A program made the translations under genes and the position numbers. DNA of 64,000 bases from an uncultured SAR116 cluster alpha proteobacterium (lineage in GTDB: Bacteria > Pseudomonadota > Alphaproteobacteria > Puniceispirillales > Marisalimonadaceae). Below are positions 1-64,000 of the stretch, in pieces. The stretch is from positions 186,001 to 250,000 of the forward strand of contig CACMYY010000001.1 in NCBI GenBank assembly GCA_902618025.1, read 5' to 3'. The notes beneath the pieces are model-generated. The model had not been told where the DNA came from, did no database searches, and saw only the letters and a program-made list of their open reading frames with translations. Position 1 is the stretch's first letter. Every line of letters begins with the position of its first letter.

Positions 1-755
1 ACATGTTAGCATGCGACATGGACCCTAAAGGAGTCATGGCAGAACTCACAGGAAGAAAAGACGGTTATTCAAAAGGCAAGGGTGGTTCCATGCATATGTT
101 CAGTCGTGAAAAGGGTTTTTTTGGTGGCCATGGTATTGTAGCTGCTCAAGTACCAATAGGAGCAGGTTTAGCTTTTTCACATAAATATAATGGGAATAAA
201 AATGTTTCGATTACCTATTTTGGAGACGGCGCAGCAAATCAAGGTCAAGTTTATGAGTCTTACAATATTGCCTCTCTTTGGAAGCTCCCAGTAGTTTTTG
301 TAATTGAAAATAATAAGTATGGTATGGGAACGTCTGTAAACAGATCTTCAGCAGGAGAAAATTTATCTGATAGAGGTAAACCATATGGTATTATGTCTGA
401 GATAGTTGATGGAATGGATATTTTAGCAGTCAGAGAAGCTGCTATAAGGGCTATTGATTATTGTAGATCAGGAAAGGGTCCATATATTTTAGAAATGAAA
501 ACATATAGATATAGAGGACATTCAATGTCTGACCCAGCTAAATATAGGACCAGAGACGAAGTTGATAAAATAAGAAAAACATCTGATCCAATAGAAAATA
601 TAAAATCTCTTTTAAATAAGATGGGTGTTGAAGACAAAACTCTTAAGGATATTGATACAGATATTAAATCAGTTATTGCAGAAGCAGCCAAATTTGCTCA
701 AGATTCACCTGAGCCATCTGAAGATGAATTATTTACTGATATAACTATTAATTAA
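1..755 (+). CDS. pdhA: Pyruvate dehydrogenase E1 component, alpha subunit (5' truncated by window)
   Basis: This is the C-terminal three quarters of the E1-alpha subunit, the thiamine-diphosphate-dependent decarboxylase half of the pyruvate dehydrogenase complex. The reading frame is open from the window edge, so the first roughly 80-90 residues lie outside; the ATG at 3 is an internal Met, not the start. The visible TPP/Mg motif is [11 protein letters not shown] followed by [10 protein letters not shown], and the C-terminal [18 protein letters not shown] loop is typical of the family. It opens the operon with pdhB, pdhC and lpd, with a 10-base gap to pdhB. Identification is secure. Confidence 0.96.
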
Positions 756-765
756 TGGTGTTTTA

Positions 766-2100
766 ATGACAATTGAAATATTGATGCCAGCCCTTAGCCC
801 CACTATGGAAGAGGGAACCTTATCAAAATGGCTTGTAAATGAGGGAGATTCTATTTCATCTGGTGATTTAATTGCTGAAATAGAAACTGACAAAGCTACT
901 ATGGAAGTTGAAGCAGTTGATGATGGCAAAATTGGACAATTATTAGTTGCCGAGGGCACTGAAGGAGTCAAAGTCAATACTCCTATTGCTTTGTTAGTAG
1001 ATACAAATGAATCACCTCATGCCACTATTAAAAATATTGCTGATAAACCGTATTTAGAAAAAGAAAAGATTCCATCCAAACCTACAAATGACAAGCCAAT
1101 CTCAATTGAAGCTAATTCTAGTTTAATCACAGTAAGGGAAGCATTAAGAAATGCTATGGCTGAAGAAATGAGAGCTGACAAAAGTGTGTATGTAATGGGA
1201 GAAGAAGTTGCTGAATACCAGGGTGCATATAAAGTAACTCAGGGTTTATTAGATGAATTTGGAGGTAAACGAGTATATGACACTCCAATTACAGAACATG
1301 GTTTCGCTGGAATAGGTATAGGGGCTGCTTTTGGAAATTTAAAACCTATTGTTGAATTTATGACGTTTAATTTTGCTATGCAAGCAATGGATCAAATAAT
1401 AAATTCAGCAGCTAAAACACTTTACATGTCAGGTGGTCAAATGGGTTGTCCAATAGTTTTTAGAGGTCCTAACGGGGCGGCATCTAGAGTTGCAGCGCAA
1501 CATAGTCAATGTTATGCAAGTTGGTATGCACATTGTCCTGGTTTAAAAGTTGTTTCTCCATGGTCAAGTAAAGATGCTAAAGGTCTTCTTAAGTCAGCAA
1601 TTAGGGATCCTGATCCGATAATTTTTCTAGAAAATGAAGTGATGTATGGTCAAAGTTTTAGTTGTCCAGATGATGACAATTTTACTTTACCTATTGGTAA
1701 GGCGAATATTGAAAAAGAAGGGAATGATGTAACAATAATTGCTTTTTCCATAATGGTTGGAAAATCCTTAGATGCTGCAGATATTCTTAAAGATAAAAAC
1801 ATAAACGCAGAAGTTATTAATCTTAGAACATTACGTCCATTAGATGTTAACACTATAATTGAATCAGTTAAAAAAACAAATAGAGTTGTTACTTGTGAAG
1901 AAGGTTTTCCTTTTTCTGGAATTGGTGCAGAAATTTCAGCTTTAATAACTGAAAAAGCTTTTGATTGGCTAGATGCTCCTGTTGTAAGAGTAACAGGAAA
2001 AGATGTTCCAATGCCTTATGCTGCAAATCTAGAAAAATTGGCTTTACCACAAGTTGATGATATTGTGAGTGCGTGCGCACAAGTATGCTATAAAGATTAG
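766..2100 (+). CDS. pdhB: Pyruvate dehydrogenase E1 component, beta subunit with N-terminal lipoyl domain
   Basis: E1-beta pairs with PdhA to decarboxylate pyruvate and reductively acetylate lipoate. The 444-residue protein is about 110 residues longer than the minimal family because residues 1-80 form a biotinyl/lipoyl domain with the lipoylation site [11 protein letters not shown] (Lys43). A low-complexity linker leads into the transketolase-like pyrimidine-binding domain (from about 120) and the C-terminal transketolase domain. Lipoyl-bearing E1-beta is a known alphaproteobacterial arrangement. The lipoyl domain is nearly the same as that of the adjacent PdhC, which suggests domain duplication. 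The gene sits 10 bases after pdhA and 9 bases before pdhC. Confidence 0.97.
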
Positions 2101-2109
2101 GAATATTTA

Positions 2110-3387
2110 ATGAGTGTAGATATCTTAATGCCAGCTCTTAGCCCTACAATGGAAGAAGGTACTTTATCAAAATGGTTGGTAAAAGAAGGTGATAAAGTCG
2201 AATCAGGTGATCTAATTGCTGAAATTGAAACAGATAAAGCAACAATGGAAGTTGAAGCAATCGAAGATGGTATTATTGGTAAGATTTTAGTTTCAGAAGG
2301 TCAAGAATCTATTAAAGTTAATTCTCCTATAGCCATCCTTTTGTCTGAAGGCGAAAATCTTTCTGAGAATACAATCTCCACAGATTCTAATAATGAAATA
2401 AAAAAAGAAGTGCAAAAAGAAGTACAAAAAAATAAAGAAAACGTTGTGCAGATTAACGATATCAAAAATAACGACGAAATATTAAAATCAATTTCTGAGA
2501 ATACAACAAAATCATATTTTAAATCTGATAAATTAGAAAGAATTTTTGTTTCTCCTTTAGCAAAAAGGATTGCTAAACAAAGAGATATACCATTAAATTT
2601 AATTAAAGGTTCAGGCCCTCATGGTAGAATTCTTAAAATTGATGTAGATAATTTTGATATCAAAAAAATTGAATACCCAAGCCTAAACAATCTAGAAAGT
2701 AATAATTTTGAAATTGTAAAAAATAGTGCGATGAGGAAAACTATTGCAGAAAGATTAGTTAAATCTAAAAATGAAGCTCCACATTTTTATCTATCTTTAG
2801 ATTGTAATATAGACGAACTTTTAAAAGTAAGAAAAGCAATAAATTCTAAATCTAATGATGAATATAAAATTTCTGTAAATGATATGATTATTAAAGCTTC
2901 TAGTGTCGCACTATTAAAAGTACCTAAGGCTAATGCCAGCTGGGAAAATGAGAATACAAAATATTTTAACAATACTGATATCTCTGTTGCTGTTGCTATT
3001 GAGGGTGGATTAATTACACCTATTGTTAAAAATGTTCAGTCAAAAGGTTTATTAGAAATTTCAAATGATATGATAAATTTAGCTTCCAAGGCTAAAGATG
3101 GTAAATTACAGCCTGATGAGTATATTGGTGGATCTTTTTCAATTTCTAATCTTGGAATGTATGGTATTAAAGAATTTTCAGCAGTAATTAACCCACCACA
3201 AGGTTGCATACTTGCTGTTGGGTCAGGAGAAAAAAGACCAATAGTAATTAACAATGAAATTTCAGTCGCAACTATTATGACTGTAACTTTATCTTGTGAT
3301 CATAGAGTTGTTGATGGCGCCGTTGGTGCAGAATTTTTATCAGAATTTAAAAATTTAATTGAAAACCCCTCATTAATGCTTTTGTAG
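2110..3387 (+). CDS. pdhC: Dihydrolipoamide acetyltransferase (PDH E2)
   Basis: This is the core acetyltransferase of the pyruvate dehydrogenase complex, passing the acetyl group from lipoate to CoA. Residues 1-78 are one lipoyl domain (Lys43 in [11 protein letters not shown]); a charged, Lys/Glu/Asn-rich linker covers about 80-140; the peripheral subunit-binding domain lies at about 143-180 ([19 protein letters not shown]). The catalytic acyltransferase domain fills the rest and ends with the active-site DHRVVDGA (His398, Asp402). The length of 425 residues is normal for a single-lipoyl E2. It lies between pdhB and lpd in one operon. Confidence 0.97.
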
Positions 3388-3396
3388 GAAACAGAT

Positions 3397-4806
3397 ATGA
3401 CAGATGTTGATTATGATCTTATAGTGATTGGTGGAGGCCCTGGTGGATATGTAGCTGCAATTAGAGCATCTCAACTAGGTATGTCAGTTGCATTAGTTGA
3501 GGATAAACATTTAGGTGGGATTTGTTTGAATTGGGGATGTATTCCTACTAAAGCTCTATTAAGAGCTAGTGAAATTAGACATATGTTAGATAATGTTGAT
3601 GAATTTGGTTTTACAGTATCTGGCATAAAAATGGATATAAATAATATAACTAAAAGGTCTAGAAAAGTAGCATCGCAATTGTCATCTGGCATTAGTCATC
3701 TTTTGAAAAAAAATAAAATAAAAGTTTTTGAGGGTTTCGGCAGTTTGGTTAAAGTTTCATCAAATGTTAAAAAAATAAGAATAAAAACAAAGGAAAATAA
3801 TATAGAAAAAACTGCTAAGAATGTTATTCTTGCTACTGGGGCTAGATCTAGAAATTTACCTTTTGTTTCATCTGACGGAGTAAATATTTGGGATTATAAA
3901 ACTGCAATGACTCCTCCAAAATTACCTTCATCACTTATTATAGTTGGCTCTGGTGCCATTGGAATGGAATTTGCCTCTTTTTATAATGATTTAGGAGTTG
4001 ATACAACCATTGTAGAAGCTTTGCCTTCAATTTTACCAAACGAAGACACTGATATATCTAAAATAGTAAAATTAAATTTTGAAAAAAGAGGTATAAAGAT
4101 TAAAACTAGTTCTGCATTAAAATCAGTTACAACCAAAGAAAATTCAGTTTCAGCTGAAATTATTACTAATGAAAAGGTAGAAACAATAAACTCGGAAAAA
4201 CTTATTTTAGCAATTGGAATAATTGCAAATACTGAAAAGCTAGGCTTAGAAGATTTTAATATAAAAATTGACAAAGGTCATATTGTAACTAATGAGTTTT
4301 TAGAAACAGATGAGAAGGGAGTGTACGCCATTGGTGATATCACTGATGGCCCTTGGTTGGCACACAAAGCCAGTCATGAAGGTGTTTTATGTGTAGAAAA
4401 AATTGCAGGTCATCAAAATTTAAAACCAATAGATAAAACATCAATCCCAGGATGTACATACTGTAGACCTCAAGTTGCCTCAATAGGAATGACTGAAACA
4501 CAAGCTAGATCTAAAAATCTTAATCTTAAAATTGGTAAATTCCCATTCATTGGTAATGGTAAAGCTATTGCTTTAGGAGACTCGGAAGGTTTAATTAAGA
4601 CTATCTTTAATAAGGATACTGGCGAGTTAATTGGAGCTCATATGGTTGGCCCGGAGGTTACAGAATTAATACAAGGATTCTCTATTGCAAAAAAATTAGA
4701 AACTACAGAACATGAGCTTATGCACACAATTTTTCCTCATCCAACTCTTTCTGAAGGTATTCATGAGTCTGTTTTGGATGCCTACAATCAAGCAATTCAT
4801 TACTAA
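3397..4806 (+). CDS. lpd: Dihydrolipoyl dehydrogenase (E3)
   Basis: This FAD-dependent disulfide oxidoreductase reoxidises dihydrolipoamide with NAD+ and completes the PDH complex. It has the N-terminal FAD-binding GGGPGGYVA (from residue 12), the redox disulfide GGICLNWGCIPTKA (Cys43/Cys48), the central NAD-binding GSGAIGMEFA, the second FAD motif YAIGDI, and the C-terminal catalytic HPTLSEGIHE (His448, Glu453). At 469 residues it is the usual size. It begins 10 bases after pdhC with GGAAAC upstream of ATG. Position in the operon argues for a PDH-dedicated E3. Confidence 0.97.
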   Translation: MTDVDYDLIVIGGGPGGYVAAIRASQLGMSVALVEDKHLGGICLNWGCIPTKALLRASEIRHMLDNVDEFGFTVSGIKMDINNITKRSRKVASQLSSGISHLLKKNKIKVFEGFGSLVKVSSNVKKIRIKTKENNIEKTAKNVILATGARSRNLPFVSSDGVNIWDYKTAMTPPKLPSSLIIVGSGAIGMEFASFYNDLGVDTTIVEALPSILPNEDTDISKIVKLNFEKRGIKIKTSSALKSVTTKENSVSAEIITNEKVETINSEKLILAIGIIANTEKLGLEDFNIKIDKGHIVTNEFLETDEKGVYAIGDITDGPWLAHKASHEGVLCVEKIAGHQNLKPIDKTSIPGCTYCRPQVASIGMTETQARSKNLNLKIGKFPFIGNGKAIALGDSEGLIKTIFNKDTGELIGAHMVGPEVTELIQGFSIAKKLETTEHELMHTIFPHPTLSEGIHESVLDAYNQAIHY

Positions 4807-4833
4807 ATAGATTGGAAATAAATATTATATATT

Positions 4834-5772
4834 ATGAATGATTTAAAAAAAATAAGACATCCAGAAAAAATTAATAAACCTGATAATATATCACCAAAAA
4901 AACCTTTTTGGTTAAGAGTCAAAGCTCCTCAGGGTAAGATTTTTGATCAAACAAAAGGTTTATTAGATGATCTTAATATTACAACTGTTTGTGAAGAAGC
5001 TAGTTGTCCAAACATTGGAAATTGTTGGTCCAAAAAACATGCCACAATGATGATTATGGGTGATATTTGTACAAGAGCATGTTCATTCTGCAATGTTGCA
5101 ACTGGAAAACCTAACAAACTTGATTTGTCTGAACCAATAAGGGTTGCTAAATCAGTTGCTAGGCTAAACTTAAACCATGTTGTTATAACTTCTGTTGATA
5201 GAGATGATTTGTATGACGGTGGTGCTGATCATTTTGTTGCAACCATAACAGATATAAGAAAATATTCTCCAAACACTTCGATTGAAATTTTAACACCTGA
5301 CTTTTTAAAAAAAAATGGAGCTTTAGAAAAGGTTATAAATGCAAAACCAGATGTTTTTAATCATAATCTTGAAACTGTCCCAAGATTATACCCGTCTGTT
5401 CGTCCTGGAGCTAGATATTTTCATTCATTAAGTTTATTAGCTAAAGTTAAAGAAGTTGATCCAAATATTTTCACGAAATCTGGAATCATGGTTGGCTTGG
5501 GTGAAAGTCAAAATGAAATTTATCAGGTTATGGATGATATGAGATCTGCAGATATTGATTTTTTAACTATTGGCCAATATCTACAGCCAACCATTAAGCA
5601 CCATAAAGTAGAGAAATTTGTACATCCTGATGAGTTTGATAAATATAAAAAAGTTGCTTCATCTAAAGGCTTTTTATTAGTTTCATCCTCTCCGTTTACA
5701 AGAAGTAGTTTTCATGCAAGCGAAGATTTTGAAAAATTAAAAAAAATTAGAATAAATCAATTAAATAATTAG
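4834..5772 (+). CDS. lipA: Lipoyl synthase
   Basis: LipA is a radical-SAM enzyme that inserts two sulfurs into protein-bound octanoyl groups, making the lipoyl cofactor needed by PdhB and PdhC upstream. Two 4Fe-4S cysteine sets are visible: the auxiliary [12 protein letters not shown] (Cys53, 58, 64) and the radical-SAM CTRACSFC (Cys79, 83, 86). The C-terminal [11 protein letters not shown] contains the serine that ligates the auxiliary cluster in the family. It follows lpd by 27 bases and so is probably cotranscribed, linking cofactor synthesis with the enzyme that uses it. Confidence 0.97.
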
Positions 5773-5786
5773 AAAAGTAATTTTAA

Positions 5787-6215
5787 ATGAAGCATGAAGA
5801 GCGGAGAATTATCAAGCATACTCCAAATAATTTATATAATCTAGTAGCAGATGTTAAAAAGTATCCAGAATTTTTGCCATGGTGTTTAGGTGCAAGAGTT
5901 AAAAATACTTCTTTAAAATCTTTTGAAGCTGATTTAATTATCGGTTTTAAAATTTATAAAGAAATTTACTCTTCAAAAATTACTCTTGATAAGAAAAAGA
6001 AAAAAATAATTGTTGATTATAAAGATGGTCCTTTTGAATATCTTCAAAACTACTGGTTATTTAAAGAAAATCCAAATGGCTGTGAGATAGAGTTTATGGT
6101 TGACTTTAAATTTAAATCTATTTTTTTACAAACATTAATGGAAACTTTGTTTAATGAAGCTGTAAAAAGAATGGTAAAAGCTTTTGAGAATAGGGCTAAT
6201 GAATTATATAATTGA
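5787..6215 (+). CDS. RatA/Coq10-family START-domain protein
   Basis: The 142-residue protein is a single polyketide-cyclase/START-like lipid-binding fold of the Coq10/RatA family, recognised by the N-terminal pattern VADVKKYPEFLPWC and the C-terminal helix FNEAVKRMVKAFENRA. Eukaryotic Coq10 binds ubiquinone and helps deliver it to respiratory complexes; E. coli RatA is reported to inhibit ribosome subunit joining. In alphaproteobacteria this gene commonly follows lipA, as here (14-base gap), and a quinone-related role is the more likely one. Family assignment is firm but the exact function is not. Confidence 0.88.
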   Translation: MKHEERRIIKHTPNNLYNLVADVKKYPEFLPWCLGARVKNTSLKSFEADLIIGFKIYKEIYSSKITLDKKKKKIIVDYKDGPFEYLQNYWLFKENPNGCEIEFMVDFKFKSIFLQTLMETLFNEAVKRMVKAFENRANELYN

Positions 6216-6218
6216 AAA

Positions 6219-6719
6219 TTAGATATCTAAAATAACATTATTTACTAATTTAAGAGACTCGTATGTAGTTTTTTGTCTAATTTCAAGTCTGCTTCCAGTA
6301 AATTGATATTTGTTTGTGATAATTTTTTCTTTTGTTCCAATTCCAATCCAAACAAGTCCAACTGGTTTATCAATACTTCCTCCAGTAGGTCCGGCAATTC
6401 CTGTAACTGCAATAGATAAATCTGCATTTAGTATTTCTAATGAGTTTTTAGCCATTTTGAATGCTACTATTTCACTAACGGCTCCATTTTTTAAAATTAA
6501 ATCTTTTGGGATATTAAGTAACTTACTTTTCATATCATTAGAATAGACAACTACCGAAGATTTAAATATTTGACTTGAGCCATTAATATGAACAATTGCA
6601 GATGATATCATTCCACCTGTGCAGCTTTCTGCTGTTGTTATTGTTAAATTTTTATTAACACAATTCAAATATATCTTCTCAGATTCTTGATTGATTTTTC
6701 TCCACATTTTTAATTCCAT
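6219..6719 (-). CDS. pncC: Nicotinamide-nucleotide amidase (CinA C-terminal domain only)
   Basis: This 166-residue protein corresponds to the C-terminal CinA/PncC domain, which deamidates nicotinamide mononucleotide to nicotinate mononucleotide in NAD salvage. Motifs include TTAESCTGGMISSAI near the N terminus and AVTGIAGPTGG with PVGLVWIG in the second half. The N-terminal MoCF/COG1058 domain of full-length CinA is absent, as is normal for stand-alone PncC. Its start lies inside the end of pgpA (10-base overlap), so it is translationally linked to that gene in the ispDF-pgpA-pncC operon. It converges on the coq10-like gene with a 3-base gap. Confidence 0.93.
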   Translation of the reverse strand: MELKMWRKINQESEKIYLNCVNKNLTITTAESCTGGMISSAIVHINGSSQIFKSSVVVYSNDMKSKLLNIPKDLILKNGAVSEIVAFKMAKNSLEILNADLSIAVTGIAGPTGGSIDKPVGLVWIGIGTKEKIITNKYQFTGSRLEIRQKTTYESLKLVNNVILDI

Positions 6720-7228
6720 AATGTTTTTATATAAATATTTTGATTTAAACTTGTTAAAATTGCTGCTTGAGTTACTAATGCGAATATTCCTGCAACTATA
6801 TCATCTGCCATAATGCCAATACCATTTGGCAAATTTTCAAATTTTTTTATTGGACCAATTTTAGTGATATCAAAGAATCTGAATAATACAAATGATAATA
6901 ACAACGACAAAAAAACATATATTAATTTATCCGATTGCACACATCCTAATATGGCAATAAATTGTCCGGAAATTTCGTCAATCACAACTTCTTTGGGATC
7001 TTTTATTTTATATAATTTTAAGTGAGCCTCACAAAGAAAATAACTTATAATAATAAAAATAATTAAAAATATTAAATAAAATTTAATATCTAAATTTAAT
7101 ATTAAAAAGCAACCTACTAAAACACCTATTAAGGAACCCATTGTTCCTGGGGCATATTTTGAATGACCAATTGGGTATGCCTCGGCAAACCTTGAAAGAT
7201 AGAATAAAAATTTTTGATTAATACTCAT
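6710..7228 (-). CDS. pgpA: Phosphatidylglycerophosphatase A
   Basis: PgpA is an inner-membrane phosphatase that converts phosphatidylglycerol phosphate to phosphatidylglycerol. The 172-residue protein shows the family signature YAPGTMGSLIGV near the N terminus, the acidic VVIDEISGQFIA segment, and several hydrophobic spans. Its stop overlaps pncC downstream and its first base is shared with the end of ispDF upstream, which implies translational coupling in a three-gene minus-strand operon. The length is typical. Confidence 0.93.
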   Translation of the reverse strand: MSINQKFLFYLSRFAEAYPIGHSKYAPGTMGSLIGVLVGCFLILNLDIKFYLIFLIIFIIISYFLCEAHLKLYKIKDPKEVVIDEISGQFIAILGCVQSDKLIYVFLSLLLSFVLFRFFDITKIGPIKKFENLPNGIGIMADDIVAGIFALVTQAAILTSLNQNIYIKTLWN

Positions 7229-8418
7229 TAAAAATCAGTATTTTTAATTTGTATAGCAGTTGCAACCATAGCTGCTATTCCTTCTTTTCTTCCAATAAAA
7301 CCAATGCTTTCAGATGTTTTACCTTTAATACTAATTTTTTGTTCATTAATATTTAGTATATTTGCAATATTTTTTTTCATTTCTTGTGAATAATCTATTA
7401 TTTTTGGTTTTTCACAAACAATTGTAGCATCAATATTATTAATTATTCCTTTTTCACTTTGAAGTAATTTTGAGGCATGTTTTAAAAATATAGAGCTGTC
7501 CGCGTTCTTCCATTTATCATCAGTAGGTGGAAAAATACTTCCTATATCACCTTTATTTATTACACCTAAAATACTATCGGTTATAGCGTGAAGTAATACA
7601 TCAGCATCAGAGTGACCAATTAATTTTTTTGAAGTTTTAATTTTAATACCACCAAGTATAATAAAGTTATTTTCTGATATTCTACTATTGTCAAATCGAT
7701 GAATGTCAAAACCATTGCCTATTTTTGTTATGTAATTATTAGAATTTTCTGTCAAATGAGGCTCCAATAAATTTAGATCCTTTTCATAAGTTATTTTTAA
7801 TGAAAGTGGATCTCCTTCGATAGAAATAACTTGCATTGAATTATGAAGAAATACAGAGCTTTCGTCTTCAAATTCTTTTTTACTATTTCTAAGAGTTTCT
7901 TTAAGAATTTTGTAATTACTTAATTGTGGTGTTTGAACTAAAACGGTATTTTTTTTAGAGATATTAGAATTGACTATGTTATTTGAGATTTTTCTGATGG
8001 CGTCACTTACTTTAATAACAGGTACTACACAAAAAATTTCTTTTTTACTATATTCTATTAATTTTGAAATTACTTCTGATGAGATTAAAGGTCGGGCTGT
8101 GTCGTGAATTAAAACATATTTTGGATTAATTTTTTCAAAGGATTTAAGACCATTGTAAACACTTTTATGTCGTTCAGTACCACTTAATACAGGAGGAGAT
8201 AAATTATATTTTTTACATATTTTGATTACTTTAGTAATATCTAGTTCATTGCTTACAATCTGGATTGGAATATTTTGTAAGTATTTTCTAAAATTAATTA
8301 TATTCATCTCTAAGATTGAGAGATTATTATATTTAATCATTTGTTTACTAATTTTTTTGTTTAATCTTTTTCCTAACCCTCCAGCTAATAATATTAATGC
8401 TACATTAATATTGCTCAT
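7228..8418 (-). CDS. ispDF: Bifunctional IspD/IspF enzyme of the MEP isoprenoid pathway
   Basis: A 396-residue fusion carries two non-consecutive MEP-pathway steps. Residues 1 to about 225 are IspD, the CTP-dependent cytidylyltransferase, with LAGGLGKRL and HDTARPL. Residues from about 235 are IspF, the zinc-dependent cyclodiphosphate synthase, with the metal-binding GFDIHRF and GHSDADVLLHAI motifs. Fused IspDF is typical of alphaproteobacteria and epsilonproteobacteria. The region between this gene and ntrB (8419-8536) must contain the divergent promoters. Confidence 0.96.
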   Translation of the reverse strand: MSNINVALILLAGGLGKRLNKKISKQMIKYNNLSILEMNIINFRKYLQNIPIQIVSNELDITKVIKICKKYNLSPPVLSGTERHKSVYNGLKSFEKINPKYVLIHDTARPLISSEVISKLIEYSKKEIFCVVPVIKVSDAIRKISNNIVNSNISKKNTVLVQTPQLSNYKILKETLRNSKKEFEDESSVFLHNSMQVISIEGDPLSLKITYEKDLNLLEPHLTENSNNYITKIGNGFDIHRFDNSRISENNFIILGGIKIKTSKKLIGHSDADVLLHAITDSILGVINKGDIGSIFPPTDDKWKNADSSIFLKHASKLLQSEKGIINNIDATIVCEKPKIIDYSQEMKKNIANILNINEQKISIKGKTSESIGFIGRKEGIAAMVATAIQIKNTDF

Positions 8419-8536
8419 TTATTTCTCCAAAATTGCTTAAAAAGTTGGCAATTATTATAAATAATTTTTAATAATTTAAATTTTTGTATAATTTATAACC
8501 ATTAATAATTTTAGACTGAATATAATATTTAACGAT

Positions 8537-9601
8537 ATGCAGAATAATATTTTAAATGAATTAAGAACTCCAGTATTTTTAATAAATAAATCTAATAAGA
8601 TTAATTACATTAATGAAATTGGGGAAGAATTTTTTGGAATAAGTTCTTCTATGTTAATTGGAAAAAAAATTAACGAACTAATCCCAAATGATTCTCCTAT
8701 ATTGAACTTGATTGAAAGAGTTAGAAAAAATAAAACTGGTATAACTGAAGAAAGTTTAGATTTTAGTAATTTGAATTTTCCGAATAGAAAAGTAAGGGTG
8801 CATGTTGTTCCATTATCATTTGATAATGACAAAATCATTATTCAGATAAGTCAGTTAGCGTTATCTGAAATGTTTCAATCCCAAAGAATAAATAGTAAAA
8901 TTTCAAAATCTTTTTCGTCAATGGTTGATATGTTAATGCATGAATTAAAGAATCCATTGGCAGGAATTAAAGGTGCATCCCAGTTAATTGAAAGTGATGT
9001 AAAAAATAACTCTAACTTATTAGAGTTAACAAATCTTATTTCGATTGAATGTGATCGCGTTGAAGATCTGTTAAATAGAATGGAGCAAATTAGCAACAAT
9101 AATAATAATAAATTGGATTATGAAAGCTTAAATATTCATGAAATTTTAAATCATTGTAAACGTGTGGCTGAAAATAGTTTTGGTGAAAAATTAAATTTTA
9201 TAAATGATTTTGATCCCTCACTACCTAGATTATTTGCGAATAAAAATCTTTTAATTCAAATTATTATTAATTTGTTAAAAAATGCTACTGAAGCAAGTCA
9301 AAAAAAAGGTAATATAAAAATTAAAACTAGTTTTAATTCTAATAAAATTATTTCATTTGGCAAAGAAGAAATTCCTACCCAACTACCACTGCAGATTGAA
9401 ATTATAGATTTTGGTATTGGCATACCAAGTAATTTATTATCTAACATATTTGATCCTTTTTTTTCTTCTAAAAAAGAAGGTAAAGGACTTGGTTTGTCTG
9501 TAGTCGCTAGTGGATTAGAAGAAATGGGTGCAGTTATAAATGTATCGTCAAATCCAGGTTTAACAAATTTTTGTATAAATTTTCCTCTAAAGAAATCTTA
9601 A
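8537..9601 (+). CDS. ntrB: Nitrogen regulation sensor kinase NtrB
   Basis: NtrB (GlnL) is a soluble histidine kinase/phosphatase that sets the phosphorylation state of NtrC in response to PII protein. The 354-residue protein has an N-terminal PAS domain (about 8-110), a HisKA H-box MLMHELKNPLAG with His135, an N-box NLLKNATEAS, and G-boxes DFGIGIP and EGKGLGLSVV. No transmembrane segment is present. It is followed 19 bases later by ntrC, behind a strong AAAGGAG ribosome binding site. Confidence 0.95.
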   Translation: MQNNILNELRTPVFLINKSNKINYINEIGEEFFGISSSMLIGKKINELIPNDSPILNLIERVRKNKTGITEESLDFSNLNFPNRKVRVHVVPLSFDNDKIIIQISQLALSEMFQSQRINSKISKSFSSMVDMLMHELKNPLAGIKGASQLIESDVKNNSNLLELTNLISIECDRVEDLLNRMEQISNNNNNKLDYESLNIHEILNHCKRVAENSFGEKLNFINDFDPSLPRLFANKNLLIQIIINLLKNATEASQKKGNIKIKTSFNSNKIISFGKEEIPTQLPLQIEIIDFGIGIPSNLLSNIFDPFFSSKKEGKGLGLSVVASGLEEMGAVINVSSNPGLTNFCINFPLKKS

Positions 9602-9620
9602 GTAAAAGGAGTTTTTATTT

Positions 9621-11057
9621 ATGGAAACTAAAAGTGTTAAAAATATTATTGTTGTAGATGATGACAGAAGTATTCGTGTAGTTATTTCTACAGCTCTAAC
9701 CAGAGCTGGTTATAATGTCAAATCCAGTGGTACTGCCGCGGGTATGTGGAGATTAGTTGAATCTGATTTCGCTGATGTTCTTATCACTGACGTTGGATTA
9801 CCTGATGGTGATGCTTTAGATATTTTACCAAAATTACAAAAAAATAATCCAAATTTAAAAATTATTGTAATGTCTGCAAGAACAACTTTATTAACTGCAG
9901 TTAGAGCAGAAAAAAAAGGTGCTTTTGAATATTTACCTAAACCCTTTGATTTAGATGAACTTTTAAATTTAGTTTCAAGTACATTTTTGCAGCCAAAGAT
10001 TAGTAAAAATGAAGAAATCATAGATTCTCCTAAAAATGTATATGATTCTGGTCCTGTTATTGGTAAATCGACTGCAATGCAAGAAATTTATAAAATAATT
10101 TCTAGAATAGTTAATACAAATTTTTCTGTTTTAATTACTGGAGATAGTGGAACAGGAAAAAAATTAATTGCAAAATCAATTCACGATTTAAGTTCAAAAA
10201 CAAATAAATTTTTTATCAGTTTAGATAGTATGTTTTTTGATGATTATTCATTTGATGATTTGATTGAAAGAATGAAAAAGCACACTTCACCTAATATTAA
10301 AAGTATTAATGATTTAATCGGAAGCTCAATTTATATAAAAGATATTACTGAACTAACTGATGTTCAACAAAAAAATTTATTAAATTTTATTGAGAATGGT
10401 TTATCACAATTATTTTCTGAAAATTCAAACTTAGAAAAATGCAGAATATTTGTTTCTACAAAAAAAAATATTATAAATGATGTAGAAAAAGGACTATTCA
10501 GGGAAGATTTGTATTACAGGTTAAATGTTGTTCCTGTTAAATTACCTTCATTAAAAGACCGATTTGAGGATATACCTGATTTAACTGCATCTTTTTTGAA
10601 CACACATTATAAAAATAAATTTATTAATAGATCTATTTCTTATGAAGGTATGAACCTTTTAAAAGAATATTCCTGGCCAGGGAATATTAGAGAGTTAAAA
10701 AATGTTATTGAAAGATTATGTTTATTATCTTCTACAGAAGATATACCTCTGAATTTAATTAAAGAAGTTTTATCAGAGGATAGATTTGATGAAGATAACA
10801 AATATGAAGAAAATTTAGAATTATATTTCAAAAATTATCTTAAAAAATATTTTAAAGATTTTGATGAAAATTTGTCACTCAATAACTTACATAATAATTT
10901 TATATCAAAAATAGAAAAACCTTTAATAGAAACAACGTTAAATTTATTTAGAGGAAATCAGATAAAAGCTTCTAAGTGTCTTGGTTTTAATAGAAATACA
11001 TTAAGATCAAAAATTAATTTATACGGTATCGAAGTTATAAAGAAAAGAAAGGTTTAA
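9621..11057 (+). CDS. ntrC: Nitrogen response regulator NtrC with degenerate AAA+ domain
   Basis: The 478-residue protein has a receiver domain (acidic VVDDD, phospho-acceptor Asp57, Lys107), an AAA+ domain and a C-terminal Fis-type helix-turn-helix (KASKCLGFNRNTLRSKI). Walker A is present (GDSGTGKK, residues 174-181). The ESELFG...GAFTGA loop that contacts sigma-54 is missing between residues 201 and 234, and Walker B reads SSIYIKDI where the family has TLFLDEI. The later FREDLYYRLNV and YSWPGNIRELKN motifs are kept. An NtrC lacking GAFTGA is known from Rhodobacter capsulatus, where it activates sigma-70 promoters; the altered Walker B goes further. Function as a DNA-binding regulator is likely, but sigma-54 activation is not. 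Confidence 0.93.
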   Translation: METKSVKNIIVVDDDRSIRVVISTALTRAGYNVKSSGTAAGMWRLVESDFADVLITDVGLPDGDALDILPKLQKNNPNLKIIVMSARTTLLTAVRAEKKGAFEYLPKPFDLDELLNLVSSTFLQPKISKNEEIIDSPKNVYDSGPVIGKSTAMQEIYKIISRIVNTNFSVLITGDSGTGKKLIAKSIHDLSSKTNKFFISLDSMFFDDYSFDDLIERMKKHTSPNIKSINDLIGSSIYIKDITELTDVQQKNLLNFIENGLSQLFSENSNLEKCRIFVSTKKNIINDVEKGLFREDLYYRLNVVPVKLPSLKDRFEDIPDLTASFLNTHYKNKFINRSISYEGMNLLKEYSWPGNIRELKNVIERLCLLSSTEDIPLNLIKEVLSEDRFDEDNKYEENLELYFKNYLKKYFKDFDENLSLNNLHNNFISKIEKPLIETTLNLFRGNQIKASKCLGFNRNTLRSKINLYGIEVIKKRKV

Positions 11058-11117
11058 AAATATATGTTAACGTAGAATTATAGACTATAATAAACTTTGT
11101 GTTATTAAGGATATAAG

Positions 11118-13295
11118 ATGAAACAATATTTTTTTAATTTATTTAAACAAAAATTATTCTTTTTATCATTCTTTACTTCTTTAATATTCTTTTTTCTAAT
11201 TTATAATTCTATTTACCAATTTAAAATTTTTAATGATAATAAAAATTTGTTCATATTTTCATTAATAATAATCTTTTTTATTATAGTAATTTTATTTACC
11301 ATATTTTTTGAAAATTTTCTAAAAATTTTCAATCAGATAAAATTAAAAAAAGCAGGCCAAGAATTACAAAAAAAGATTTTAATTATATTTTCTGCTATTA
11401 CTTTAGTTCCAACGTTATCTATTGCATTTTTTTCCATATTTATTTTTGATACTGCTTTAAGTGGATGGTTTAATAAAAAAATTTCAACTGCAATTTCTCA
11501 ATCCGTAGAAGTTGCTAACCAGTATTTAAATGAACATCAAAGTGCTATAAGAGGAGAAATTTTACAACTTGTAAATATAATTAATGCAAACTCAAATTTT
11601 TTATCGTCAGACAAAAATAAATTTAATAATTTTCTTAATAAATATACAAGGCAACATAATTTATCGGAGGCTGTAATTGTTGATTCCATAGGTAATGTTA
11701 TGGCTTTTTCAGAATTTGTTTTTGAGTATACTTACACTGAAATTCCTCAAAAATATTATGATTTTGCAAATAATGACAAAATATTTATTATTAAAGAAGA
11801 TGATTCAAATAAAATTCGTGCTTTTATTAAATTATCTCAATTTATAGACGCTTATTTGTTAATAACTAGATTTGTTGATCAAAAAGTTTTGAATGCTATT
11901 CAGAGCACGTCAATTGCAGTTTCAGATTATCAATCAATTGAACTTAAACAATTTGATATTAAAATTTCGTTTATAGTTATCTTTAGTCTAGTAACAATTA
12001 TCCTGCTTTTCACATCATTGATTATCGGACTTAATTTAGCCAATAAATTAATAAAACCTATCAGTTCACTTATAAAAGGAGCAGAAGAAGTTGGTGGCGG
12101 AAACCTCGATTATAAGATACCTAAAGATGTATTTTCTAATATAAATGTAAATGAAATTAAAAGATTAGTACAAGCATTCAATTTAATGATTTCAGATCTT
12201 AAATCCAATAGAGTAGATTTAGAACATGCAAATGATCAATTAGATAAGAGAAGAAAATTTTCTGAATCAGTGCTTTCTGGAGTTTATTCTGGAGTTATCG
12301 GACTCGATAAAGATTTAAAAATAAATCTACCTAACGTAACGGCTACAGAATTATTAAATATTTCAATTAATGAAGATTATGGTAAATCAATTTTAGATAT
12401 AGTTCCTGAATTTAAAAATCTAGTAGAAAATGTATTAAAATCTAAAAAAAATGTAGTTGAAGATAAAATACAAATTGTTCGAAATGATAAAGTCTTAAAC
12501 TTAATTACAAGATTAGTCATTCAAAAATCTGATAATATAGTTTTAGGTTATGTTCTTACTTTTGACGATATAACTAGTTTAATTGCAGCTCAAAAAATGG
12601 GTGCATGGTCTGATATTGCAAGAAGAATAGCTCACGAGATAAAGAATCCATTAACTCCTATTAGGTTAGGCTCAGAACGTTTGATTAATAGGCTAAATAG
12701 TAATAAAAAAATTGATAAAAAACTTTTTGTAGAATCTTTGATGATGATCACTCGTCAAGTTGATGATATTCACCATCTAGTTAATGAATTTTCTTCTTTT
12801 GCAAGAATGCCATCTCCCAAACTAAAACAAATAAATGTAAACAAAGTAATATATGATTATATAAAACCTATGGTTACATCTTTTGATAATATCACAATTG
12901 AAATTGATAATATTATAGACAATGCTTTTATAATGGCTGATGAAAAACAAATTAGACAAGCCTTTAGTAATTTAGTTAAAAATTCATATGAAAATTTTAA
13001 TTTAAACAATGTCATTAATGGTAAAATTTCTATAGAATTTGATATTGAGGATGAATTAGCTGTAATAGTGATAAATGACAATGGAACAGGAATTGAACAA
13101 TCATTAATTTCTAAAATTACAGAGCCTTATTATACTACGAAAGTGGGTAATTCAGGTTTGGGATTAGCTATTACAAAAAAAATTATAGATGACCATAATG
13201 GATCAATGTTAATTAAACCCTTAAAAAAATCTAAAGGTACTTCCGTTGTCTTCAAGTTTCCACTTATTTCAAAAATAAAAAAAGAGAAAAAATAA
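11118..13295 (+). CDS. ntrY: Nitrogen/redox sensor kinase NtrY
   Basis: NtrY is the membrane-bound sensor kinase partner of NtrX. The 725-residue protein begins with two or three hydrophobic segments (about 10-30, 35-60 and 88-110), an extracytoplasmic region, another membrane span near 285-310, a HAMP linker (PISSLIKGAEEVGGGNLDYKI), a PAS domain, a HisKA H-box IAHEIKNPLTPIRLG with His506, and an HATPase domain with DNGTGIE and GNSGLGLAIT. Its stop codon directly abuts the ATG of ntrX. It lies 60 bases after ntrC, in the usual alphaproteobacterial order. Confidence 0.95.
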   Translation: MKQYFFNLFKQKLFFLSFFTSLIFFFLIYNSIYQFKIFNDNKNLFIFSLIIIFFIIVILFTIFFENFLKIFNQIKLKKAGQELQKKILIIFSAITLVPTLSIAFFSIFIFDTALSGWFNKKISTAISQSVEVANQYLNEHQSAIRGEILQLVNIINANSNFLSSDKNKFNNFLNKYTRQHNLSEAVIVDSIGNVMAFSEFVFEYTYTEIPQKYYDFANNDKIFIIKEDDSNKIRAFIKLSQFIDAYLLITRFVDQKVLNAIQSTSIAVSDYQSIELKQFDIKISFIVIFSLVTIILLFTSLIIGLNLANKLIKPISSLIKGAEEVGGGNLDYKIPKDVFSNINVNEIKRLVQAFNLMISDLKSNRVDLEHANDQLDKRRKFSESVLSGVYSGVIGLDKDLKINLPNVTATELLNISINEDYGKSILDIVPEFKNLVENVLKSKKNVVEDKIQIVRNDKVLNLITRLVIQKSDNIVLGYVLTFDDITSLIAAQKMGAWSDIARRIAHEIKNPLTPIRLGSERLINRLNSNKKIDKKLFVESLMMITRQVDDIHHLVNEFSSFARMPSPKLKQINVNKVIYDYIKPMVTSFDNITIEIDNIIDNAFIMADEKQIRQAFSNLVKNSYENFNLNNVINGKISIEFDIEDELAVIVINDNGTGIEQSLISKITEPYYTTKVGNSGLGLAITKKIIDDHNGSMLIKPLKKSKGTSVVFKFPLISKIKKEKK

Positions 13296-14696
13296 ATGTT
13301 AAAAAACAATATTTCTATTCTTGTTGTGGATGACGAGATTGATATTTGTAGAATGGTTGCAGAAATTTTAAATGATGAAAATTACAACGCAATAATTGCC
13401 ACTAGTTATGATTCAGCAATAGATAAACTAAAAAATGAAAATATAACTATTTTAATTACTGATATTTGGATGAATAATAATACTAATGCTGGGCTTGAAC
13501 TTTTAACCTTTAGTCAAGATAATGATCCATTAATACCTGTTATAATGATGTCTGGTCACGGCAATATTGAAACTGCTATGAAGGCAGCAAAGAATGGTGC
13601 TTTTGATTTTATTGAGAAACCATTTAAAGCTGAACGTTTGATACTATTAGTTGAAAAAGCTCTTCAAGACAGAAATTTAAAACTAAAAATTTTAGACTTT
13701 GAGTTAAAAGAAAATAAACGTATGTCGTTAATTGGAAAATCTTCCATATTCAAAAATATAAGACAAAAATTAAATAAAATAGCTTCTACAAATAGTAGAG
13801 TACTAATAAATGGACCATCTGGATCAGGAAAAGAATTAATGGCAAGATGGATTCATAAAAATTCGGATAGAGGATCTTTCCCATTTATCGTTGCATCATG
13901 TGCAACATTATCTCCCGAAAGGGTTGAGCAGGTATTGTTTGGTTGGAATGAATTGAATTCCGAAAACAAGAATAATCAATCTAACATTGGTTTATTTGAA
14001 CAAGCTAACTATGGCACACTTTTTTTTGATGAGATTTGTGATTTACCTCTTCAAACACAAGGTAAGCTAGTGCAAGCAATACAAGATCAAAGCTTTTACA
14101 AAATTGGTTCAAATAAAAAAATTAAAGTTGATGTAAGAATTATATCAGCTAGTAATAAAAAATTATCAGCATCTATTCAAGAAGGTGTTCTTCGTGAGGA
14201 TTTGTTTTATAGGTTATCAGTTGTCCCAATTGAAGTTCCACCACTAAATCAGAGGGGTGAAGATATAATTCACTTAATAAATCATTTTTTACATGTTTTA
14301 GCAAAAGACTCAGGTAGTAAATTACTTAAATTATCCTCTGAAACAATTGTAATTTTAGAAAACTATGAGTGGCCGGGAAATGTAAGGCAATTAAAAAATA
14401 TGGTTGAATGGTTAAACATTATGTATGGCAATCAAAAAAATTTTATTATTTCGCCTTCACATCTTCCACCAGAAATACTAGGTTATAATGAAAACGAAAA
14501 AAGTAAAAATATATCAAGTCAGTTAAGCTTATCATTAAAAGATGCAAGAAAAGTTTTTGAAGAAAATTATTTAAAGGAACAATTAAAAAGATTCAAAGGA
14601 AGTATTGCAAAGACGTCTAAATTTATTGGAATGGACAGGTCTGCGTTACATAGAAAATTGAAAGAATTAAATATTAATATTAGTAATAAAGAATAA
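13296..14696 (+). CDS. ntrX: Nitrogen/redox response regulator NtrX
   Basis: The 466-residue NtrC-family regulator has a receiver domain (VVDDE, Asp56, Lys108), an AAA+ domain with intact Walker A (NGPSGSGKE) and intact Walker B (GTLFFDEI, about 240-246), and a Fis-type HTH (AKTSKFIGMDRSALHRKL). The sigma-54-contacting GAFTGA loop is absent: after VLFGWNEL the sequence runs through an Asn/Ser-rich stretch to IGLFEQA. Loss of GAFTGA is common in alphaproteobacterial NtrX, which controls respiratory and nitrogen genes through sigma-70-type promoters. The gene starts immediately after ntrY. Confidence 0.95.
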   Translation: MLKNNISILVVDDEIDICRMVAEILNDENYNAIIATSYDSAIDKLKNENITILITDIWMNNNTNAGLELLTFSQDNDPLIPVIMMSGHGNIETAMKAAKNGAFDFIEKPFKAERLILLVEKALQDRNLKLKILDFELKENKRMSLIGKSSIFKNIRQKLNKIASTNSRVLINGPSGSGKELMARWIHKNSDRGSFPFIVASCATLSPERVEQVLFGWNELNSENKNNQSNIGLFEQANYGTLFFDEICDLPLQTQGKLVQAIQDQSFYKIGSNKKIKVDVRIISASNKKLSASIQEGVLREDLFYRLSVVPIEVPPLNQRGEDIIHLINHFLHVLAKDSGSKLLKLSSETIVILENYEWPGNVRQLKNMVEWLNIMYGNQKNFIISPSHLPPEILGYNENEKSKNISSQLSLSLKDARKVFEENYLKEQLKRFKGSIAKTSKFIGMDRSALHRKLKELNINISNKE

Positions 14697-14716
14697 TATT
14701 ATTCGTTTGGAGTAAA

Positions 14717-16102
14717 ATGAAACAAAAAGTTATCATTTGCGGTGCAGGAAGAGTAGGTACTTCTATTACTGAGCATTTATCAAGTGAAGGTTTCGATATA
14801 ACTGTAATTGATTCAAATTCAGAAGCAATTCAACGTATTACAGAGTTACATGATGTTCAAGGAGTATCAGGCTTAGCATCCTATCCAAATGTTCTTGAAG
14901 ACGCAGGTATTATAGACACAGATTTGATTATTGCTGTAACTCAATCTGATGAAATTAATATTGCAGCCTGTCACGTGGCAAAATCAATTTTTGGAACTCC
15001 GTCTATGATTATACGTATAAGATCTAAAGAATATCTTAATCCTAAATATTCTAATTATTTATTAAAAGATTTAGGTGTTAATAGGGTGATTTCTCCAGAA
15101 GATGAAGTTGCAAACGCCATTGTTAATCAATGGAGAACCCCTGGAGCATTTGATGTAGCTGAGTTTGCTAGATCGCGTGTCACAATGTTAGGTGTATCAT
15201 GTAAAGCAGATTGTCCTATTTTAGACACACCTCTAAGAAATTTAGTTGATTTGTTCCCTGATTTAACTGTCACAGTCATGGCTATAATTAGAGGAGTTAA
15301 ATTAATTGTACCTAGAGGCGGCGATGATATAATTTTGGCTGGTGATAGAGTATATCTAGCTTGTCCTACTAATCAAATTGATAGAACATTGAATGCATTT
15401 GGTCATATTGAAACTACTGCTGAGAAAGTTACTATTTCAGGAGCTGGCGCAATTGGCATTAGAGTAGCCGAAGAAATACATAAATTATCTCCAGAAACCA
15501 ATCTCACGATTCTAGAAATAGATAAAGAAAAAGCTAGACACGCTGCTGAAAAATTAGAGTATGCCACTATAATTTCTGGAGATTCCTTGGATCCTGAAAT
15601 AATATTGGAAGCTAGGTTAGGACAAGGTGAAACGTATATTGCAGCTACTAATAATGATGAAGTTAACATTCTGTCATCACTATTATCAAAAAGGTCGGGA
15701 GCATCACACACTGTAGCTTTAATAAATTTACCAGTTTTTATTCCGCTTTTTAATTCTTTGGATCTCGAAGGTGTTGTAAGCCCACCAAACTTAACTGCAT
15801 CTTCAATATTACAAGAAGTTAGAAGTGGACAAATAGAACATGTACATTCTATAATTGAAGAATTTGGAGAAGTTATATCTTTTGAAGCCCTAAAGTCTTC
15901 TTCAATTATTGGAAAGCCTCTTAAAGACATAAAATTACCAAAGGATGTGTCACTTGGAGCCGTTGTAAAAGATGACGAAAGTATTGTCTCACCTAGGGGT
16001 GATACAATTATTAACGCAGGAGACGTAGTGGTAATGTTTGTTCCAGTCAAATCAATGAAAAAAGTAGAAGAGCTACTTTCAGTTAACTTGGATTTCTTTT
16101 AA
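14717..16102 (+). CDS. trkA: Trk potassium uptake regulatory subunit TrkA
   Basis: TrkA is the cytoplasmic NAD(H)-binding gating ring of Trk potassium channels. The 461-residue protein holds two tandem RCK units: each Rossmann KTN domain begins with a glycine motif (IICGAGRVGTSI near residue 5; ISGAGAIGIRVA near residue 240) and is followed by a TrkA-C domain. No trkH or trkG membrane partner is in the window. Its TAA stop overlaps the ATG of the next gene by one base (TAATG). The ntrX-trkA adjacency is typical of alphaproteobacteria. Confidence 0.95.
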   Translation: MKQKVIICGAGRVGTSITEHLSSEGFDITVIDSNSEAIQRITELHDVQGVSGLASYPNVLEDAGIIDTDLIIAVTQSDEINIAACHVAKSIFGTPSMIIRIRSKEYLNPKYSNYLLKDLGVNRVISPEDEVANAIVNQWRTPGAFDVAEFARSRVTMLGVSCKADCPILDTPLRNLVDLFPDLTVTVMAIIRGVKLIVPRGGDDIILAGDRVYLACPTNQIDRTLNAFGHIETTAEKVTISGAGAIGIRVAEEIHKLSPETNLTILEIDKEKARHAAEKLEYATIISGDSLDPEIILEARLGQGETYIAATNNDEVNILSSLLSKRSGASHTVALINLPVFIPLFNSLDLEGVVSPPNLTASSILQEVRSGQIEHVHSIIEEFGEVISFEALKSSSIIGKPLKDIKLPKDVSLGAVVKDDESIVSPRGDTIINAGDVVVMFVPVKSMKKVEELLSVNLDFF

Positions 16103-16944
16103 TGGCAAACTTATCTTATGTAGATGGAGTTTATTGTAATATTCAAGACGCTAAAGTTAACATAAATGATAGGGGTTATCATTTTGGTGACGCAGTTTAT
16201 GAAGTTATATTATATAATAATGGTATTTTCTATGATTATGATGGTCATATAAAACGATTATTTAACTCACTCAAATTAATAAACATTAAATTCCATTTGT
16301 CAAAACAACAACTTAAAATAATTATCAAGTATCTTTTCAAATTAAATAGAGTTAATTTTGGTAGTATATATATTCAAGTATCCAGAGGTGTTGCTGAAAG
16401 AAATCATAGTTATTTTAGACTAAATTCCAAACCTATTTTAACTATGATTGTATCAAAAAAGAAAAATAATATTTCAGATAGTATTAAAGGTGTAAAAGCA
16501 ATTACTATTTTTGATAATAGGTGGTCTAGGCCGGATATAAAGACAACTCAATTATTACCAAACGTTTTAGCTAAAACCTATGCTAATAAAAACAACGCTT
16601 ATGAAGGAATTTTTATTGATCACGAAGGTTTTGTAACTGAGGGATCTAGTTCAAATATTTGGATTATAAATAAAAATAATGAAATTTTAACTCGTGAAAT
16701 TGATGGAAAAATTTTATCTGGCATTACAAGAAATACTATTTACCAATTTGCAAAAAATAATAATTTTAAGATGTTGGAAAAAAAATTTACAAAAGAAGAA
16801 ATGTTAAATTCTAAGGAAGTGTTTTTAACTAGTGCTTCTTCGTTTGTTACGCCAATTATTGAAATTGATAATATTAAAATTAGTAATGGTATAATTGGCA
16901 AAATTTCAATTGAATTAAGAAATTTATATTTCAAAAATTTTTAA
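16102..16944 (+). CDS. dat: D-amino-acid aminotransferase (class IV PLP)
   Basis: This 280-residue fold-type IV PLP aminotransferase most resembles D-alanine aminotransferase, which interconverts D-alanine and D-glutamate with their keto acids for peptidoglycan. Recognisable parts are the N-terminal DRGYHFGDAVYE, RLFNSL, the PLP lysine segment QLLPNVLAK, EGFVTEGSSSNIWI and the C-terminal TSASSFVTPI. A branched-chain aminotransferase is the alternative, but similarity of the N-terminal motif and the gene position between trkA and hflX favour Dat. It is coupled to trkA by a one-base overlap. In many alphaproteobacteria hfq follows; here it does not. Confidence 0.88.
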   Translation: MANLSYVDGVYCNIQDAKVNINDRGYHFGDAVYEVILYNNGIFYDYDGHIKRLFNSLKLINIKFHLSKQQLKIIIKYLFKLNRVNFGSIYIQVSRGVAERNHSYFRLNSKPILTMIVSKKKNNISDSIKGVKAITIFDNRWSRPDIKTTQLLPNVLAKTYANKNNAYEGIFIDHEGFVTEGSSSNIWIINKNNEILTREIDGKILSGITRNTIYQFAKNNNFKMLEKKFTKEEMLNSKEVFLTSASSFVTPIIEIDNIKISNGIIGKISIELRNLYFKNF

Positions 16945-16959
16945 AATTAGTAATATTCT

Positions 16960-18270
16960 ATGATAAACTATAATACATTTTTAATTCTTCCTATTTTTAA
17001 AATTAATAAATTTTCTCAAAATGATATTTTTAACCAAAAAAACTTCATTTCACGTTCTTCTGAAACAAGAAGTCTTGTGCGAGCATTAGATGCATCCATT
17101 GTTTTTGAAAAAATAATTAATATTAGTATCCCTAAATCTTCATTGTTAATTAATGATACAGTTGCTAATGAAATTAAAAATAATTTTGATCTAAGCCTAG
17201 TTGATTTAATAATTTTTGATTGCTCTTTATCGCCTATACAACAAAGAAATTTGGAAAGAGCTTTACAAAAAAAAATAATTGATAGAACTCAACTTATTAT
17301 AGAAATTTTTGGATTAAGAGCCAAAACTAAAGAAGGTAAATTACAAGTAGAATTAGCTAATTTAAGTTTTGAAAAAACAAGACTTGTAAGATCTTGGACA
17401 CATCTTGAAAGGCAAAGAGGTGGTTTAAGTAAAGTAGGTGGTCCTGGTGAAAGTCAGATAGAATTAGATAAAAGAATGATAAATTCAAAAATTAAACAAC
17501 TAAAAAAATCACTTCTAAAGGTTAGACAAACTAGAGAAGTTCAAAGAAAGCTAAGAAAAAATGTTTCTTCTTTGATTTTTTCCTTAGTTGGTTATACCAA
17601 TAGCGGGAAGTCAACAATTTTTAATAATCTTACATCTTCAAACATATTAGTTAGAGATATGGTATTTGCTACGTTAGATACAAAAATGGGTTCTGTAAAA
17701 ATGTCTGATAATAAAAAAATTATTATTTCAGACACAGTAGGTTTTATATCAGCATTGCCAACAGAATTAATTGATTCATTTAAATCTTCTTTAGAAGAAC
17801 TCTTTTCTTCTGATTATTTATTATTAGTTCATGATTTATCAAATCCTAATATAGAAAATCAGGCTAAATTAGTTTTTGATACATTAATTTCTATTGGTTT
17901 TACTGAAGAAGAATTAGAAAAGAAAATAATTAATGTTTTTAATAAATGTGATTTAAATTCAGATTTGAGTAATATAAAAATTAACTTTAAGAAAAATTTA
18001 GTTAAAACTTCTGCTTTAACATCCAATGGCATAAAAGATTTAAAAAATTATATTGAAAATTTGGCTGAAAAAAAATTTACGAAGGTTCTTTTTCATATAC
18101 CTACTGACTCATACAAAATTTCTTCTTGGTTGCATAAAAATTCATATGTATATAATGAAACCTTTAGTGATATAGATTTTGTAGGTAACAAAGTTAAAGC
18201 TAAAATATCTAATGACAAATTAAATTCATTCAAATCACATTTTCCTGAAATTGATTTATATACTATCTGA
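16960..18270 (+). CDS. hflX: Ribosome-associated GTPase HflX
   Basis: HflX is a GTPase that binds 50S subunits and splits stalled or stressed ribosomes. In 436 residues it has the glycine-rich HflX linker (RGGLSKVGGPGESQIELDKR, about 147-166), a G1 P-loop GYTNSGKST, G3 SDTVGFI and G4 NKCD. The N-terminal HflX domain is complete. It follows dat by 15 bases and precedes the inositol-monophosphatase-family gene by 5 bases. The usual neighbour hfq is missing. Confidence 0.95.
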   Translation: MINYNTFLILPIFKINKFSQNDIFNQKNFISRSSETRSLVRALDASIVFEKIINISIPKSSLLINDTVANEIKNNFDLSLVDLIIFDCSLSPIQQRNLERALQKKIIDRTQLIIEIFGLRAKTKEGKLQVELANLSFEKTRLVRSWTHLERQRGGLSKVGGPGESQIELDKRMINSKIKQLKKSLLKVRQTREVQRKLRKNVSSLIFSLVGYTNSGKSTIFNNLTSSNILVRDMVFATLDTKMGSVKMSDNKKIIISDTVGFISALPTELIDSFKSSLEELFSSDYLLLVHDLSNPNIENQAKLVFDTLISIGFTEEELEKKIINVFNKCDLNSDLSNIKINFKKNLVKTSALTSNGIKDLKNYIENLAEKKFTKVLFHIPTDSYKISSWLHKNSYVYNETFSDIDFVGNKVKAKISNDKLNSFKSHFPEIDLYTI

Positions 18271-18275
18271 TAATT

Positions 18276-19151
18276 ATGAATGATATTTTAATTAACAATA
18301 ATACAACAAGGAATAAGATTATAAAATATATAATGGATTTATTAATTAACGTTAATAAAGAAATTATTTTACGTTATCATAAAAATTTGAAATCTGAAGA
18401 TATAAGTACAAAAACATCAAATGATGATTTTGTAAGTATTGCAGACAAAAAAAGTGAAGAAATTATCTCAAAGAAGTTAAAAGGTTTTTTAAATGTTAGT
18501 GACATATTAGGTGAAGAAACTGCTTTTTTAAATAAACAATATGAACAATATTTGGACAAATCTCTATTGTGGGTTGTTGATCCAATAGACGGAACAAAGA
18601 ACTATATTAATGGGAAGGAAAATTTTTGTTCTATGATTTCACTTGTAAATTATATGCTTCCTATAGCTACATTTATTTATTACCCCTTAAAAAATATATT
18701 TGTGTATGCATTTAAAAACTATGGTGCTTTTTTAATTGATACAAATAAAAATATATCAACTAGACTATCAATAAAGCAATCTAACATATTGAAAATAGTA
18801 GGTTCTGGTGGCACTAAGGGTGTGCCTGAAATTTATAGGCAATCTATTCTCCATAATTTAAAAACATGCACAGAAAGATTATTTATTGGTAGTGCAGGTA
18901 TCGAAACAATTATGTTGGCCAAGAACGAAATTCAATTTATCTTTCATGGAAGAGTTACTCCCTGGGACCATTCTCCTATGGATTTAATAATAAAAGAAGC
19001 TGGCGGTTGTGTTTATATGGCAATCAATAAAAGTGAATTTAATATAAAATCTAAAGGATCAATCCTAGCTGCAAGTAATGATCAAATTTGGAATAATATA
19101 AAAAATTTAATCATTCCATATGATAACCCATATAGGAAGTATAAAAATTAG
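18276..19151 (+). CDS. Inositol-monophosphatase-family phosphatase (CysQ/HisN/SuhB-like)
   Basis: This 291-residue Mg-dependent phosphatase has the family metal-binding motifs LGEE (with upstream VSIADKKSEE), VDPIDGTKNY and the C-terminal WDHSPMDLIIKEAGG. Family members hydrolyse inositol phosphates, histidinol phosphate or 3'-phosphoadenosine 5'-phosphate; the sequence does not decide among these. Position next to hflX is common in alphaproteobacteria. Its 3' end overlaps the convergent ydfG-like gene by four bases, so no separate terminator fits between them. Confidence 0.85.
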   Translation: MNDILINNNTTRNKIIKYIMDLLINVNKEIILRYHKNLKSEDISTKTSNDDFVSIADKKSEEIISKKLKGFLNVSDILGEETAFLNKQYEQYLDKSLLWVVDPIDGTKNYINGKENFCSMISLVNYMLPIATFIYYPLKNIFVYAFKNYGAFLIDTNKNISTRLSIKQSNILKIVGSGGTKGVPEIYRQSILHNLKTCTERLFIGSAGIETIMLAKNEIQFIFHGRVTPWDHSPMDLIIKEAGGCVYMAINKSEFNIKSKGSILAASNDQIWNNIKNLIIPYDNPYRKYKN

Positions 19152-19912
19152 CCACTTTTTACAATATTAAAAGGGTTAAAAGCTTGGTCACCAGCCATGA
19201 TTTCGATTTTATTAATATTTATGTTTTTAGGTCTTGTAGCCACCCAATAAATTGTTTCTGCTATATCTTCTGCTTTTATTGATCTTGTATTTTGATAAAC
19301 CTTAGAAGCTTTTTCTTTATCACCTTTAAACCTAACAATAGAAAATTCTGTTTCTGCCAAACCCGGTTCTACTGATGTTACATTAATGGATTTGCCAACT
19401 AAATCAGCCCTTAAATTTAAAGAAAATTGACTTACGAACGCCTTAGTGCCTCCATAAACATTTCCTCCAGGATAAGGATATGAGCCAGCGACTGATCCTA
19501 GATTAATTATATGACCTTCTCCGTTTTCAACCATCAATGGTAAAATGGCTCTAGTAGCATATACTAAGCCTTTTATATTAGTATCAATCATTTGATCCCA
19601 GTCATCAAGGTTTGCATTATCAGCGCCTTCTAACCCAAGAGCTAATCCTGCATTATTACATAATACAGATATATTATTAAAATTTGGTGATATATTTTGT
19701 ATAGCTGATTTAACTGCACGCCTGTCACTTATATCAAAAGCAAGTGGTAATGACTTCTCACCTAATTCCTTTGCAAGCTCCTCTAAACGATCAGCTCTTC
19801 GACCTGTAATTATTGTTTGCCAGCCTTTTTCATTAAATAGTTTTGCCGTTGCTTTGCCAAAGCCTGAAGTGGCACCAGTAATAAGAATAGTTTTAGGTAT
19901 GTTATTATTCAT
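19148..19912 (-). CDS. ydfG: NADP-dependent 3-hydroxy acid dehydrogenase YdfG-like SDR
   Basis: This classical short-chain dehydrogenase closely matches the remembered E. coli YdfG pattern along its length. E. coli YdfG oxidises L-allo-threonine, L-serine and 3-hydroxypropionate-type acids and reduces malonic semialdehyde. Visible are the cofactor motif TGATSGFGKAT, the NADP-favouring TGRRADRLEEL, NNAGLALG, the catalytic YGGTKAF (Tyr/Lys) and SVEPGLAETEFS. It overlaps the start of mazG upstream by eight bases, so the two are probably cotranscribed. The family is certain and the substrate range inferred. Confidence 0.9.
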   Translation of the reverse strand: MNNNIPKTILITGATSGFGKATAKLFNEKGWQTIITGRRADRLEELAKELGEKSLPLAFDISDRRAVKSAIQNISPNFNNISVLCNNAGLALGLEGADNANLDDWDQMIDTNIKGLVYATRAILPLMVENGEGHIINLGSVAGSYPYPGGNVYGGTKAFVSQFSLNLRADLVGKSINVTSVEPGLAETEFSIVRFKGDKEKASKVYQNTRSIKAEDIAETIYWVATRPKNININKIEIMAGDQAFNPFNIVKSG

Positions 19913-20738
19913 TAATTCCTCTTTGATTATTTTTTATTTTATTCCAAAGATTTTTAAAATCATGTTTTTTTAAATTATGCCATTTTAGTTTGTTGTCTTC
20001 AATAAAGTTTTCCATCTCATTAAATCTGGTTATAAATTTTTTATTAGCTTTTCTTATGGTTTGGTCTGGATCTAAATTTAAACGTCGTGATAAATTAATA
20101 ATAGTAAAAAATAGATCACCTAGTTCTTCTTCAATCATTTTTTTGTTATTCACTTTGAGTGCATCTTTTAATTCATGAATTTCTTCATCAATTTTATTTA
20201 AAACTTGAGTTTCATTTTCCCAATCAAAATTTAATGATGCAGCTTTCTTTTGTATTTTAACAGATCTTAATAATGTTGGAATATTTTTTTCAACTTGGTC
20301 TAATGTATTTTGAGTATTTGTACTTTTATTTTTTTCTAATTTTTTGATTTTTTCCCATGATTCTTGAGGAAGATCATTTTTATTGTAATTTTTATCAAAT
20401 ATTTGTGGATGTCTTCTAATTATTTTTTTAGATATCTCATTAGCAACATCATCGAAATTAAAATCTCCTTTATCATTAGCTACTTGTGAAATTAAAATAA
20501 CTTGTAATAATAAATCTCCTAACTCTGATTTTATCTCTTCGATATCATTATTTTCTATGGCATCTACAAGTTCGTAAGCTTCTTCAATAGAATAGGGAGC
20601 TAATGAATTATAATCTTGTTTTAAGTCCCATGGACAACCATCTATTGGATCTCTCAATATTTGAATTACTTTTCTTATTTTTGAAATAGATTCTAACTTA
20701 TTTAATTCGCTTAATTTTTCATCAGATAATTTTTTCAT
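19905..20738 (-). CDS. mazG: Nucleoside triphosphate pyrophosphohydrolase MazG
   Basis: MazG hydrolyses (d)NTPs to monophosphates and cleans nucleotide pools. The 277-residue protein has the two-domain layout: the first domain starts with LRDPIDGCPWDLKQ and contains EEAYELVDAI and the metal-binding ELGDLLLQV; the second repeats the pattern with EIHELKDAL and EELGDLFFTIINL. The C-terminal extension is basic. It is the first gene of a minus-strand pair with the ydfG-like gene and divergent from the DUF502 gene at 20814. Confidence 0.94.
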   Translation of the reverse strand: MKKLSDEKLSELNKLESISKIRKVIQILRDPIDGCPWDLKQDYNSLAPYSIEEAYELVDAIENNDIEEIKSELGDLLLQVILISQVANDKGDFNFDDVANEISKKIIRRHPQIFDKNYNKNDLPQESWEKIKKLEKNKSTNTQNTLDQVEKNIPTLLRSVKIQKKAASLNFDWENETQVLNKIDEEIHELKDALKVNNKKMIEEELGDLFFTIINLSRRLNLDPDQTIRKANKKFITRFNEMENFIEDNKLKWHNLKKHDFKNLWNKIKNNQRGINE

Positions 20739-20813
20739 TCTTAAATCTTTTTATGTCGGTTTTGAGTATTTAATATATATACTATATAATGTTTATACCA
20801 TCAGGAGTTTACT

Positions 20814-21458
20814 TTGTCTGAAGAAAAAATAGGTTTGTTTGCAAGATTTAGAAGATATTTTCTTGCAGGAATTTTAGTTACGTCTCCAATTTTAATAACA
20901 ATCTACGTTACTTGGATAATAATTACTTTCATAGATTCTCAAGTTGCTGGTTTATTGCCTGATAGTTTGGATTTCACTAAACAGTTACCACACCAAATAC
21001 CTGGAATAGGATTAATTATTAGTATTGTAGTTATTACTTTTATTGGAGCAATAACTCCTGGATTTATCGGTAGAACTTTGCTTAAGGCAGGGGAAAGAGT
21101 ACTTGATAAAATGCCTGTTGTTAGAAGTATATACGGTGCAATTAAACAAATTATGGAAACAGTCATGTCTACTAATTCTGATAGTTTTAGAGAGGTTGTT
21201 TTAGTTGAATATCCAAGGAAAAAAATTTGGGTTATTGGATTTGTTACAGGAGAGACAAAAGGAGAAGTTCAGACCCTAAACGATGAAACTTTAATTAATG
21301 TTTTTATACCTACCACTCCTAACCCTACTAGTGGTTTTCTTTTATTTGTCCCTAAGAAGGATTTAATATATATGAAAATGAAAGTTGAAGATGCTGTAAA
21401 AATGGTAATTTCTGGTGGTATCGTTACTCCAAAAATGAAAACTAATAAGATTAAGTAA
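20814..21458 (+). CDS. DUF502 family membrane protein
   Basis: The 214-residue protein belongs to the DUF502 family: a short basic N terminus, two strong transmembrane segments (about 14-38 and 62-86), then a soluble domain with ERVLDKMPVVRSIYGAIKQ, and the C-terminal FIPTTPNPTSGFLLFVP. No biochemical function is established for the family that I can cite. The start is TTG at 20814, set by AGGAG six bases upstream. It is divergent from mazG and converges with recG across three bases. Confidence 0.9.
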   Translation: MSEEKIGLFARFRRYFLAGILVTSPILITIYVTWIIITFIDSQVAGLLPDSLDFTKQLPHQIPGIGLIISIVVITFIGAITPGFIGRTLLKAGERVLDKMPVVRSIYGAIKQIMETVMSTNSDSFREVVLVEYPRKKIWVIGFVTGETKGEVQTLNDETLINVFIPTTPNPTSGFLLFVPKKDLIYMKMKVEDAVKMVISGGIVTPKMKTNKIK

Positions 21459-21461
21459 TTT

Positions 21462-23588
21462 TTATCCACCTTTTAATAATTGAATAGCATCATTGTTTTC
21501 GAAAATAGATAAAAGAACATTAATTTTTTCTTTATCACCTTCATTTTTTAGCATTTTCTTCGCTTCATCTCTTGCAATAGGAATCATTTGGTTGTGAATA
21601 TGCAAATCTACAAACTTAAATTCAAGATTGCCAGACTGTTTACTTCCAAGAATTTCTCCTGGTCCACGTAATTCTAAATCATATTCAGATATTTTAAATC
21701 CATCATCATTTTCCTTTAAGATTTTTAACCTTGAATGAGCAATTGAGCTTAAATTAGAATTATATAACAATATACATGAGGATTCTTTATTACTTCTTCC
21801 GACTCTTCCTCTTAATTGATGTATTTGGGCCAATCCAAATCTTTCTGCGCATTCAATCACCATTATAGTAGCTTCAGGAACATCTACTCCAACTTCAATC
21901 ACTGTAGTTGCAACAAGAATTTTACTTTTACCAGATTTAAACTCATTTATTGATGTTTCTCTCTCAATCTGATTTTGTTTTCCATGAACTAATGAAACAT
22001 TTATGTTTTTATAATTACTTTTTAAAAAATTATATCTTTCGTTAACAGCAATTAGATCTGTATTTTCAGAATCTTCAATAAGAGGACAAACCCAATATAC
22101 TAATGCTCCAGCTTTAATTGCTCTTTCAATAGAAGATAATACTTCTGCTATTTTAGTTTGTGATAAAACATATGTATTAATTGATTTTCTACCAATAGGT
22201 TTTTCACTTAAAACAGATATATCCATATCACCATAAGCAGTCAGTGCAAGAGATCTAGGTATAGGCGTTGCTGTCATAACTAGTACATTAACGTTATTAC
22301 CTTTTTCTGTTATTTCAACTCTTTGTTTAACGCCAAACCTATGCTGCTCGTCAATAATAGCTAAAGATAGGTTATTATAAATTACTTTTTTTGAAATTAA
22401 TGCGTGAGTTCCAATTATGATTTTAATATCACCATTTTCTATTTGTTTAATTATACTAGATCTAGTTTTGTTATCATAAAAAGATCTACTTTCTCCTAAT
22501 AGAAGAGTAGGTTCAATTTTTAGTGGTGTAAGTAAGTCTTTAATTGTATTAAAGTGCTGAATTGCAAGAATTTCCGTTGGAACCATCAATACTGCTTGAG
22601 ATCCGTCTAATATTGCGTTGAGCATAGAAATTACAGCAACAATTGTTTTACCGGAACCAACATCACCCTGAAGCATTCTAACCATAGTTTTATTGCCATG
22701 AATGTCCTCTTTTATCTCGTTAATAACTTTTATTTGATTTTCAGTTAACATAAATGGTAAATTAGAATAAAAATTTTCAATCAACTCTGAGTTACTATTA
22801 AATTGTTTAATTTCTTTAACTTTAGAAATTTTATTTTTTATTAGTAACATTGAAATCTGATTTGCTACTAATTCATCTAAAGCAAGTCGTTTTCTAAAAA
22901 TACTATTTGAGTTTAAGTCGTCATTGTTTTCTGGATTATGTATTCTAGATATACAAGTTTGCCAATTTGGGAATTTGTGATTTATCAGTATATCTTCACT
23001 TAACCACTCAGGTATTGTTGGTATTTTATTTATACCTTGATTGATTATTTTTGATATGAATTTTTGGTTTATACCTTGAAATAGTGGATAAATTGGTTGA
23101 AACAATGGTATTAATTTTTTCTCAGTTTCTTTCACAACATAGTCAGGATGAGCAATCTGTCCAAGTCCATTAAAGTTCTCAAATTTTCCACTTACAAAAA
23201 CTCTAGTTCCGACTTTGTAAATATTTTTTAAATATTGTGTATTTTGTCCAAAATAAACAATGTCTAATCTAACATTTTTTTCGTTATTGAGGCCAAAGGT
23301 TATTATCCTAGACATATTATTTTTTTTTCTAAAATTATAGGGAGGAATATTTATTTCCACAACCTCTACTTCACAAGTTAATATGTCACCATGATTTACT
23401 TCTTTTAAAGATATATTTTGGAATCTATTAATAGACTTATGAGGTAAGTAAAATAATAAGTTTATTAAATATGGACCAATTTTTTTTTCTAAAAGGTTTA
23501 TTTTTTTTTCACCAACACCACTTAAGTTCCTAAGTGATGAGAACAACTCAAAAATCTCTTTTGGTCTTTTAATAATTAAATTAGACAA
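21462..23588 (-). CDS. recG: ATP-dependent DNA helicase RecG
   Basis: RecG is a superfamily 2 helicase that remodels stalled replication forks and Holliday junctions. The 708-residue protein has the N-terminal wedge/OB domain, Walker A QGDVGSGKTIVA, Walker B IDEQHRFGV, motif III TATPIPRSLAL, and the helicase C-terminal motifs VIEVGVDVPEA and QLRGRVGRS, ending in the family tail. Length is near the family norm. It is transcribed alone and is divergent from sdhE. Confidence 0.96.
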   Translation of the reverse strand: MSNLIIKRPKEIFELFSSLRNLSGVGEKKINLLEKKIGPYLINLLFYLPHKSINRFQNISLKEVNHGDILTCEVEVVEINIPPYNFRKKNNMSRIITFGLNNEKNVRLDIVYFGQNTQYLKNIYKVGTRVFVSGKFENFNGLGQIAHPDYVVKETEKKLIPLFQPIYPLFQGINQKFISKIINQGINKIPTIPEWLSEDILINHKFPNWQTCISRIHNPENNDDLNSNSIFRKRLALDELVANQISMLLIKNKISKVKEIKQFNSNSELIENFYSNLPFMLTENQIKVINEIKEDIHGNKTMVRMLQGDVGSGKTIVAVISMLNAILDGSQAVLMVPTEILAIQHFNTIKDLLTPLKIEPTLLLGESRSFYDNKTRSSIIKQIENGDIKIIIGTHALISKKVIYNNLSLAIIDEQHRFGVKQRVEITEKGNNVNVLVMTATPIPRSLALTAYGDMDISVLSEKPIGRKSINTYVLSQTKIAEVLSSIERAIKAGALVYWVCPLIEDSENTDLIAVNERYNFLKSNYKNINVSLVHGKQNQIERETSINEFKSGKSKILVATTVIEVGVDVPEATIMVIECAERFGLAQIHQLRGRVGRSNKESSCILLYNSNLSSIAHSRLKILKENDDGFKISEYDLELRGPGEILGSKQSGNLEFKFVDLHIHNQMIPIARDEAKKMLKNEGDKEKINVLLSIFENNDAIQLLKGG

Positions 23589-23650
23589 GAAATCAAAAAC
23601 CTTTATTTATAATAAAACATAACAAAATAAATTAATATAACGAGAAAAAA

Positions 23651-23905
23651 TTGAATAATAGAAATATTTTTATAAAAAAATTAATTTATAGATCTAAATA
23701 TACTGGCACTAGAGAAACTGATATTTTATTAGGTAATTTTGCAGATAACCATTTAAAAAATCTTGATGATGACGATTTGCTAGCATACCAAGATCTTCTA
23801 AATTCAGGAGATCCTAGAATTTGGCGTTTATCTATAGATATTGAAAAATCTGAAACTTCTAAAGAAAATTTTCTAATAGACTTGATAAAAGAATTTAAAG
23901 GTTAG
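23651..23905 (+). CDS. sdhE: Succinate dehydrogenase flavinylation factor SdhE
   Basis: SdhE promotes covalent attachment of FAD to SdhA. The 84-residue protein has the family motif around TGTRETDILLGNFAD; the conserved RGxxE core is TGTRE here, with the Gly and Glu kept and the first Arg changed to Thr. The usual LLDxxDPDIxxWL region appears as LLNSGDPRIWRLS. The start is TTG at 23651 after GAGAAA. In alphaproteobacteria sdhE commonly lies between recG and mfd, as here; mfd follows after four bases. Confidence 0.92.
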   Translation: MNNRNIFIKKLIYRSKYTGTRETDILLGNFADNHLKNLDDDDLLAYQDLLNSGDPRIWRLSIDIEKSETSKENFLIDLIKEFKG

Positions 23906-23909
23906 TAAA

Positions 23910-26900
23910 TTGTTTGATTTTAATATTGATACGAACAAAATTACTGACATAAATGGTGTTAGAAATAGTTTGATACCCTTTTTAATTTCTTACCTATCAA
24001 AAAATCAAAATATTTTTTACATAGCAAAAAATGATTTAGAGCTCTCGAATGTCTATAATTTTTTATATTTGAATTTCAAAGAAATAAACATATATAAAAT
24101 CCCAGCATGGGATTGTTTGCCTTATGATATCTCATCACCAAATCTCAATTTAATTGGAGAACGCGTAAAATCATTTACAGATCTTTGTTTTTTTAAAAAC
24201 AATAAAAATAAAAACGTAATTTTAACTACTATTAATGGTTTATTTACAAAGACAGCCCCAAAAGATTTTTTTTTAAAACATTTTACAAATTTAAATTTAT
24301 ATTCAGATTATAAATTTCAATTGATTATCGAGTTTTTAAATAACTCAGGATATAAAAGGGTACAAACAGTAAGAGAGTTTGGTGAATTTAGTATACGAGG
24401 AAGTATATTAGACGTTTTTCCTGTTGGTAACCAAAGTGCTTTTAGAATTGATTTTATAGGTGAAAATATTGAATCAATCAAAACGATGGATCCTCTTACA
24501 CAAAGATCTAAGGATAAAATAAGTGATTTTAATATTTATTCATCAAATGAATTTATATTGAATAAAAAAAACATAGAGAATTTCAGAAAAAGATTTAGGA
24601 CTAAAAACGGATCTGCAAGTATAAATAGTTTATTTTATGAAAACATATCTGCTGGTATGAAGTTTAATGGTATAGAACATTTTTTACCTTTATTTCATGA
24701 TAAACAATTAAGTTCAGTTTTTGATTATCTACCAATTGATCAAGGGATTAAATGTTTGCTTACAAAAAATTTTGAAAATCTAATTCAAGAACGAGAGTTA
24801 GAAATAAATAATTTTGGTAATGAAAGAAAAGATGAAAATACTGATTATAATGCTTTTGAGATTGAAGAATTATATATTACAAAAAATAATATTTTAGATA
24901 ATATTAAAAAATTTAATGTTATTCAATTAAATGAATATGACAAACTTAATGACACCAATCAAAATGAAATAAATCTTTCTTCTAAACCTTTAATAATTCC
25001 TAATTTTATAAATTCAGAAAAAATTAATAAAATCAATAATTTTGTACAATTTTGTATAAATGAGTTTAATAATAATAAAATAATTACAATTGTTACAGAA
25101 GATGAATCTAAGATAAATAATTTAGTCAGTTTTTTTGAAGAAGATTTAAATAAAAATAAAATTATATTTGAATTAATTGAGATTAAAAAGCTTGTTTATA
25201 GTGAAAATTTGTCAAATTTTAATTTCTCGTATTCTCCATACCTAGAGAGTTTTGAATTAAATAATCATATCATTATATTCACGAGAGATATTTTTGGCTT
25301 CCCAGAAAATAAAAGAAAATCATGGAGAAGGAAAACTGAAAATTTTCTTAAAGATGTAAACTCAATAAATGTTGGTGACTTAATAGCTCATATTGATCAT
25401 GGAATTGGTTTATATGACGGATTATTGAAAATATCAACAAATGGAATAGATCATGATTGTTTGAAATTATTATATCAAGATGGTGATAAGTTATTTCTTC
25501 CAGTAGAGAATATGAATTTGTTAAGCCGTGTTGGTGATTCAGGTATTATAAGAAACTTAGATAAGTTGGGTGCATCCAATTGGCAGAATAGAAAAGCGAA
25601 TGTAAAAAAAAGAATTAAAGATATGGCTGAAAAATTAATTAGAGTTGCTGCACAAAGAGAAATCATTAATACGGAAAAATTATCAATTACACATGATTAT
25701 GATAAATTTTCTAATGATTTTCCTTTTCAACTTACAGATGATCAAGATTCAGCAATCAAAGATGTAATATCTGATCTTGAATCAGGAAAACTTATGGATA
25801 GGCTTATTTGTGGCGATGTTGGCTTTGGGAAAACTGAAGTAGCATTAAGAGCTTCTTTTATTGTAGCAAACGCTGGTTATCAGGTTGCATTAGTAGCCCC
25901 AACTACAATTCTAGTAAAACAACATTATAAAAGTTTTAATGAAAGATTCAAAAATTCATCACTAAAAGTTTCTTCATTATCCAGAATGACTATGGCAAGC
26001 AAAAGAAAGATTATTAAAAATAATCTTAAATCTGGTGATATAAATATTGTAGTTGGAACACATGCTTTGCTTTCTAATGATATTGATTTCAACAATTTAG
26101 GACTATTAATTGTTGATGAGGAGCAACATTTTGGAGTTGCTCAAAAAGAAAAAATAAAAGAATTACAAGGTAACATTCATGTGTTAACTCTTACTGCTAC
26201 ACCAATTCCAAGAACGCTTCAATTATCTTTGTCTGGACTAAAACAATTGAGTTTGATTAGCACCCCACCTGTTGACAGGTTGTCAATTCGTACTTTTGTT
26301 TTTGAATGGGATAAAGTTGTTTTATTAGACGCTTTAAACCGTGAAAAAAATAGAGGAGGGCAATCTTTTATTGTTTGCCCAAGGATAAAAGATATAAATG
26401 ATTTGTATGAAAAAGTTAAAAAAATGACGCCTAATCTATCGATAAAAGTTGCTCATGGTCAAATGAAAATAGATGAATTAGATAGTTCGATTAATTCATT
26501 TGCAGATGGTAAATCAGATGTATTAATTTCTACTAATATTATTGAATCAGGAATAGATATTCCAAACGCAAATACAATGATAATTTATAAATCTGACATG
26601 TTTGGGCTCGCCCAACTATACCAATTAAGAGGACGTATTGGACGGGGAAAAAAAAGAGCATATGCTTATTTCACAGTCGAAGCAGGTAAAGTTTTAAATA
26701 AAAACTCTCAACAACGACTAGATGTAATTAAAACCCTTGATAATCTAGGAGCTGGTTTTTCACTTGCTAGCTATGACATGGATATTAGAGGAACTGGAAA
26801 TTTGCTAGGCGATGAACAATCAGGCCAAATTAAAGAAGTAGGAGTTGAGTTGTATCAAGATATGCTTAAGGATGCTGTGTACTCTTATAAAAATAAACAA

Positions 26901-27365
26901 ATACCATTAGAAGAAGTTTGGTCTCCTTCAATTTCATTAGGCTTGGCAGTGCTCATTCCAGATACTTATGTATATGATTTATCAACTAGAATGGCACTGT
27001 ACAGAAAAGCAGGCGAATTAAGCAGAAGTGATGAGATAAATGAGTTTAATGAAGAATTATTTGATAGGTTTGGACCTCCTCCTGTAGAAGTTAATAATCT
27101 GCTTCAAACGTTAATAATCAAAAATAAGTGTTTAAAAAATAATATTAGTTTTATAGATGCAGGACCTAAAGGTATTTTATTGGGATTTAAAAATAATTTC
27201 TTCAAAAATACAGACAATCTATTAGATTGGATTAGCAAGACGTCTGAACAAATAAAAGTTAGGCCAGATCAAAAGCTTTTCATGGAAAAACAATTAGAGA
27301 GTAGAGAGGAAAAAATAGAACACGTATTAAAGTTTATTAATAAATTAGAAGATTTGAAATCTTAG
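23910..27365 (+). CDS. mfd: Transcription-repair coupling factor Mfd
   Basis: Mfd removes RNA polymerase stalled at DNA lesions and recruits UvrA. The 1151-residue protein has an N-terminal UvrB-homology module (PAWDCLPYD, REFGEFSIRGSILDVFP), an RNA-polymerase-interacting domain with YLIAHIDHGIGLYDG-like sequence (GDLIAHIDHGIGLYDG), the RecG-like translocase with Walker A GDVGFGKTEVA and VDEEQHFGV, QLRGRIGRG, and a C-terminal TRCF domain. The start is TTG at 23910, four bases after sdhE. The family assignment is unambiguous. Confidence 0.97.
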   Translation: MFDFNIDTNKITDINGVRNSLIPFLISYLSKNQNIFYIAKNDLELSNVYNFLYLNFKEINIYKIPAWDCLPYDISSPNLNLIGERVKSFTDLCFFKNNKNKNVILTTINGLFTKTAPKDFFLKHFTNLNLYSDYKFQLIIEFLNNSGYKRVQTVREFGEFSIRGSILDVFPVGNQSAFRIDFIGENIESIKTMDPLTQRSKDKISDFNIYSSNEFILNKKNIENFRKRFRTKNGSASINSLFYENISAGMKFNGIEHFLPLFHDKQLSSVFDYLPIDQGIKCLLTKNFENLIQERELEINNFGNERKDENTDYNAFEIEELYITKNNILDNIKKFNVIQLNEYDKLNDTNQNEINLSSKPLIIPNFINSEKINKINNFVQFCINEFNNNKIITIVTEDESKINNLVSFFEEDLNKNKIIFELIEIKKLVYSENLSNFNFSYSPYLESFELNNHIIIFTRDIFGFPENKRKSWRRKTENFLKDVNSINVGDLIAHIDHGIGLYDGLLKISTNGIDHDCLKLLYQDGDKLFLPVENMNLLSRVGDSGIIRNLDKLGASNWQNRKANVKKRIKDMAEKLIRVAAQREIINTEKLSITHDYDKFSNDFPFQLTDDQDSAIKDVISDLESGKLMDRLICGDVGFGKTEVALRASFIVANAGYQVALVAPTTILVKQHYKSFNERFKNSSLKVSSLSRMTMASKRKIIKNNLKSGDINIVVGTHALLSNDIDFNNLGLLIVDEEQHFGVAQKEKIKELQGNIHVLTLTATPIPRTLQLSLSGLKQLSLISTPPVDRLSIRTFVFEWDKVVLLDALNREKNRGGQSFIVCPRIKDINDLYEKVKKMTPNLSIKVAHGQMKIDELDSSINSFADGKSDVLISTNIIESGIDIPNANTMIIYKSDMFGLAQLYQLRGRIGRGKKRAYAYFTVEAGKVLNKNSQQRLDVIKTLDNLGAGFSLASYDMDIRGTGNLLGDEQSGQIKEVGVELYQDMLKDAVYSYKNKQIPLEEVWSPSISLGLAVLIPDTYVYDLSTRMALYRKAGELSRSDEINEFNEELFDRFGPPPVEVNNLLQTLIIKNKCLKNNISFIDAGPKGILLGFKNNFFKNTDNLLDWISKTSEQIKVRPDQKLFMEKQLESREEKIEHVLKFINKLEDLKS

Positions 27366-27650
27366 TTAAATTCTGCAATCAAAAGTTCCTAATGCTGTAT
27401 CATCTGCAAATGTTTTTATTTTAATTAAAACAAACCTATTATGTTTTTTACAAACATTTTTAATTTTTTTATGAACATCTAATGGAATGTTTGTGATGGA
27501 ATTTTTTTCAATCTTCCATTTTAGCTCAAAAGGTTTTTCTTTATATACATAATTGTTGGTTTTACTTTGTTTTAGTTGAGTTACATTTGAATGCTTATTG
27601 CAACTAGATATAAGTAATAGAACACAAATACAAATTATACTTTTATACAT
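27366..27650 (-). CDS. Small predicted lipoprotein, function unknown
   Basis: This 94-residue protein begins with a lipoprotein signal (MYKSIICICVLLLISSC, lipobox ISSC with Cys17), so it is probably anchored in a membrane facing the periplasm. The mature part is basic and contains the pairs Cys70 and the C-terminal FDCRI, which could form one disulfide. I do not recognise a domain. It starts from its own ATG at 27650 and ends one base after the mfd stop codon on the opposite strand. Codon use resembles its neighbours. Confidence 0.7.
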   Translation of the reverse strand: MYKSIICICVLLLISSCNKHSNVTQLKQSKTNNYVYKEKPFELKWKIEKNSITNIPLDVHKKIKNVCKKHNRFVLIKIKTFADDTALGTFDCRI

Positions 27651-27731
27651 TACAGAACCCTTTTAATTGTATATAATAATTAGTTTATTTTTTTAGGAAA
27701 TTGAAGTGCTAAATTCGTAAATTTAAGAAAA

Positions 27732-28172
27732 TCACCAAGTTCCAACATTTTTCATACTTGACCAAGGCTCTTTAATTTCAAGGTTATTACCTTGTTGAAG
27801 TAATTCTATTGAAATATTATCTGGAGATTTTACAAATGCCATTCTTCCTTCTCTAGGAGGTCTGTTGATAGTTACTCCACAATCCATTAATTTTTGGCAT
27901 GTTTCATAGATATTTTTAACAGAAAGAGCAAGATGTCCAAAATTTCTCCCACTTCCATACTCTTCTGGATCCCAATTATAGGTTAATTCTATTTCAGGTG
28001 ATTTGGTTTTTATTGCATTGTCTTCATCTTCTGGTGCGGCTAGAAAGATAAGTGTAAATCTTCCTTCTGGAACTTCTTTTCTTCTAATCTCAACAAGACC
28101 AAGTTTATTGCAATAAAAGTCTATAGATTCTTCAATGTTTGTAACTCTAATCATTGTGTGTAAAAATTTCAT
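27732..28172 (-). CDS. Glyoxalase I-like VOC family protein
   Basis: The 146-residue protein has two beta-alpha-beta-beta-beta modules of the vicinal oxygen chelate fold. The metal-ligand pattern of lactoylglutathione lyase is visible: His5 (FLHTMIRV), IELTYNW, GHLALSV and SIELLQ. Similarity is strongest to glyoxalase I, which isomerises the methylglyoxal-glutathione adduct to S-lactoylglutathione. Residues such as [15 protein letters not shown] are typical of that subgroup. The C-terminal 15 residues extend past the usual end. It is divergent from the DSD1-like gene with a 94-base gap. Confidence 0.87.
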
Positions 28173-28266
28173 TATAAATCCAAACTTAGTTAAATTATAA
28201 TAATATATACATAAAATTAATATTTCAACTATACTGATGTTATAAATTTTTTGATATAGGTTTTTT

Positions 28267-29403
28267 ATGAATTTAGAGTCATTTGAGGTAGGATTTAATA
28301 TTCCTGCTAAGGTAGGAATGGAAGTTGATGAAATTCAAACTCCTTCACTAATTATTGATTATAATATTTTTGAGAATAATATATTAAAAATGAAAGATTT
28401 TGCTCTTAACAATAATGTAAAGTTAAGACCTCATGCTAAAATGCATAAATCAGTCGATGTTGCTAATTACCAAATTAATAAAGGTGGAGCACATGGAATT
28501 TGTTGCCAAAAACTAAGCGAAGCAGAGATATTTGTTAGGGCTGGTATAAAAAATATTTTAATAACCAATCAAATAACTGATGTTTTTAAATTAGAAAGAC
28601 TAGCAAAAATAGTATCTAGAGAATTAAAGATTGGTTGTTGTGTTGATAATAAAGAAAATATTATTAACATCCAAAAAGCAGCAGAAAGAAATAATTCAAT
28701 AATTGATATTTATATTGAATACGATTGTGGCGCTAATAGATGTGGTATAAAATCATTTAACGAAATAAATGAATTGATTAAAATTATTAAAAAGATGGCC
28801 AACTTAAATTTTATTGGCTTTCAAGCTTATAATGGTTCTATTCAGCATATTGAAGATTATAGAATAAGACATATAGAAGTCAAAAATACTTGCAATAAAA
28901 TTAGAAAATTAAAAGCTAATTTCAAAAAACATTCACCATTTATTACTGGTGTGGGAACTGGTTGTTTTGATTTAGAAGTAAATGAAGAAGTATATGATGA
29001 AATACAAGTTGGTTCATATGCTTTTATGGATGCTCATTATTCATCTTTAAAACATGACAGAAAATTAAATAATTCTAATGATTTTGAAAATTCTTTATTC
29101 ATTTTTACCGGGGTGATATCAAAAGCATTACAAAAACATGCTGTAGTAGATGCAGGGCTAAAATCAATAGCAGTTGACAGTGGATTGCCAAAAACAATAA
29201 ATTCTGAGTTAGAATATATAAAATGTTCTGATGAACACGGAATAATAGCTGACCCTGATAATATTCTTAAAATTAATGATAAAATTCGTTTAATTCCTGG
29301 GCATTGCGACCCAACTTGTAATTTACATGATTGGTATGTGGTTATTAAAGACACAAAAGTGATTGATTTATGGCCTGTATCTGCAAGAGGATTTAGTTTT
29401 TAA
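28267..29403 (+). CDS. DSD1/D-threonine-aldolase-like PLP enzyme
   Basis: This 378-residue fold-type III PLP enzyme has an N-terminal alanine-racemase-like barrel with the PLP lysine in RPHAKMHKS (Lys58) and a C-terminal beta domain with the metal-binding [16 protein letters not shown]. The family includes D-threonine aldolase, 3-hydroxy-D-aspartate aldolase and eukaryotic D-serine dehydratase DSD1. The segment [18 protein letters not shown] matches the aldolase branch. It probably cleaves or deaminates a beta-hydroxy D-amino acid; the actual substrate is not decided. It is followed by an esterase and an amino-acid ABC transporter, which fits uptake and catabolism of an amino-acid-like compound. 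Confidence 0.83.
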
Positions 29404-29444
29404 TTTACTAATTAAATAAAAAATTATTATGGGGTAATTCTGTA

Positions 29445-30338
29445 ATGGATAACAAGAAAATACTCAAAAATATTATAGATGCAAAAAAAAAATCTTACTC
29501 AGAAAACAAAACTATTAATCAACTTCGTGAAGAAACAGAAACCGCTGGATCTTTAATTCCACTTCCTGAAAATATAAAGTACAAAAGTGTAGTTGCTGGA
29601 AATGTTAATGCAGAATGGATCACTTGTGGAGATGTAAATGAAAATAGGATATTCATGTTCATGCATGGTGGTGGTTATTATAGAGGATCGATAGCTGCTA
29701 CAAGAGCAACAGTAGCAAGAATTTCTGCAGAAGCAAAAGTCAAATGTTTATCAATTGACTATAGATTAGCTCCAGAGCATCCTTTTCCAGCAGCCATTGA
29801 TGATACATATTCTGCTTATGAATGGCTAATTAATGAAGGAATAAGCCCAGAAAAAATAATTGTTAGCGGACAATCTGCCGGTGGTGGGTTATGTTTAGCA
29901 TTACTACTGAAAATTAAAGAAAATAATATTCCTCAACCATTAGGAGCTGTAGCTTTGAGTCCTTGGACTGATCTTTTTCAAACTGGAAATACAATGGTAA
30001 CCAACGAAAAAATTGACCCTATAATAAGTAAACAATATCTTGATAGATTTGCAAAGCTATACTTTCCTGACTCTTATAATATGTCTTATTTAGCATCTCC
30101 CATTATTGGTGAATTATCAGGATTACCAGATATATTAATTCAAGTTGGTTCAGCTGAAACAATGTTAGATGACAGCAGGCGTTTTTATAAGAAAGCAAAA
30201 AAAGCTAATGTGAATGCAAAACTAGAAATTTGGGAAGATATGTTTCATGGATGGCATAGTAATGCACACATATTAAAAGATGCAGAGGATGCAATCGTAA
30301 GTATAGGTAAATTTTGTAAGAAATTATTCAGTCAATGA
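29445..30338 (+). CDS. Alpha/beta hydrolase of the hormone-sensitive-lipase family
   Basis: The 297-residue hydrolase has the HSL-family oxyanion-hole motif HGGGYYRG (74-81), YRLAPEHPFPAAIDD, the nucleophile GQSAGGG (Ser144), and the later acid/histidine segments (VGSAETMLDDS and MFHGWH). Family members are cytoplasmic carboxylesterases for short acyl esters. There is no signal peptide. It starts 42 bases after the DSD1-like gene and ends about 200 bases before the ABC transporter. The substrate is unknown. Confidence 0.87.
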   Translation: MDNKKILKNIIDAKKKSYSENKTINQLREETETAGSLIPLPENIKYKSVVAGNVNAEWITCGDVNENRIFMFMHGGGYYRGSIAATRATVARISAEAKVKCLSIDYRLAPEHPFPAAIDDTYSAYEWLINEGISPEKIIVSGQSAGGGLCLALLLKIKENNIPQPLGAVALSPWTDLFQTGNTMVTNEKIDPIISKQYLDRFAKLYFPDSYNMSYLASPIIGELSGLPDILIQVGSAETMLDDSRRFYKKAKKANVNAKLEIWEDMFHGWHSNAHILKDAEDAIVSIGKFCKKLFSQ

Positions 30339-30542
30339 AATATATTGATTTAAAATTTATTATATAAATTTTTTATAACTACTTATGGTGGATAATTTTG
30401 TTATTTATGACTAAAAATTAATCAAAAATTAAGAATGATCATCTTTTGACTTATTTTTAATCGCTATAAATGTTCAATAACATATCTTTAAGATGTTTAT
30501 AATCCATTTAAATTTTATTAATAGTTGGGTTAATTCTTTAAG

Positions 30543-31217
30543 ATGTTTGACTTTCGTTTTTTTGAAATTTATAGATCGTCAGAATATATGAGCCTTATAC
30601 TCGATGGGATATTAATAAGCTCTAGCTTAACAATTATTTCGGGTGGTCTTGGTTTTATAGTTTCATTTATTTTAGCTGCATCAATTTATTGGAAAGTAAA
30701 ACCATTAAACTACTTATCTATTTGTTGGATTGATTTTATTCGCAACACTCCATTAATAGTTCAATTATTTTTTGTTACTTTTGGTTTGCCATTAATATTT
30801 CAATATGTGTGGCCATTTTGGGCACACGCCCTTCTAGCATTAACTATAAATTTTACTGGATATTTTGGAGAAATTCTTAGATCAGGATTTAACTCAACTC
30901 CTAATAGTCAACTGGAAGCCGCCTATTCTTTAAATTTAAATAAAATCACAATATTTAGAAAAATAGTACTTCCTCACACATTGATTAAAATGTTTCCTTC
31001 ATTATCAAGCCAATTTATTTTTATTTTTTTAACTACAGGAATTATTTCTGAGATTGGTGTCAATGATTTAACTCATGCTGGCTTATATATTGATAGCAGA
31101 ACATTCAGAACTTTTGAAATATTTATTGTTTTATCGATTTTATACGTTGCTCTTTCTTTATTATTTAAGACTTCTTTAGAAATTCTTTTTAATAACACAT
31201 TGAAAAAGAGAATGTAG
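30543..31217 (+). CDS. Polar amino-acid ABC transporter permease (HisM/GlnP family), first
   Basis: This 224-residue inner-membrane permease has about five hydrophobic spans and the HisMQ-type consensus RNTPLIVQLFF near residue 66 and an EAA loop at LEAAYSLNLNKITIFRKIVLPH. It forms a heterodimer with the following permease; the two genes are adjacent with no gap. The nearly 200-base upstream gap (30339-30542) is AT-rich and probably carries the operon promoter, though I could not name a convincing -35/-10 pair. Confidence 0.9.
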   Translation: MFDFRFFEIYRSSEYMSLILDGILISSSLTIISGGLGFIVSFILAASIYWKVKPLNYLSICWIDFIRNTPLIVQLFFVTFGLPLIFQYVWPFWAHALLALTINFTGYFGEILRSGFNSTPNSQLEAAYSLNLNKITIFRKIVLPHTLIKMFPSLSSQFIFIFLTTGIISEIGVNDLTHAGLYIDSRTFRTFEIFIVLSILYVALSLLFKTSLEILFNNTLKKRM

Positions 31218-31901
31218 ATGCAAGAATTATTGATTGAAATTTTTGATAAGCCACTAGGAATAATTATAGCCCAATTAATATCGGCTACTAGATTTACAAT
31301 CTATTTATCATTAATTGCTTTTATTGGTGGTGGATTGCTTGCTTTGTTAATAACTTTTTTGAGAATATATCCATCAAGAATTTTCAATTACATTTGCTTT
31401 TCGTATGTATGGTTGTTTCAATCTTTACCTCTTCTTATGTTATTATTTATTATAGGATTAGGAATACCACGCTTTATCGGACAAGACTTTGATCCTTGGT
31501 ATGCTGCTAGTATGTCATTAGTATTTTTTACTTCGGCATATCTAGCAGAAGTGTGGAGAGGAGCTATTTTAGCAATACCTAAAGCACAATGGGAAGGAGC
31601 AGCTGCTCTAAATCTAAATTTTTTACAGTCGCTAAGACTTATAATAATACCTCAAGTTTATAAATATAGTATTGCACCCACAGTAAGTTTTCTCATTCAA
31701 ATTATAAAAGGTACTTCTCTAGCATATATAATTGGTTTCCAGGATTTAATGTTATTAGGAAAAAGATGGGCAAATGCTCCTGTTATTGGATCTGAACCAT
31801 TTATAATCTTTCCTATTATGGCAGTTTTGTATTTCTGCCTGTGTTACCCCCTAGCTATTTATGCAAAACACTTAGAAAAAAAATACTCCATTGAAAATTA
31901 A
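31218..31901 (+). CDS. Polar amino-acid ABC transporter permease (HisM/GlnP family), second
   Basis: The 227-residue permease has the family segment FQSLPLLMLLFIIG and an EAA loop WEGAAALNLNFLQSLRLIIIPQV, with about five membrane spans. It begins immediately after the stop codon of the first permease and is followed by the binding protein after 19 bases (from the chosen start). Together the two would form the transmembrane pore. No ATP-binding subunit gene lies on either side. Confidence 0.9.
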   Translation: MQELLIEIFDKPLGIIIAQLISATRFTIYLSLIAFIGGGLLALLITFLRIYPSRIFNYICFSYVWLFQSLPLLMLLFIIGLGIPRFIGQDFDPWYAASMSLVFFTSAYLAEVWRGAILAIPKAQWEGAAALNLNFLQSLRLIIIPQVYKYSIAPTVSFLIQIIKGTSLAYIIGFQDLMLLGKRWANAPVIGSEPFIIFPIMAVLYFCLCYPLAIYAKHLEKKYSIEN

Positions 31902-31920
31902 TTAATTGAAAGGTAAAAAA

Positions 31921-32706
31921 ATGTTTTCAAAAAAAATGATATATGGATTTATATTAAGTCTATTATTTATAAATTTTTCAGCAAGTGCTGCTAACCTAAA
32001 TGAAATCCTTAAAAATGGTGAAGTAAAGATAGCAGTTCCCGAAGCTTTTGCACCTTTTGGATCTGTTGGTAAAACTGGAGAACATGAAGGTTATGATGTT
32101 GATGTAGCAAAACTTATTGCAAAAGATTTAGGAGTAAAGCTAAAAATTATACCAGTAGTTTCAAAACAAAGAATTCCTTTTCTTGAGACAGATAAAGTTG
32201 ATCTGGTGATATCCACAATGGGTGCTAATCCTTCAAGAGCTAAGTCAATAAATTTTTCCAGCGCATATGCACCATTTTATTCTGGTGTTTTTGCTCCATC
32301 CTCAATCAAAGTGTCTTCGTATGCTGATTTAGATGGCCTTACAATTGGTGTTACAGGAGGAACATTAGAAGATTTAGAACTAACTAAAATGGCTCCTAAG
32401 GGTGCTAAAATCACAAGATTTGGTGACAACGCCGCCACATTAAGTGCTATAAAGTCAAAACAAGTTCAAGTACTTGTTGCTGGAAATACGGTTGCAGCTT
32501 CTGTAACAGAGGCTAATCCTGATTTTGATTTAGAAAGAAAGTTTATCATAAAAGATAGTCCTTGCTTTATTGGAGTTAAAAAAGGAAACGAGGATTTATT
32601 GAGATGGGTAAATGTTTTTATTCTTCATAAGAAACTAGGTGGTGATCTTAATAAAATCTCACTTAAATGGTTAGGTCAAGATCTACCATCTCTTCCATCG
32701 TTATAA
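31921..32706 (+). CDS. Periplasmic amino-acid-binding protein of ABC transporter
   Basis: The 261-residue family 3 solute-binding protein starts at ATG 31921, seven bases after AAAGG; a TTG at 31906 is in frame but lacks this spacing. A signal peptide (MFSKKMIYGFILSLLFINFSASA) is followed by the binding domain with VAVPEAFAPF-like start (KIAVPEAFAPFG), EGYDVDVAKLIAKDLGV, and ISTMGANPSRAKSINFS. The pattern suits polar or acidic amino acids, but the ligand cannot be read from sequence. A perfect 13-bp hairpin stem follows the stop codon. Confidence 0.92.
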   Translation: MFSKKMIYGFILSLLFINFSASAANLNEILKNGEVKIAVPEAFAPFGSVGKTGEHEGYDVDVAKLIAKDLGVKLKIIPVVSKQRIPFLETDKVDLVISTMGANPSRAKSINFSSAYAPFYSGVFAPSSIKVSSYADLDGLTIGVTGGTLEDLELTKMAPKGAKITRFGDNAATLSAIKSKQVQVLVAGNTVAASVTEANPDFDLERKFIIKDSPCFIGVKKGNEDLLRWVNVFILHKKLGGDLNKISLKWLGQDLPSLPSL

Positions 32707-32719
32707 ATATCAAATAGTA

Positions 32720-32750
32720 TATGTCTGACAAATTAAGTTTGTCAGACATA
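32720..32750 (+). terminator. Strong hairpin after the ABC transporter operon
   Basis: Thirteen bases, TATGTCTGACAAA, pair perfectly with TTTGTCAGACATA around a five-base loop TTAAG, starting 14 bases after the stop of the binding-protein gene. No T-run follows, so this may be a transcript-end stabiliser or a weak terminator instead of a classical intrinsic terminator. The stem would form on either strand. Confidence 0.65.
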
Positions 32751-32810
32751 ACCAAATATATAAAATCAAATATTAATATTACTCAAATAATAAACTATTT
32801 TTATTTCTTA

Positions 32811-32973
32811 ATTTCTGCTCCACAATTTGTCCTACAATTTTACCGCAGGTTCAATCGGACAGAGAAGAACAATTTAGATGCTAAACAGTTGTAAGTTCAT
32901 GTAATTAATAGATAATTTATTACAACTTTTAACTTATTAGTTATATCCTATTTTAGGGATATGGCGGGTGAGG
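32811..32973. repeat. Direct repeat, copy 1 (tRNA-Ser 3'-flank type)
   Basis: This copy matches 35151-35304 over about 150 bases with a few small gaps and roughly 80 percent identity by eye. The longest shared blocks are GAATCGGACAG-like (AATCGGACAG at 32853-32862), AACAATTTAGA, and the block from TGTAATTAATAGATAATTT to AACTTATTAGTTATAT (32900-32946), then TTTAGGGATATGGCGG. It ends in the 3' tip of tRNA-Ser. The two copies lie 2331 bases apart and bracket dhaL, dhaK and a truncated gene. Confidence 0.85.
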
Positions 32974-33137
32974 TATTAACCAAGCTATCTTGTAAGCTCG
33001 TGTTTTAACTCTATTATTTTTACAGCCCAATATCCTGTCCCTCAATTTATTTTACAATTAACCATTAACATTGAAAGGTTATTTGATTTTTCGTAACATT
33101 AAATAATTATTATTTTTTAATCTTCACGGAGTGTTAA

Positions 33138-33767
33138 GTGAGTGTTGATTTTTTAATCAAAAAAGCAAAAGAAATAAAAATTGTCATAGATAATAATGCA
33201 CCTGAAATAGAAAAATTAGATCAAGAAATTGGTGATGGTGATCATATTTTTAATGTTCAAAGAGGAATAAAACTTGTAATTGAGTTGGAACCCATAATCA
33301 AAGACTTACCAATGTCTGAAGCATTGAATCAAATAGCTATGAAAGTTTTATCAGGTATTGGTGGTTCTTCAGGTGCTTTATTTGGTACATTGTTTATGAC
33401 AATGGGAAAAAGCAGCGATATAGATGTGGGTGTTGATTATAAAAAAGCAATAAATATGTTCGCTTACGGTGTGGAAGCTGTCAAGCAAAGAGGTAAAGCT
33501 GATGTAGGAGAAAAAACTATGATGGATGTTTTAATACCTGTAGCTAATTGCCTGAAACAAGGGATTGAGAATAACAAAGATCTAAAAGATTTAATGAGGG
33601 AAGCTATTGAGACAGCAGAAAAAGGCATGTTATCAACTAAGAATTTACTAGCGACAAAAGGTAGGGCTTCTTACTTAGGTGATCGTTCAAAAGGTCACAT
33701 AGATCCAGGTGCTCGTTCATCACAGTTAATGATTAAAACAGTATGTGAATCAATTTTAAATAACTAG
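33138..33767 (+). CDS. dhaL: Dihydroxyacetone kinase subunit DhaL (ADP-binding)
   Basis: DhaL holds the nucleotide of two-component dihydroxyacetone kinases. The 209-residue protein matches the family through: LDQEIGDGDHIFNVQRG (Mg-ligand aspartates), SGIGGSSGALFGTLF, RGKADVGEKTMMDV and KGRASYLGDRSKGHIDPGA. The start is GTG at 33138, six bases after GGAG. It precedes dhaK by nine bases. The phosphotransferase partner DhaM is not nearby; in PTS-type systems DhaM rephosphorylates the ADP on DhaL, so the phosphoryl donor here is open. Confidence 0.92.
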   Translation: MSVDFLIKKAKEIKIVIDNNAPEIEKLDQEIGDGDHIFNVQRGIKLVIELEPIIKDLPMSEALNQIAMKVLSGIGGSSGALFGTLFMTMGKSSDIDVGVDYKKAINMFAYGVEAVKQRGKADVGEKTMMDVLIPVANCLKQGIENNKDLKDLMREAIETAEKGMLSTKNLLATKGRASYLGDRSKGHIDPGARSSQLMIKTVCESILNN

Positions 33768-33776
33768 GAGGAAGAA

Positions 33777-34769
33777 ATGAAGAAATTTATTAACTCTGCA
33801 GATGACTTTCTAAAAGAGAGTTTGCAGGGATTTGGAGCAGCGCATAAAGATATAGTGACTTGTTATTATAATCCAAATTTCATTATTAGATCTAAGTATG
33901 CCAAAAAGGGAAAAGTAGCTTTAATAACAGGTGGAGGAAGTGGACATGAACCAATGCATGGTGGCTTTGTGGGCTATGGAATGTTAGATGCTGCTTGCCC
34001 TGGATTTGTTTTTTCATCTCCATCACCTGATCAAATGATTGCAGCTATAGAAAAAGTTGATTGTGGTTCAGGAGTTTTATTTATCGTTAAAAATTATTCT
34101 GGTGATATAATGAATTTTCAAATGGCTGCAGAAATGATGACTGGACCTAGTGAAACAGTATTGACTAACGATGATGTGGCAGTCGAGAACTCGTCTTTTA
34201 CAACAGGTCGAAGAGGCGTTGCAGCTACTATTATTGTTGAAAAAATTGTCGGCTCTCTAGCGGAGTCTGGAGGTAGTCTTGTAGAGTGTAAAAATTTAGG
34301 TAATAAAGTTAATAAAAACTCTGGTTCTATGGGTGTAGCTTTCTCAAGTTGTATAGTTCCTGCTGCAGGCAAACCCACTTTTGAACTTCGTTCTGATGAA
34401 ATGGAATTTGGCGTAGGTATTCATGGAGAACCAGGAAGGAGAAGAGATAAAATAAAATCTGCTAAAGAAATTACCAATGAGCTATTGAATGCAATTTTAG
34501 AAGATTTGAAACCAGAAAATAAAGATGATATTTTATTGTTTGTAAATGGTATGGGTGGCACACCCATCTCAGAGCTATACCTTATCTATGATAATGCCAG
34601 AAAAATGCTAGATAATAAAAAAATTAAGATTGCAAGATCATTAGTTGGAAATTATTGTACATCTCTAGAAATGCAAGGTGCATCCATCACGATCACTAAG
34701 CTCGACCAAGAATTAGTTAATCATTGGGATACACCAGTTCATACTGCTGGTATGAGATGGGGCATGTAA
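33777..34769 (+). CDS. dhaK: Dihydroxyacetone kinase subunit DhaK (substrate-binding)
   Basis: DhaK binds dihydroxyacetone through a hemiaminal bond to histidine. This 330-residue protein has the N-terminal GGGSGHEPMHGGFVG, CPGFVFSSPSPDQM, the ATP-kinase-like VLFIVKNYSGDIMNF, and the FGVGIHGEPG motif containing the substrate-binding histidine. It is slightly shorter than the E. coli subunit (about 356). It has an excellent ribosome binding site (AGGAGG). The pair lies inside the repeat-bounded island. Confidence 0.93.
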   Translation: MKKFINSADDFLKESLQGFGAAHKDIVTCYYNPNFIIRSKYAKKGKVALITGGGSGHEPMHGGFVGYGMLDAACPGFVFSSPSPDQMIAAIEKVDCGSGVLFIVKNYSGDIMNFQMAAEMMTGPSETVLTNDDVAVENSSFTTGRRGVAATIIVEKIVGSLAESGGSLVECKNLGNKVNKNSGSMGVAFSSCIVPAAGKPTFELRSDEMEFGVGIHGEPGRRRDKIKSAKEITNELLNAILEDLKPENKDDILLFVNGMGGTPISELYLIYDNARKMLDNKKIKIARSLVGNYCTSLEMQGASITITKLDQELVNHWDTPVHTAGMRWGM

Positions 34770-34820
34770 AAATTTGATCTTACTTTACAGTAGTCATGAA
34801 AAACTTAAAGGAAAGTATAA

Positions 34821-35240
34821 TTGAATTATCTCCAAAAATTTGAGTTTCATAGTCTTAATGAAAATAAATCTAAAGCGTTAGATTTTTATAAAACATTTGG
34901 TTACGTGATTATTGAAAATGTTTTTGAAAAAAAACAATGCAATGAAATGAAAAAGAGAGCGTGTTCTCTTGTTGCAAAAGACCAGTCTTCAAGTACTGTT
35001 GGATATTCTTTAAAAAAAAACAAACATCATTCGTCTAACAATTTTTTATCTTCAGCTTATGAAATAAATAATTTTTATGAAGACAAAATGATAAACAAAG
35101 ATGGCGCTTTTAATTTTTTTAAAGCTAATGGAGTTAGCTTATTTTTAGTTCGCAATTTCTGTCCCACAATTTTACCTCAAGTTGAATCGGACAGCAAGGA
35201 ACAATTTAGAAACAAAATAGATGTAAGTTATTGTAATTAA
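34821..35240 (+). pseudogene. Truncated PhyH-like dioxygenase fragment with repeat-encoded tail
   Basis: The 139-residue frame starts at TTG 34821 behind AAAGGAAAG. The first 110 residues resemble the start of phytanoyl-CoA dioxygenase (PhyH) family proteins, notably FYKTFGYVIIENVFEKKQCNEMKKRA; the HxD...H iron-binding core, which lies further on in the family (250-300 residues), is absent. The last 28 or so residues are encoded by the direct repeat copy 2 and have no family similarity. It looks like a gene cut by the recombination that formed the repeat, then fused by chance to an open frame. It may still be transcribed but should not have dioxygenase activity. The PhyH link is moderate. Confidence 0.65.
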
Positions 35241-35304
35241 TAGATAATTTATTACAATTTTTAACTTATTAGTTATATAAGATTTAGGGATATGGCGGAT
35301 GGGG
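35151..35304. repeat. Direct repeat, copy 2, running into tRNA-Ser
   Basis: This copy aligns with 32811-32973. It contains CTGTCC at 35159-35164 facing GGACAG at 35189-35194 as an inverted pair, then the common block ending TTTAGGGATATGGCGG, whose last bases are the CCA end of the tRNA-Ser on the minus strand. The repeat thus covers the 3' flank and tip of the tRNA, as expected of an attachment-site region. Confidence 0.85.
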
Positions 35305-35382
35305 TGGGATTCGAACCCACGGAAGGCTTTCACCTTCGCCGGTTTTCAAGACCGGTACTTTCAACCGCTCAGTCACCCATCC
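35293..35382 (-). tRNA. tRNA-Ser (anticodon UGA)
   Basis: The minus strand folds as a 90-base class II tRNA. The acceptor stem GGATGGG pairs with CCCATCC, followed by discriminator G and an encoded CCA. The D-arm, an anticodon arm with loop CTTGAAA (anticodon TGA, plus-strand TCA at 35346-35348), a long variable arm (GAAGGTGAAAGCCTTC) and the T-arm GTGGGTTCGAATCCCAC are all present. It is divergent from mltB. Its 3' end abuts the direct repeat. Confidence 0.96.
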
Positions 35383-35529
35383 ATAATTAAATTCTATTAA
35401 ACTAGGTTATGATTGAAGGCAAGTTATTATTTGTTGATTTTAAGAGTGAAAAATCAATTTTTCAATAATTAGTTTTAAACTTTTTGAAATATACGCTATT
35501 AATTAAATGTATTGATTAAAGGTATCATT

Positions 35530-36501
35530 ATGAATTTCTTAAATTTTTATAAATTCTTACTATTCATAATTTTTACTCTTTTATTTCCTGTTTCAAGTTT
35601 TTCAAAAGCTAATTTTAATGAAATTGTTCAACAAGTTTCAAAAGAAGCCGAAGAAAAAGGAATTTCTAGGAAAGTAATTAATGAATTTAAAAATAAAACT
35701 AAATTTATTAAGAGAGTTGTCGAACTTGATAAATCTCAACCAGAATTCAAATTAACCCTTGATCAGTACCTGACTAGAGTTGTAACTGCAGCAAGAATAA
35801 AAAAAGCTAACAAAAAATACAAAGAAAATAAGAATTTACTTACACAAATATCTAAACATTATGGTGTTCAACCACGATTTATAGTAGCGTTATGGGGTAT
35901 TGAGACTGATTTTGGAAGATTGACTGGAGGATTTTCTGTTATTTCAGCTTTAACTACATTGGTATACGATGGAAGAAGGTATGATTATTTCAAAAAAGAA
36001 TTAATAAATGCATTAAAAATCGTAAATGGTGGTCATATCACAATAAATAAAATGACAGGGTCCTGGGCTGGTGCAATGGGGCAATGTCAATTTATGCCAT
36101 CAAGTTTTATTAATTATGCCACTGATTGGGATAAAGATGGATCAAAAAATATATGGACATCAAAACCAGATGTTTTTGCATCAGCTGCAAATTATTTAAA
36201 TAGAGTAGGGTGGTCTAATAAAATAACTTGGGGAAGAAAAGTTTTTATTGGAAATTACAAAAATAAAAGTAATGAAAAAAAATATAATTTGTTAAGTTAT
36301 TGGGGATCTAAAGGAATATTAAAAGTAAATAAAGAAAATTTACCAAATGCAAAATTAAAAGCTAGGCTTATTATACCCGAAGGTTATACGAATTATGGTT
36401 ATTTAGTGTATAAAAATTTTGATTCACTGTTGCATTGGAATAGATCACATTATTTTGCCATAGCAGTTGGAATGCTTTCAGATTCTATAAAAAGAAAATA
36501 A
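35530..36501 (+). CDS. mltB: Lytic murein transglycosylase (MltB family)
   Basis: This exported muramidase cleaves peptidoglycan to 1,6-anhydro products. I choose ATG 35530, seven bases after AAAGG, over an in-frame TTG at 35512; it gives a 323-residue protein with a signal peptide (hydrophobic core YKFLLFIIFTLLFPV). The catalytic glutamate is in ALWGIETDFGR; GSWAGAMGQCQFMPSSF and WDKDGSKNIW are also characteristic. No lipobox is seen, so it is likely a soluble periplasmic form. It is the first of three cell-wall genes; rlpA begins at the next base. Confidence 0.93.
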   Translation: MNFLNFYKFLLFIIFTLLFPVSSFSKANFNEIVQQVSKEAEEKGISRKVINEFKNKTKFIKRVVELDKSQPEFKLTLDQYLTRVVTAARIKKANKKYKENKNLLTQISKHYGVQPRFIVALWGIETDFGRLTGGFSVISALTTLVYDGRRYDYFKKELINALKIVNGGHITINKMTGSWAGAMGQCQFMPSSFINYATDWDKDGSKNIWTSKPDVFASAANYLNRVGWSNKITWGRKVFIGNYKNKSNEKKYNLLSYWGSKGILKVNKENLPNAKLKARLIIPEGYTNYGYLVYKNFDSLLHWNRSHYFAIAVGMLSDSIKRK

Positions 36502-37443
36502 ATGTATTTAAAAACAAATAAAATTTCTTATTTTACTTACCTTAATTCTAGAAATTTGTTTTTAATTATTTTTTTAATTTTTTTACAAGGTTGCACCTCA
36601 AGTGTAGAAGTTGCTGCTAACTTAGGAAAAAAATATTTAATTCCAAAAGAAGAAAAGAAAAAAGTTCAAAGACCGATTTATAAAATAGGTAAAAAATACA
36701 ATGTGGGTGGAAAGTATTATTATCCAAAAAAAGATCTAAAGTATAATAAAACAGGTATAGCATCTTGGTATGGGCCAAAGTTTCATGGTAAATTAACAGC
36801 TAATGGTGAAATATATAATCAATATGCTCTTACAGCTGCTCACAAAACCTTACCTTTGCCTAGCGCTGTAAAAGTAACAAATTTAAAAAATAATAAATCC
36901 TTAGTGGTAAGAATAAATGATCGAGGTCCTTTTGTTAATGACAGAATTATAGATTTATCATCAAAGGCGGCTGATATGTTAGACTTAAAAAGAGAAGGTA
37001 CAGGTCTAGTAAGAGTGCAAATTTTAAAAGAGAAAAGTCTTTATTTAGAAAAACTTGCTAAACAAGGTTCTTTTCCTGAAATAGCAGATTTAAAAGAAAC
37101 AGAATTACCTAATATTACAATCCCTAATAAAGTGTCAGTAAAAATTAAAGATACTAAAAATCAAGAAATTATATCAAAAAAAATAAACTATAATCTTAAA
37201 AATTTTAATAAAGAATATAAAATTTACATAAAATTGGCTTCTTTTAGTTCAAACAAAAATGCTGAAATAATGAAAAAAAAAGTATCTTATATTGACAAAG
37301 TAAAAATATATAAAATTTATAAAATGAATAAAACACTTTATCAAGTTAAGGCTGGTCCTTTTTCGAGTGTAGAAAAGGTGGATCAATTACATTCATTGCT
37401 GTTACAAAAAGGAATGCAAGGTGCAAAAATAATTATTGAATAA
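36502..37443 (+). CDS. rlpA: RlpA-family septal lipoprotein (DPBB and SPOR domains)
   Basis: RlpA proteins are outer-membrane lipoproteins that act at division septa, in some species as lytic transglycosylases on naked glycan strands. The 313-residue protein has a type II signal with lipobox LQGC (Cys31), a double-psi beta-barrel domain at about 88-175 ([28 protein letters not shown]), a variable linker, and a C-terminal SPOR domain (about 235-313, [24 protein letters not shown]). It starts directly after the mltB stop codon. Confidence 0.93.
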
Positions 37444-37460
37444 GTTTTTTGAGGTTATGT

Positions 37461-38624
37461 ATGTTTAATATTTATAAAATACCAACTAGTATATTTTTTT
37501 TTATAATTTTATTTTTTTTAGATAATAATGAAAGTTTTTCAAAGATCTTAGATATTAAAACTCCTGCAAAACAAGTTATTATTTATGATCATGAGGTAGA
37601 CGAAGTTTTATTTGAAAAAAATGCAGATCAACTTATGAAACCTGCATCAATGTCAAAAGTAATGACTTCTTATATAGTATTTGATAGAATTAAAGATAAA
37701 TCTTTAAATATGTCAGACACTTTTTTAGTATCAGATAAAGCTTGGAGAATGGGTGGCTCCAGATCTTTTCTAGAATTAAATAGTGAAGTCACTATAAAAG
37801 ATTTATTACTTGGGTTGATTGTTCAGTCTGGTAATGACGCAGCTGTTGTTTTGGCTGAAGGTATCTCTGGTGATGAAGAAGCTTTTGCAAGAGAAATGAA
37901 TAGATATGCTAAAGCATTAGGTATGAAAAATACGTATTTTACTAATTCCACAGGCTGGCCTCATCCTGATTTACAAACAACTTCTAGAGATCTAGTTATT
38001 CTTACAAAAAGAATAATTGATGATTTTCCTGAGTTATACAAGTTATATCAAGAGAAAATCTTTAAATATAACAAAATTAAACAATCGAATAGAAATCCAT
38101 TACTATACACTATGAACGGGGCGGATGGTCTTAAAACTGGACATACAAATGAATCTGGATATGGGTTAATAGGTTCAGTAAAAAGAAATGATAGAAGAGT
38201 TACAATTGTTATAAATGGATTAAATAGTAAGAAAAAAAGGAGGTTTGAGAGCAAAAGACTCTTTAACATAGTATTTAGAGAAACAACTTTATTATCTTTA
38301 TTTAGTAATCAAAAAAGTCTTCTTGAGGCTAATGTATGGTTAGGAAAGAAACCAAAAGTAAATTTAATTGCTAGCAAACCTTTCAAAAAAATTATTTCCC
38401 CTTTTGAACTAAATAAAACTAAAATCAAACTAGAATGGATGGACCCTATTTCTGCACCTATTAAAAAAGGTTCTGTTCTTGGAAAAATTTACATTAATAT
38501 ACCTGGACAACAAATTTTTCAGGAAGATTTAATTTCTTCTGAGGATGTAGGTAAAATGTCATCTTTGATTAGAGTAAAATCTATTTTAAAGTTTTTACTT
38601 TATGGAGACATTGTTGCAAATTAA
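37461..38624 (+). CDS. dacA: D-alanyl-D-alanine carboxypeptidase (PBP5/6 family)
   Basis: This penicillin-binding serine peptidase trims the terminal D-Ala from peptidoglycan stem peptides. With the ATG at 37461 (behind GAGG at 37451-37454) it has 387 residues: a signal peptide, the SxxK motif PASMSKVM, SGN in VQSGNDAAV, and KTG in DGLKTGHTNESGYG, then a C-terminal beta domain (PBP5_C). The very end carries a hydrophobic/amphipathic helix as membrane anchor. The closely linked tmk reading frame overlaps its 3' end. Symbol dacA is by family; dacC would be equally acceptable. Confidence 0.92.
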   Translation: MFNIYKIPTSIFFFIILFFLDNNESFSKILDIKTPAKQVIIYDHEVDEVLFEKNADQLMKPASMSKVMTSYIVFDRIKDKSLNMSDTFLVSDKAWRMGGSRSFLELNSEVTIKDLLLGLIVQSGNDAAVVLAEGISGDEEAFAREMNRYAKALGMKNTYFTNSTGWPHPDLQTTSRDLVILTKRIIDDFPELYKLYQEKIFKYNKIKQSNRNPLLYTMNGADGLKTGHTNESGYGLIGSVKRNDRRVTIVINGLNSKKKRRFESKRLFNIVFRETTLLSLFSNQKSLLEANVWLGKKPKVNLIASKPFKKIISPFELNKTKIKLEWMDPISAPIKKGSVLGKIYINIPGQQIFQEDLISSEDVGKMSSLIRVKSILKFLLYGDIVAN

Positions 38625-39276
38625 TAAGACTAATAATTCAAGAAAAGGTGTTTTCATTTCATTTGAGGGTGGTGAGGGGGTTGGAAAAAGTACACAAATA
38701 GATTTATTAAGAAAAGATCTTATAAATAGTAGATTTAATGTTGTGTCCACAAGAGAACCTGGTGGAACCAAAGAAGCAGAAGAATTAAGAAAATTTCTAG
38801 TAACTGGAGATAAAAACGCATGGGATCCTTTTTCAGAGTCATTGATTTTTAATGCTATAAGACGAGAACATGTAAATAAAATTATATTACCAGCAATTAA
38901 AAATGGTTCTGTGGTTTTGTGTGATAGATTTATAGATTCTACAATTGTATATCAAGGACTAGTAGGAGAAGTAAGTGAAAAAGATTTGTTAGAGTTACAC
39001 AAAAAATATTGTTACAATTTATATCCAGACATAACCTTTCTTTTTAATTTATCTCCACAAAAAGGTCTAAAAAGAACTCTAAAAAGAAAAAACATTGTTG
39101 AAAATAGATTTGAGAATTTAGGATTAAATTACCATCAAAAAATTTTAAATGGGTTTGATACTTTACAAAAAAGAAATCCAAATCGTATCATTAAGATTAA
39201 TGCAGATAATACCAAAGAGTTTATTTCAAATGAAATTAGCTCTTATGTAAAAAAATTATTAACTACATATGATTAA
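38602..39276 (+). CDS. tmk: Thymidylate kinase
   Basis: Tmk phosphorylates dTMP to dTDP. It has the P-loop FEGGEGVGKSTQ, the DR(Y/H)-type motif CDRFIDSTIVYQG, and REPGGTKEAE. ATG 38602 overlaps the carboxypeptidase gene by 23 bases and lacks a ribosome binding site; TTG at 38614 lies six bases after GGAG and may be the true start, giving a protein four residues shorter. It overlaps holB by eight bases; the tmk-holB-metG-tatD order is common in proteobacteria. Confidence 0.94.
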   Translation: METLLQINKTNNSRKGVFISFEGGEGVGKSTQIDLLRKDLINSRFNVVSTREPGGTKEAEELRKFLVTGDKNAWDPFSESLIFNAIRREHVNKIILPAIKNGSVVLCDRFIDSTIVYQGLVGEVSEKDLLELHKKYCYNLYPDITFLFNLSPQKGLKRTLKRKNIVENRFENLGLNYHQKILNGFDTLQKRNPNRIIKINADNTKEFISNEISSYVKKLLTTYD

Positions 39277-40321
39277 ATCTCTAATAAATCAAAAATATTT
39301 TTTAAGTCAAAAGTTACAAAAAGAAATTTTTACAATTATATGCACTAAAAAAATAAATACTATTATAATTGGAGGTCCAAAAGGGTTAGGTAAAAGAAAT
39401 TTTGTACTCAAATTAGCAAAATTTATTTTGTGCAACTTAGAAATGACAAAAGAAATAAATTTAAATTTTTTTGAAGATAATAAATTGGATTTTGATCAAC
39501 TAAAAACAACAAAATCTTTTTATTTATTTGACAATAATTCTCATCCAGACTTTTTTTATTTAAATGACGAGGAAAATAAAATTGGAAAAACTATACCAAT
39601 TGAGAATGTTAGAAAATTTAAAAATTTTTTTTATAAAACAGGTTCAATTTCAACAATTAAGATCGGACTTATTGACACTATTGAAGATTTGAGTCTTAAT
39701 TCTCAGAATTTACTTTTGAAAACAATAGAAGAATTACCATCAAGCTCATATTTATTTATAATTTCAAATGATCCAGTTAATATACTAGAAACAATAAAAT
39801 CAAGATGTGTTTTTTTCTACGTAAATTCATTATGTAAATCTGACTTTAATAAATTTTTATGTGATGAATATAAAGACAAATCAGAAGAGGAATTACAATT
39901 TATAAATAATATCTCTTTTGGGTCTCCTGGAATGGCAGAGAATATTATAAAAAATAATATTTTTGTCTTTTATAAAAATTTATTGGATGATCTTGTTAAT
40001 TCTACTGGACATTTAAACCTTAAAGAAAATATTGTCGAAGCATTAAATACAAAAGATAATCTTTTTTTGATTAATGTCATGGATGTGATAATTAATGACT
40101 TAATTCAAAAAACTGTTTTTTATATTGAACATCAAAATTACATTGATTATACACTTGATAAAGAAAAAGAATTAATACAAAAAATTTCAAATAATAAAAA
40201 CACTAGACAGATTGTAGATTTACAATCTCAAATTAATAAAAATATGCACCTAGCTCATGTAGTAAACTTAAACAAATCAGATGTTTTAATTGCCTCATTA
40301 AAAGAATTATCTGGTATATAG
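39269..40321 (+). CDS. holB: DNA polymerase III delta-prime subunit
   Basis: The 350-residue protein is the clamp-loader delta-prime subunit. It has the AAA+-like N-terminal segment GGPKGLGKRNFV, GKTIPIENVRKFKNFF, the conserved LIDTIEDLSLNSQNLLLKTIEE and the SRC motif KSRCVFFYV. The P-loop lysine is followed by Arg instead of Ser/Thr, in line with a subunit that need not hydrolyse ATP. It is encoded in a tmk-holB-metG-tatD operon and overlaps tmk. Confidence 0.9.
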   Translation: MIKSLINQKYFLSQKLQKEIFTIICTKKINTIIIGGPKGLGKRNFVLKLAKFILCNLEMTKEINLNFFEDNKLDFDQLKTTKSFYLFDNNSHPDFFYLNDEENKIGKTIPIENVRKFKNFFYKTGSISTIKIGLIDTIEDLSLNSQNLLLKTIEELPSSSYLFIISNDPVNILETIKSRCVFFYVNSLCKSDFNKFLCDEYKDKSEEELQFINNISFGSPGMAENIIKNNIFVFYKNLLDDLVNSTGHLNLKENIVEALNTKDNLFLINVMDVIINDLIQKTVFYIEHQNYIDYTLDKEKELIQKISNNKNTRQIVDLQSQINKNMHLAHVVNLNKSDVLIASLKELSGI

Positions 40322-40342
40322 TTATTATTCAGAAGGTATTAA

Positions 40343-41857
40343 ATGAAATTAACATATTATATTACTACACCAATTTATTATGTGAATGATGTGCCTCATA
40401 TTGGCCATGCATATACAACGTTAGCATGTGACGTAATTGCTAGATTTAAGCGTCTTGATGAATATGAAGTTTTTTTCTTAACTGGAACAGATGAACACGG
40501 ACAAAAAGTTGAGACAGCAGCAAAAAATAATGGTGTAAACCCTAAAGAATTTGTGGATAAGGTTTCTGAAAATTTTAAAAAATTACTTAATTACATGAAT
40601 TTTTCAAATGATTCATTTATAAGAACCACTGAGGATAAACACGTCAAATCATGTCAAAAAATTTGGGAAAAGCTTCTGAGCAATGGCAATATTTACTTGG
40701 ATAAATATTCTGGTTGGTACGCGGTACGAGATGAAGCTTTTTTTTCAGAGTCTGAAATTGTGGATGGAAAAGCTCCGTCTGGCGCACCTGTTGAATGGGT
40801 TGAAGAGCCATCGTATTTTTTTAATCTTTCAAAATGGGAACAAAAACTTCTTGAATTTTATGAAAGTAATGAAGATTTTATATCTCCCAAATCTAGAAGA
40901 AATGAAGTTATAAGCTTTGTAAAAAGTGGTTTGAAAGATTTGTCAATTAGTAGGACAAGTTTTTCTTGGGGAGTAAATGTTCCAAACGATAAAGATCATA
41001 TAATGTATGTTTGGTTGGATGCTCTTACAAACTATTTATCTGCTTGTGAGTATTCAAATGAAGAAAATGATGAAGTTTTTAAAAAATTTTGGCCTGCAGA
41101 TATACATATGGTTGGAAAAGATATTATTAGATTTCATGCAGTCTACTGGCCTGCATTTCTCATGGCTGCAGATTTACCTTTGCCAAAAAAAATTTTTGCT
41201 CATGGTTGGTGGACCAATGAAGGTAACAAAATTTCTAAATCTTTAGGTAATGTAATTGATCCTTTTCAATTAGTTGATAAATATGGCATTGATCAAATTA
41301 GATATTTTTTGTTAAGAGAAGTGCCATTTGGGAATGATGGTGATTTTTCAAATTCTCAACTCATAAATAGAATAAACAGTGACCTTGCTAATAGTTATGG
41401 AAATTTATTTCAAAGAGTTGTTTCAATGATTTTTAAAAATTGTAATGAAACGATACCTTTAAAACCAAACAAGTTTAATAAAGAAGATTCAACATTAATT
41501 AATTCAATTAAAAATAGCTTGAATGATTACAGAAGTTTAATCGACGAACAAAAATTTGATCAGTATTTAAAAAACATTTGGATAGTTGTTTCTAATGCTA
41601 ATAAATACGTTGATGAACAAGCACCATGGGCACTAAAGAAAAATAACTTTGAACGTATGGAAGTAGTATTATTTACTTTAGTTGAAACCATAAGACAGAT
41701 ATCTATTTTACTTCAGCCATTTATTCCAGACACTGCTAAAAAAATATTAGATCATATAAAAATACCATATGATCAACGTAAATTAAAATCTGTAGATTTA
41801 ATTTTAAGTGGTAATATTAAAATCTCACTTCCTAACCCATTGTTTCCAAGAATTTAA
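40343..41857 (+). CDS. metG: Methionyl-tRNA synthetase
   Basis: The class I synthetase charges tRNA-Met. In 504 residues it has the HIGH motif as DVPHIGHAYT, TGTDEHGQKV, the substrate-binding WLDALTNYLSA, and the KMSKS loop as NKISKSLGN. The zinc-knuckle cysteines of the E. coli type are replaced (GWYAVRDEAFFSESEI), as in the alphaproteobacterial/mitochondrial subtype. There is no C-terminal tRNA-binding EMAP-like domain. It starts 21 bases after holB. Confidence 0.96.
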   Translation: MKLTYYITTPIYYVNDVPHIGHAYTTLACDVIARFKRLDEYEVFFLTGTDEHGQKVETAAKNNGVNPKEFVDKVSENFKKLLNYMNFSNDSFIRTTEDKHVKSCQKIWEKLLSNGNIYLDKYSGWYAVRDEAFFSESEIVDGKAPSGAPVEWVEEPSYFFNLSKWEQKLLEFYESNEDFISPKSRRNEVISFVKSGLKDLSISRTSFSWGVNVPNDKDHIMYVWLDALTNYLSACEYSNEENDEVFKKFWPADIHMVGKDIIRFHAVYWPAFLMAADLPLPKKIFAHGWWTNEGNKISKSLGNVIDPFQLVDKYGIDQIRYFLLREVPFGNDGDFSNSQLINRINSDLANSYGNLFQRVVSMIFKNCNETIPLKPNKFNKEDSTLINSIKNSLNDYRSLIDEQKFDQYLKNIWIVVSNANKYVDEQAPWALKKNNFERMEVVLFTLVETIRQISILLQPFIPDTAKKILDHIKIPYDQRKLKSVDLILSGNIKISLPNPLFPRI

Positions 41858-41872
41858 AATTGCTTTCTTAAA

Positions 41873-42658
41873 ATGAAAAATTATTTAATTGATACACATG
41901 CACATTTAGATTTTCCAGAATTATATAATAGACTAGATGAAGTATTAAAAAGTGCCTTTGAAAACGGCGTTAAAAGAATTGTCACCATATCAACAAACCT
42001 TAATAGAATAGATAAAATAATTGAAATATCCAAAAATTATAAAGAAGTTTATCATACTGTGGGTGTGCATCCAAATGAGGTTTTAAAAGATAAAAATAAC
42101 TCAAATTACGAAATGATACTTGATTTATCAAAAAATGAAAAATGTGTTGGGATAGGGGAGTGTGGATTAGATTATCATTATGGAAATGATAGTAAAGCAA
42201 AGCAAAAGGCGTCTTTTATTAATCAAATAAACGTGTCTAGAGCGACTAATCTACCATTAATTATTCATGCTAGAGATGCTGATAAAGATATGATTAATAT
42301 TTTAGAGAATGAATACAAAAACGGACCTTTTAAGGCAATTCTTCATTGTTTTAGTTCAGGAAAAGATCTAGCTTTATGTGGGCTTAATTTAGGTTTTTAT
42401 ATTTCTTTTTCTGGAATTGTAACATTTAAATCTGCAAAATTAATTCAAGAAATTGCTAAGTTAATACCTGATGATAAAATTCTTGTAGAAACAGATGCAC
42501 CTTACTTGTCTCCAACGCCACTAAGAGGTTCTGTAAATGAACCAAAAAATTGTTTAATAACTGCAAAGTATTTGGCTGATATTAGAAAATGTGATTTTTC
42601 TACATTTATTGATCAATTGTACATGAATTCATTTAAAATTTTTGATAAGATTATTTGA
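41873..42658 (+). CDS. tatD: TatD family metal-dependent deoxyribonuclease
   Basis: TatD proteins are Mg-dependent TIM-barrel nucleases implicated in DNA degradation and repair. The 261-residue protein has the N-terminal metal motif DTHAHLDF, VGVHPNE, GIGECGLDYHYG, PLIIHARDA, LHCFSSG and the C-terminal ETDAPYLSP. It overlaps the following MBL gene by a single base (TGATG), suggesting translational coupling, and follows metG after 15 bases. Confidence 0.93.
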   Translation: MKNYLIDTHAHLDFPELYNRLDEVLKSAFENGVKRIVTISTNLNRIDKIIEISKNYKEVYHTVGVHPNEVLKDKNNSNYEMILDLSKNEKCVGIGECGLDYHYGNDSKAKQKASFINQINVSRATNLPLIIHARDADKDMINILENEYKNGPFKAILHCFSSGKDLALCGLNLGFYISFSGIVTFKSAKLIQEIAKLIPDDKILVETDAPYLSPTPLRGSVNEPKNCLITAKYLADIRKCDFSTFIDQLYMNSFKIFDKII

Positions 42659-43446
42659 TGAATAATAATATTAAAATTACTGTATTAGGTACAGGTACAT
42701 CGGTTGGAATTCCTGCTTTAGGCCAATTAGGTTGGGGTAAATGCAATCCATCAAATCCTAAAAATAAAAGACAAAGATGTGCTGTTCTCATACAAAGTAA
42801 AAATACAACTATATTAGTAGATGCTGGGCCTGATATAAAAAACCAACTTATAGAACATGATATTCAAAAATTAGATGCAGTGCTTATTACCCATAGTCAC
42901 TCGGACCATGTATCAGGGTTAGATGAGATACGTCCTTTTTATTTTTACAATAGAGAAAAAATAAAAATTTTTACTAATAAAGAAACATCAAGTTTTTTAC
43001 TAAAAAGATTTGATTACTTATTTAACAAATCTGAGACTTCACAGTCTTACTTTCAGCCACCATTAGAGTTGCATGAAATAGACTATTTTGAAGAAATAAC
43101 TATAAATGATATTAAAATTAAAGCTATTAAACAAAATCATGGTGTAATCGATACATTAGGTTTTATTTTTAATGATGTATTTGCATATTGTACTGACGTA
43201 GTTGGATTTCCTGAAAAAAGTTTTGAATACTTGCGTAAAATGAAAGTTTTAATAATAACAGGCTTAAGACAATCACCGCATATGGCTCACGCACATTTTG
43301 ATTTATCATTTCAATGGATCGCAAAGTTAAATCCAGATGTGGCTTATCTAACTCATTTAAGTCCTGATTCAGATCATGATGTTGTAACTAAATTATGTCC
43401 ACCAAATACATATCCAGCATATGACGGATTAGTTATTGATATTTAA
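42658..43446 (+). CDS. MBL-fold metal hydrolase, PhnP/RNase Z-like
   Basis: The start is ATG 42658 in the TGATG junction with tatD (262 residues). It is a metallo-beta-lactamase-fold hydrolase with ITHSHSDHVSGLDEI (HxHxDH), TLGFIF, YCTDV and the late HMAHAHFDL histidines. N-terminal LGTGTSVGIPALG with conserved cysteines resembles PhnP-type phosphodiesterases that act on cyclic ribose phosphates. In alphaproteobacteria this gene usually follows tatD, outside any phn operon, and its physiological substrate is not established. Confidence 0.87.
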   Translation: MNNNIKITVLGTGTSVGIPALGQLGWGKCNPSNPKNKRQRCAVLIQSKNTTILVDAGPDIKNQLIEHDIQKLDAVLITHSHSDHVSGLDEIRPFYFYNREKIKIFTNKETSSFLLKRFDYLFNKSETSQSYFQPPLELHEIDYFEEITINDIKIKAIKQNHGVIDTLGFIFNDVFAYCTDVVGFPEKSFEYLRKMKVLIITGLRQSPHMAHAHFDLSFQWIAKLNPDVAYLTHLSPDSDHDVVTKLCPPNTYPAYDGLVIDI

Positions 43447-43801
43447 TTTACATAATATATATTATGCGACAAATATATAATAATATTATTTTATTCTACT
43501 ATAAAAAAAAGATTAAAATAAAATATAAAAAAAATAATTAAGCAATTGTTTATAATGACTTAATTATTATAAAATTATTTTGTCTCGGTATCACCTATCT
43601 TTGCCCAATCAGGAACAATTGAGTTATAAGTACTGCAACCAGTTGATAAAAAAATTAATGAAGTTAAAACAATAATAGTAAATTTTCTAATCATCTTAGT
43701 GCCTTTCATTTTTATATTATATTTTTAGTTATTATAATTAAGCTTAATATAAAAAAATATTTAGTGTAAATTAAAATTTTCAATCTAACTATAAACAGCA
43801 A
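43447..43801. other. 355-base intergenic stretch holding one short lipoprotein gene
   Basis: Apart from the 39-residue lipoprotein frame on the minus strand (43575-43694) I see no gene. There is a 16-base palindrome CATAATATATATTATG just after the MBL-hydrolase stop (43452-43467), then very AT-rich sequence with oligo-A runs. No tRNA or known small RNA is visible. Confidence 0.5.
43575..43694 (-). CDS. Very small predicted lipoprotein (39 residues)
   Basis: Reading the minus strand from the ATG at 43694 gives a 39-residue peptide with a textbook type II signal: basic MIRKF, a hydrophobic run of 11-12 residues, then lipobox STGC with Cys20. The mature peptide is only 20 residues (CSTYNSIVPDWAKIGDTETK). 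AAGG lies seven bases before the ATG. An upstream ATG (43709) in the same frame gives five extra residues. I do not recognise a named family. Similar tiny lipoproteins often fail to be annotated because of their length. Confidence 0.65.
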   Translation of the reverse strand: MIRKFTIIVLTSLIFLSTGCSTYNSIVPDWAKIGDTETK

Positions 43802-44005
43802 ATGAGATATATAATGAAAATCAAAACCTATTATAATACCGCAGCAAGCAACCATGGAAAAGCTGGAAAAGATATAATATCTTCCTCAGATTTGGTTTTA
43901 GGGTTATTTGATCAACAAGATATCCCTACTTTCAGACATACCAACCAAATGACAACAAATCAAAATATTCAACAGATTAAAGATAGATTTATGGACTTAA
44001 GATGA
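43802..44005 (+). CDS. 67-residue hypothetical protein
   Basis: The frame starts at ATG 43802 with another ATG four codons on. The product is hydrophilic, with no signal peptide or membrane segment, a Gly/Ser middle and a Gln/Asn-rich part (TNQMTTNQNIQQIKDRF). I do not recognise a family. A ribosome binding site is not obvious. It lies 52 bases upstream of the TRAP-receptor-like gene on the same strand and could be cotranscribed. It may be a real small protein or chance. Confidence 0.45.
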   Translation: MRYIMKIKTYYNTAASNHGKAGKDIISSSDLVLGLFDQQDIPTFRHTNQMTTNQNIQQIKDRFMDLR

Positions 44006-44057
44006 TTACTGGTGGTAATGCATGTTCATTATTTAAAAATTTAAAAAGTAGTCTACT

Positions 44058-44960
44058 TTGAAACAAAATATAATTATTGGTGGTTATCAAGGCCCTGCAT
44101 CACTTCATACAAAATCTATTGAATATTTTATTAGTAAAATACGTAATAATTTCTATATTGATTTTATAATGGATGTCACTACTAATGGAGACAAAGCTTC
44201 AAGTTTAATTGACAAAACACAACATGAAGAAATACATGTTTCTTACTTGTTATCTAGCTATTTTGAGAAAATATTACCAGAAATTAAAATTTTAGATTTA
44301 CCTTATTTATTTAATAACAGAAATGAAGCATACAAATTATTAAAATCAAGTCTATTTAGTTATATAGATGGTAAATTAAAAGATAAAAATTTGAAATTAT
44401 TAGGCTTTTGGGACAATGGCATTAGACACATAAGTTCTAAAATAAAATTAATCAAAACTCTCTGTGATTGTAAAGGACAGGTAATTCGGACTACTCCTAG
44501 CCCACTTCATATTGAAATTTTTAAAAAATTAGGATTTACACCTAAACCTCTAGACGTAAGGGATTTCAAAATAGCTATCGAAAAGAATGGTATAGACGCA
44601 CAAGAAAATCCTTTAACTAATTACTGGAATTTTGGAGTATATAAAAAACAGGAATTCGTTACTTTAACATCTCATATTTTTGGATTTTGTTTATTTGTAA
44701 TAAATGATGATTATTTCAATAAATTATCAGATATAAATAAGAAATTCTTAATTAATAAATCAAAAGAAGTAACTGATTATCAAAGAAAATTAGCCATTAA
44801 TGAAGATGATATTTTAATTAAAAAAATAAAGTTAGAAAATATTAAAATACAAACTATTAATAAAAAAAACTTAGAGGACTTTAAAAGTGTTACTAATGTT
44901 TTTCACGAAAGTTACTTTCAAACTTACCCTCATATGAAACAATATATTAAAACGGAATAA
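44058..44960 (+). CDS. DctP-like TRAP substrate-binding protein lacking a signal peptide
   Basis: The 300-residue protein has the TRAP receptor (DctP/SBP family 7) fold pattern: LPEIKILDLPYLFNNRNEAY, LKLLGFWDNGIRHISS, CKGQVIRTTPSPLHIEIFKKLGFTPKP, and IDAQENPLTNYWNFGVYKKQEFVTLTSH. The frame starts at TTG 44058, nine bases after an in-frame stop (TAG at 44049), so the mature N terminus begins at once and no signal peptide is encoded. No DctQ or DctM membrane gene is nearby. It may be a cytoplasmic derivative or a decayed gene. It converges with the dehydratase gene. Confidence 0.75.
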   Translation: MKQNIIIGGYQGPASLHTKSIEYFISKIRNNFYIDFIMDVTTNGDKASSLIDKTQHEEIHVSYLLSSYFEKILPEIKILDLPYLFNNRNEAYKLLKSSLFSYIDGKLKDKNLKLLGFWDNGIRHISSKIKLIKTLCDCKGQVIRTTPSPLHIEIFKKLGFTPKPLDVRDFKIAIEKNGIDAQENPLTNYWNFGVYKKQEFVTLTSHIFGFCLFVINDDYFNKLSDINKKFLINKSKEVTDYQRKLAINEDDILIKKIKLENIKIQTINKKNLEDFKSVTNVFHESYFQTYPHMKQYIKTE

Positions 44961-44965
44961 ATGAT

Positions 44966-46666
44966 TTATTTTATGGGCCTTAAGAAATCAAAATCGGCCC
45001 CTTTATCTGCTTGAAGCACACTTTCATGAAATATTTTATCGTAACCCCTTCTTTTCATTTCTATATTATTTTTTTGGGTCTTTTTTCTGTTTGCTATTTC
45101 TTTATCAGATAATTTAAGTTCTAATAATCTTTGCTTAACATCTAATTTTATAATATCGCCACTCTGAACGATGTCTAAAGTACCACCAACGGCAGCCTCA
45201 GGACAAACGTGCAAAATAATTGTTCCTGCTGCAGTTCCACTCATTCTTCCATCAGATATTCTTACCATGTCTTTAACGCCTTGTTTCGCTAATTTTTTTG
45301 GAATAGGTATTAAGCCTGCCTCAGGCATGCCTGGCGCCCCTATTGGACCAATATTTTTCAGAAGAAGAATACTGTCCTTAGTAACATTTAAATCATCACT
45401 GTCAATTCTATTCGCTAAGTCTTCAAGATTCTCAAATACCTCAACAACACCTTCATGAGCTAACAATTCTTTGCTTGCTGCTGATTGTTTAATTATAGCC
45501 GATTTAGGAGCAAGATTTCCTTTTAATACTGCTATACTACCTTTGTCAAAAATAGGATTTTCAACTTTTCTAATAATTTCCTGTTTCCAATCATAGTTGT
45601 GCTGCTCAATAATTTCTTGAATAGTTTTTCCTGTAATTGTAATAGCATCTAAACAAAGATAGTCTTTCAATTCATTTAAAATCCTTGGAAGTCCTCCTGA
45701 TTTAAATAGATCTTCCATATAACCAGACCCAGACGGTTTTAAATCAACAATCATAGGCGTATCTCTTGTCATTTTATCAAATTCATTTAGATCAATATCT
45801 ATTCCTAATCTACCAGCCATAGCTGTTAAATGAACTATTCCATTAGTTGAACCACCGATTGCAGACAAAACAGTCAATGCATTTCTAAAATTTTTTATAG
45901 TTAAAAAATTTTTTGGACTAAAAGATTTTTTGGCAATTTCAACCGCCACTTTCCCAGTTTCTTCTGCTATTCTTCTTCGTTCAGCAGAAACAGCAGGTGC
46001 TGATGCACCATTTGATATCATCATGCCAAGCGCTTCTGTAATTAATGCCATTGTACTAGCAGTACCCATTACACCACAAGTTCCTACAGTAGGTACCAAC
46101 TGATTGTTAACTTCATTAATTTCAGCAAGGTCAATTTCTTCTGCTCTATATTTTGCCCAATACCCCCTACAATCAGTACAAGCCCCTACTCTTTCTCCTC
46201 TATGTGAGCCAGTAAGCATAGGCCCGGTAACTAGTTGTATAGCGGGAATATTTGTACTAAATGCACCCATTAATTGAGCAGGAACTGTTTTATCGCATCC
46301 TCCTATCAAAACACATGCATCCATTGGTTGAGCTTTGATCATTTCTTCTGTGTCAATTGACATTAGATTTCTTAAATACATTGATGTTGGATAGGCAAAA
46401 GATTCATGAATGCTTATCGTAGGAAATTCTAACGGTATTGCACCTGAAGATAAAATACCAGTCTTCACACTTTTTATTAAATCAGGTATATTACCATGAC
46501 ATGGATTATAGTCACTGTAAGTATTAGTTATTCCAATGATAGGTTTATTAAGCATCTCTTCTGAGTAACCCATTCCTTTTATGAATGCCTTACGCAAAAA
46601 AATTGAAAACTCACTATCTCCATAATTAGTTAAGTTCTTGTACATGCCTGATTTGTTTTTGGTCAT
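44966..46666 (-). CDS. IlvD/Edd family dehydratase (sugar-acid type)
   Basis: The 566-residue protein is an Fe-S dehydratase of the IlvD/Edd family, which removes water from dihydroxy acids. Cluster cysteines are visible in YNPCHGN, GGCDKTVPAQ and GTCGVMGTASTM, with catalytic-region PSGSGYMEDL and DGRMSGTAAGT. Sequence details (SIDTEEMIKAQPMDACVLIGG, RGYWAKYRAEE) resemble aldonate dehydratases such as arabinonate dehydratase more than biosynthetic IlvD. The third gene of a minus-strand cluster with an SDR and an HpsN-like dehydrogenase, it points to sugar-acid or polyol catabolism. The substrate is inferred only. Confidence 0.86.
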   Translation of the reverse strand: MTKNKSGMYKNLTNYGDSEFSIFLRKAFIKGMGYSEEMLNKPIIGITNTYSDYNPCHGNIPDLIKSVKTGILSSGAIPLEFPTISIHESFAYPTSMYLRNLMSIDTEEMIKAQPMDACVLIGGCDKTVPAQLMGAFSTNIPAIQLVTGPMLTGSHRGERVGACTDCRGYWAKYRAEEIDLAEINEVNNQLVPTVGTCGVMGTASTMALITEALGMMISNGASAPAVSAERRRIAEETGKVAVEIAKKSFSPKNFLTIKNFRNALTVLSAIGGSTNGIVHLTAMAGRLGIDIDLNEFDKMTRDTPMIVDLKPSGSGYMEDLFKSGGLPRILNELKDYLCLDAITITGKTIQEIIEQHNYDWKQEIIRKVENPIFDKGSIAVLKGNLAPKSAIIKQSAASKELLAHEGVVEVFENLEDLANRIDSDDLNVTKDSILLLKNIGPIGAPGMPEAGLIPIPKKLAKQGVKDMVRISDGRMSGTAAGTIILHVCPEAAVGGTLDIVQSGDIIKLDVKQRLLELKLSDKEIANRKKTQKNNIEMKRRGYDKIFHESVLQADKGADFDFLRPIK

Positions 46667-46783
46667 TTGTACGGTTCCCTGAATTTTTATGATAAATAAA
46701 TTATATTAATTTGTTAACTAATAAAATTAATATATATAATTGTTATTTATAAACATTATTAATAATTGATATTTACTTTTTAT

Positions 46784-47548
46784 TTATCTAGCAGTCCAGC
46801 CACCATCAACAAGGATACTTGAGCCCGTCATTAAAGATGAAGCATCAGAGGCTAAAAAAACAAACGGACCCATCAAATCTGTTACCTCACCCAATCTTCC
46901 AATTGGTATCATTCCAATAGTTGTTTTTTTGAATTCCTCGTCTTTTAAAAATGGTTCTGTCATCGGAGTTTGGATAAAGGTTGGACAGATTGCATTCACT
47001 CTTATACCCTCTGGCCCTAATTCAATTGCTAATGATTTTGTAAAACCTTCAATGGCAAACTTACTGGAGCAGTAAGTTGTCCTATTAGGCCCTCCTACAT
47101 GACCCATCTGTGATGAAACATTAATTATAGATCCTTTTAAATTACTATCTAACATTTTTCTAACTACTAATTTTGTTAGATTGATGACTGACCGAACATT
47201 TAAAGACATTACATAATCAAAATCATCTATTTTTGTGTCTACAAGTTTTGCTGGTCTGTTTGTACCAGCATTATTTATAAGTATATCAAAAGGGTCGGAT
47301 TTATCTACAAAACTTGACACGTCATCTTCTGCATTTACGTCTAATACTTCATAAGAAGCTTTATAACCTTGGCTATTAATATGGTCAGTTAAATCCTTTA
47401 ACTCTTTTTCTGTTCTGGAAACTAAAGTTACATTTGCGCCAGATTCAGCTAGAGCAATTGAAGCACCCATTCCAATTCCTCGACCAGCACCAGTTACCAA
47501 AGCTTTTTTTCCATCCAGTCTGAAACTAGGCAATTTTGGATAATTCAT
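46784..47548 (-). CDS. Short-chain dehydrogenase/reductase (SDR)
   Basis: The 254-residue classical SDR has TGAGRGIGMGASIAL, NNAGT, NVSSQMG, the catalytic YCSSKFA and the C-terminal SSILVDGGWTA. The closest resemblance is to gluconate-5-dehydrogenase-like enzymes that oxidise a secondary alcohol of a sugar acid or polyol. It follows the HpsN-like gene by eight bases and is probably cotranscribed with it; 117 bases separate it from the dehydratase. The substrate is not known. Confidence 0.88.
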   Translation of the reverse strand: MNYPKLPSFRLDGKKALVTGAGRGIGMGASIALAESGANVTLVSRTEKELKDLTDHINSQGYKASYEVLDVNAEDDVSSFVDKSDPFDILINNAGTNRPAKLVDTKIDDFDYVMSLNVRSVINLTKLVVRKMLDSNLKGSIINVSSQMGHVGGPNRTTYCSSKFAIEGFTKSLAIELGPEGIRVNAICPTFIQTPMTEPFLKDEEFKKTTIGMIPIGRLGEVTDLMGPFVFLASDASSLMTGSSILVDGGWTAR

Positions 47549-47556
47549 GAGATCTC

Positions 47557-48864
47557 CTATTCTGCAGCCGCATAAGGCTCAATATTTCTTCCACCATACC
47601 TTCTAACTCTAACATTAGCTTGTTCGCCATGACCAGCAAATCCTTCTAAAGCGCATAGCCTTGAACAATATTCTCCAATTAGAGCAGATGCTTCATCAGT
47701 TAACACTTTTTGATATGTGCAAGTCTTTAAGAATTTTCCAACCCATAGACCACCCGTATATCTCGCAGCTGTTTTAGTTGGAAGAGTATGGTTAGTACCT
47801 ATTACTTTATCTCCAAAAGCAACATTTGTTCTTGACCCAAGAAATAGAGCTCCGTAATTAGTCATATTATTATGAAAATAATCAGGATCTTCTGTCATCA
47901 CTTGCACATGTTCAAAAGCTAATTTGTCTGCAACTTCTACCATTTCTTCAATATTGTCACAAACTATAACTTGTCCATATTCTTTCCATGAAGTTTTAGC
48001 AATTCCTGCAGTTGGAAGAGTTTGTAACTGTCTGTCCACTTCTTTAATTGTTTCTATGGCTAATTTTTCTGAATCAGTTAATAAAATTGCAGGGCTAGTT
48101 GGCCCATGTTCTGCTTGCCCGAGAAGATCTATAGCACAAATTTCTGGGTCAGATGTCTTGTCAGCAATTATAAGAGTTTCAGTAGGTCCTGCAAATAAAT
48201 CAATTCCAACCCTTCCAAATAGCTGACGCTTAGCCTCTGCAACAAACATATTTCCTGGCCCTACTAACATGTCAACGCCATTAATAGTCTCAGTTCCAAT
48301 TGCCATTGCGGCAACAGCCTGTATGCCGCCAAGACACAAAATCTTATCGGCACCTCCCATGTGCATTGCAGCTACTATAGCTGGATGAGGACTACCATCT
48401 TGTGGAGGAGCTGATGCTGTAATTTCTTTTACACCAGCAACCTTTGCTGTTAAAACCGACATATGCGCTGATGCTACCATAGGATATTTCCCCCCCGGTA
48501 CATAACAGCCAACCGCATTCATTGGTATATTTTTATGACCTAAAACAATTCCAGGAAGAGTTTCAACTTCAAGATCTTTAATACATTCAAGTTGTTTTTT
48601 TGCAAAATTTCTTACTTGATCTTGTGCAAATTTTATATCATCAATATCCCTTTTAGATACTTTACTAATTGCAGTTTCAATTTCTTTGGGAGTTAAAATA
48701 AAATTTTCTGGTTCATAGTTGTCAAATTTTTTGGACAATTCTCTAACTGCATTATCACCTCTTTTAGCTACATCCAGTAAAATTTTCTCAACTGTTTTTT
48801 TTACTTCGGCATCAGCTTCTATTATTTCATTTTCTGATTTACCGTTTTTTAACCACTTTGCCAT
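47557..48864 (-). CDS. Histidinol-dehydrogenase-family alcohol dehydrogenase (HpsN-like)
   Basis: The 435-residue protein has the HisD fold: [45 protein letters not shown], the zinc ligands in [18 protein letters not shown] and [13 protein letters not shown]. It lies away from his genes, and its N terminus [19 protein letters not shown] recalls sulfopropanediol 3-dehydrogenase (HpsN), a HisD relative that oxidises (R)-2,3-dihydroxypropane-1-sulfonate. A role as a C3-sulfonate or polyol dehydrogenase is therefore more likely than histidine synthesis, but a true hisD should be sought elsewhere in the genome. It leads the minus-strand cluster. Confidence 0.8.
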
Positions 48865-48923
48865 TTATACCTCATTTATTTAAAATTATATTTTGATCCT
48901 ATAAATTTTCTTAAACATTTCAA

Positions 48924-49394
48924 TCAAGAAATTTTACTATTCCAATATGCTAAAGGTTCTAAATTAGAAAATTTAAAAGAAGTAACTTTACCTACTAAAA
49001 TTTGATGGTCACCTCCTGGATAATCTTCCCACTTGACGCAATCAAACCAAGCCAAACAATCTTTAATTAATGGAAACCCATTTGCACTTCGTTGCCACTT
49101 AATATTTTTGAATTTATCTTTAGTTTGAGAAGAAAATAAATTACACAATTCTAATTGATTTTTAGACAAAATATTTACTACATACCCATTAGAATTTTTA
49201 TAAAAATTGTAAGTTTGTTGTTTCTTATCAATACTCCAAAGTACAAGAGGTGGGTCAAGAGACACCGAGCTAAAACTATTAACCGTCATGCCTATAGGAT
49301 CACCAACATCATCAACCGCAGTAACAACTGTAATACCAGTTAAAAATTTACTCAAAGCTGTCTTAAAAGCTTCTATTTCTTTGTCTTTATTCAT
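48924..49394 (-). CDS. Flavin reductase domain protein
   Basis: The protein is a flavin reductase of the HpaC/DIM6-like family, which reduces FMN or FAD for partner monooxygenases. Motifs are FKTALSKFLTGITVVTA, GMTVNSFSSVSLDPPLVLW and GDHQILVGKV. I chose the ATG at 49394 (156 residues), which matches the usual family start; a longer form starting at 49436 adds 14 residues. No strong ribosome binding site precedes either. It is divergent from a luciferase-like monooxygenase gene, its likely partner, with 54-96 bases between. Confidence 0.86.
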   Translation of the reverse strand: MNKDKEIEAFKTALSKFLTGITVVTAVDDVGDPIGMTVNSFSSVSLDPPLVLWSIDKKQQTYNFYKNSNGYVVNILSKNQLELCNLFSSQTKDKFKNIKWQRSANGFPLIKDCLAWFDCVKWEDYPGGDHQILVGKVTSFKFSNLEPLAYWNSKIS

Positions 49395-49490
49395 ATTTAT
49401 TTTTCGATTGAAGAAGTTTTGATTTTTAAATAACATACATTATTGATTTATAGATAGTTATTTATAAAATTTTTTTTAGGTTGGCTTATA

Positions 49491-50588
49491 ATGAAAATTG
49501 GCTTTTTTACTATGCCTATTCATCCTCTAGATAAAGACTATAAAAAAACCCTGTCAGAGGATCGGCAAGCATTTCTTTTAGCAGACAGACTTGGGTTTTC
49601 TGAAGCCTATTGTGGCGAACATGTTACAGATGTAGCTGAAAATATTACATCAAGCACCCTTTTCATAGCATCGCTGGTAGCAGAAACAAAACAAATTAGA
49701 CTTGGCACAGGAACTGTTAACATGCCAAATTCGCACCCTGCCGCTATAGCAGGACAAATAGCAATGTTAGATCATATGCTTGATGGTAGATTTAACTTTG
49801 GTATAAGCCCTGGAGGACTTGCCTCTGACGCTGAGGTCTTTGGTAATTTGGATAAAGACAGAAACGCAATGTTTGTAGAATGCATAGATATGGTGTTGGA
49901 TATTTGGAAAAAAGAATCTCCTTACAAGTTAAAAGGAAAATATTGGACAGTATCAACTGAACGTACCGAGATAAAAGAACTTGGGCAAGGTATTATGCGA
50001 AAACCACTGCAGAAACCACATCCACCGATAGTTTGCACCGTTGTTGCACCTTTTTCTAAAGGTTTGATTTCAGCTGCTGCAAGAGGATGGCACCCTATTT
50101 CTGCAAACTTTTTATTACCTAAATGGGTAAAAACTCATTGGCCAAATTATGTGAAGGGCTGTATCGAAGGTGGACATAAACCATGTGCTAAAAATTGGAG
50201 AGTTGCAAAATCCATTTTTGTATGTGAAGACAGAAAAAAAGCTAAAGAATATGCATTAGGAAATCAAAGTCCATATGTGTTTTATTATAAACAACTACTC
50301 GCAAAGTTTTTAAAGCATGGTAAGGCTAATTTATTTAAAGAAAATCAAAATATTTCAGATACTGATGTTAAACTTGATGAGATTTGTAATAAACTAATAT
50401 TGTATGGCACTTCTGACGAAGTTGCTGATAAAATTTTAGAATTTAGAGAAGAAGTAGGTGACTTCGGCACCTTATTATATGCTGGCCATGATTGGGCTGA
50501 TGTAGAGCTGGCAAAGAAATCAATGGAATTGACAAGTGAAAAAGTGATGCCGCTAATTAATAAAAATATTAAAATTGCTGCTGAATAG
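49491..50588 (+). CDS. Luciferase-like (LLM class) flavin-dependent monooxygenase
   Basis: The 365-residue protein is a reduced-flavin-dependent oxygenase of the bacterial luciferase superfamily. N-terminal MKIGFFTMPIHP, SEAYCGEHV, LGTGTVNMPNSHP, GQIAMLDHMLDGRFNFGISPGG and the C-terminal GTSDEVADKILEF are characteristic. It looks closer to the limonene-monooxygenase/luciferase branch than to the alkanesulfonate monooxygenase SsuD. It pairs with the divergent flavin reductase and is followed by an alpha/beta hydrolase (seven bases after its stop), suggesting oxygenation followed by hydrolysis of an ester, lactone or similar. Substrate unknown. Confidence 0.87.
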   Translation: MKIGFFTMPIHPLDKDYKKTLSEDRQAFLLADRLGFSEAYCGEHVTDVAENITSSTLFIASLVAETKQIRLGTGTVNMPNSHPAAIAGQIAMLDHMLDGRFNFGISPGGLASDAEVFGNLDKDRNAMFVECIDMVLDIWKKESPYKLKGKYWTVSTERTEIKELGQGIMRKPLQKPHPPIVCTVVAPFSKGLISAAARGWHPISANFLLPKWVKTHWPNYVKGCIEGGHKPCAKNWRVAKSIFVCEDRKKAKEYALGNQSPYVFYYKQLLAKFLKHGKANLFKENQNISDTDVKLDEICNKLILYGTSDEVADKILEFREEVGDFGTLLYAGHDWADVELAKKSMELTSEKVMPLINKNIKIAAE

Positions 50589-50595
50589 GTGTTTT

Positions 50596-51390
50596 ATGCA
50601 AAAAGTTTACATAAATGAAAACTATTATTTAAATGTAAAAGTTGAAGGTAACACAAACTTTCCTAAAATAATTTTTTCCAATTCTTTAGGATCTGATTTA
50701 AGATTATGGGATAGTCAGGCAGAAGCTTTGAAAGATAATTTCTGTATCATCAGATATGATACTAGAGGTCATGGTCATAGTAGTAAATTTGAAGGCCCCT
50801 TCTCGTTCGATATGTTAGAGAACGATGTAATTACTATTCTAGATGAATTAAACATCGAAAAAGCCCATTTTGTTGGATTATCAATTGGTGGTATGACATC
50901 ACTAGGACTAGCGTTAAAACATCAAAAAAGATTTAATAAAATTGTGTGTTGTGCTGCAAGAGCTGATATGCCAGCTCCAATGAAAGAAAGTTGGGATGAA
51001 AGAATATCAATTGTTAAAAAAATTGGAACTGATGGAGTTGTGAATAGCTCACTTGAAAGATGGTATAGTGAAGAATTTAGAAACAATCCAAACAATATGT
51101 TTCAAATTAATCTTGCGACTGAAATGATTAAAAAAACATCTGTGGAAGGATATATAGGTTGTTGTGAGGCAATAAAAAACTTAGATTATTTAAAAGAATT
51201 ATCTACAATTAATAAAGAAATCTTGTATTTATCTGGTGAAAATGATATCGGGGCTCCAGCTATGGCTATAGAAGAGATGCATCACCTTACTCCAAATAGT
51301 AAATATGAGTGCATACCTAAAGCTGCTCATATTATAAATATAGAGTCTCCAGATTTGGTTAACAAAATTATATTAGATTTTTTAATTTAA
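50596..51390 (+). CDS. Alpha/beta hydrolase, PcaD (enol-lactonase)-like
   Basis: With the ATG at 50596 (after AGGTG) the protein has 264 residues. Catalytic-triad motifs are FSNSLGSDLRLWD, GLSIGGMTS (nucleophile Ser), GENDIGAPA and KAAHIINIE. The pattern is that of 3-oxoadipate enol-lactonases and similar hydrolases. It directly follows the LLM monooxygenase gene and is probably cotranscribed; the pca pathway is otherwise absent from the window, so PcaD activity is not claimed. It converges on the YdcF-like gene across 17 bases. Confidence 0.84.
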   Translation: MQKVYINENYYLNVKVEGNTNFPKIIFSNSLGSDLRLWDSQAEALKDNFCIIRYDTRGHGHSSKFEGPFSFDMLENDVITILDELNIEKAHFVGLSIGGMTSLGLALKHQKRFNKIVCCAARADMPAPMKESWDERISIVKKIGTDGVVNSSLERWYSEEFRNNPNNMFQINLATEMIKKTSVEGYIGCCEAIKNLDYLKELSTINKEILYLSGENDIGAPAMAIEEMHHLTPNSKYECIPKAAHIINIESPDLVNKIILDFLI

Positions 51391-51407
51391 TATCTTAATT
51401 TCATTAA

Positions 51408-52145
51408 CTAAAAAATAACTTTATAATAAATCCTACCTATGTTTTCTCTTATAAACATCGAAGTTCTTTTAATTGCTGGTAGTGAAGGTATAAAATTTAA
51501 AATAGTAATGTTTGAACTTGATCTATAAAAATCGACAGGGAATGGAATGACATTTAACCCTTGTTTTTCAAATAGAAATTTTGATCGTTTCATATGATAA
51601 GCAGATGTAACTAATATTATTGAAGGATTTTCAGGTAATAAACTAGAAACTTTTACACTTTCATCATAAGTCGTTTGAACTTTGTCTGAAACTAAAATCT
51701 TTTTTGAATCAATCCCTAATTCAATGGCTTTGTTTTTTAGTATGAATCCTTCTGGGCTCCAAGTATTATCCCAAGGTAATTGACCACCTGTAAAAATAAT
51801 TTTATCACTTTTTCTTTGTTTTAAGAGCTCAACTCCAGAAAAAAATCTATTTGGAAGTCCCCATTGATATCTTTTTACTTCCCCTTCCTGAATTTGATTT
51901 ATTCCCCCACTCAATACCACAATTGCGTCTGCATTATTAACAGACTGATAAGCAATAGGTTTATATGGTTTTTCTAATTGATTAAAAAGATATGTGGCAA
52001 CAAAGCTGTTAGAAGAAAAAATTAAAACTAAAAAAGCAAGAAATACAAAAAACCGTCTTTTATAAAAGAAAGAGAAAATTAAAAATATAAGAATTATTCC
52101 TAATGGAGACAAGAAAAAAGGCAAAATTTTATGCAAATAAATCAT
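51408..52145 (-). CDS. ElyC/YdcF-like DUF218 membrane protein
   Basis: The 245-residue protein has two N-terminal transmembrane segments (about 8-27 and 31-52) and a DUF218/SanA-type domain with ADAIVVLSGGINQ, GVELLKQRKSDKIIFTGG, TYDESVKVSS and LVTSAYHMKRSKFLFE. E. coli ElyC affects peptidoglycan and lipid-carrier metabolism; the biochemical role is not settled. It lies between the PcaD-like gene and phoB, separated from phoB by 56 bases, and may be its own unit. Confidence 0.87.
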   Translation of the reverse strand: MIYLHKILPFFLSPLGIILIFLIFSFFYKRRFFVFLAFLVLIFSSNSFVATYLFNQLEKPYKPIAYQSVNNADAIVVLSGGINQIQEGEVKRYQWGLPNRFFSGVELLKQRKSDKIIFTGGQLPWDNTWSPEGFILKNKAIELGIDSKKILVSDKVQTTYDESVKVSSLLPENPSIILVTSAYHMKRSKFLFEKQGLNVIPFPVDFYRSSSNITILNFIPSLPAIKRTSMFIRENIGRIYYKVIF

Positions 52146-52201
52146 ATATTTCAGGTACTTAAATTAATTAATATATTTAAAGTATCATATAATTTAATAA
52201 A

Positions 52202-52903
52202 TTAAATAATTTTATTTGTGAACAGTCCGTAACCGCCATCTCTTACGGTTCTTATAGGATCTAAATTTTCATCTGAAGCAGTCTTTAGTGCCTTTCTTAG
52301 TCTACTCATATGAACATCTACTGTTCTTTCTTCAACATAAACACCATGGCCCCAAACCAAATCCAACAACTTGCCTCTGGAAAATATATGCCCTGGTCTT
52401 TCCATTAATAATGTAAGCAATTTGAATTCTTTAGGTCCGAGTTTTACATTTTTGTTAAAATAATTAACGGTCATTTCATTCAGAGAAATCTTTAGATTTT
52501 CATGTTCTAAAATATTATTAATTAAAGCGGGCCTAGATCGTCTTAGAAGAGCATTAACTCTTGATATGAGTTCTTTTGGAGAAAAAGGTTTAGAAATATA
52601 ATCGTCAGCTCCAGTATCTAATCCTAATGATTTATCTGTGTCATCGCTTCTTGCACTAAGAATAATTATAGGTAGTTGCTTAGTTTCAGATCTTGATCTC
52701 AAAGTTCTACATAAATCAATTCCAGACATATTAGGCATCATCCAATCCAAAATAACTAAATCAGGAGAATGATCCTCAATCAGCTGTAATGCATTTTTAC
52801 CATCTCTGGCTTTGATTGTTCCAAAACCTGATGTCTCAAGATTATATGCCATTAATTCTAATTGGTTTGGTTCATCATCTGCGATTAATATATTAGTTTT
52901 CAT
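52202..52903 (-). CDS. phoB: Phosphate regulon response regulator PhoB
   Basis: PhoB activates phosphate-starvation genes when phosphorylated by PhoR. The 233-residue OmpR-type protein has a receiver domain (ADDE, phospho-acceptor Asp53, Lys105) and a winged-helix domain with LTLLMERPGHIFSRGKLLDLVWG and VDVHMSRLRKAL. It is the last gene of the minus-strand phoR-pstSCAB-phoU-phoB cluster and starts 10 bases after phoU. Confidence 0.96.
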   Translation of the reverse strand: MKTNILIADDEPNQLELMAYNLETSGFGTIKARDGKNALQLIEDHSPDLVILDWMMPNMSGIDLCRTLRSRSETKQLPIIILSARSDDTDKSLGLDTGADDYISKPFSPKELISRVNALLRRSRPALINNILEHENLKISLNEMTVNYFNKNVKLGPKEFKLLTLLMERPGHIFSRGKLLDLVWGHGVYVEERTVDVHMSRLRKALKTASDENLDPIRTVRDGGYGLFTNKII

Positions 52904-52913
52904 TTTTAACCTC

Positions 52914-53621
52914 TTATTCAGGAATTATAAGGCTACTTTCGTCAGCCTTTGGTCTTAGATCTGATAAAACTTTTCCATTAACTAAAAAATAAACTTGCTC
53001 TGCAATATCTGTTACATAATCTGCAACACGTTCAATATTTTTGGCTATAAAAAGAAGATGTGCACCAGTTGGAGCTAGTTTTTTATTTCTTTGCATTGAT
53101 GCAACAATTTCCAAATAATATTGAGTATGCATTTTATCAATTTTAACGTCTGAATTTCTAACTTTAACAGCTAATTTGTCATCTTCATTAACATATGATT
53201 CAATTACATCTTCCATCATCGTAAAAGTTTTCTGTCCCATTTTACCAATATTAACCCCAGGTAAATCTGAGTAATTTAATTCTATTAATAATTTGGTTCT
53301 ATTAGAAATATTTCTTGAATAATCTCCAATTCTTTCAAAAATTGTAGCAATTTTTAAAGCAACAATAATTCTTCTTAAGTCAGCTGCTTGGGGTGCTCTT
53401 AAAGCAATTATTTCAAAACCTAATTTTTGAACTCTATCATCCAAGTCATCTAAAATTGTGTCTCCGTCAATCACCTTTTCAATTTCTTCAAGGTTTTGTG
53501 TTCCAAAATTATTTATACAATTATCAAACTGATCAAGTGCAGTATTTCCTAATTTTAACAAATTATCATTTAGTTTGTTAAGGTCATTGTCAAAAGATGA
53601 GTGAATATGTGTATTTTCCAT
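52914..53621 (-). CDS. phoU: Phosphate signalling protein PhoU
   Basis: PhoU is a cytoplasmic helical protein that links the Pst transporter to PhoR and represses the regulon when phosphate is abundant. The 235-residue product contains two PhoU domains, each with acidic metal-binding stretches (GDTILDDLDDRVQ; KIATIFERIGDYSRNISN; FIAKNIERVADYVTDIAEQ). It lies eight bases after pstB and 10 before phoB. Confidence 0.95.
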   Translation of the reverse strand: MENTHIHSSFDNDLNKLNDNLLKLGNTALDQFDNCINNFGTQNLEEIEKVIDGDTILDDLDDRVQKLGFEIIALRAPQAADLRRIIVALKIATIFERIGDYSRNISNRTKLLIELNYSDLPGVNIGKMGQKTFTMMEDVIESYVNEDDKLAVKVRNSDVKIDKMHTQYYLEIVASMQRNKKLAPTGAHLLFIAKNIERVADYVTDIAEQVYFLVNGKVLSDLRPKADESSLIIPE

Positions 53622-53629
53622 TAAAACTC

Positions 53630-54448
53630 CTATCCTATTTTCCCAGATATATATGCTTCAGTTTGATGATGCTGAGGCCTTGTAAATATTTCTTTTGTTT
53701 TTCCAACTTCAATAAGTTTTCCAAGATGAAAATAAGCTGTTCTTTTAGAAACTCTTGCTGCTTGTTGCATAGAATGAGTAACTATAACTATAGAATAATC
53801 ATTCCCTAATTCATGTATCAAATCTTCAATTTTAGCTGTTGCGATGGGATCAAGCGCAGAACAAGGCTCATCCATTAAAATCACCTCTGGACTTACAGCA
53901 ATTGCTCTTGCAATGCATAGTCTTTGTTGTTGCCCACCTGAAAGACCTGTGCCAGGGCTTTGAAGTCTGTCACTAACTTCTTGCCATAGACCTGCTCTTT
54001 TTAGAGACTCTTCAACAATAACATCCAAATGTTCCTTGTTTTCTGACAATCCATGTATTCTTGGACCATAAGCGACATTATCGTATATAGATTTTGGAAA
54101 TGGATTAGGTTTTTGAAATACCATCCCAATACGAGCTCTCAAAGGTACAACGTCAATTTTTTTATCATAAATATTTTCATCATCAATAGTAATTTCTCCT
54201 TGCACCACACAAGAGTCTATAGTGTCATTCATTCTATTAAAACATCTAAGGAATGTTGACTTTCCACAACCAGAAGGACCAATAAATGAAATAACTTCTT
54301 TACTTCCAATGTCGATGGTCACATTGTCTATTGCTTTATTATTTCCATAAAAAACATTAACATTTCGAGCTTTTAATCTGGCATTTTTTGAAAAAACATC
54401 GCCTACAGTCAGTTCAAGAGATTTTAAATCGTTTCTATTATTCATCAA
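53630..54448 (-). CDS. pstB: Phosphate ABC transporter ATP-binding protein PstB
   Basis: PstB hydrolyses ATP to drive phosphate import. The 272-residue ATPase has Walker [10 protein letters not shown], the Q-loop [10 protein letters not shown], signature [14 protein letters not shown], Walker [13 protein letters not shown] and the switch histidine VTHSM. The start at 54448 follows GGAG. An N-terminal extension of about 25 residues precedes the ATPase domain. It lies nine bases after pstA. Confidence 0.97.
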
Positions 54449-54457
54449 TGATCTCCA

Positions 54458-55753
54458 TTACCAACGTCTTTCAAGTTTTTTTCTTAAGTATACAGCTAAT
54501 GCATTCATGCTAATCAAAAAACCTAATAAAACAATAATAGCTGCACTTGTTTTTTGAATAAACATCCTTTCAGCAAAATCAGCCCACATAAATATTTGAA
54601 CTGGCAAAACAGTGCCTGGGTCTACTATACTATTGGGTACATCAACTATAAATGCAACCATTCCTATCATTAATAGAGGAGCGGTTTCACCTAAAGCCTG
54701 CGCCATTCCAATTATAGTCCCAGTTAACATGCCAGGCATAGCAAGAGGAATTACATGATGAAAAATCACTTGAAGTTTAGAAGCTCCTATTCCGTAAGCC
54801 GCATCTCTTACTGACGGAGGAACTGCTCTAATTGCCGCCCTGGATGAGATTATTATTGTTGGTAATGTCATAAGAGCTAAAACCATTCCTCCAACTAGTG
54901 GAATAGATCTTGGCATCCCAAAAATACTTATAAATATTGCTAGTCCCATAATACCAAAAACAACTGAAGGAACAGCGGCTAAATTATTAATATTAACTTC
55001 TATAAATTCAGTAATTTTATTTTTTTTAGCTACCTCTTCCAAGTAAATAGCCGTTGCGACACCCAAAGGAAACGCAATCAACAAACATACAGATAATGTT
55101 AACATGGAGCCAATAAATGCTCCTTTTATGCCAGCCATTTCAGGGTTTCCTGATGCACTACCACTTAAAATATAATCACTAAACTCATAAGAAATTCTAC
55201 CTTCTTCATTCAATTTATCTATATATTCTATAATTTTGTTACTTATTCTTCTTTCCGATTCTGGAGTTTCTCTTTTAATGTAGCCTCTTAAAAAACTATC
55301 TATATCATCATCTAACGCAAACTTAACTTTAGTTGTTGTTCCAAACAAAGAAGGATCATTTTTAACCATCTTAGCAATTCTGACATCTTTACCAGATGAA
55401 ACTATTTTTTTTGCTTGTTTTTTTGCTTTTCTTCCTTGGGGTTGAATAATAGAAAAAAGAGATTCATTTACTATCTTACTCGCCTCCCCATCAAATAAAG
55501 AGTTATCTGAGAGATCCCCTTTTGGATCAATTCTTTCTCTATCAAAATTTATGTCAAGAGTAACGTAATATTGAAAAAATCCAGAATATCCTTTTGAAAA
55601 AATTGAATAAAATAAAATAAGCAAAAAGCAGACTGCCAAGCTTATTGCAACCCTACCATATAATTTTAGTCTATTATCTTTAGCTCGTCTTTTTGCAATA
55701 GACTTTTTTACTTTATTTGAAGCTTCTAATGGTGTGATAATTTTATTATTCAT
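54458..55753 (-). CDS. pstA: Phosphate ABC transporter permease PstA (with long N-terminal extension)
   Basis: The 431-residue permease is longer than the E. coli protein (296) because of a roughly 200-residue N-terminal part of DUF3333 type, common in alphaproteobacterial PstA. A first membrane span at about 32-50 is followed by this extracytoplasmic region. The core has five or more spans and the EAA loop RDAAYGIGASKLQVIFHHVIPLA. It overlaps pstC by eight bases, supporting translational coupling. Confidence 0.95.
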   Translation of the reverse strand: MNNKIITPLEASNKVKKSIAKRRAKDNRLKLYGRVAISLAVCFLLILFYSIFSKGYSGFFQYYVTLDINFDRERIDPKGDLSDNSLFDGEASKIVNESLFSIIQPQGRKAKKQAKKIVSSGKDVRIAKMVKNDPSLFGTTTKVKFALDDDIDSFLRGYIKRETPESERRISNKIIEYIDKLNEEGRISYEFSDYILSGSASGNPEMAGIKGAFIGSMLTLSVCLLIAFPLGVATAIYLEEVAKKNKITEFIEVNINNLAAVPSVVFGIMGLAIFISIFGMPRSIPLVGGMVLALMTLPTIIISSRAAIRAVPPSVRDAAYGIGASKLQVIFHHVIPLAMPGMLTGTIIGMAQALGETAPLLMIGMVAFIVDVPNSIVDPGTVLPVQIFMWADFAERMFIQKTSAAIIVLLGFLISMNALAVYLRKKLERRW

Positions 55754-57134
55754 ATTGTTCTCTGTATTTTTTTACAACATGCAGAGCATAAAAATTCATT
55801 GCAAGTGTAATTACGATAAGAGTTAAAGCTAATGCAAACGCAGACAATGTTTTTGCAGACTCAAACTCTTGGTCACCAACTAATATAGTAACAATTTGAG
55901 ATGTTACAGTTGTGACAGCTTCTAAAGGATTAGCAGTAAGATTTGCAGCCAAACCTGCAGCCATTACAACTATCATTGTTTCCCCAACAGCTCTAGAAAC
56001 AGCTAGGATAATACTAGCTACAATACCAGGTAAAGCAGCAGGAAGGACAATTTTTATTACAGTTTCGTTTTTAGTTGAACCTAAACCATAACCTGCATCT
56101 CGTAAGGACTGAGGAACAGCATTTATTACATCATCAGATAAAGAGGAAATAAATGGTATAATCATTATCCCCATCACCAATCCTGCTGCTAAAGCTGACT
56201 CAGAAGCTACATCTAATCCAAATATAGAACCTGAGGACCTTAAAAAAGGAGCAACAGTTAGAGCGGCAAAAAAACCATAAACAACTGTGGGTATGCCTGC
56301 CAAAATCTCCAAAAGTGGTTTAAAAAAAACTCTCTCCTTTGATGTGGCGTATTCAGATAAGTAAATTGCACTAAATAACCCAACAGGCACTGAAACACAT
56401 AATGCGATTATTGATATAAGAAAAGTACCAGCAAACAAAGGAATAGCACCATACTGAGACAATCCTTCTTGACCAGAGCCAGCTCTTTCAGCACCTTCAA
56501 ACTGTGGGTTCCATACTGTTCCAAACAAAAATTCATCATACGGTATAAGTGCAAAAAATCTAATAGATTCAAAAACAACAGAAAAAATAATTGCAATAGT
56601 AGTTAATATTGCAATTACTGAACTTACTGCCAGGATTGACATTACGATCTTTTCAACTGCATTTCGTGAACGAAAATTACCACTAATTTTTTTGTAACCC
56701 AAAAAACCTGAAATTAAAGCAGTTGATATACAAATAATTACAGTAATAATTTGAGATTTATGAATCCATGAAATCCAAATTTCTGCTGCATTTGTAACCC
56801 ATTTAGGTGGTGTGCCAAATATCAAACCTTCTACAGAATTATTAATCTGAGCTAAAACAATTGTAAAATTATAATCTTTAGACGCAACTACTTCCTTTGG
56901 TATATATTTTTTGATTAGTTCTGCAAAAATTAAATCATCGCAAATAGTAAATATAAAAAAAATTCCTAAAGCAGGTAATAATGAGACTAAAAGAGAGTAA
57001 ACCCCATAATAATGTGTCAACGAATGAAGATTTTTTTGATTTAATTTAACTAAATTTTTTGCTCGGTTGTTACCAAGAAAAAAGAAAATTAAAGAGATCA
57101 GTAATACACTGCTAAGCAGATAAAAATTAAACAC
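55746..57134 (-). CDS. pstC: Phosphate ABC transporter permease PstC
   Basis: PstC forms the membrane channel with PstA. The 462-residue form is extended at the N terminus by two membrane segments and an additional domain. The core has the EAA-type motif RDAGYGLGSTKNETVIKIVLPAALPG and five or six spans. It is separated from pstS by a 59-base gap containing a hairpin (57155-57182), so its expression can be lower than that of pstS. Confidence 0.95.
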   Translation of the reverse strand: MFNFYLLSSVLLISLIFFFLGNNRAKNLVKLNQKNLHSLTHYYGVYSLLVSLLPALGIFFIFTICDDLIFAELIKKYIPKEVVASKDYNFTIVLAQINNSVEGLIFGTPPKWVTNAAEIWISWIHKSQIITVIICISTALISGFLGYKKISGNFRSRNAVEKIVMSILAVSSVIAILTTIAIIFSVVFESIRFFALIPYDEFLFGTVWNPQFEGAERAGSGQEGLSQYGAIPLFAGTFLISIIALCVSVPVGLFSAIYLSEYATSKERVFFKPLLEILAGIPTVVYGFFAALTVAPFLRSSGSIFGLDVASESALAAGLVMGIMIIPFISSLSDDVINAVPQSLRDAGYGLGSTKNETVIKIVLPAALPGIVASIILAVSRAVGETMIVVMAAGLAANLTANPLEAVTTVTSQIVTILVGDQEFESAKTLSAFALALTLIVITLAMNFYALHVVKKYREQYE

Positions 57135-57154
57135 TCATGATCCTCTTTATTAAT

Positions 57155-57182
57155 AAAGGGCCAGCTCTAAAGCTAGCCCTTT
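57155..57182 (-). terminator. Intercistronic hairpin between pstS and pstC
   Basis: On the transcribed (minus) strand AAAGGGCTAGCT pairs with AGCTGGCCCTTT, with one mismatch, around a four-base loop. It lies 12 bases after the pstS stop codon and is followed by only a short U-poor tract. Such hairpins after a binding-protein gene usually reduce read-through or protect the upstream transcript, giving more binding protein than permease. Confidence 0.7.
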
Positions 57183-57193
57183 AATTATTTAAA

Positions 57194-58231
57194 TTACTTT
57201 TTTAAATCTGCAGCAGTCAAAACTGGTAAGTTTGTCATGGCAGCTTTATATTTAGCTCTTTCTGCCTTAGGCATTGGTATCATACCTGCGTCAGATAATG
57301 CTCCTTCATCGCCCCAATGTTTTGTCCATTCAGCCATATACTCTTTCATACCTGGTACAACACCAATATGTTGATGCTTTACGTAGTAATATAATGCTCT
57401 TGAAACAGAGTAATTATTCCCAGCAATATTTTCAAATGTAGGAGCTGTTTTACTAATAACTGCACCTTGTAATGTATCAGAGTTTTGATCTAAATATGAA
57501 AAACCAAAAATACCATAAGCTGAAGTATCTTCATTTAATTTTTGAACAATAAGATTATCTTGCTCTCCAGCCTCTATAAACACTCCATCTGTTCTCATAG
57601 CACGACATTTTTTACCTTTTTTATCTCCTCTTGCCACAGATGCCGCTTTGGCTTCTTTATCCTTGGCACAATAACCTTTTTGGTTTACCATTTCAGCATA
57701 TGAAGCTCTTGTACCAGAAGTTGTTGGCGGACCATATACTCTTATAGCAATATCTGGAAGATCAGGATTAATATCACTCCATTTTTTATAAGGATTTTTA
57801 ACCCATTTACCATTAACAGGTATCTCAGCAGTTAGAGCTTTACCTAAATCAGCCTTAGAGATGTTTAATGGAATACCTTTCTTTGAGTTAGCAACAACAA
57901 TTCCGTCGTAACCAACCTTAATTTCAGTTAGTTTAACACCATTTTTTTCACAATACGCTAATTCTTTAGATTTCATTCTTGAAGATGCGTTTCCAATATC
58001 AATAAATTTTGTACCAACACCATCACAAACACCTTTTTTGCCAACGGAAGATCCACCTGATTCTACCACTGGAGTTTTGAAGTTAGGATTTTTACCAAGT
58101 TGTTCTGCGATGATTCTAGCAAATGGTAAAACTGTAGAAGATCCAGCAAGACTTAATGTATCTCTAGCCTGAGCAACGCTAGTCACTACTAAACCAGAAA
58201 TAATACCAGCCATAAAAATTGTCTTTTTCAT
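57194..58231 (-). CDS. pstS: Periplasmic phosphate-binding protein PstS
   Basis: PstS binds phosphate for the Pst transporter. The 345-residue protein has a signal peptide (MKKTIFMAGIISGLVVTSVAQA) and PstS-family segments SLAGSSTVLPFARIIAEQLG, VESGGSSVGKKGVCDGVG and the central VRVYGPPTTSGTRASYAEM-like segment (IRVYGPPTTSGTRASY). Two PhoB-box-like repeats lie upstream at 58305-58326 and 58365-58386. It is the first gene of the minus-strand pst operon after phoR. Confidence 0.96.
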   Translation of the reverse strand: MKKTIFMAGIISGLVVTSVAQARDTLSLAGSSTVLPFARIIAEQLGKNPNFKTPVVESGGSSVGKKGVCDGVGTKFIDIGNASSRMKSKELAYCEKNGVKLTEIKVGYDGIVVANSKKGIPLNISKADLGKALTAEIPVNGKWVKNPYKKWSDINPDLPDIAIRVYGPPTTSGTRASYAEMVNQKGYCAKDKEAKAASVARGDKKGKKCRAMRTDGVFIEAGEQDNLIVQKLNEDTSAYGIFGFSYLDQNSDTLQGAVISKTAPTFENIAGNNYSVSRALYYYVKHQHIGVVPGMKEYMAEWTKHWGDEGALSDAGMIPMPKAERAKYKAAMTNLPVLTAADLKK

Positions 58232-58304
58232 TTATTACTCCGTATTAAAGTTAGTTAATTAAACGTTGCTATTTTTCTATTAAATACATTAATGAAATAT
58301 TTCA

Positions 58305-58326
58305 CTTATATTACAGTTTTATTACA
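58305..58326 (-). promoter_or_regulatory. PhoB-box-like direct repeat A upstream of pstS
   Basis: On the minus strand TGTAATAAAAC is followed immediately by TGTAATATAAG, giving two half-sites 11 bases apart, the spacing of PhoB binding repeats (E. coli consensus half-site CTGTCATA with AT-rich spacer). Here the core is TGTAA instead of TGTCA. It is about 75 bases before the pstS start codon, a plausible position for PhoB-dependent activation. Confidence 0.7.
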
Positions 58327-58364
58327 AAATAAGTTATATTCAGCTTAAAATAATAAAAAAATAA

Positions 58365-58386
58365 GATATGTTACAGAATTGTTACA
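58365..58386 (-). promoter_or_regulatory. PhoB-box-like direct repeat B upstream of pstS
   Basis: On the minus strand TGTAACAATTC is followed by TGTAACATATC, again two TGTAA half-sites exactly 11 bases apart. It starts about 12 bases after the phoR stop codon, further upstream than repeat A. Together they suggest cooperative PhoB binding between phoR and pstS. Confidence 0.65.
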
Positions 58387-58396
58387 ATTGTCTAAA

Positions 58397-59440
58397 TTAA
58401 TCTGTGTTAGCAAGTGGAAAAGTCATAGCAAAATGAGTTAATTCTTTAGGTGTACTTTTTATTTCTAAAGTTGCTCTATGCTTAATTAAAATATGTTTTA
58501 CAATAGCAAGACCAAGTCCAGTGCCGCCAAGTTCTCTTGATCTGGCTTTATCAATTCTAAAAAATCTTTCAGTTAATCTATCTAAATATTTTTCTGGAAT
58601 TCCGTCACCTTGGTTTATTACACTTACAATAACCTCATCTTTCCTAAATTGTTCAATGCGAACAAGAATATCAGTTTTTTCATAACCATACTTAATGGCA
58701 TTTTCTAATAAATTCACAAAAACCTGATTAATCTCATCTATATTACCAATTATGAAACATGGATCGTTAGTGTTTTGCCTTAAGTCTTCTAATGTTATAT
58801 TATTATTTTTACTTAAACCTCTCTCTTTAATTGATGAAATTACATATTGAATAGGATTTATTAGAGATATGTTTGTATTTGGTGTGATATGCTCTTCTGT
58901 TTCCACTTTAGATAATGACAAAATATCATCAATTAATCTATTCATTCTTTTAGCTTCTTCATCCATAATATTTAAAAATTTTCTTATGGTGCTTTCATCT
59001 TCTACGTTTCCATTAAGTAGGGTTTCAATAAAACCGACCAAGCTCGTAAGCGGCGACTTTAACTCATGACTAACATTTGCCACAAAGTCTCTTCTAACTT
59101 TTTCAAGATTTCTTTGAAGTGTCATATCTAAAAGTAAAACACCAAATAGATTTTTTTTAATTTTTTTAACTTTTATCAGCAATGATCGCTTTAAAGCATC
59201 ATCTATCTGATAATTAAACTGATCATCAAAAACACCGTTTTCATAGCTAGTATTTAAATTTTTGAGCTCTTCAATATCAACTAAATGATAAATAAACTTA
59301 CCAATTAAGTTTTCACCTAAATATTGTTTTGCAAGATTATTAGAAAATAATATACAACCCAAATCATCACAAAAGAGAAGACCATCTTCAAGAAGTTGAC
59401 TTACATTACTTATATTATTTGGAATAGATTTTTTTTTCAT
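58397..59440 (-). CDS. phoR: Phosphate regulon sensor kinase PhoR, soluble form
   Basis: The 347-residue kinase has a PAS domain (about 10-110), HisKA H-box VSHELKSPLTSLVG with His125, N-box NLLENAIKYG and G-boxes INQGDGIPE and ELGGTGLGLAIV. It lacks the N-terminal transmembrane segments and charged linker of E. coli PhoR (431 residues); no hydrophobic stretch long enough to cross a membrane is visible anywhere. PAS and kinase sequences and the position upstream of pstS identify it as PhoR. Signalling from Pst through PhoU would then be to a cytoplasmic or peripheral kinase. Confidence 0.9.
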   Translation of the reverse strand: MKKKSIPNNISNVSQLLEDGLLFCDDLGCILFSNNLAKQYLGENLIGKFIYHLVDIEELKNLNTSYENGVFDDQFNYQIDDALKRSLLIKVKKIKKNLFGVLLLDMTLQRNLEKVRRDFVANVSHELKSPLTSLVGFIETLLNGNVEDESTIRKFLNIMDEEAKRMNRLIDDILSLSKVETEEHITPNTNISLINPIQYVISSIKERGLSKNNNITLEDLRQNTNDPCFIIGNIDEINQVFVNLLENAIKYGYEKTDILVRIEQFRKDEVIVSVINQGDGIPEKYLDRLTERFFRIDKARSRELGGTGLGLAIVKHILIKHRATLEIKSTPKELTHFAMTFPLANTD

Positions 59441-59470
59441 AATTAAATAATAAGCAAAAATTAATAAATT

Positions 59471-59492
59471 TGTAATATAAGTTTTATAATAA
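59471..59492 (+). promoter_or_regulatory. Candidate PhoB half-site between phoR and the GAPDH/arsJ pair
   Basis: The 11-base sequence TGTAATATAAG is identical to the second half-site of repeat A before pstS. It is followed by TTTTATAATAA, a poor second half-site, and lies 64 bases before the GAPDH start codon. It is suggestive of shared PhoB control but, in such AT-rich DNA, could arise by chance. Confidence 0.35.
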
Positions 59493-59555
59493 GTTATTTA
59501 TATTAATTTTTTATTAAATTTATTAATATTTAAAATTTTTCTAAAAGGTCGAAAA

Positions 59556-60554
59556 ATGGAAACTCTTGCTGTAAACGGTATCGGGAGAATTGGAAAGCTA
59601 GTAGTAAAGTTATTAGTTCAAAATCAATACAACTTAACTCACTTAAATGAAATAAACGGTAACACTAACTCATTAATACATAGCATTAAATTTGATAGTA
59701 TTCATGGAAAATGGCAAGCAAATATTGAAGATGGTAAAGATGAAATAAAGATTAATGGCAAGTCTATAAAAGCAACTTTTGTTGAAAATATTAATGATCT
59801 CAGCTTAGATGATGTAGACATTATGATTGACTGCACAGGTGTATACAAAAGTTCTTCAAAACTTCAAAAATATTTTGACAAAGGTATAAAAAAGGTAATT
59901 GTTTCAGCACCAATAAATGAGGATAATATTGTAAATATTGCTTATGGAGTTAATCATAATATTTATAAGCCAAAAAAACATAATATAATAACAGGGGCAA
60001 GTTGCACGACTAACTGCATAGCCCCAATTATTAAAGTTTTACATGAAAATATTGGTATAAACCATGGTTCTATAACAACTATTCATAATTTAACAAACAG
60101 TCAGACTTTAGTTGATATTCCTCATAATGACCTTAGAAGAGGCAGGTCTGCAATAAATAACTTAATACCTACCACCACAGGTTCAGCTAAAGCTATTTCA
60201 TTAATTTATCCAGAATTAAAAGGAAGATTAAATGGACACGCTGTCAGAGTCCCTATTTTAAATAGTTCTTTAACTGATTGTGTTTTTGAAATGAAATCAT
60301 CAACTAACAAGGATCAAATCAACAACCTGCTTAAATCAGCGAGTGAAACCGAATTAAAAAATATATTAGGATACGAAGAACGCCCATTAGTCTCAACTGA
60401 CTTTATAAATGACCCTAGAAGCTCAGTTATTGATAGCTTATCTACAATGGTTGTAAATGATACACAGGTTAAGATCTATGCTTGGTATGATAATGAATGG
60501 GGTTATGCCAATAGAATGGTTGATATAGTAAATATGGTGATCAAAGCTACTTAA
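59556..60554 (+). CDS. Glyceraldehyde-3-phosphate dehydrogenase (ArsJ-associated type)
   Basis: The 332-residue type I GAPDH has NAD-binding NGIGRIGKLV, the catalytic ASCTTNC (Cys150), His177 in TIHNLTNSQ and WYDNEWGYANRMVD. Because arsJ follows four bases later, this is most likely the dedicated GAPDH that forms unstable 1-arseno-3-phosphoglycerate from arsenate and glyceraldehyde 3-phosphate, for export by ArsJ. A glycolytic role is the alternative. The strong divergent layout with phoR suggests phosphate-linked control. Confidence 0.88.
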   Translation: METLAVNGIGRIGKLVVKLLVQNQYNLTHLNEINGNTNSLIHSIKFDSIHGKWQANIEDGKDEIKINGKSIKATFVENINDLSLDDVDIMIDCTGVYKSSSKLQKYFDKGIKKVIVSAPINEDNIVNIAYGVNHNIYKPKKHNIITGASCTTNCIAPIIKVLHENIGINHGSITTIHNLTNSQTLVDIPHNDLRRGRSAINNLIPTTTGSAKAISLIYPELKGRLNGHAVRVPILNSSLTDCVFEMKSSTNKDQINNLLKSASETELKNILGYEERPLVSTDFINDPRSSVIDSLSTMVVNDTQVKIYAWYDNEWGYANRMVDIVNMVIKAT

Positions 60555-60558
60555 AATA

Positions 60559-61797
60559 ATGATCAAACTTAATAACAATGAAATTTCTTTTGCTCTAATC
60601 ACTCTTGCTTATTGGTTTTTTATGTTAACTGATGGCGCATTGAGAATGTTAGTTTTACTTCATTTTCATGTTCTAGGTTATACACCCCTTCAATTAGCAT
60701 ATTTATTTTTATTATATGAATTTTTAGGCATGATTACCAACCTTGGAGCTGGATGGATAGCTAAAAAATTTGGTCTCAATACTACATTGTTTGCTGGGAT
60801 AATCCTTCAAATATTCTCTTTAATGATTTTAACTCAACTAGATCAAACATGGAGTACTACTTTATCAGTTCTTTTTGTAATGTTTACACAAGGCTTGTCT
60901 GGTATTGCTAAAGATTTAACAAAGATGAGTGCTAAAAGCTCAGTTAAGCTACTCTCCCCTAATAAAAACTCAAAATTATTTAAATGGGTTTCTCTTATGA
61001 CTGGATCCAAGAATGCTGTTAAAGGATTTGGCTTCCTAACAGGAGCTCTTCTTCTCTCTTTTACTAGCTTTGAAACCTCACTTAAAATAATGGCCTTAAT
61101 TCTTGCTTTAATGTTCATACTATTATTAATTAATTTAAAAACTAATATTTCTGAAGTTAATAAAAAGTCAAAGTTTTCAGAAGTTTTTTCTAAAAACAAA
61201 GATATTAATTACCTTAGCCTTGGAAGAGTTTTCCTTTTCGGATCTAGAGATACATGGTTTGTTGTAGGATTGCCTATATTTTTATACTCAGCCTTATCTG
61301 ATGGATCATTGGACGGGAATAAAAAAGCTTTTTTTATTATTGGGGCATTTATGGCGGCGTGGACTATATTTTACGGACTTGTTCAAGCCATTACCCCCAA
61401 AATACTGTCAAAAGATAGGTCCTTCAGCAAACAATCTAAGTTCTGGGCTGAATTTCTAACCGCAATTCCTTTGGTATTAATAAGCTTTAATTATTATTTT
61501 CAAGAATATAGTATTTATAATGTTACATTTTTAATTTTTATGTTTGGATTTGTTTTTGCCATTAATTCATCTATTCATTCTTTTTTAATTTTAAATTATA
61601 CGAATAACAAAAGAGTAACACTTGACGTTGGATTTTATTATATGTCCAATGCTTTTGGCAGATTAATTGGAACACTATTGTCTGGACTTGCCTTCCAATA
61701 TGGAGGTTTCACTCTTTGCCTCTTCATTACTTCAATTTTACTAATGTTAAATAGATTAGTCATTCAAAAACTTAATTTGAAATATATTAAAGTTTGA
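60559..61797 (+). CDS. arsJ: Organoarsenical efflux permease ArsJ
   Basis: The 412-residue major-facilitator protein has about 12 hydrophobic segments and the ArsJ pattern YWFFMLTDGALRMLVLLHF, GLSGIAKDLTKMSAKSS, TGSKNAVKGFGFLTG and SRDTWFVVGLPIFLY. ArsJ exports 1-arseno-3-phosphoglycerate made by the GAPDH immediately upstream, giving arsenate resistance. No arsR, arsC or arsenite efflux gene is adjacent. This family assignment is based on recalled sequence patterns and gene pairing. Confidence 0.88.
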   Translation: MIKLNNNEISFALITLAYWFFMLTDGALRMLVLLHFHVLGYTPLQLAYLFLLYEFLGMITNLGAGWIAKKFGLNTTLFAGIILQIFSLMILTQLDQTWSTTLSVLFVMFTQGLSGIAKDLTKMSAKSSVKLLSPNKNSKLFKWVSLMTGSKNAVKGFGFLTGALLLSFTSFETSLKIMALILALMFILLLINLKTNISEVNKKSKFSEVFSKNKDINYLSLGRVFLFGSRDTWFVVGLPIFLYSALSDGSLDGNKKAFFIIGAFMAAWTIFYGLVQAITPKILSKDRSFSKQSKFWAEFLTAIPLVLISFNYYFQEYSIYNVTFLIFMFGFVFAINSSIHSFLILNYTNNKRVTLDVGFYYMSNAFGRLIGTLLSGLAFQYGGFTLCLFITSILLMLNRLVIQKLNLKYIKV

Positions 61798-61832
61798 TAA
61801 AATTTAAATTTTAAAACTAATTTATAAATGGA

Positions 61833-62483
61833 TTATGGCATAGGTATAACTTGGTCATTTTGCGGTACTTGCCATCCTTTTTGAACAGCTGGCCTATCAA
61901 CCATTTCCTTATACCATCTAGATACATTTGGATAATTATTAATATCTATCTCCTGCCAATCAAATCTTGCCGTCCATGGCCATATAGAAATATCAGCAAT
62001 GCTATATTTATTTCCAGAAATATATTGATGTTTACCTAGTCGATCATCCATTACTCTGTATAATCTTTTGGCTTCCTTAGAATATCTTTCTTCAGCATAA
62101 TTAGATTTTCCTTTATTATATTTTACAAAATGGTGTACCTGACCAAACATAGGACCAACACCTCCCATTTGCCACATAACCCATTCAATAGTTCTAAAAT
62201 ATTCATCAGAATTAGATTTATTTATTAGCATCCCACTTTTATCAGCCAAATACATCAGAATTGCGCCTGATTCAAAGAGTGAATAATTATTATTTTCTTT
62301 GTCAACTATTGCAGGAATTTTATTATTTGGAGAAATTTTTAAAAAATTAGTATGAAATTGATCATCTTTTCCGATGTTTACAGGAAAAACAGTATAATTT
62401 ATTCCTGTTTCTTCTAACATTATTGATATTTTTCTCCCATTTGGAGTAGGCCATGTGTACAAGTCTATCATATTTTTATCCAT
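61833..62483 (-). CDS. yfcG: Glutathione S-transferase family protein, Ure2/YfcG-like
   Basis: The 216-residue protein has a thioredoxin-like N-terminal domain (MIDLYTWPTPNGRKISIMLEE; SPNNKIPAIVD; LFESGAILMYLADKSG) and a helical C-terminal domain (ISGNKYSIADISIWPW). The pattern matches E. coli YfcG, a disulfide-bond reductase that binds glutathione. A later Met (62471) fits the YfcG start better. It follows the quinone oxidoreductase gene by four bases and may be cotranscribed with it. Confidence 0.9.
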   Translation of the reverse strand: MDKNMIDLYTWPTPNGRKISIMLEETGINYTVFPVNIGKDDQFHTNFLKISPNNKIPAIVDKENNNYSLFESGAILMYLADKSGMLINKSNSDEYFRTIEWVMWQMGGVGPMFGQVHHFVKYNKGKSNYAEERYSKEAKRLYRVMDDRLGKHQYISGNKYSIADISIWPWTARFDWQEIDINNYPNVSRWYKEMVDRPAVQKGWQVPQNDQVIPMP

Positions 62484-62487
62484 ATTT

Positions 62488-63471
62488 TTAAAGAGTAATT
62501 ACAATTGCGCCTTTAGTTTTTCTACCTTCAAGTAAATTATGTGCATCAACAATATTTTCTAAAGGCATTCTGTCATGAATAGAAACTTTTAATCTTCCAT
62601 CAGCAATCCTACTATAAAGTTGATAAGATGCATCATTATATTCATTTCTATTTGCTATGTATGTAAACAAAGTTGGCCTAGTTACAAACAAAGAACCTTT
62701 TGCAGAAAGCAATCCTAAATTAAAATCAACAACAGGGCCCGATGATTGTCCAAATAAAGCCCATAAACCTCTGGGCTTCAGACAATCTAAAGATGCAGGA
62801 AAAACTGATTTTGCAACACTGTCATAAACAACATCACATTTTTCATTATTTGTAATGCTCATTACTTCAGCAACAAAATCCTGACTGTTGTAGTCGATTA
62901 CGTGATGATAACCAGCTTTTTTTGCTGCTTCTACTTTTTCAGGGCCACCTGCTGTTCCAATCATAGTGGCACCAATTTCACTGCCCCATTGCCCCATTAA
63001 TTGGCCAACACCTCCAGCAGCTGCATGACAAAGAGCTGTCATACCACTTTCTAACTTAAATGTTAAGTGAAGCAAATAATGTGTCGTTAATCCTTTAAGT
63101 GTACTTGCAACCACTTCATGATCATCTACATCTACTTTAATCTCTACTGCATGCGCAGCATTAATTAATGCATATTCTGCATATGCCCCAACAGGAGTAA
63201 CATAAGATACCTTATCACCCTCTTTGATAAAATTAACATCAGCCCCAACAGAATGAACATGCCCTACCCCCTCTGATCCTGGAACCTTTATCTTTTCTTC
63301 ATTAGGCCAAGGGTATAATCCAGTTCTGAAGTAAGTGTCTAGATAGTTTAAACCGATAGCTTTATTTTTAACAACAATCTGTCCAGGGCTTGGTGTTGGA
63401 ATATCAGCTTCTCTAAGCTTCATGTTTTCTGCAGTACCAAAATCAGTTAATTCTATTACTCTTTGCGTCAT
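62488..63471 (-). CDS. qor: NADPH:quinone oxidoreductase (zeta-crystallin type)
   Basis: The 327-residue medium-chain reductase lacks the structural and catalytic zinc ligands. Visible are the N-terminal GENMKLREADIPTPSPGQIVVKN-like start (MKLREADIPTPSPGQ), IGLNYLDTYFRTGLYP, the GSEGVGHVHSVG loop, and the NADPH motif HAAAGGVGQLMGQW. Enzymes of this type reduce quinones by one electron and are often stress linked. It precedes the GST-like gene and is divergent from the superoxide dismutase, suggesting an oxidative-stress grouping. Confidence 0.92.
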   Translation of the reverse strand: MTQRVIELTDFGTAENMKLREADIPTPSPGQIVVKNKAIGLNYLDTYFRTGLYPWPNEEKIKVPGSEGVGHVHSVGADVNFIKEGDKVSYVTPVGAYAEYALINAAHAVEIKVDVDDHEVVASTLKGLTTHYLLHLTFKLESGMTALCHAAAGGVGQLMGQWGSEIGATMIGTAGGPEKVEAAKKAGYHHVIDYNSQDFVAEVMSITNNEKCDVVYDSVAKSVFPASLDCLKPRGLWALFGQSSGPVVDFNLGLLSAKGSLFVTRPTLFTYIANRNEYNDASYQLYSRIADGRLKVSIHDRMPLENIVDAHNLLEGRKTKGAIVITL

Positions 63472-63624
63472 TGTATTCCCCTAAATTTTTAAAAAATCAC
63501 TATTTTTTATAATGACTTAATTCAAATTAGAATTTATGATGATCAAAATCAATGTTTTATAATTAATTACTTGTAAAACTAACAATTATAATTATTTCTA
63601 TTAAAAACAAATCAGGAGAAATTT

Positions 63625-64000
63625 ATGAGTTTAGTATTGTCAGAACTGCCATACGCAATAGATGCACTTGCAGAGCATGGTATGAGTAAAGAAACAATGG
63701 AATATCATCATGATATTCATCACAAGGCTTATGTAGATAATGGGAACAACTTACTAAAAGGGACCGATTGGGAAAATAAAACCTTAGAGGAAATAATTAT
63801 AGGCACATATGATGCAAATAATGTAGCCCAAAGTGGAATTTTCAATAATGTATCACAGCATTGGAACCATGAACAATTTTGGCAAATGATGGGACCTTCA
63901 AAAGTTGGTATGCCCTCAGAACTAGAAAATGCTGTAAATGCCTCTTTTGGCAGTGTAGAAAAATTCAAAGAAGAATTTTGCAATGCTGGAGCAACACAAT
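63625..64000 (+). CDS. sodB: Superoxide dismutase, Fe/Mn type (3' end cut by window)
   Basis: The first 125 codons of an Fe/Mn superoxide dismutase are visible from ATG 63625, seven bases after AGGAG. Metal-ligand histidines appear in MEYHHDIHHKAYVDN (His near residue 28) and in SQHWNHEQFW. The QSGIFNNVSQHWNH segment is of the Fe-type alphaproteobacterial SodB. The C-terminal ligands DVWEHAYY lie outside the window, so the metal cannot be confirmed. Confidence 0.95.
   Translation, partial: MSLVLSELPYAIDALAEHGMSKETMEYHHDIHHKAYVDNGNNLLKGTDWENKTLEEIIIGTYDANNVAQSGIFNNVSQHWNHEQFWQMMGPSKVGMPSELENAVNASFGSVEKFKEEFCNAGATQ

Follow-up and report, generated by a model that had tools for sequence, protein, structure and literature searches.

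A PhoB-box-like site precedes the gapdh-arsJ gene pair in SAR116 and other alphaproteobacteria

Introduction

Phosphate transporters let in both phosphate and arsenate, and arsenate in the surface ocean can near phosphate concentrations. In an uncultured alphaproteobacterium of the SAR116 cluster, an abundant marine group, a GAPDH-arsJ pair for putative arsenate detoxification lies divergent from phoR, the first gene of a phosphate-uptake cluster. Is the pair switched on by an arsenic sensor, or together with phosphate uptake, as a first-pass annotation had proposed? The question was investigated in a 64,000-nucleotide stretch of contig CACMYY010000001.1 (the window) and in related loci. The assembly containing the window comprised 1.55 Mb in 65 contigs and was about 75% complete.

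The gapdh-arsJ Pair and Its Neighbours

The genes of the locus were as follows.

59556..60554, + strand: ArsJ-associated GAPDH (glyceraldehyde-3-phosphate dehydrogenase); NF033735, 525 bits, cut-off 450
60559..61797, + strand: arsJ, MFS arsenical efflux permease; NF033734, 504 bits, cut-off 400
58397..59440, - strand: phoR-like phosphate sensor kinase, divergent from gapdh; best family TIGR02966, 276 bits, below the cut-off of 334
57194..58231, - strand: pstS; TIGR02136 subfamily, 124 bits, below the cut-off of 207, and place in the cluster
55746..57134, - strand: pstC; ORF and gene order, kept in relatives
54458..55753, - strand: pstA; ORF and gene order, kept in relatives
53630..54448, - strand: pstB; ORF and gene order, kept in relatives
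52914..53621, - strand: phoU; ORF and gene order, kept in relatives
52202..52903, - strand: phoB response regulator; TIGR02154, 286 bits, cut-off 296

The annotated arrangement was upheld, since both proteins of the pair scored above their family cut-offs and the cluster phoR-pstS-pstC-pstA-pstB-phoU-phoB, headed by phoR, occupied the opposite strand. The ArsJ match was full length (positions 3-391 of the 392 of NF033734). Only 4 bp separated the end of gapdh from the start of arsJ, and the two genes probably form one operon. By analogy with the Pseudomonas and Vibrio ArsJ systems, the pair would confer arsenate efflux and resistance. The closest arsJ relatives were found in SAR116 single-cell genomes and MAGs, with 92-94% protein identity. 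A second, separate GAPDH was present in each of four complete relatives (G013, G014, G030, and G037), which marks the ArsJ-associated GAPDH as distinct from the housekeeping enzyme; a single GAPDH was seen in the window's own 75%-complete assembly, and a search of that assembly for ArsC (PF03960) gave no match. No ORF was found in the phoR-gapdh spacer.

A PhoB-Box-Like Site Upstream of gapdh

The following elements were located in the spacer and upstream of pstS.

59459..59476, + strand: PhoB-box-like site AATTAATAAATTTGTAAT, oriented to gapdh; 12.0 bits with the pstS/pit matrix, and spacer conservation
59461..59476, + strand: conserved core 16-mer TTAATAAATYTGTAAT; spacer alignment of genus relatives
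59471..59481, + strand: 11-mer TGTAATATAAG, made up of the box's second half and five bases that are not conserved; word search and spacer alignment
59487..59492, + strand: -10-like hexamer TAATAA, starting 10 bp past the box; recurrence of the TA offset
58370..58387, - strand: distal pstS Pho box TTGTAACAATTCTGTAAC; 11-bp repeat
58310..58327, - strand: proximal pstS Pho box TTGTAATAAAACTGTAAT, with TATTTC 10 bp later; 11-bp repeat

The first-pass annotation had cited the 11-mer as identical to half of a pstS Pho box. The second copy was confirmed at 58305-58315 (- strand), within the proximal pstS Pho box (TTGTAATAAAACTGTAAT followed by ATAAG). As a bare word, however, the 11-mer occurred at chance level: when one mismatch was allowed, the window held 3 matches against 4.2 expected. 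The 1.55-Mb assembly contained three exact copies, the third of them within coding sequence, and the final five bases (ATAAG) varied among relatives. The 11-mer taken alone was therefore rejected as evidence. The conserved element begins about 10 bases upstream of it and is a two-half site, with the halves TTAATAAAT and TGTAAT; redefined in this way, the half-site was conserved in relatives, although its annotated tail was not.

Alignment of the phoR-gapdh spacers of 11 genus representatives showed that TTAATAAATYTGTAAT was the best-kept 16-column block, with a mean identity of 94%; elsewhere, comparable conservation was confined to the ribosome-binding region and the start. Exact matches to TTAATAAATYTGTAAT in 61 genomes numbered 12, and its reversed control had one. 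Of the 12 matches, nine preceded gapdh-arsJ, and the other three lay in coding sequence, in a miaB-like gene (G016 and G006) and a dsbD-like gene (G013). Like CTGTCATAAAWCTGTCAY, the whole site AATTAATAAATTTGTAAT has two direct half-sites 11 bp apart, the first of them degenerate. It may be read as a PhoB box that has lost the TG of its first half (AATTAATAAAT-TTGTAAT versus CTGTCATAAAWCTGTCAY).

A log-odds matrix was built from 13 pstS/pit boxes only, chosen by eye, with the gapdh sequences left out. Among the 57 ORF upstream regions of the window, that of gapdh ranked second with 12.0 bits, after pstS (24.2 bits) and ahead of the next region (6.6 bits). Because its first half is without TG, the gapdh box of SAR116 is a weak one, with 12 bits here versus 24 for the pstS box. 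Two further window sites of at least 12 bits, at 4657 and 52443, were both within coding sequence. In dinucleotide shuffles, 13 of the 16 SAR116 representatives reached p <= 0.005; L048, L011, and L049 were weaker, and the box was almost lacking in L049 (5.4 bits). The E. coli consensus used on its own proved too crude for this AT-rich genome (window p of about 0.1 by a simple match count), which the matrix resolved. Regulation of gapdh-arsJ through an RNA leader was discarded as a candidate, there being no Rfam match and an ordinary fold (z -0.87).

In E. coli promoters, about 10 bp separate the Pho box from the -10 element. Of 21 gapdh promoters, 17 had a TA exactly at +10 after the 18-mer, as did all nine pst, pit, and phnM promoters, while the adjacent offsets 9 and 11 gave 0 and 1, respectively. 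The +10 TA had played no part in the matrix. Its position downstream of the box fixes the promoter direction towards gapdh.

Gene Order and Boxes in Relatives

The phoR-gapdh-arsJ adjacency, which the first-pass annotation had put forward for comparison among relatives, was conserved: nearly all SAR116-genus loci that reached far enough kept the divergent order. It was retained even where a PHO4/PiT transporter replaced pst between phoB and phoR. This replacement was seen in several SAR116 clades (L030:4324-5775, L041:4318-5769, and L048:2162-3610), and the replacing transporter had a strong Pho box of its own, which is unusual in a low-affinity transporter. Both pst and pit were present in G030, and likewise in L143.

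Outside SAR116, the marine Rhodobacteraceae loci L053 and L055 had the same divergent phoR/gapdh-arsJ layout at about 50% protein identity. The gapdh boxes were stronger where phoR was not the divergent neighbour, with 17-24 bits in L050, L052, L056, and L058 and 17.3 bits in the Filomicrobium locus L066. Two loci of the same order as L066 scored 14.3 bits (L127) and 13.2 bits (L128), and within 17 kb of each the gapdh box was the sole match to reach 9 bits. In L123 and L124, gapdh-arsJ lay 1-2 kb away from phoR-pst-phoB, and the box of the gapdh operon was 1-2 bases off the pstS box of the same genome; in L123 the two boxes (CTGTAACAAAAGTTTAAT and CTGTAATAAAAGTTTAAT) were one base apart. L125 and L126 had the order gapdh-arsJ-pit and no box. 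The site was thus conserved in most SAR116 clades and in other alphaproteobacteria, with the exceptions L049, L125, and L126. Across the loci, the neighbours of gapdh-arsJ were pst, pit, ppk, and ppx.

In L050, L056, and L058, gapdh-arsJ-ppk-ppx stood in series with a near-consensus Pho box before gapdh, and in L058 pstSCAB lay downstream. Upstream of the series were a metallophosphoesterase gene and a glycosyltransferase-diacylglycerol kinase fusion gene, and their Pfam domains, the only basis for the assignment, suggest the plcP-agt lipid-renovation pair. In the L050 group the box ended 22 bp ahead of the gapdh ATG, so that transcripts would be almost leaderless.

Some loci departed from the common organization. 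In L032 and L015 (G025), gapdh-arsJ was parted from phoR, a 108-aa phoR remnant lay near apt, and the gapdh box was degenerate, which forms a natural experiment on the phoR-gapdh link. In L028/L128 (G053:C10 322426-323593), a stop codon interrupted arsJ while gapdh and the Pho box were intact. Loss of arsJ in some genus members was considered and set aside: the G006 contig stops in pstS and the G002 and G009 stretches end in pstA, so absence in these three is unproven because the sequence ends before reaching phoR.

ArsR Genes and Alternative Explanations

A canonical ars operon has an ArsR-family repressor in or beside it. The reported lack of arsR beside gapdh-arsJ was borne out, as the ORF list held none in the window neighbourhood of the pair and the SAR116 loci tested had none up to 2.5 kb from gapdh; ArsR as a local regulator was dropped on this ground. 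Nearby ArsR genes and boxes were compared across the 63 loci whose upstream sequence was 300 bp or longer. An ArsR-family gene lay within 2.5 kb of gapdh in 17 loci, outside the SAR116 group, and the gapdh box scored at least 11 in 19; no locus had both (hypergeometric 7e-4, a value that ignores relatedness).

An arsenic-sensing ArsR encoded elsewhere could still control gapdh-arsJ in trans, as in ordinary ars operons, and the ArsR genes flanking gapdh in those 17 loci are in keeping with such control. The sole ArsR-family protein of the window's genome, encoded at G000:C33 5126-5422, is 98 residues long, has a C-terminal pair of cysteines, and scored below the ArsR/SmtB model's own cut-off. 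In L121 (G000:C33 3500-7500) its gene had on one side the gene of a multi-pass membrane protein and on the other that of a permease similar to Cu/Zn efflux proteins of the SO_0444 type, a match of 90 bits that fell short of the cut-off; the regulator was undetected in many arsJ-bearing genus members, the complete G030 among them. An ArsR site before gapdh, named in the first-pass annotation as contrary evidence, was looked for, and the spacer alignment held no further conserved operator-like block. Control in trans is thus improbable. Pho regulators are frequently autoregulated, and a slightly less improbable explanation is that the conserved box autoregulates the phoR-pst cluster while a constitutive gapdh-arsJ only shares the spacer. 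In the window the start codon of phoR is some 20-36 bp away from the box, and at about 20 bp from that start the box could also act on phoR. However, the polarity of the direct repeat and the -10 at +10 face gapdh, and the best reverse-strand score of the spacer was far lower in most relatives (close in L016 and L002). Moreover, gapdh boxes of equal or better quality occurred without a divergent phoR in L050-L058, L066, L123, L127, and L128.

Finally, the adjacency and the box could be a chance ancestral inheritance, with low constant expression and a vestigial box. The weak SAR116 boxes, their absence from L125 and L126, and the spurious matches that AT-rich sequence yields (those in coding sequence at 4657 and 52443) would fit this. 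A vestige would hardly explain a block conserved at 94% within an otherwise diverged spacer, nor different boxes of normal strength in unrelated contexts with an identical -10 spacing, and it was rated the least likely of the three by a narrow step. Control of gapdh-arsJ by the Pho regulon, as a two-gene arsenate-detoxification operon, is the reading we favour and consider quite likely.

A Second Arsenic Exporter Behind phnM

One further arsenic exporter was found in the window's genome.

L137:2923-6031 (G000:C7); also L142 and L129-L132: acr3 arsenite exporter in the C-P lyase operon, directly after phnM and preceded by a PhoB-like box

The acr3 gene (TIGR00832, 430 bits) directly followed phnM, which passed the TIGR02318 cut-off, and came shortly after phnK-phnL-phnN. 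The box ahead of phnM scored 16.1 bits, with TATGTA at +10, and the phnM-acr3 order was common to five further relatives. In G000, acr3 was followed by a class I methyltransferase gene with weak similarity to ArsM. Each of the two arsenic exporters identified in the genome thus stands behind a PhoB-like box, so that Pho control of arsenic efflux appears as a genome-level theme and not as a lone coincidence.

Discussion

From the conserved box, its orientation and -10 spacing, the missing local ArsR, and the phosphate genes that accompany the pair, all read from sequence, we infer that PhoB binds upstream of gapdh, that phosphate limitation induces the pair, and that arsenic does not. When phosphate is scarce, PhoR would phosphorylate PhoB, and PhoB~P would bind at pstS, at pit where present, and at the weaker box 59459-59476. 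At this box it would recruit RNA polymerase to the -10 located 10 bp downstream, leading to transcription of gapdh-arsJ. Arsenate entering by the phosphate transporters would be added by GAPDH to glyceraldehyde-3-phosphate, giving 1-arseno-3-phosphoglycerate, and ArsJ would export this compound or the arsenate freed from it. Transcription under PhoB~P would make export feed-forward: it would climb with the uptake that admits arsenate, and an arsenic sensor would be unneeded. Whenever phosphate uptake is raised, the cell would probably also be readied against arsenate poisoning. The original proposal, that arsenate export is switched with phosphate uptake and not by an arsenic sensor, thus gains support from a conserved box and a -10 spacing found in several lineages and contexts.

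There is an even chance that a broader reading holds, in which the PhoB regulon takes in ArsJ, encoded next to phoR-pst, as well as Acr3, encoded within the phn operon. PhoB would then have replaced ArsR in SAR116 and several other marine alphaproteobacteria, and detoxification would track phosphate hunger and not arsenic itself, with no arsenic sensor involved. If arsenate export in abundant marine bacteria is tied firmly to phosphate status, ocean arsenic cycling should track phosphate limitation and not arsenic levels, and transcripts of ArsJ, Acr3, and gap1/mfs in metatranscriptomes would serve as phosphate-stress markers.

Among known systems, the GAPDH-ArsJ pair of Pseudomonas aeruginosa DK2 sits in an ars operon with arsR, whereas the window pair has a PhoB-like box and no arsR. 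Arsenate resistance in DK2 (Chen et al. 2016, cited in PMC12607644) involves the same two families, encoded by adjacent genes and detoxifying via 1-arseno-3-phosphoglycerate. The var operon of Vibrio cholerae also encodes GAPDH and ArsJ, the latter proposed to expel free arsenate, but it is arsenate-inducible, encodes an ArsR of its own and includes the phosphatase gene VarH (PMC9601151); the window pair is accompanied by neither. Whether ArsJ exports 1-arseno-3-phosphoglycerate or free arsenate is disputed (PMC9601151).

Two cyanobacterial clusters are also comparable. In Nodularia, nsp33490-33550 encode an ArsJ-type GAPDH and an MFS permease beside phosphate-uptake genes, as here (PMC9846622, PMC3610870), and the GAPDH gene was up on P limitation (log2 +1.6 and +2.4), with arsR alongside (PMC9846622). 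The P-acquisition island of Prochlorococcus, arsR-chrA-mfs-gap1-phoA-phoBR-pst, likewise places an ArsJ-type GAPDH and an MFS permease next to phosphate-uptake genes (PMC10504305). Both clusters carry arsR, unlike the window, and the available portions of these sources describe no PhoB box before the pair. In Halomonas HAL1, the Pho box upstream of aioBA is bound by PhoB (PMC4563254, as summarised in PMC7533571), and PhoB also controls aio genes in Agrobacterium (PMC4563254, PMC7533571). In these cases, as is proposed for the window, a PhoB box serves an arsenic gene when phosphate is low; they concern arsenite oxidation by other genes, whereas the window concerns arsenate export.

Since the Nodularia, Prochlorococcus, and Halomonas cases are published, regulatory coupling of arsenic and phosphate is not new. 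A search of the open-access literature for arsJ with PhoB or the Pho regulon found no alphaproteobacterial report, and within that literature the replacement of ArsR by PhoB on gapdh-arsJ in marine alphaproteobacteria, together with acr3 in the phn operon, seems unreported. The gapdh-arsJ pair would represent a clean case of regulator replacement, from ArsR to PhoB.
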